Positions 1 to 12,300 of a DNA stretch of 12,300 bases are shown here, piece by piece. A program made the position numbers and the translations under genes. Under the pieces are notes generated by a model that searched no databases, was not told the DNA's origin, and worked only from the letters and a program-made list of their open reading frames with translations. Source of the stretch: Cyclobacteriaceae bacterium (GTDB taxonomy: Bacteria; Bacteroidota; Bacteroidia; Cytophagales; Cyclobacteriaceae). Location: positions 1 through 12,300 of the forward strand of contig JALWRJ010000474.1 of the NCBI GenBank assembly GCA_026994125.1. Direction: 5' to 3'. Within the stretch, counting starts at the first letter, position 1, and every line of letters starts with the position of its first letter.

Positions 1-1803
1 GCCAATGGGGTAGTTAATATTATAACTAAAAACCCTAAAGAGTACGCTGGTCATGAAATTACCATACGAGGTGGTAACCGAAGCCAATTTGCAGTTTCGG
101 CTCGTAGTAGTGCTATGTTGGGTGCTAAGTTTGGTTATAAAATTTCAGGAGAATATTTTACAGGCGAAGACTTTGACCAATCTGTTCAGTTGATTGATAA
201 AGGTCAAGAAACTGGAATTTATACCAATCCTGATAACACCATTAAAAATACAACCGCTGGCGGAACATTATATTTTTTTCCTTCTGATAATATTGAAATT
301 TCTTATACAGGCGGGTTGGCCGTGGCCAACTATGTAAACCAGTCTAATATTGGTCCATTACAGATTAAAGATTTTACGTTTTGGTATCATCAGCTACGTG
401 CTAACTTCAATAATTTTTTAGGAGGTTCTGCCTTTATTCAAGGAAACTATACTGCCGATGATGCCAAAAACACCTATAATCTTGAAACCGTAGCTCGTGC
501 AGTTGCCGCAGGCCAGGATGAGGAAACCGCCATTAAAAATGCCACTTTCGTAGACGCCCCTAAGCGTTTTGTGGGCGAATTTCAGCACTATTTCAATATA
601 ACCGATAAGAATATTGTAACCTGGGGAGCTAAATTTACCAATACACAGCCCAATAGTGGAGGTACCTTTTTAAGTGATGGCCCCAATGGTAACCCTATCG
701 TAATAAACGAGCTGGGCGCTTATATGCAATACGAAAATGAAATGGTTAAAAATTTTAATTTAACCCTATCAGGTAGATATGATAATAATGATATTTTTGG
801 AGGTAGGTTTAACCCCAAAGTAAGCCTGGCATTTAAACCTAAAAACCATAACATCAGAGTAGCGTATAACGAAGCCTATAACAGCCCCCCAATACAACCT
901 GCCTTTGCTTATTCACCCATAGTTACTTTGCAAACCACTACAAACGGTAACGCTCCATTGCCTGATGGGTTGCCTTCGTATCCTGTAGATATGGTATTAA
1001 GAGGTGCTGCTGATACCGGTTTTACCATTATCGATGCCAATGGCAACCAGGTTAGTACAGTTAGCAAACTTGCACCAACCATTTATAAATCTTTTGAAGT
1101 AGGCTATAAAGGCCTAATTGCAAATAAATTATTTATCGATTTTACCTATTATAACACTACAATCACTAACTTTTTAAGCGCACCAACACCTATCAATAAC
1201 CCTGAACTTATTTTTGATGCTAATTCTATTGGTTTTGGAGATATACCTACGGGTATTGGTTGGCAAGATTTAGTATTTAATGGTGGACCACAAGGAACCC
1301 CCATCTCTTACGTTAAAGATTACCCTAACGAATTAGTACTTACCTATTTTAACTGGGGTAAAGTAAAGACTAGTGGTATAAATGTTAGTTTAGAATATTT
1401 ACTTACTAATAACATTTCAGTTTCGGCTGGTTATCAAAGTGTTAACTTAGGCGATTTTGAAGATATACCTAGCTTTGTTACTTCTACGCCAATTTTAAAT
1501 TCACCTGAAAAAACAGCAAGAGCCGGAATTAAATATTCTAATCCTTCAGGCATGTTTTTAGATCTTACATATAGATGGACCGAAGCTTATCAATTTCTTG
1601 GAGCCAGAGAATACCAAAGAGGATTGGTGCCTACCTACACGGTTTTTGATTTAAAAGGCGAAATGCCTATTAAGCCTGTTAAAGGATTAAATGTGGGTTT
1701 TGTAGCCAACAATTTATTTAATTATAAATACCGTTCGTTACCGGGCACCCCATTATTAGGTTTTATGGGTAGTGCTTATGTTCGTTTCGAGTTTGGTAAA
1801 TAA
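1..1803 (+). CDS. TonB-dependent outer-membrane receptor, 5'-truncated by the window edge
   Basis: An outer-membrane beta-barrel receptor that would import a ligand (siderophore, vitamin, glycan or other large molecule) using TonB energy. The reading frame is open from base 1, and its first residues, ANGVVNIITKNP, are the hallmark end of the TonB plug domain, so the gene starts upstream; the first in-frame ATG at 115 is internal. About 600 codons remain: plug end (about residues 1-15), then a barrel rich in alternating aromatic strands, with motifs typical of the family such as RVAYNEAYNSP and a final strand AYVRFEFGK with an aromatic residue near the C-terminus. The ligand cannot be deduced. 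A strong hairpin follows the stop codon, so it is probably transcribed separately from the next genes. Family assignment is secure; the missing N-terminal part may hold a carboxypeptidase-regulatory-like domain, which is not visible here. Confidence 0.92.
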   Translation, partial: ANGVVNIITKNPKEYAGHEITIRGGNRSQFAVSARSSAMLGAKFGYKISGEYFTGEDFDQSVQLIDKGQETGIYTNPDNTIKNTTAGGTLYFFPSDNIEISYTGGLAVANYVNQSNIGPLQIKDFTFWYHQLRANFNNFLGGSAFIQGNYTADDAKNTYNLETVARAVAAGQDEETAIKNATFVDAPKRFVGEFQHYFNITDKNIVTWGAKFTNTQPNSGGTFLSDGPNGNPIVINELGAYMQYENEMVKNFNLTLSGRYDNNDIFGGRFNPKVSLAFKPKNHNIRVAYNEAYNSPPIQPAFAYSPIVTLQTTTNGNAPLPDGLPSYPVDMVLRGAADTGFTIIDANGNQVSTVSKLAPTIYKSFEVGYKGLIANKLFIDFTYYNTTITNFLSAPTPINNPELIFDANSIGFGDIPTGIGWQDLVFNGGPQGTPISYVKDYPNELVLTYFNWGKVKTSGINVSLEYLLTNNISVSAGYQSVNLGDFEDIPSFVTSTPILNSPEKTARAGIKYSNPSGMFLDLTYRWTEAYQFLGAREYQRGLVPTYTVFDLKGEMPIKPVKGLNVGFVANNLFNYKYRSLPGTPLLGFMGSAYVRFEFGK

Positions 1804-1829
1804 TGTACATTTTCTTTGATTTGGTTGAG

Positions 1830-1868
1830 GATATCAGTTGAGAGCCTTTGAGCTCTCACTGGTATTTT
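1830..1868 (+). terminator. Intrinsic terminator after the TonB-dependent receptor
   Basis: An inverted repeat 26 nt after the receptor stop. The inner stem TGAGAGC / GCTCTCA (1839-1845 and 1852-1858) is perfect with a 6-nt loop CTTTGA. Beyond one bulged T at 1838 the stem continues with CAG/CTG and about five further pairs including G-T wobbles, giving roughly 15 pairs (1830-1866). It is followed by TTTT (1865-1868). The T-run is short but the stem is long, so termination is likely. Confidence 0.75.
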
Positions 1869-1888
1869 AAATTTAAACCTTACTAAAT

Positions 1889-2398
1889 ATGAAACCTATT
1901 TTAGCGCAAACAGCTTCTGTTAAACTATCCTTGTTTTTGCTTTTTTTAATAATAGTGTTTAATGCTGTTATAATGCCAAATTTGGCAGGCGATACAAAGG
2001 CCGTGCCCATTGATTTACAATTTGCTTATACCCCTGAAAGGGCATATGAACTCATTAATTCTTACAGCACAGAAACGCGCCATAGGTATATCATTGGTGA
2101 AATGACCATGGACGTAATCTATCCCATTATTTATACACTGTTTCTTAGTCTTACATTGCTTTTAGTTTATCCTAAAAAAGAAAAAATCGCACTTATTCCT
2201 TATATAATATTTATTGCTGACATGATAGAAAATATAGGCATTATTATAATGCTGTATAATTATCCGTCAGAATTACATGGTGTAGCACTGGCAACCAGTG
2301 TATTTTCAACCATTAAGTGGAGTGTTGTCTTGGTTGCTTTTGTGTTACTTGTGGTGGGGCTAATTCTTGCGGCTATTAAAAAACTAAACAAACAATAA
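1889..2398 (+). CDS. Small four-helix integral membrane protein, unknown function
   Basis: A 169-residue protein I do not recognise. It has four hydrophobic segments, about residues 11-30, 73-93, 100-122 and 138-163, with a roughly 40-residue extracytoplasmic or loop region between the first and second, and a basic C-terminal tail (KKLNKQ). Acidic residues lie at or inside helices 2 and 3 (E71, D75; D111, E114, N115 in a DMIEN stretch), which is unusual for a passive membrane anchor and may mark a functional site. Its stop codon is one nucleotide before the acylase start, so the two are almost certainly cotranscribed and coupled. It begins 20 nt after the receptor terminator. Its role in the acylase operon is unknown; it could be a partner or a lipid-modifying or transport component, but nothing in the sequence decides this. 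Confidence 0.85.
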   Translation: MKPILAQTASVKLSLFLLFLIIVFNAVIMPNLAGDTKAVPIDLQFAYTPERAYELINSYSTETRHRYIIGEMTMDVIYPIIYTLFLSLTLLLVYPKKEKIALIPYIIFIADMIENIGIIIMLYNYPSELHGVALATSVFSTIKWSVVLVAFVLLVVGLILAAIKKLNKQ

Positions 2399-2399
2399 C

Positions 2400-4775
2400 A
2401 TGATAAAAAAATTGCTAGCAGGATTATCAGTACTTATAGCAATTATATGTATTGCTATTTACTTTTTCTTACAATCCGGGATGCCTTCTTATGGAGGCGA
2501 AAAAAAAATTGTTGGTCTGAAAAGTGAAGTTGAAATAATCTTTGATCACTATGCTATACCCCATATTTATGCAAAAAATGCCGAAGATGCTTACACAGCC
2601 TTAGGTTATGTGCATGCGCAAGAGCGCCTTTTTCAGATGGAAATGGTACGGAGGCTTGCTTCTGGTAGAATGTCTGAAATTTTAGGGAAAGACCTGCTAG
2701 ATGTAGACGTGTTTTTTCGAACTATGGGCATTCGCAAATCTGCGGAAAAATCTGCAGAAAGATTAAATAAAATGACTGACTCTCCTGTTAGAAAGCATGC
2801 ACTTGCGTACTTAGCAGGAGTTAACCAGTTTGTTAATAATGGAAGCACCCCATTGGAGTTCAAACTATTGGGCATTCCGAAAGCCCATTTTACCTTAACA
2901 GATATTTACACGGTAATTGGTTATACTACGTTTGGTTTTTCAAATGCCGCTCCTGCTACCCCTGCCATTACTAGAATGTATCAAAAATATGGCAACGACT
3001 ATATGAAAGATTGGAATGTGGACCCTGTTAATACAGTACAAGATACTGTTGATCTTTCGCAAACCGTTGCGATCCAGGCAATTTTTGATAAGGTAAAAGA
3101 GTATGCTATGTTTCCTATAAAAATGGGTAGCAATGCATGGGTGGTGGCTCCTAAAAAATCGAAATCGGGCAAAGTTATTTTGGCCAACGATACACATATA
3201 TTTTTTGCACAACCTTCTACCTGGTTTGAAGCTCATATAGAATATCCAGGATTTTCTTTTTATGGCAATTACTTAGCCGGGGTTCCATTTGGGTTTGTTG
3301 GGCATAACCCTGCAGTTGCATGGGGCTTAACAATTTTTCCTGTAGATAATATGGATCTGTACGCAGAAAAACAAAATCCTCAAAACCCCAATGAGCTCTG
3401 GGTAAACGACCACTGGCAGGTTGTTAATATATACCATGAACAAATTAAAATAAAAGACCAGCCTGACACTACGATTACCATACGTATGTCGCGCCATGGG
3501 CCTATGATTAATCATTTGCTAAAAGGTAAGGATAAAAAGCAACCATTATCCGTTCGTTGGGTGTATAACGAAATGCCCACTACGGTTTTAGAAGCAGCTT
3601 ATGAATTAAACCACGCTACAAATATAGATGAAGCACGCCACGCTGCTAGCTTGGTTGATGTGCTAGGTTTAAATGTGATGTATGGCGATTCATCAGGAAA
3701 CATTGCCTGGTGGGCTTCGGGTAAAATATCTAAACGGCCACCATACGTAAATTCAAAGGTAATTTTAGATGGAGCAAGTGGTAAAGATGAGCTTATAGGC
3801 TATTACGATTTTAACCTAAACCCTCAAATCGAAAACCCTAAAGCAGGCTATTTATATTCTGCCAATCATAGGCCAAATGCCGTGAATGGCATTAATTACC
3901 AAGGGCATTACACCCCTTTGTCAAGAGCTATCCGTATAAAAAATTACTTGGTAGCTAAAGATAAATTAGGGGTTAACGACTTTAAAACCATGCAACAAGA
4001 TGTTATTTCTGATACCGATAAAGAGGCGGCACACTACTTTGCCAAAAAGTTGGATAATCTTTTGCAAAAAGATACCTTAGGAGGAATCGAACTCTTGGCT
4101 AACTGGGATGGTGATTATCAAAAAGAAGATATTATTCCCCTTATCTATACTAAAATTCAATATTACATGATTGAGAACGGCTTAAAGGATGAATTGGGGG
4201 AGGATGATTTTAATGCCATACTTAATTCGTATTTAGTTAAACGAACTATTCTTACCCTTTTCAAAAACGATACCTCCCTATGGTGGGATAACATCAACAC
4301 CCCGGAAAAAGAAACCTTTGATGATATATTGGTTACCTCGTACCGCCAGTCTATGACCGACTTAAAGACCCAGTTGGGCGAAGACAAAGCAAACTGGAAA
4401 TGGGGTGATGTGCATACGCTAACCCATGTACACCCTATTGGAAAAAAGAAACCTTTTGATAAGCTCTTTAATGTAGGGCCTTTTCCTATGCCGGGTTCCA
4501 ATGCGGTATTAAACAAACAGGCTTTTAAATTAAATGCCATAGGTAAATATGAAGTGTTCATTGGGCCTGCTCTTAGAATTATCCACGATTTTAATCAGCC
4601 TAATAACTCATTAGGTATTAACCCCACAGGGCAATCCGGTCATGTGATGAGTGCCCATTATGATGACCAGGCGCTAATGTATAACCAAGGGTTGTATCGC
4701 AAACAAATGACCGACAGCTTGGAAATTGAAGAAAATAAAATGGGCACATTACTCCTAACTCCTACTTACGAATGA
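2400..4775 (+). CDS. Penicillin acylase family protein (Ntn amidohydrolase)
   Basis: A 791-residue Ntn hydrolase of the family that includes penicillin G/V acylases, cephalosporin acylases and acyl-homoserine-lactone acylases; such enzymes cleave an amide to release a carboxylic acid and an amine. Residues about 4-24 form a hydrophobic signal or anchor helix, placing the enzyme in the periplasm or on the membrane. The alpha chain carries the family pattern around IFDHYAIPHIYAKNAEDAYTALGYVHAQERLFQME. The autocleavage site is at GSNAW with Ser244 as predicted new N-terminal nucleophile, followed by NDTHI, the HNPAVAWG segment and SANHRPN, whose Asn489 (about position 246 of the mature beta chain) fits the oxyanion Asn. 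All expected catalytic residues are present, so it should self-process and be active. It starts 1 nt after the membrane-protein stop and overlaps the next gene by ATGA. Substrate is undetermined. Confidence 0.9.
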   Translation: MIKKLLAGLSVLIAIICIAIYFFLQSGMPSYGGEKKIVGLKSEVEIIFDHYAIPHIYAKNAEDAYTALGYVHAQERLFQMEMVRRLASGRMSEILGKDLLDVDVFFRTMGIRKSAEKSAERLNKMTDSPVRKHALAYLAGVNQFVNNGSTPLEFKLLGIPKAHFTLTDIYTVIGYTTFGFSNAAPATPAITRMYQKYGNDYMKDWNVDPVNTVQDTVDLSQTVAIQAIFDKVKEYAMFPIKMGSNAWVVAPKKSKSGKVILANDTHIFFAQPSTWFEAHIEYPGFSFYGNYLAGVPFGFVGHNPAVAWGLTIFPVDNMDLYAEKQNPQNPNELWVNDHWQVVNIYHEQIKIKDQPDTTITIRMSRHGPMINHLLKGKDKKQPLSVRWVYNEMPTTVLEAAYELNHATNIDEARHAASLVDVLGLNVMYGDSSGNIAWWASGKISKRPPYVNSKVILDGASGKDELIGYYDFNLNPQIENPKAGYLYSANHRPNAVNGINYQGHYTPLSRAIRIKNYLVAKDKLGVNDFKTMQQDVISDTDKEAAHYFAKKLDNLLQKDTLGGIELLANWDGDYQKEDIIPLIYTKIQYYMIENGLKDELGEDDFNAILNSYLVKRTILTLFKNDTSLWWDNINTPEKETFDDILVTSYRQSMTDLKTQLGEDKANWKWGDVHTLTHVHPIGKKKPFDKLFNVGPFPMPGSNAVLNKQAFKLNAIGKYEVFIGPALRIIHDFNQPNNSLGINPTGQSGHVMSAHYDDQALMYNQGLYRKQMTDSLEIEENKMGTLLLTPTYE

Positions 4776-6037
4776 AGAAAGTTTTTAAAATTGTTGGTTT
4801 AATTTTAATGCTTATTCTTGCGGTGTTTTTTTTAATGCTCATGCAGCATAAATCATTTGATGAGCTCTATACGGGAGATGAAAAAACTAAAACTGAATTA
4901 ACAAAGTTTAGAACATACCCAACAAAATCTATTTCCCTAAATGGAGTAAACTGGAACTATTTAGATAGAGGAACAGGACAACAAACCCTGCTTATGCTCC
5001 ACGGTATGGGGGGGGCTTACGATATTTGGTTTCAACAAATTAATGCGTTAGCATCAGATTTTAGAATTATAGCTGTAACCTATCCGCCTACCCGGTCGTT
5101 GGATGAACTCACTGCTGGAATAATAGAGATTTTAGACCGAGAAGGGATTGAAAAAACAAATATAATAGGTACTTCATTGGGGGGCTATTTAACCCAGTTT
5201 CTGTTAAAGCATTTCCCTAACAGGTTGGAGAAAGTAATTATTGCCAACTCGTTTCCTCCTAATCATCAGCTTTTAGCTAAAAATGGAAACTTAGCTAAGG
5301 TAGTGCCGTATGTGCCAGAATGGCTTTTAATGAAAATTTTTCGCAAAAACATTAAAACAAAGGTGGTGCCGGCAGCCAATAATAACCCTTTAGTAAAAGC
5401 TTACCTGCTCGAGCAAGACTATGGGCTTATGAGCAAGGAGCAGTTTGTAGGAAGGCTGCAATGTGTTTTACAGTATTTCGAGCCTGCCCCTGCCAATTCC
5501 ATTACCCAAGATGTACTCATCATTGAATCGGATAATGACCCATTGATTCCACCTGATTTACGCGATAGCCTTAAAATGTTCTATCCAACAGCGCAAATTC
5601 ATACTTTTCATAACACGGGCCATTTTACCTATTTAAACAAGCCCAACGAATATACTAATGTAATACGTGCTTTTTTGTTAGGTAGCAATGGGCAAGCTAT
5701 ACATGCTATTAAATCATTAATTAATAAATTCTATTTTAAAGGGCGTAAAGAAGGAAATGTGCAACTATTGGCAACAGCTTTTGATGAAAACGCATCCTTA
5801 ATCACTGTTAAAAATAACGAAGAAATAGTAACTTCAATAGCCGACTACCTAAAAATGGTTGGAGCAAAAGGGAGCGTTACCTGCAAAACAGAAATACTTA
5901 CCATTAATGTAGCAGGTACTATTGCCATGGCAAAAACAAGGTTCGATTACGGGCCGGTAGCTTATATCGACTTTCTTATGCTTGAAAAGCGAAACGATAC
6001 CTGGAAAATTAAATTGAAATTATATATAAAAGAATAA
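4772..6037 (+). CDS. Membrane-anchored alpha/beta hydrolase fused to a C-terminal NTF2-like domain
   Basis: A 421-residue protein in three parts. Residues about 5-24 are a hydrophobic N-terminal anchor with no lipobox. Residues about 55-300 are an alpha/beta hydrolase: LHGMGG oxyanion region (His77-Gly78), nucleophile elbow GTSLGG with Ser135, acid Asp256 in the ESDNDPLIP segment, and His284 in NTGHF, so the triad is complete. Residues about 307-421 do not belong to the hydrolase fold and look like an NTF2/SnoaL-like cone (resembling the putative lumazine-binding group): a helix pair, then FDENASLI, then a run of beta strands ending in TWKIKLKLYIKE. The start overlaps the acylase stop as ATGA, implying translational coupling. 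The hydrolase may be an esterase or lipase working on the same compound or on the acylase product; the extra domain may bind ligand or dimerise. Substrate is unknown. Confidence 0.85.
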   Translation: MKKVFKIVGLILMLILAVFFLMLMQHKSFDELYTGDEKTKTELTKFRTYPTKSISLNGVNWNYLDRGTGQQTLLMLHGMGGAYDIWFQQINALASDFRIIAVTYPPTRSLDELTAGIIEILDREGIEKTNIIGTSLGGYLTQFLLKHFPNRLEKVIIANSFPPNHQLLAKNGNLAKVVPYVPEWLLMKIFRKNIKTKVVPAANNNPLVKAYLLEQDYGLMSKEQFVGRLQCVLQYFEPAPANSITQDVLIIESDNDPLIPPDLRDSLKMFYPTAQIHTFHNTGHFTYLNKPNEYTNVIRAFLLGSNGQAIHAIKSLINKFYFKGRKEGNVQLLATAFDENASLITVKNNEEIVTSIADYLKMVGAKGSVTCKTEILTINVAGTIAMAKTRFDYGPVAYIDFLMLEKRNDTWKIKLKLYIKE

Positions 6038-6066
6038 CCATTCTTACTCCTTAAAATTACATCATT

Positions 6067-7704
6067 ATGAAAACTAAAATACTTCCAACTGCCAAAGGAG
6101 CGTACGCATATCCTTTATTAATAAAACAACTATTGGCTCAATCGTTAAAATACGAGCCTAACCGAGAAATTATATATAGAGATTTAAATAGATATAATTA
6201 CTTTGAACTTAATAAAAGAGTTGCCCAACAGGCTAATTTGTTAAACTCTATAGGTGTAAGTACTGGCGATACGGTAGCGGTAATTGATTATGACAGTCAT
6301 CGCTACCTCGAATGTTTTTTTGCCATACCTATGATAGGAGCCGTGCTGCATACTGTAAATTATCGTTTATCTCCCGAACAAGTATTGTACACCATTAACC
6401 ATGCCGAGGACGATGTTATTTTTCTGCACGTAGATTTTTTACCTTTAGTTGAAGGTATAAAAGATAAAATAGAAACCGTTAAAAAATATGTGCTTTTTAC
6501 CGATAATGGCGTAATACCCCCAACAAACCTTTCACACGAAGGAGAGTATGAAAATATGCTCAAAAGCCAGTCTGATACATACAATTTTCCGGATTTTGAT
6601 GAAAACTCTGTAGCTACCACATTTTATACTACAGGAACCACCGGCAACCCCAAAGGGGTTTATTTTACGCACCGTCAGCTTGTACTGCACACCTTGGGTG
6701 GTGCTGTTACCTTTGGCAGTTACGATGCCAAATGCCGGTTTAGATCCAATGATAATTACATGCCTATTACCCCAATGTTTCATGTACATGCCTGGGGCAT
6801 TCCTTATTTGGCTACATTTTTAGGGGTAAAACAGGTATATCCGGGCAGGTACGAACCCGAAATGCTGATGAAATTGCTGGTAACCGAAAAAATTACATTT
6901 TCGCATTGTGTGCCAACTTTATTGCATATGCTGGTAAGCAACCCTGCGGTTAAAAACTACGACCTTTCTAATTGGAAAGTTGTTATTGGAGGTGCTGCCT
7001 TGCCAGCAGCCTTGGCTAAAGGAGCATTAGAATTAGGTATAGATGTAATTACCGGCTATGGAATGTCCGAAACCTGCCCTATTTTATGCACTACTTACAT
7101 CAACGAAAAATATGATGGCTCTATAGATGAGCAGGTGTCTATTAGAACGAAAACTGGAATAGCTGTGCCCTTGGTAGAGCTTAAAATTACCGAGCCTAAC
7201 GGCAATCAGGTTCCTAATGATGGTAAGTCTGTAGGTGAAATTATAGTACGTGCTCCATGGCTGACGCAAGGCTATTTTAAAGAACCCGAAAAAGGAGATG
7301 AACTCTGGGATGGCGGCTACTTGCATACGGGCGATGTAGCTCTTATGGAAGAAAATAACTTCGTACGTATTACCGATCGTATTAAAGATGTAATAAAAAC
7401 AGGAGGTGAGTGGGTGTCTTCCATTGAATTAGAAGGGTTAATTAGTGGATTTGGCCCCGTATCCGAAGTGGCTGTGGTAGGTATTCCTGATGAAAAATGG
7501 ACGGAACGACCTCATGCTATGATTGTTCTAAAAGAAGGTGAAATGGCTAATAAAGAAGATGTACAAACATTTTTACAGCAGTATGTAGAAAATGGAACCA
7601 TCAGCAAATACTCCATTCCAGATAGTATAGAATTTGCCGAAGCTATTCCTAAAACCAGCGTGGGTAAAATTGATAAAAAGAGAATTAGAGCTAAGCTGGC
7701 CTAG
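6067..7704 (+). CDS. AMP-forming fatty-acid/carboxylate-CoA ligase
   Basis: A 545-residue ANL-superfamily enzyme that activates a carboxylic acid with ATP to an acyl-adenylate and then to acyl-CoA in the cytoplasm. Motifs in order: the phosphate-binding loop YTTGTTGNPKG at residues 187-197, GYGMSET at 330-336, YLHTGD with Asp423, the hinge region RIKDVIKTGGEW at 438-449, and the C-terminal catalytic lysine Lys534 in PKTSVGKIDKK. Length and motif wording fit the medium/long-chain fatty-acyl-CoA synthetase (AlkK/FadD-like) group. There is no signal peptide. It lies 29 nt after the alpha/beta hydrolase on the same strand and is probably the last gene of the operon. A natural role is to capture the acid released by the upstream hydrolases and send it to beta-oxidation or lipid synthesis; chain length and true substrate are inferred only loosely. 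Confidence 0.9.
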   Translation: MKTKILPTAKGAYAYPLLIKQLLAQSLKYEPNREIIYRDLNRYNYFELNKRVAQQANLLNSIGVSTGDTVAVIDYDSHRYLECFFAIPMIGAVLHTVNYRLSPEQVLYTINHAEDDVIFLHVDFLPLVEGIKDKIETVKKYVLFTDNGVIPPTNLSHEGEYENMLKSQSDTYNFPDFDENSVATTFYTTGTTGNPKGVYFTHRQLVLHTLGGAVTFGSYDAKCRFRSNDNYMPITPMFHVHAWGIPYLATFLGVKQVYPGRYEPEMLMKLLVTEKITFSHCVPTLLHMLVSNPAVKNYDLSNWKVVIGGAALPAALAKGALELGIDVITGYGMSETCPILCTTYINEKYDGSIDEQVSIRTKTGIAVPLVELKITEPNGNQVPNDGKSVGEIIVRAPWLTQGYFKEPEKGDELWDGGYLHTGDVALMEENNFVRITDRIKDVIKTGGEWVSSIELEGLISGFGPVSEVAVVGIPDEKWTERPHAMIVLKEGEMANKEDVQTFLQQYVENGTISKYSIPDSIEFAEAIPKTSVGKIDKKRIRAKLA

Positions 7705-7716
7705 TGCTTTTTAGCT
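7689..7716. terminator. Possible bidirectional terminator between convergent genes
   Basis: An imperfect inverted repeat spans the end of the CoA-ligase gene and the 12-nt gap: AGCTAAGC (7689-7696) can pair with GCTtttTAGCT (7706-7716), with the pairs interrupted by a short run of T. The stem includes the ligase stop codon. The position between two converging genes fits a shared terminator, but the stem is weak and there is no clean T-tract. Confidence 0.35.
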
Positions 7717-8268
7717 TTACTCCTCTACCCTTATTACACAATTATACTTGGCAAGTTCGTGGGTTTGCTCTTTAAGGTTAAAAGTGTCTTTGTTTTCGCG
7801 CATAGCTTTGCGGTGGTAATCTTTTAACTCTTTACGCAAAATAGACTCGGCAAACCTGCGTATTTCCTCCTGTGTGGTAAGCAGTAGTGGAGGTACCCTG
7901 GCTGGTTTATCGTTATCGCTTTTGGCTACCATCGTAAAATAGCTGGTATTGGTATGTTTAACCGTTTTCTTTTTCACATTTTCGGTAATTACTTTAATGC
8001 CTATAACCAACGAAGTATTACCTGCATAATTTACACGGGCCATCAGCGAAACCAAATCACCCACTTCTACGGGTTGCAAAAAATCAACCGTATCAACCGA
8101 TACCGTTACACAATAATTTCCGGCATGTTTGGTGGCGCAGGCATACGCTACCTTATCCATTAACGATAGTAAAATGCCTCCATGAATTTTACCACCAAAA
8201 TTGGCGTACGAGGGTATCATAAGTTCGGTAATAGTAGTATCAGAATCTTTTGGTTTACGTGCTTGCAT
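7717..8268 (-). CDS. Hotdog-fold acyl-CoA thioesterase
   Basis: A single-hotdog thioesterase of the cytosolic acyl-CoA hydrolase (YciA/Acot-like) group; it hydrolyses acyl-CoA to free acid and CoA. With the start at the ATG at 8268 the protein has 183 residues; the open frame continues upstream to 8361, but those 31 residues are AT-rich low-complexity sequence and the family's core begins right after this Met (TITELMIPSYANFGGKIHGG). The active-site helix region shows Asn23, the GGKIHGG turn (25-31) and the catalytic-type acid Asp38 in LLSLMDKVA, followed by the strand region VTVSVDTVDFLQPVEVGDLV. Residues about 130-183 are a charged helical C-terminal extension. It converges on the CoA ligase with a 12-nt gap, so the two catalyse opposite reactions from separate promoters; it may limit acyl-CoA accumulation. 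Substrate range unknown. Confidence 0.88.
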   Translation of the reverse strand: MQARKPKDSDTTITELMIPSYANFGGKIHGGILLSLMDKVAYACATKHAGNYCVTVSVDTVDFLQPVEVGDLVSLMARVNYAGNTSLVIGIKVITENVKKKTVKHTNTSYFTMVAKSDNDKPARVPPLLLTTQEEIRRFAESILRKELKDYHRKAMRENKDTFNLKEQTHELAKYNCVIRVEE

Positions 8269-8441
8269 AGGAGGAGTTGTTTTGTTAATGATGTGTAAAT
8301 TTATAAGTTTATTAATTACCAAAATACAATAATTCAATTTGCTATAAAATTTAACCTGCAATAATAACGGAGTATAATTTTTTGTTTAAATATTTTTTAG
8401 ATTGCTTACCAATCGTTACCATTGACCTTTATTTTTTAAAT
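8269..8441. other. Divergent intergenic region, thioesterase / radical SAM gene
   Basis: A very AT-rich stretch of 173 bp that must hold the promoters of both divergent genes. Several T-rich segments resemble parts of the Bacteroidota TAnnTTTG element (for example TATAATTTTTTG at 8373-8384), but I found no pair of elements with correct spacing on either strand. Both flanking genes can be extended into it in frame from non-ATG or distal starts, and I regard those extensions as non-coding. Confidence 0.5.
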
Positions 8442-9533
8442 ATGTCAACACTTGCTACTTATTTATCCGATCCATTTTTAGCAAACCTCTATACCCAGGT
8501 TCGAAAAGCCGGTGCTGTAAAGTCAATTTCGGTTGACCTTACCCATAAGTGCAATTTGCGTTGCAATGGTTGCTATTACTTTGAGGAGGAAATGGATAAA
8601 ATGGTAGATGCCAAAGCGGATTTAGATAACGCTTTTGATATTTTTTTAGCGTCTGAAAAAAAGCGAGGCACCAATTTTATAACCATTGTAGGAGGTGAGC
8701 CCAGCCTTAGGTTAGATAGGCTTAAAACCATTTATGATAATTTTAAAATGAACGTAGCCACCAATGGGCTTATACGTATCCCTTACAAAGGCTTTGAGCA
8801 AATGCCCATTGGTGTAGCCGTTTGGGGAAGCAACCAAACAGATGCCGAACTAAGGAACAAAGGCAAGCGCGATTTGTTTAGCATTGCCTTAGAGAATTAT
8901 AAAAATGATAACCGTGCATTTTTCTATTACACGGTTTCGCCCGATAAGAGTGATGAAATTGAACTGGTGGTAGAAAAATGTGTAAATAACGGTAATAAAG
9001 TCCTCTTTAACTACTTTAGCGATACCCATACCAAAAAAAATATTACCGAATACCGGGCAAGCTTCAGCAAAGTTCGCAGCCAAATTGAAAAGGCCATCGA
9101 AAAATACCCTGCAAAAATTTTAACCACCTCTTACTTCAACAAGGTTATTACCTCCGGTAAACTCTATAATCAGGTTTGGGGCTATAATGTGTGTACCAAT
9201 ATTAGTACAAATTATGCCCCCAACCAGGCACGTTTACAAAACGGCAACCCATTTAATCCACATTTCCGTTCGTACAATGCCGATTTTACCACCACCCGTA
9301 GATGCTGTACCGGTATTAATCGTAGTTGCGATTCGTGCTGCGATGCCTGGGAACATTTTTCATGGATAATGATTAACCTGAAAAAACACCTGGGAAGTAA
9401 GGATGAATTTACCAATTGGCTTACTTCTATGTATATGTTTTATTACATCAACCGGCTTATCGAATTGCCCCAAAATGATACAACTCTTATACAAATCCAT
9501 GCCCGCTTAGGCAAAGCTTCTTCCTATGTGTAG
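8442..9533 (+). CDS. Radical SAM protein with a C-terminal cysteine cluster, function unknown
   Basis: A radical SAM enzyme of about 363 residues from the ATG at 8442; an in-frame TTG at 8382 would add 20 hydrophobic residues but ATG is the better start. Cys37, Cys41 and Cys44 form the CX3CX2C motif (CNLRCNGCYYF) that binds the SAM-cleaving [4Fe-4S] cluster, and GGEP at 84-87 is the SAM-binding motif. The middle part (about 120-240) fits the TIM-barrel half. A second set of cysteines follows: Cys251, then Cys288, Cys289, Cys296, Cys299 and Cys300 in RRCCTGINRSCDSCCDAW, placed where SPASM or twitch domains hold auxiliary Fe-S clusters, though the spacing does not match a pattern I can name. 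No peptide-precursor gene or other maturation gene is visible next to it; it stands alone between a thioesterase gene and the sulfur-transfer operon. Chemistry and substrate are unknown. Confidence 0.85.
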   Translation: MSTLATYLSDPFLANLYTQVRKAGAVKSISVDLTHKCNLRCNGCYYFEEEMDKMVDAKADLDNAFDIFLASEKKRGTNFITIVGGEPSLRLDRLKTIYDNFKMNVATNGLIRIPYKGFEQMPIGVAVWGSNQTDAELRNKGKRDLFSIALENYKNDNRAFFYYTVSPDKSDEIELVVEKCVNNGNKVLFNYFSDTHTKKNITEYRASFSKVRSQIEKAIEKYPAKILTTSYFNKVITSGKLYNQVWGYNVCTNISTNYAPNQARLQNGNPFNPHFRSYNADFTTTRRCCTGINRSCDSCCDAWEHFSWIMINLKKHLGSKDEFTNWLTSMYMFYYINRLIELPQNDTTLIQIHARLGKASSYV

Positions 9534-9753
9534 GGTAAAATTATAAAGCTTATCTTCTTTATATCTCTACTCGTTCTTTCACCAAAAACATTTCATTTTT
9601 TAAATGATAAACAGGCAGGTGTTCTTGCTATAATTCAAAAGGTTATTTTTGTAATTCATTAGCCAAAATTAGTGCCAAGTAAAATTTTTTATGTGGTGGG
9701 TTAATTAGCACGTTTAAACATCAAAACCCTGTTTTTAGTCGGCATTCGCTCTT

Positions 9754-9785
9754 TTTGTGTTGCAAATCACACATAATATAATTTG
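9754..9785 (+). promoter_or_regulatory. Candidate promoter of the sulfur-transfer operon
   Basis: TTTG (9754-9757) and, 19 nt later, TATAATTTG (9777-9785) resemble the Bacteroidota -33 (TTTG) and -7 (TAnnTTTG) elements, with one extra base in the -7 match. It lies about 30 nt upstream of the earliest possible start of the ArsR-type gene. The match is imperfect and the region is AT-rich. Confidence 0.45.
9756..9773. promoter_or_regulatory. Candidate operator: TGTGT-N8-ACACA palindrome
   Basis: A perfect 5-bp inverted repeat, TGTGT (9756-9760) and ACACA (9769-9773), sits between the two candidate promoter elements, where a bound dimeric repressor would block RNA polymerase. The likely ligand is the ArsR-type protein encoded just downstream. 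The arms are short, so chance is not excluded. Confidence 0.35.
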
Positions 9786-9812
9786 GATTAATTTTAAATA
9801 AGGCAAATTATA
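9777..9812. repeat. 9-bp perfect inverted repeat at the operon start
   Basis: TATAATTTG (9777-9785) is the exact reverse complement of CAAATTATA (9804-9812), with an 18-nt spacer. The left arm coincides with the candidate -7 element and the right arm ends 1 nt before the first possible start codon. It may be a second operator or an RNA hairpin at the 5' end of the transcript; the AT-rich composition makes a chance origin possible. Confidence 0.4.
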
Positions 9813-9813
9813 A

Positions 9814-10191
9814 TTGGAATACTTGAATAATTGTAAAATAATTAATATATTCAATTTTCAAAAGTTTAAAATTGATTTGAACACTACCATTTCTAACCGA
9901 GAAATTAGCCCTGAAAAACTGGCCAAAATTGCCCAGATATTTCAGGGGTTGGCTTATCCGGTACGCATCCAAATTTTAGAGCTTTTAGAAGACGGAAATA
10001 CATACCCTGTATCTGATATTCTTAAAAAAGTTCAAATTGAGCCATCCCTGCTTTCGCATCATTTGTCAAAAATGAAAAACATCGGCATTCTCGAATCGCA
10101 TCGTGAAGGCCGTTTTATTTTTTATAAACTGGCCATTAAAGAAATAAGCAAAGTGTTCGATTGTATTTATTCCTGTGAATTAAAAATTTAA
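9814..10191 (+). CDS. ArsR/SmtB-type winged-helix regulator with C-terminal CX3C
   Basis: A small DNA-binding repressor of the ArsR/SmtB type. From the TTG at 9814 it has 125 residues. Core: KIAQIFQGLAYPVRIQILELLEDG (about 38-61) is the classic alpha1-alpha2 signature, the recognition helix is PSLLSHHLSKMK (77-88), and the wing is ESHREGRFIFYKL (94-106). The usual alpha3 metal motif ELCVCDL is absent (YPVSDILKK instead). Two cysteines, Cys117 and Cys121, form a CX3C in the last helix; the only other is Cys7 in the doubtful N-terminal extension. There is no in-frame ATG before the core, so the start is uncertain: TTG at 9814, or TTG at 9877 (104 residues), which would remove Cys7. It heads the tusA/dsrE2/lplA-like operon 21 nt before the TusA gene, which suggests a sulfur-responsive (persulfide or thiol) repressor, by analogy with SqrR/BigR; this is inference. 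Confidence 0.82.
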   Translation: MEYLNNCKIINIFNFQKFKIDLNTTISNREISPEKLAKIAQIFQGLAYPVRIQILELLEDGNTYPVSDILKKVQIEPSLLSHHLSKMKNIGILESHREGRFIFYKLAIKEISKVFDCIYSCELKI

Positions 10192-10212
10192 TTAAATAAA
10201 CCGCCAATAAAA

Positions 10213-10452
10213 ATGAGTGATTTAAAAGTAGTGCAAACCTTAGATACCAGCGGGCTTTCGTGCCCAATGCCGGTAGTTAAAACAAAAAAAGCAATCAATG
10301 CTATCGAAGTAGGCGAAATCCTTGAAATGATAGCTACTGATCCGGGATCCATTCCGGATATGGAAGCATGGGCGCGCCAAACCGGCCATGAATTAATGGA
10401 ATCGCATGATGAAGGAGAAAAATTTAGGTTCCTTATTAAAAAAACACACTAA
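10213..10452 (+). CDS. TusA-family sulfur carrier protein
   Basis: A 79-residue protein of the TusA (SirA-like) family, which carries sulfur as a cysteine persulfide between cytoplasmic enzymes. The defining motif LSCPMPVVKTKKAI is present with the sulfur-accepting Cys17 in CPMP near the N-terminus, followed by the expected alpha-beta pattern with GEILEMIATDPGSIPDMEAWARQTGHEL. Full length for the family, with an ATG start and no signal peptide. It lies 21 nt after the regulator and 14 nt before the DsrE2-like gene. TusA proteins serve tRNA thiolation, molybdenum cofactor synthesis or sulfur oxidation; linkage to DsrE2 and a lipoate ligase points to the sulfur-oxidation or sulfur-trafficking type rather than tRNA modification. 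Confidence 0.93.
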   Translation: MSDLKVVQTLDTSGLSCPMPVVKTKKAINAIEVGEILEMIATDPGSIPDMEAWARQTGHELMESHDEGEKFRFLIKKTH

Positions 10453-10466
10453 TAAACCCCACCGCT

Positions 10467-10979
10467 ATGGAAGAAAAACGTAAAAAATTAGCGCTTATTT
10501 CCAGTCAGGGTACCCTCGACTGGGCCTATCCACCCTTTATTTTGGCAACTGCCGCAGCAGCTATGGATTGGGATGTAGGTATTTTCTTTACCTTTTATGG
10601 GTTGCCTTTACTTAAAAAAGATTTTAAAGCATCGGTTTCTCCGGTAAGTAACCCGGCCATGCCTATGAAAATGCCCTTTGGGGGCGATAGCTTTAGGAAC
10701 ATAAATTGGCCGATGCCCAATTTATTAATGTCGAACATGCCCGGCTTCGAAGCCATGGCTACCAACCTTATGAAAAAAACCTTTAAGGATAAAGGTGTAG
10801 CCACCGTTGAGGAACTTCGTGATATGGCCGTGGAAATGGACGTAAAAATGATAGGTTGCCAGATGACAATGGATGTATTTGGCTTTAAAAAGGAAGAATT
10901 TATTGAAGAAGCCGATGTAGGTGGTGCCGCCACCTTTTTAGAGTTTGCTGCCGATGCCAACGTAAGCTTGTTTGTATAA
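10467..10979 (+). CDS. DsrE2-like sulfurtransferase (DsrE/DsrF/DrsH family)
   Basis: A 170-residue protein of the DsrE/F superfamily, which relays persulfide sulfur and commonly works with TusA. The N-terminus (KKLALISSQGTLDWAYPPF, then an Ala-rich helix and DVGIFFTFYGLPLLKK) gives the typical Rossmann-like first half. The single cysteine, Cys131, lies in IGCQMTMDVFGF, matching the DsrE2 active-site pattern of a cysteine followed by a Met-rich MxMD(V/L)xG segment. The middle (about 61-92) is a Met/Pro-rich insertion (NPAMPMKMPFGG, WPMPNLLMSNMPG), also usual for DsrE2-type proteins. No clear membrane helix is seen, so it fits the cytoplasmic kind. It is sandwiched between the TusA gene (14 nt) and the lipoate-ligase-like gene (20 nt), as in sulfur-oxidiser gene clusters. 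Confidence 0.88.
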   Translation: MEEKRKKLALISSQGTLDWAYPPFILATAAAAMDWDVGIFFTFYGLPLLKKDFKASVSPVSNPAMPMKMPFGGDSFRNINWPMPNLLMSNMPGFEAMATNLMKKTFKDKGVATVEELRDMAVEMDVKMIGCQMTMDVFGFKKEEFIEEADVGGAATFLEFAADANVSLFV

Positions 10980-10999
10980 CTAAAAGCTAATGCCTGTCC

Positions 11000-12094
11000 A
11001 TGAACATCCGATGTATTGATGCAGGTAGCGTTTCAGGTTTTCGCTCGCAAGCTATCTATCATGGGCTAGGCTATGCACAAACACAACACACACCCAATAC
11101 CGTAGTATTGGCTACGCCCGAAGACCCTTACATGTGTATTGGGTTTTTTCAGGACGTAGAAAACGAGCTCGATTTAACCTATTGCAAAAACAATAACCTG
11201 CCGGTTATCAGACGCGAAACCGGAGGTGGGGCAGTGTACATCGATAACGGCCAATTGTTTGTGCAGTGGATATTTCAACAAAGTTCACTCCCAAGAAGAG
11301 TGGACCAACGGTTTCAGTTGTTTGTTAAACCACTCATCGAAACCTACAAGTTCTTTGGAATTAATGCATATTACCACCCTATTAATGATGTGCATGTAAA
11401 TGGTAAAAAAATTGTAGGCACCGGAGCCGGCACCATTGGCGATGGCGAAATTGTAACCGGCAACCTGATGTTCGATTTCAATTACAATACCATGATTGAT
11501 GCCATTAATGCGCCTACCCCTGCTTTTAGAGAGGCAGTACGCAGAAACATGAAAAAGTTTTTAACCAACATGAAATTAGAGTTGGGCGAGTTGCCTCCCC
11601 GGGCCGAGGTAGTAAACGTGTACCGCAAAAATTGTGAAGCATGTTTAGGACTTAACTTGGTTGATGGAGAATTTACCTCCCGGGAACTTAAAGCCATGGA
11701 GCAGGCCGAAGAAAAATTTAAGCAATCCGAATGGTTGTTCCAAATAAAAAGAAAAGCACCCAACAACAAACTCTTTAAAATCCACTTAGGGCTTTGGGTT
11801 GGGTACGTGGTGCACCCCTTGCCCCAAGGCGAAATTCGGGTGTTGCTAACCTTGCAAGACAATCGTATTACTGAGCTACAACTACACATGGTAAATAGTG
11901 AACCCATTGGCTATCAGGTGGCCGGGTTGCAACAAGAGCTCACCGGCTTGTTGATGGATGAAGAAATTCTTAGCCGTTCCATCCAAAAACTTGTACCTGC
12001 ACCTATGGCAAAACATTGGTTAACAGCTATTTATACCGTAAAGGAAATGCAACTTAAACAAACCGGGCATGGAACAGTGGCAAGGCGTAATTAA
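11000..12094 (+). CDS. Lipoate-protein ligase A-like protein, two-domain
   Basis: A 364-residue member of the biotin/lipoate A/B ligase family, which transfers lipoate through lipoyl-AMP to a lysine of a carrier protein. The lipoate-binding motif RRETGGGAVYID is at residues 71-82, and NDVHVNGKKIVGTGAG (129-144) carries the lysine (Lys137) expected to bind the adenylate. Residues about 250-345 form a second domain (IHLGLWVGYVVHPLPQGEIRVLLT..., ending LLMDEEILSRSIQKL) like the accessory LplB part, so this is a full bidomain enzyme and not a truncated octanoyltransferase. It starts 20 nt after the DsrE2-like gene and its 3' end overlaps the next gene by 26 nt. Linkage to TusA and DsrE2 resembles the dedicated sLpl(AB) ligases that load the lipoate-binding protein LbpA in sHdr sulfur oxidation; a housekeeping role on dehydrogenases or GcvH cannot be excluded from sequence alone. 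Confidence 0.87.
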   Translation: MNIRCIDAGSVSGFRSQAIYHGLGYAQTQHTPNTVVLATPEDPYMCIGFFQDVENELDLTYCKNNNLPVIRRETGGGAVYIDNGQLFVQWIFQQSSLPRRVDQRFQLFVKPLIETYKFFGINAYYHPINDVHVNGKKIVGTGAGTIGDGEIVTGNLMFDFNYNTMIDAINAPTPAFREAVRRNMKKFLTNMKLELGELPPRAEVVNVYRKNCEACLGLNLVDGEFTSRELKAMEQAEEKFKQSEWLFQIKRKAPNNKLFKIHLGLWVGYVVHPLPQGEIRVLLTLQDNRITELQLHMVNSEPIGYQVAGLQQELTGLLMDEEILSRSIQKLVPAPMAKHWLTAIYTVKEMQLKQTGHGTVARRN

Positions 12095-12300
12095 TGCAAA
12101 GCAAGTGGCCCAATTATACAACCAACTGCAAAACCATTGGTTGTTGTTAGAAGTGCTTAAAATGGGTAAGAACAAAAGAGCCGAAGAGTTTAAGCTTATT
12201 GCCTATCACAAAAGCAAGGATAAGCTAAAAGAACTGATGGAAGACGATGACTGGGATTGGGACAAGAAATACATTTTTGTGTTTGCCGACCCCAACAGTG
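12069..12300 (+). CDS. Unrecognised small acidic/Trp-rich protein, 3'-truncated
   Basis: An open frame from the ATG at 12069 to the window edge (77 codons, no stop), in a different frame from the ligase gene and overlapping its last 26 nt. The protein starts MEQWQGVINAKQVAQLYNQL, then HWLLLEVLKMGKNKRAEEFKLIAY, and has an acidic, Trp-containing stretch MEDDDWDWDKKYIFVFADPN. The alternation of a helix, two strands and a charged helix looks like a small globular cytoplasmic domain; no cysteine, signal or membrane segment is seen so far. I do not recognise the family. The overlap implies translational coupling to the ligase, so it is probably part of the same sulfur/lipoate operon. That it is a real gene is supported by codon use like its neighbours and by continuity to the window end. 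Confidence 0.7.
   Translation, partial: MEQWQGVINAKQVAQLYNQLQNHWLLLEVLKMGKNKRAEEFKLIAYHKSKDKLKELMEDDDWDWDKKYIFVFADPNS

Follow-up and report, generated by a model that had tools for sequence, protein, structure and literature searches.

The window, an entire contig of 12,300 bases and the whole stretch of DNA analysed here, is taken to hold the first genes of a type II sHdr-LbpA cluster, with the pathway set out below, in a genome of the Bacteroidota that belongs to the family of the MAGs titled Cyclobacteriaceae, a reading to which a probability of about 0.85 is assigned. An initial annotation of this DNA had listed an ArsR-type regulator, TusA, DsrE2, a ligase and a partial fifth frame in tight order, and all five are present with the spacings it gave (gaps of 21, 14 and 20 nt, then an overlap of 26 nt). 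As the window is the whole contig, the small fifth gene, here named U81, is cut at the contig end. The order ArsR-TusA-DsrE2-Lpl1-U81, Lpl1 being the ligase of the window, is not due to chance because it recurs in loci titled Cyclobacteriaceae, Flammeovirgaceae, Saprospiraceae and Flavobacteriaceae. Contig C243 of the same genome has 12 nt in common with the last bases of the window and on it the U81 frame runs on, ending at VCEIE-stop; C243 in turn overlaps a further contig, C240, within HdrB3 (258 nt, 3 mismatches). The MAG consists of 602 contigs, and the joint between the window and C243 is based on the 12 nt, frame continuity and homology. The gene content and order of the cluster are seen in the sequence of three overlapping contigs of a single genome. 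Counting against the main reading, no DsrE2 turned up in the four same-genus genomes examined, two of which are only 81-82% complete. The features with coordinates are collected in Table 1.

Table 1. Positions of the predicted features in the window and, for the two Etf genes, on contig C240 of the same genome.
Feature	Position	Strand	Remarks
rSAMx, radical SAM protein	8442..9533	+	363 aa from ATG 8442; frame open from TTG 8382
ArsR-type regulator	9877..10191	+	PF01022 (HTH_5/ArsR) 42.9 bits, over Pfam cut-off; start from relatives
TusA sulfur carrier, Cys17	10213..10452	+	PF01206 89.7 bits, over Pfam cut-off
DsrE2-type sulfurtransferase, Cys131	10467..10979	+	PF13686 (DrsE_2) 170.5 bits, over Pfam cut-off
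Lpl1, divergent, probably second lipoate-protein ligase	11000..12094	+	PF21948 (LplA-B_cat) 117.2 bits, over Pfam cut-off
U81, 5' part of small gene	12069..12300	+	overlaps Lpl1 by 26 nt; cut at contig end, continued on C243
EtfB	1338-2096 of contig C240		own genome
EtfA	388-1338 of contig C240		own genome

Downstream of U81, C243 and then C240 encode a DsrE3-like protein (a DsrE-type transferase), LbpA1, HdrC1, HdrB1, HdrA, Hyp and HdrB3 (a fused HdrC2B2), followed by LbpA2, LipS1, Lpl2, LipS2, EtfB and EtfA, and the cluster order is contiguous in the relatives L124, L126, L127 and L138. In the closest relative, L018, the Hdr proteins have CCG/Fer4 domains and HdrB1 is 92% identical to that of the present genome. 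The published account defines type II sHdr by the presence of shdrC1B1AHB3 and etfAB in one cluster (PMC11582611). A single syntenic shdrC1-B1-A-H-B3 cluster was found on C243 (locus L123) and in the same four relatives, and etfAB belong to it through C240, which the C243 overlap joins to the core, and contiguously in the relatives. Because this gene content was found and the order is the same in related Bacteroidota, the cluster is assigned to type II sHdr, which is taken to correspond to Group III of Cao et al. 2018 (PMC6067878). As in the system of PMC11582611, the core genes, the fused HdrC2B2, EtfBA, the TusA and DsrE-type transferases, LbpA carriers, LipS1/S2 and a ligase occur together; unlike that system, the present one has a Bacteroidota host, two ligases, U81, the radical SAM protein rSAMx and a second carrier, LbpA2, without conserved cysteines. 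In the searchable literature, a scope outside which supplements and subscription papers fall, Lpl1, U81, rSAMx and sHdr in Bacteroidota were found undescribed. The prediction that LbpA, Hdr-like and lipoyl synthase genes would come next is borne out in this genome and its relatives, with LipS2 scoring below cut-off. A downstream region lacking lipoyl carriers and Hdr genes, a ligase grouping with housekeeping LplA and TusA and DsrE2 neighbours not conserved in relatives had been named as grounds for abandoning the proposal; lipoyl carriers and Hdr genes follow, Lpl1 stands apart from housekeeping LplA and relatives keep these neighbours.

The two sulfur-handling proteins of the window retain the cysteines first ascribed to them, Cys17 of TusA, in the context SGLSCPMP, and Cys131 of DsrE2, the latter scoring 205.8 bits against the NCBIfam equivalog NF047629 (SulfCarrDsrE2), slightly under the cut-off of 210. 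The regulator's frame is open from 9814 (long frame 9814-10191), and this listed start is probably too early, a TTG near 9877 being the likely one, because the corresponding frame of the close relatives L018 and L019 is not open upstream of the position that matches ~9877. Counted from the likely start, the protein contains just two cysteines, which form a C-terminal CxxxC pair (DCIYSC; residues 117 and 121 in long-frame numbering), and against the BigR model it scores 43 bits with a cut-off of 155. The protein sHdrR of Hyphomicrobium is an ArsR-type sulfane-sulfur sensor with two conserved cysteines, Cys50 and Cys116 (PMC12423496). The present regulator resembles it in family and in its place at the cluster head, but has the C-terminal CxxxC pair only, with no cysteine at a Cys50-like place. 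It would probably repress the cluster until sulfane sulfur appears, sensing it through CxxxC instead of Cys50/Cys116.

The two lipoyl carriers are unlike each other. Both carriers of L018 score over the cut-off for PF01597 (GCV_H), and the lipoylated lysine is present in the rows of LbpA1 and LbpA2, those of the present genome included. LbpA has been characterised by two conserved cysteines, one N- and one C-terminal (PMC6067878); both were found in all 22 full-length LbpA1 rows checked, own included, whilst 10 of the 15 LbpA2 rows, own included, have no cysteine at all and the other five none at a shared place. LbpA2 fits LbpA by lysine and place only. LipS1 of this genome is over its NCBIfam cut-off (239.9 against 230), and LipS2 is a best match under it (193 against 270).

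The ligase of the window had been put forward as a dedicated one of the sLpl type with two domains. Two domains are seen in its AlphaFold2 model (mean pLDDT 93.3), to which the closest PDB folds are lipoate ligases, and the catalytic Lys137 is retained. It scores 100.9 bits against TIGR00545 (cut-off 280) and, in an alignment of 21 rows (A3), carries the motif (I/L)D-xx-Q-x-F-x-QW where housekeeping LplA has HD-xx-N. Six LplA rows, from E. coli and Bacteroidota, form a branch of their own (100/100) without Lpl1, which lies on a separate branch. In the best tree Lpl1 also falls outside the sLpl/Lpl2 branch (96/85 and 98/88), although a topology that unites all sHdr ligases in a single clade is not rejected (p-AU 0.288), and Lpl2 adjoins the sLpl of gammaproteobacterial sHdr clusters (94/69). 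LipM and archaeal LplA were left out of this tree; L129_Lpl2 (the same as L032_Lpl2) and L027_Lpl1 (a near copy of L026_Lpl1) were dropped, the over-long ends of L030, L184, L189, L195 and L197 were trimmed, and the Acidithiobacillus plasmids with an HdrB-like gene yielded no ligase within the stretch examined. The sLpl(AB)-LipS1/S2 lipoate assembly is matched by Lpl2, which lies between LipS1 and LipS2, but not by Lpl1, whose separate branch does not figure in the sections consulted (PMC10332631). Lpl1 does share one cluster with sHdr and LipS1/S2. The sHdr context and the distinction from housekeeping LplA stand, whilst Lpl1 is probably a second ligase rather than the direct counterpart of sLpl(AB), for which Lpl2 on C240 is the better fit. 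In a sister form, Lpl1b (KSB1 L182, Marinimicrobia L183 and L196), an Arg, read by eye, replaces the catalytic Lys.

U81 is about 81 aa long in relatives (alignment A1, 22 members) and lies behind Lpl1 in 21 of 23 Lpl1 loci but in none of 57 others; two G061 matches to the U81 model were set aside for stop codons and low scores. An AF2 model of the L018 homologue (pLDDT 83.7) found no match in the PDB at E<=0.001. The gene rSAMx, not part of the operon as first described, combines a CxxxCxxC motif with a C-terminal cysteine-rich consensus, RCCTGxxRxCxxCxDxWEHFSW, and scores 26.4 bits against Radical_SAM (cut-off 29.5) and 22.0 against Fer4_12 (cut-off 22). It shares the radical SAM core with PapB-type maturases (NF047865, its best NCBIfam match, over residues 26-102), but at 42.1 bits against a cut-off of 340 and with no precursor peptide identified. 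It seems to be part of the locus, since among 98 relatives it is confined to six genomes (own included), namely the five sHdr genomes (G055 counted by a partial match of 129 residues) and the congener G002, and lies inside or next to sHdr clusters that belong to Bacteroidota, KSB1, Marinimicrobia and G118. At the end of the congener's contig (G002:C123) no ArsR frame follows rSAMx within ~415 bases. Lpl1, U81 and rSAMx are conserved in this variant of the cluster.

By analogy with characterised systems, TusA, DsrE2 and the DsrE3-like protein would take up sulfane sulfur as a protein persulfide and hand it on to LbpA1 and the sHdr complex (HdrC1-B1-A-Hyp-HdrB3), where it would be oxidised to sulfite, with electrons flowing through EtfBA and a membrane HdrD-like protein to quinone. 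Lpl2 together with LipS1/LipS2 would assemble the lipoyl group as already known from other systems. Lpl1 with U81 as helper would most likely be a second acyl or lipoyl ligase that serves just one of the carriers, whilst rSAMx would act as a third enzyme of maturation, roles that we infer for all three.

How the labour is divided between the ligases admits more than one explanation. It is quite possible, at somewhat less than even odds, that LbpA1 is matured by Lpl1-U81 and LbpA2 by Lpl2. The Calditrichota genome G105 and bacterium G504, whose Lpl1 proteins are neighbours in the tree, combine Lpl1-U81-LbpA1 with a full sHdr set, yet show no LbpA2, Lpl2 or LipS in the flanks examined and no LipS1 match in the genomes at E<=1e-10. 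They alone remain without the LbpA2-Lpl2-LipS module in the stretches examined; KSB1 L069, once thought to lack it, has it after the Etf genes (L182). Distance co-variation (mirror-tree; 9 loci, 36 pairs) was strongest for Lpl2-LbpA2 (0.52), but gave only 0.10 for Lpl1-LbpA1, and the f35 genome G118 has LbpA1 with neither Lpl1 proper nor U81 in the stretch examined. Rather unlikely is a genuine type II sHdr in which Lpl1 is a redundant or scavenging ligase for the carriers of Lpl2, and U81 and rSAMx are passengers. A single sLpl modifies both LbpA1 and LbpA2 in Thioalkalivibrio (PMC6067878), clusters of Chloroflexota, Marinimicrobia and f35 (G118, G199) have no U81 or Lpl1 proper in the stretches examined, and Lpl1-U81 (0.17), like Lpl1-LbpA1, gave no mirror-tree signal; against this, U81 was never seen without Lpl1, rSAMx tracks sHdr among the relatives, and the invariant Lpl1 residues Q85, F87, Q89 and W90 differ from housekeeping LplA. 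It is very improbable that the cluster entered the MAG as contamination, on a contig from a different phylum (for example Chloroflexota or Marinimicrobia): DsrE2 of 70-78% identity does occur in records titled Chloroflexi, Anaerolineales and Marinimicrobia, but the nearest DsrE2 loci carry the title Cyclobacteriaceae (89% and 82%), neither Lpl1 nor U81 is present in the stretches examined of the sHdr loci titled Chloroflexota (21) or Marinimicrobia (3), and the contig is not foreign because its upstream parts match same-genus genomes at 74-79%. A housekeeping set adjacent by chance, with TusA for tRNA thiolation and LplA for dehydrogenases, both families having housekeeping members, is ruled out by the sHdr genes directly downstream, and the position of Lpl1 and a separate LplA-B_cat protein reading as LipB also speak against it.

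The type II sHdr-LbpA reading thus places a gene set for cytoplasmic sulfur oxidation in genomes titled Cyclobacteriaceae and Saprospiraceae. These groups are usually described as degraders of organic matter, and a role in the sulfur cycle may therefore be missed. Three conserved genes (lpl1, u81 and rSAMx) and two unlike lipoyl carriers are named within one cluster, so that the building and use of lipoate for sulfur oxidation becomes testable, in particular the assignment of ligases to carriers and the function of the third radical SAM enzyme. A more speculative and improbable proposal is that a second, previously unseen line of cofactor maturation exists in the type II sHdr clusters of Bacteroidota and nearby phyla. 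In it, Lpl1-U81 would attach to one carrier either a different acyl group or, by another route, the same one, and rSAMx would modify the group, the carrier or U81. If that were true, the prosthetic groups of LbpA1, with its two cysteines, and LbpA2, with none, would differ in how they are built and would serve different steps of sulfur oxidation.

A DNA search of the genome with the corresponding stretch of the closest relative's locus (L018:11593-19127, DsrE2 89% identical) recovered two further contigs, C243 and C240, together with the end of the window, which is itself an entire contig (C474) of 12300 bases in a 2.9 Mb metagenome-assembled genome of 602 contigs (90.83% complete, 1.06% contaminated). 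C243 has 12 nt in common with the last bases of the window and completes the frame of U81, the small gene overlapping the 3' end of the window ligase Lpl1, as ...NPNSVCEIE-stop; the DsrE3-like protein starts after this stop. A stretch of 258 nt within and just behind HdrB3 is common to C243 and C240, with 3 mismatches, and the last gene, of which C240 holds only the start, encodes in relatives an HdrD-like protein of ~690-730 residues. The LbpA- and Hdr-like genes that the initial annotation had predicted downstream are present on these two contigs, and the complete order is found in one contiguous piece at L124, L126, L127 and L138. The five reading frames described earlier, with their spacings and cysteines, were all re-found in the window sequence, although the ArsR frame, placed at 9814, probably starts near 9877.

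Features of the window, of the contigs that continue it and of compared loci
Feature	Location	Content or remark
Window, upstream part	1-8361	TonB-dependent receptor end and penicillin-acylase-like protein (both read by eye), alpha/beta hydrolase, AMP-binding enzyme, thioesterase; sulfur link not visible; partly matched in same-genus genomes
rSAMx	8442-9533	radical SAM gene
Lpl1	11000-12094	ligase
First continuation	C243	DsrE3-like, LbpA1, HdrC1, HdrB1, HdrA, Hyp, HdrB3
Second continuation	C240	HdrB3 end, LbpA2, LipS1, Lpl2, LipS2, EtfB, EtfA, start of one more protein
Lpl1b	L182:5085-6128, L183:9226-10176, L196:12407-13435	after LipS2, beside rSAMx
Fused sLpl-type ligase	L184:1151-2818, L197:129-1736	cysteine-rich C-terminal part of ~150 residues
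~130-aa gene	L125:10617-11015, L138:12595-12987	between Lpl2 and LipS2; own genome without room for it
122-aa frame	L124:8891-9259	between HdrB3 and LbpA2; presumably resembles four-helix-bundle proteins
Ferredoxin-type subunit	L126:3-668	just 5' of cluster; molybdopterin-oxidoreductase-like (read by eye); could be part of a sulfite-oxidising enzyme
FadL-like outer-membrane proteins	L127:392-1825, L069:4117-5391, L126:18391-19737	near sHdr clusters; read by eye
Decayed cluster head	L044:8580-11237	rSAMx fragment, ArsR, TusA, DsrE2, Lpl1 with transposase-like second half
Acidithiobacillus ferrooxidans plasmids	NZ_AP025161.1:1-4490 (L163)	HdrB1-like gene (53% identity) near GcvH-like and hemerythrin/DUF2249 genes; sHdr core genes otherwise not annotated in the examined stretch

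Type II sHdr has been defined by shdrC1B1AHB3 and etfAB lying within one syntenic cluster (PMC11582611), and the cluster assembled here is, by its predicted genes, of this type. LipS1 passes its NCBIfam cut-off (239.9 bits against 230); the other radical SAM protein matches no family better than LipS2, yet its score is 193 bits against a cut-off of 270. LbpA was described as carrying a lipoylated lysine and two cysteines (PMC6067878). LbpA1 has the lysine and both cysteines, the latter in 22 of 22 full-length rows, and LbpA2 keeps the lysine but is cysteine-free in 10 of 15 rows, including our own, the remaining rows being without a shared cysteine. Read from its likely start, the ArsR-type protein has no cysteines besides the two of a C-terminal CxxxC pair, which occurs in the other Bacteroidota rows as well; its lack of the sensor cysteine pair is to be expected, because many ArsR-type proteins near sHdr genes are without these two residues (PMC12423496). 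FadL-like proteins occur near some of the clusters, and lipY of H. denitrificans has been termed a putative fatty acid transporter.

Three proteins of the genome match LplA-B_cat: Lpl1, Lpl2 and a protein on C136 that reads as LipB. In a tree of 57 rows, the 22 Lpl1 and 3 Lpl1b (a sister form) make up one branch (support 96/85), and the 15 type II Lpl2 (100/99) adjoin, at 94/69, a group of 10 (100/99) comprising 8 ligases of gammaproteobacterial clusters whose HdrC2-like proteins are short and unfused, plus the ligases of L184 and L197. Six housekeeping LplA are set apart (100/100). Support for Lpl1 without Lpl1b is just 53/75, and the AU test does not reject a topology that unites every sHdr ligase in one clade (p-AU 0.288). 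The window ligase had been compared with sLpl(AB); its sHdr context stands, but Lpl2 appears to be the better counterpart because of its position in the tree and its place in the cluster, and Lpl1 would be a second ligase that may lie on a branch of its own. The model of Lpl1 (pLDDT 93.3) matches known lipoate ligase structures. Its catalytic lysine, Lys137, which we take to be the equivalent of E. coli Lys133, is invariant in 21 aligned rows, and the motif after GGG is (I/L)D-xx-Q-x-F-x-QW as against HD-xx-N in the housekeeping enzymes. All three Lpl1b have, as read by eye, Arg in place of the catalytic Lys and are possibly pseudo-ligases or scaffolds.

The evidence as to which carrier Lpl1 serves points both ways. 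A Calditrichota genome (G105) and a second bacterial genome (G504) combine Lpl1-U81-LbpA1 with a full sHdr system; LbpA2, Lpl2, LipS and rSAMx were not found in the flanks examined (57 kb in G105, the entire 49-kb contig in G504), nor LipS1 in a genome-wide search of either, and this favours LbpA1 as the partner of Lpl1. Counting against it are the low distance co-variation of Lpl1 with LbpA1 over nine loci (0.10, with 0.17 for Lpl1-U81 and 0.52 for Lpl2-LbpA2) and the presence in G118 of LbpA1 without Lpl1 proper in the stretch examined.

U81 follows Lpl1 closely. A survey of DsrE2 loci confirmed 518 candidates; in the 80 best of these (L018-L097), HdrB1 or HdrC1 was seen in 45, Lpl1 in 23 (split into two frames in L037) and Lpl1 with U81 in 21, while U81 without Lpl1 was seen in none. 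The two Lpl1 loci without U81 are L042, with no visible space for it, and L044, whose Lpl1 passes into an apparent transposase and whose genome gave no HdrB1 match. Within the same 80, five Lpl1 loci had no Hdr gene in the stretch examined: L044, and L021, L022, L024 and L025, whose contigs end early (the genome of L024 does have HdrB1); Lpl1 was not seen in 27 sHdr loci, of which 21 bear the title Chloroflexi or one of its orders, 3 Marinimicrobia and 3 Euryarchaeota. Over 20 rows Trp24, Leu26, Lys50, Leu53, Asp74 and Pro75 of U81 are invariant and Cys79 nearly so; a search of the PDB with its model (pLDDT 83.7) gave no match at E<=0.001.

At E<=1e-20 rSAMx was matched in 6 of 98 relatives: the congener G002 and all five sHdr genomes, with only a partial match in G055; its presence in five of five has a hypergeometric chance of 8.8e-8 with kinship ignored. 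U81 occurs in the same five, with two weak matches containing stop codons in G061. The position of rSAMx varies: upstream of ArsR (L003, L020, L021, L037, L083/L126, L141), after a membrane protein (L130, L138 and L128, and farther away in L125), immediately 3' of LipS2 (L129, with a 4-nt overlap, and L131) or after Lpl1b (L182, L183, L196). It is absent from the examined stretches of L124, L127 and L133 and lies on a different short contig in the genome of L018. Of the curated cut-offs, it reached only that of Fer4_12 (22.0 of 22).

Of 395 genomes sampled from the phylum, 3 had HdrB1 (E<=1e-60), our own included and the other two in family f35; among 274 sampled from the class of one gammaproteobacterial genome, 17 had it. 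DsrE2 was matched in 12 of the 98 relatives, again including our own, at 8.6e-81 or better in only five (G000, our own, and G012, G055, G057 and G059) and at 1.6e-20 or weaker in the other seven; the four same-genus genomes gave no match. A search of those five found HdrB1 in all of them (G059, the genome of L018, being G098 there). G000, G059 and G055 share family f1, and the records of L018 and L024, taken to be contigs of G059 and G055 respectively, are titled Cyclobacteriaceae. A survey of the Bohai Sea assigned 334 of 406 sHdr to 329 Proteobacteria MAGs and required separate HdrC2 and HdrB2 (PMC12345210), a criterion that may overlook type II. Supplements aside, no description of sHdr in Bacteroidota, of the second ligase, of U81 or of rSAMx was found in the sHdr literature compared (PMC10332631, PMC6067878, PMC11582611, PMC10451225, PMC12423496, PMC12345210, PMC12998232, PMC13029343, PMC13293266, PMC13384644, PMC11294248), and 'Bacteroid' is absent from the main text of PMC10332631. 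On the genomic evidence, then, this Bacteroidota genome has a genuine type II sHdr cluster, in a variant with three conserved genes, lpl1, u81 and rSAMx.
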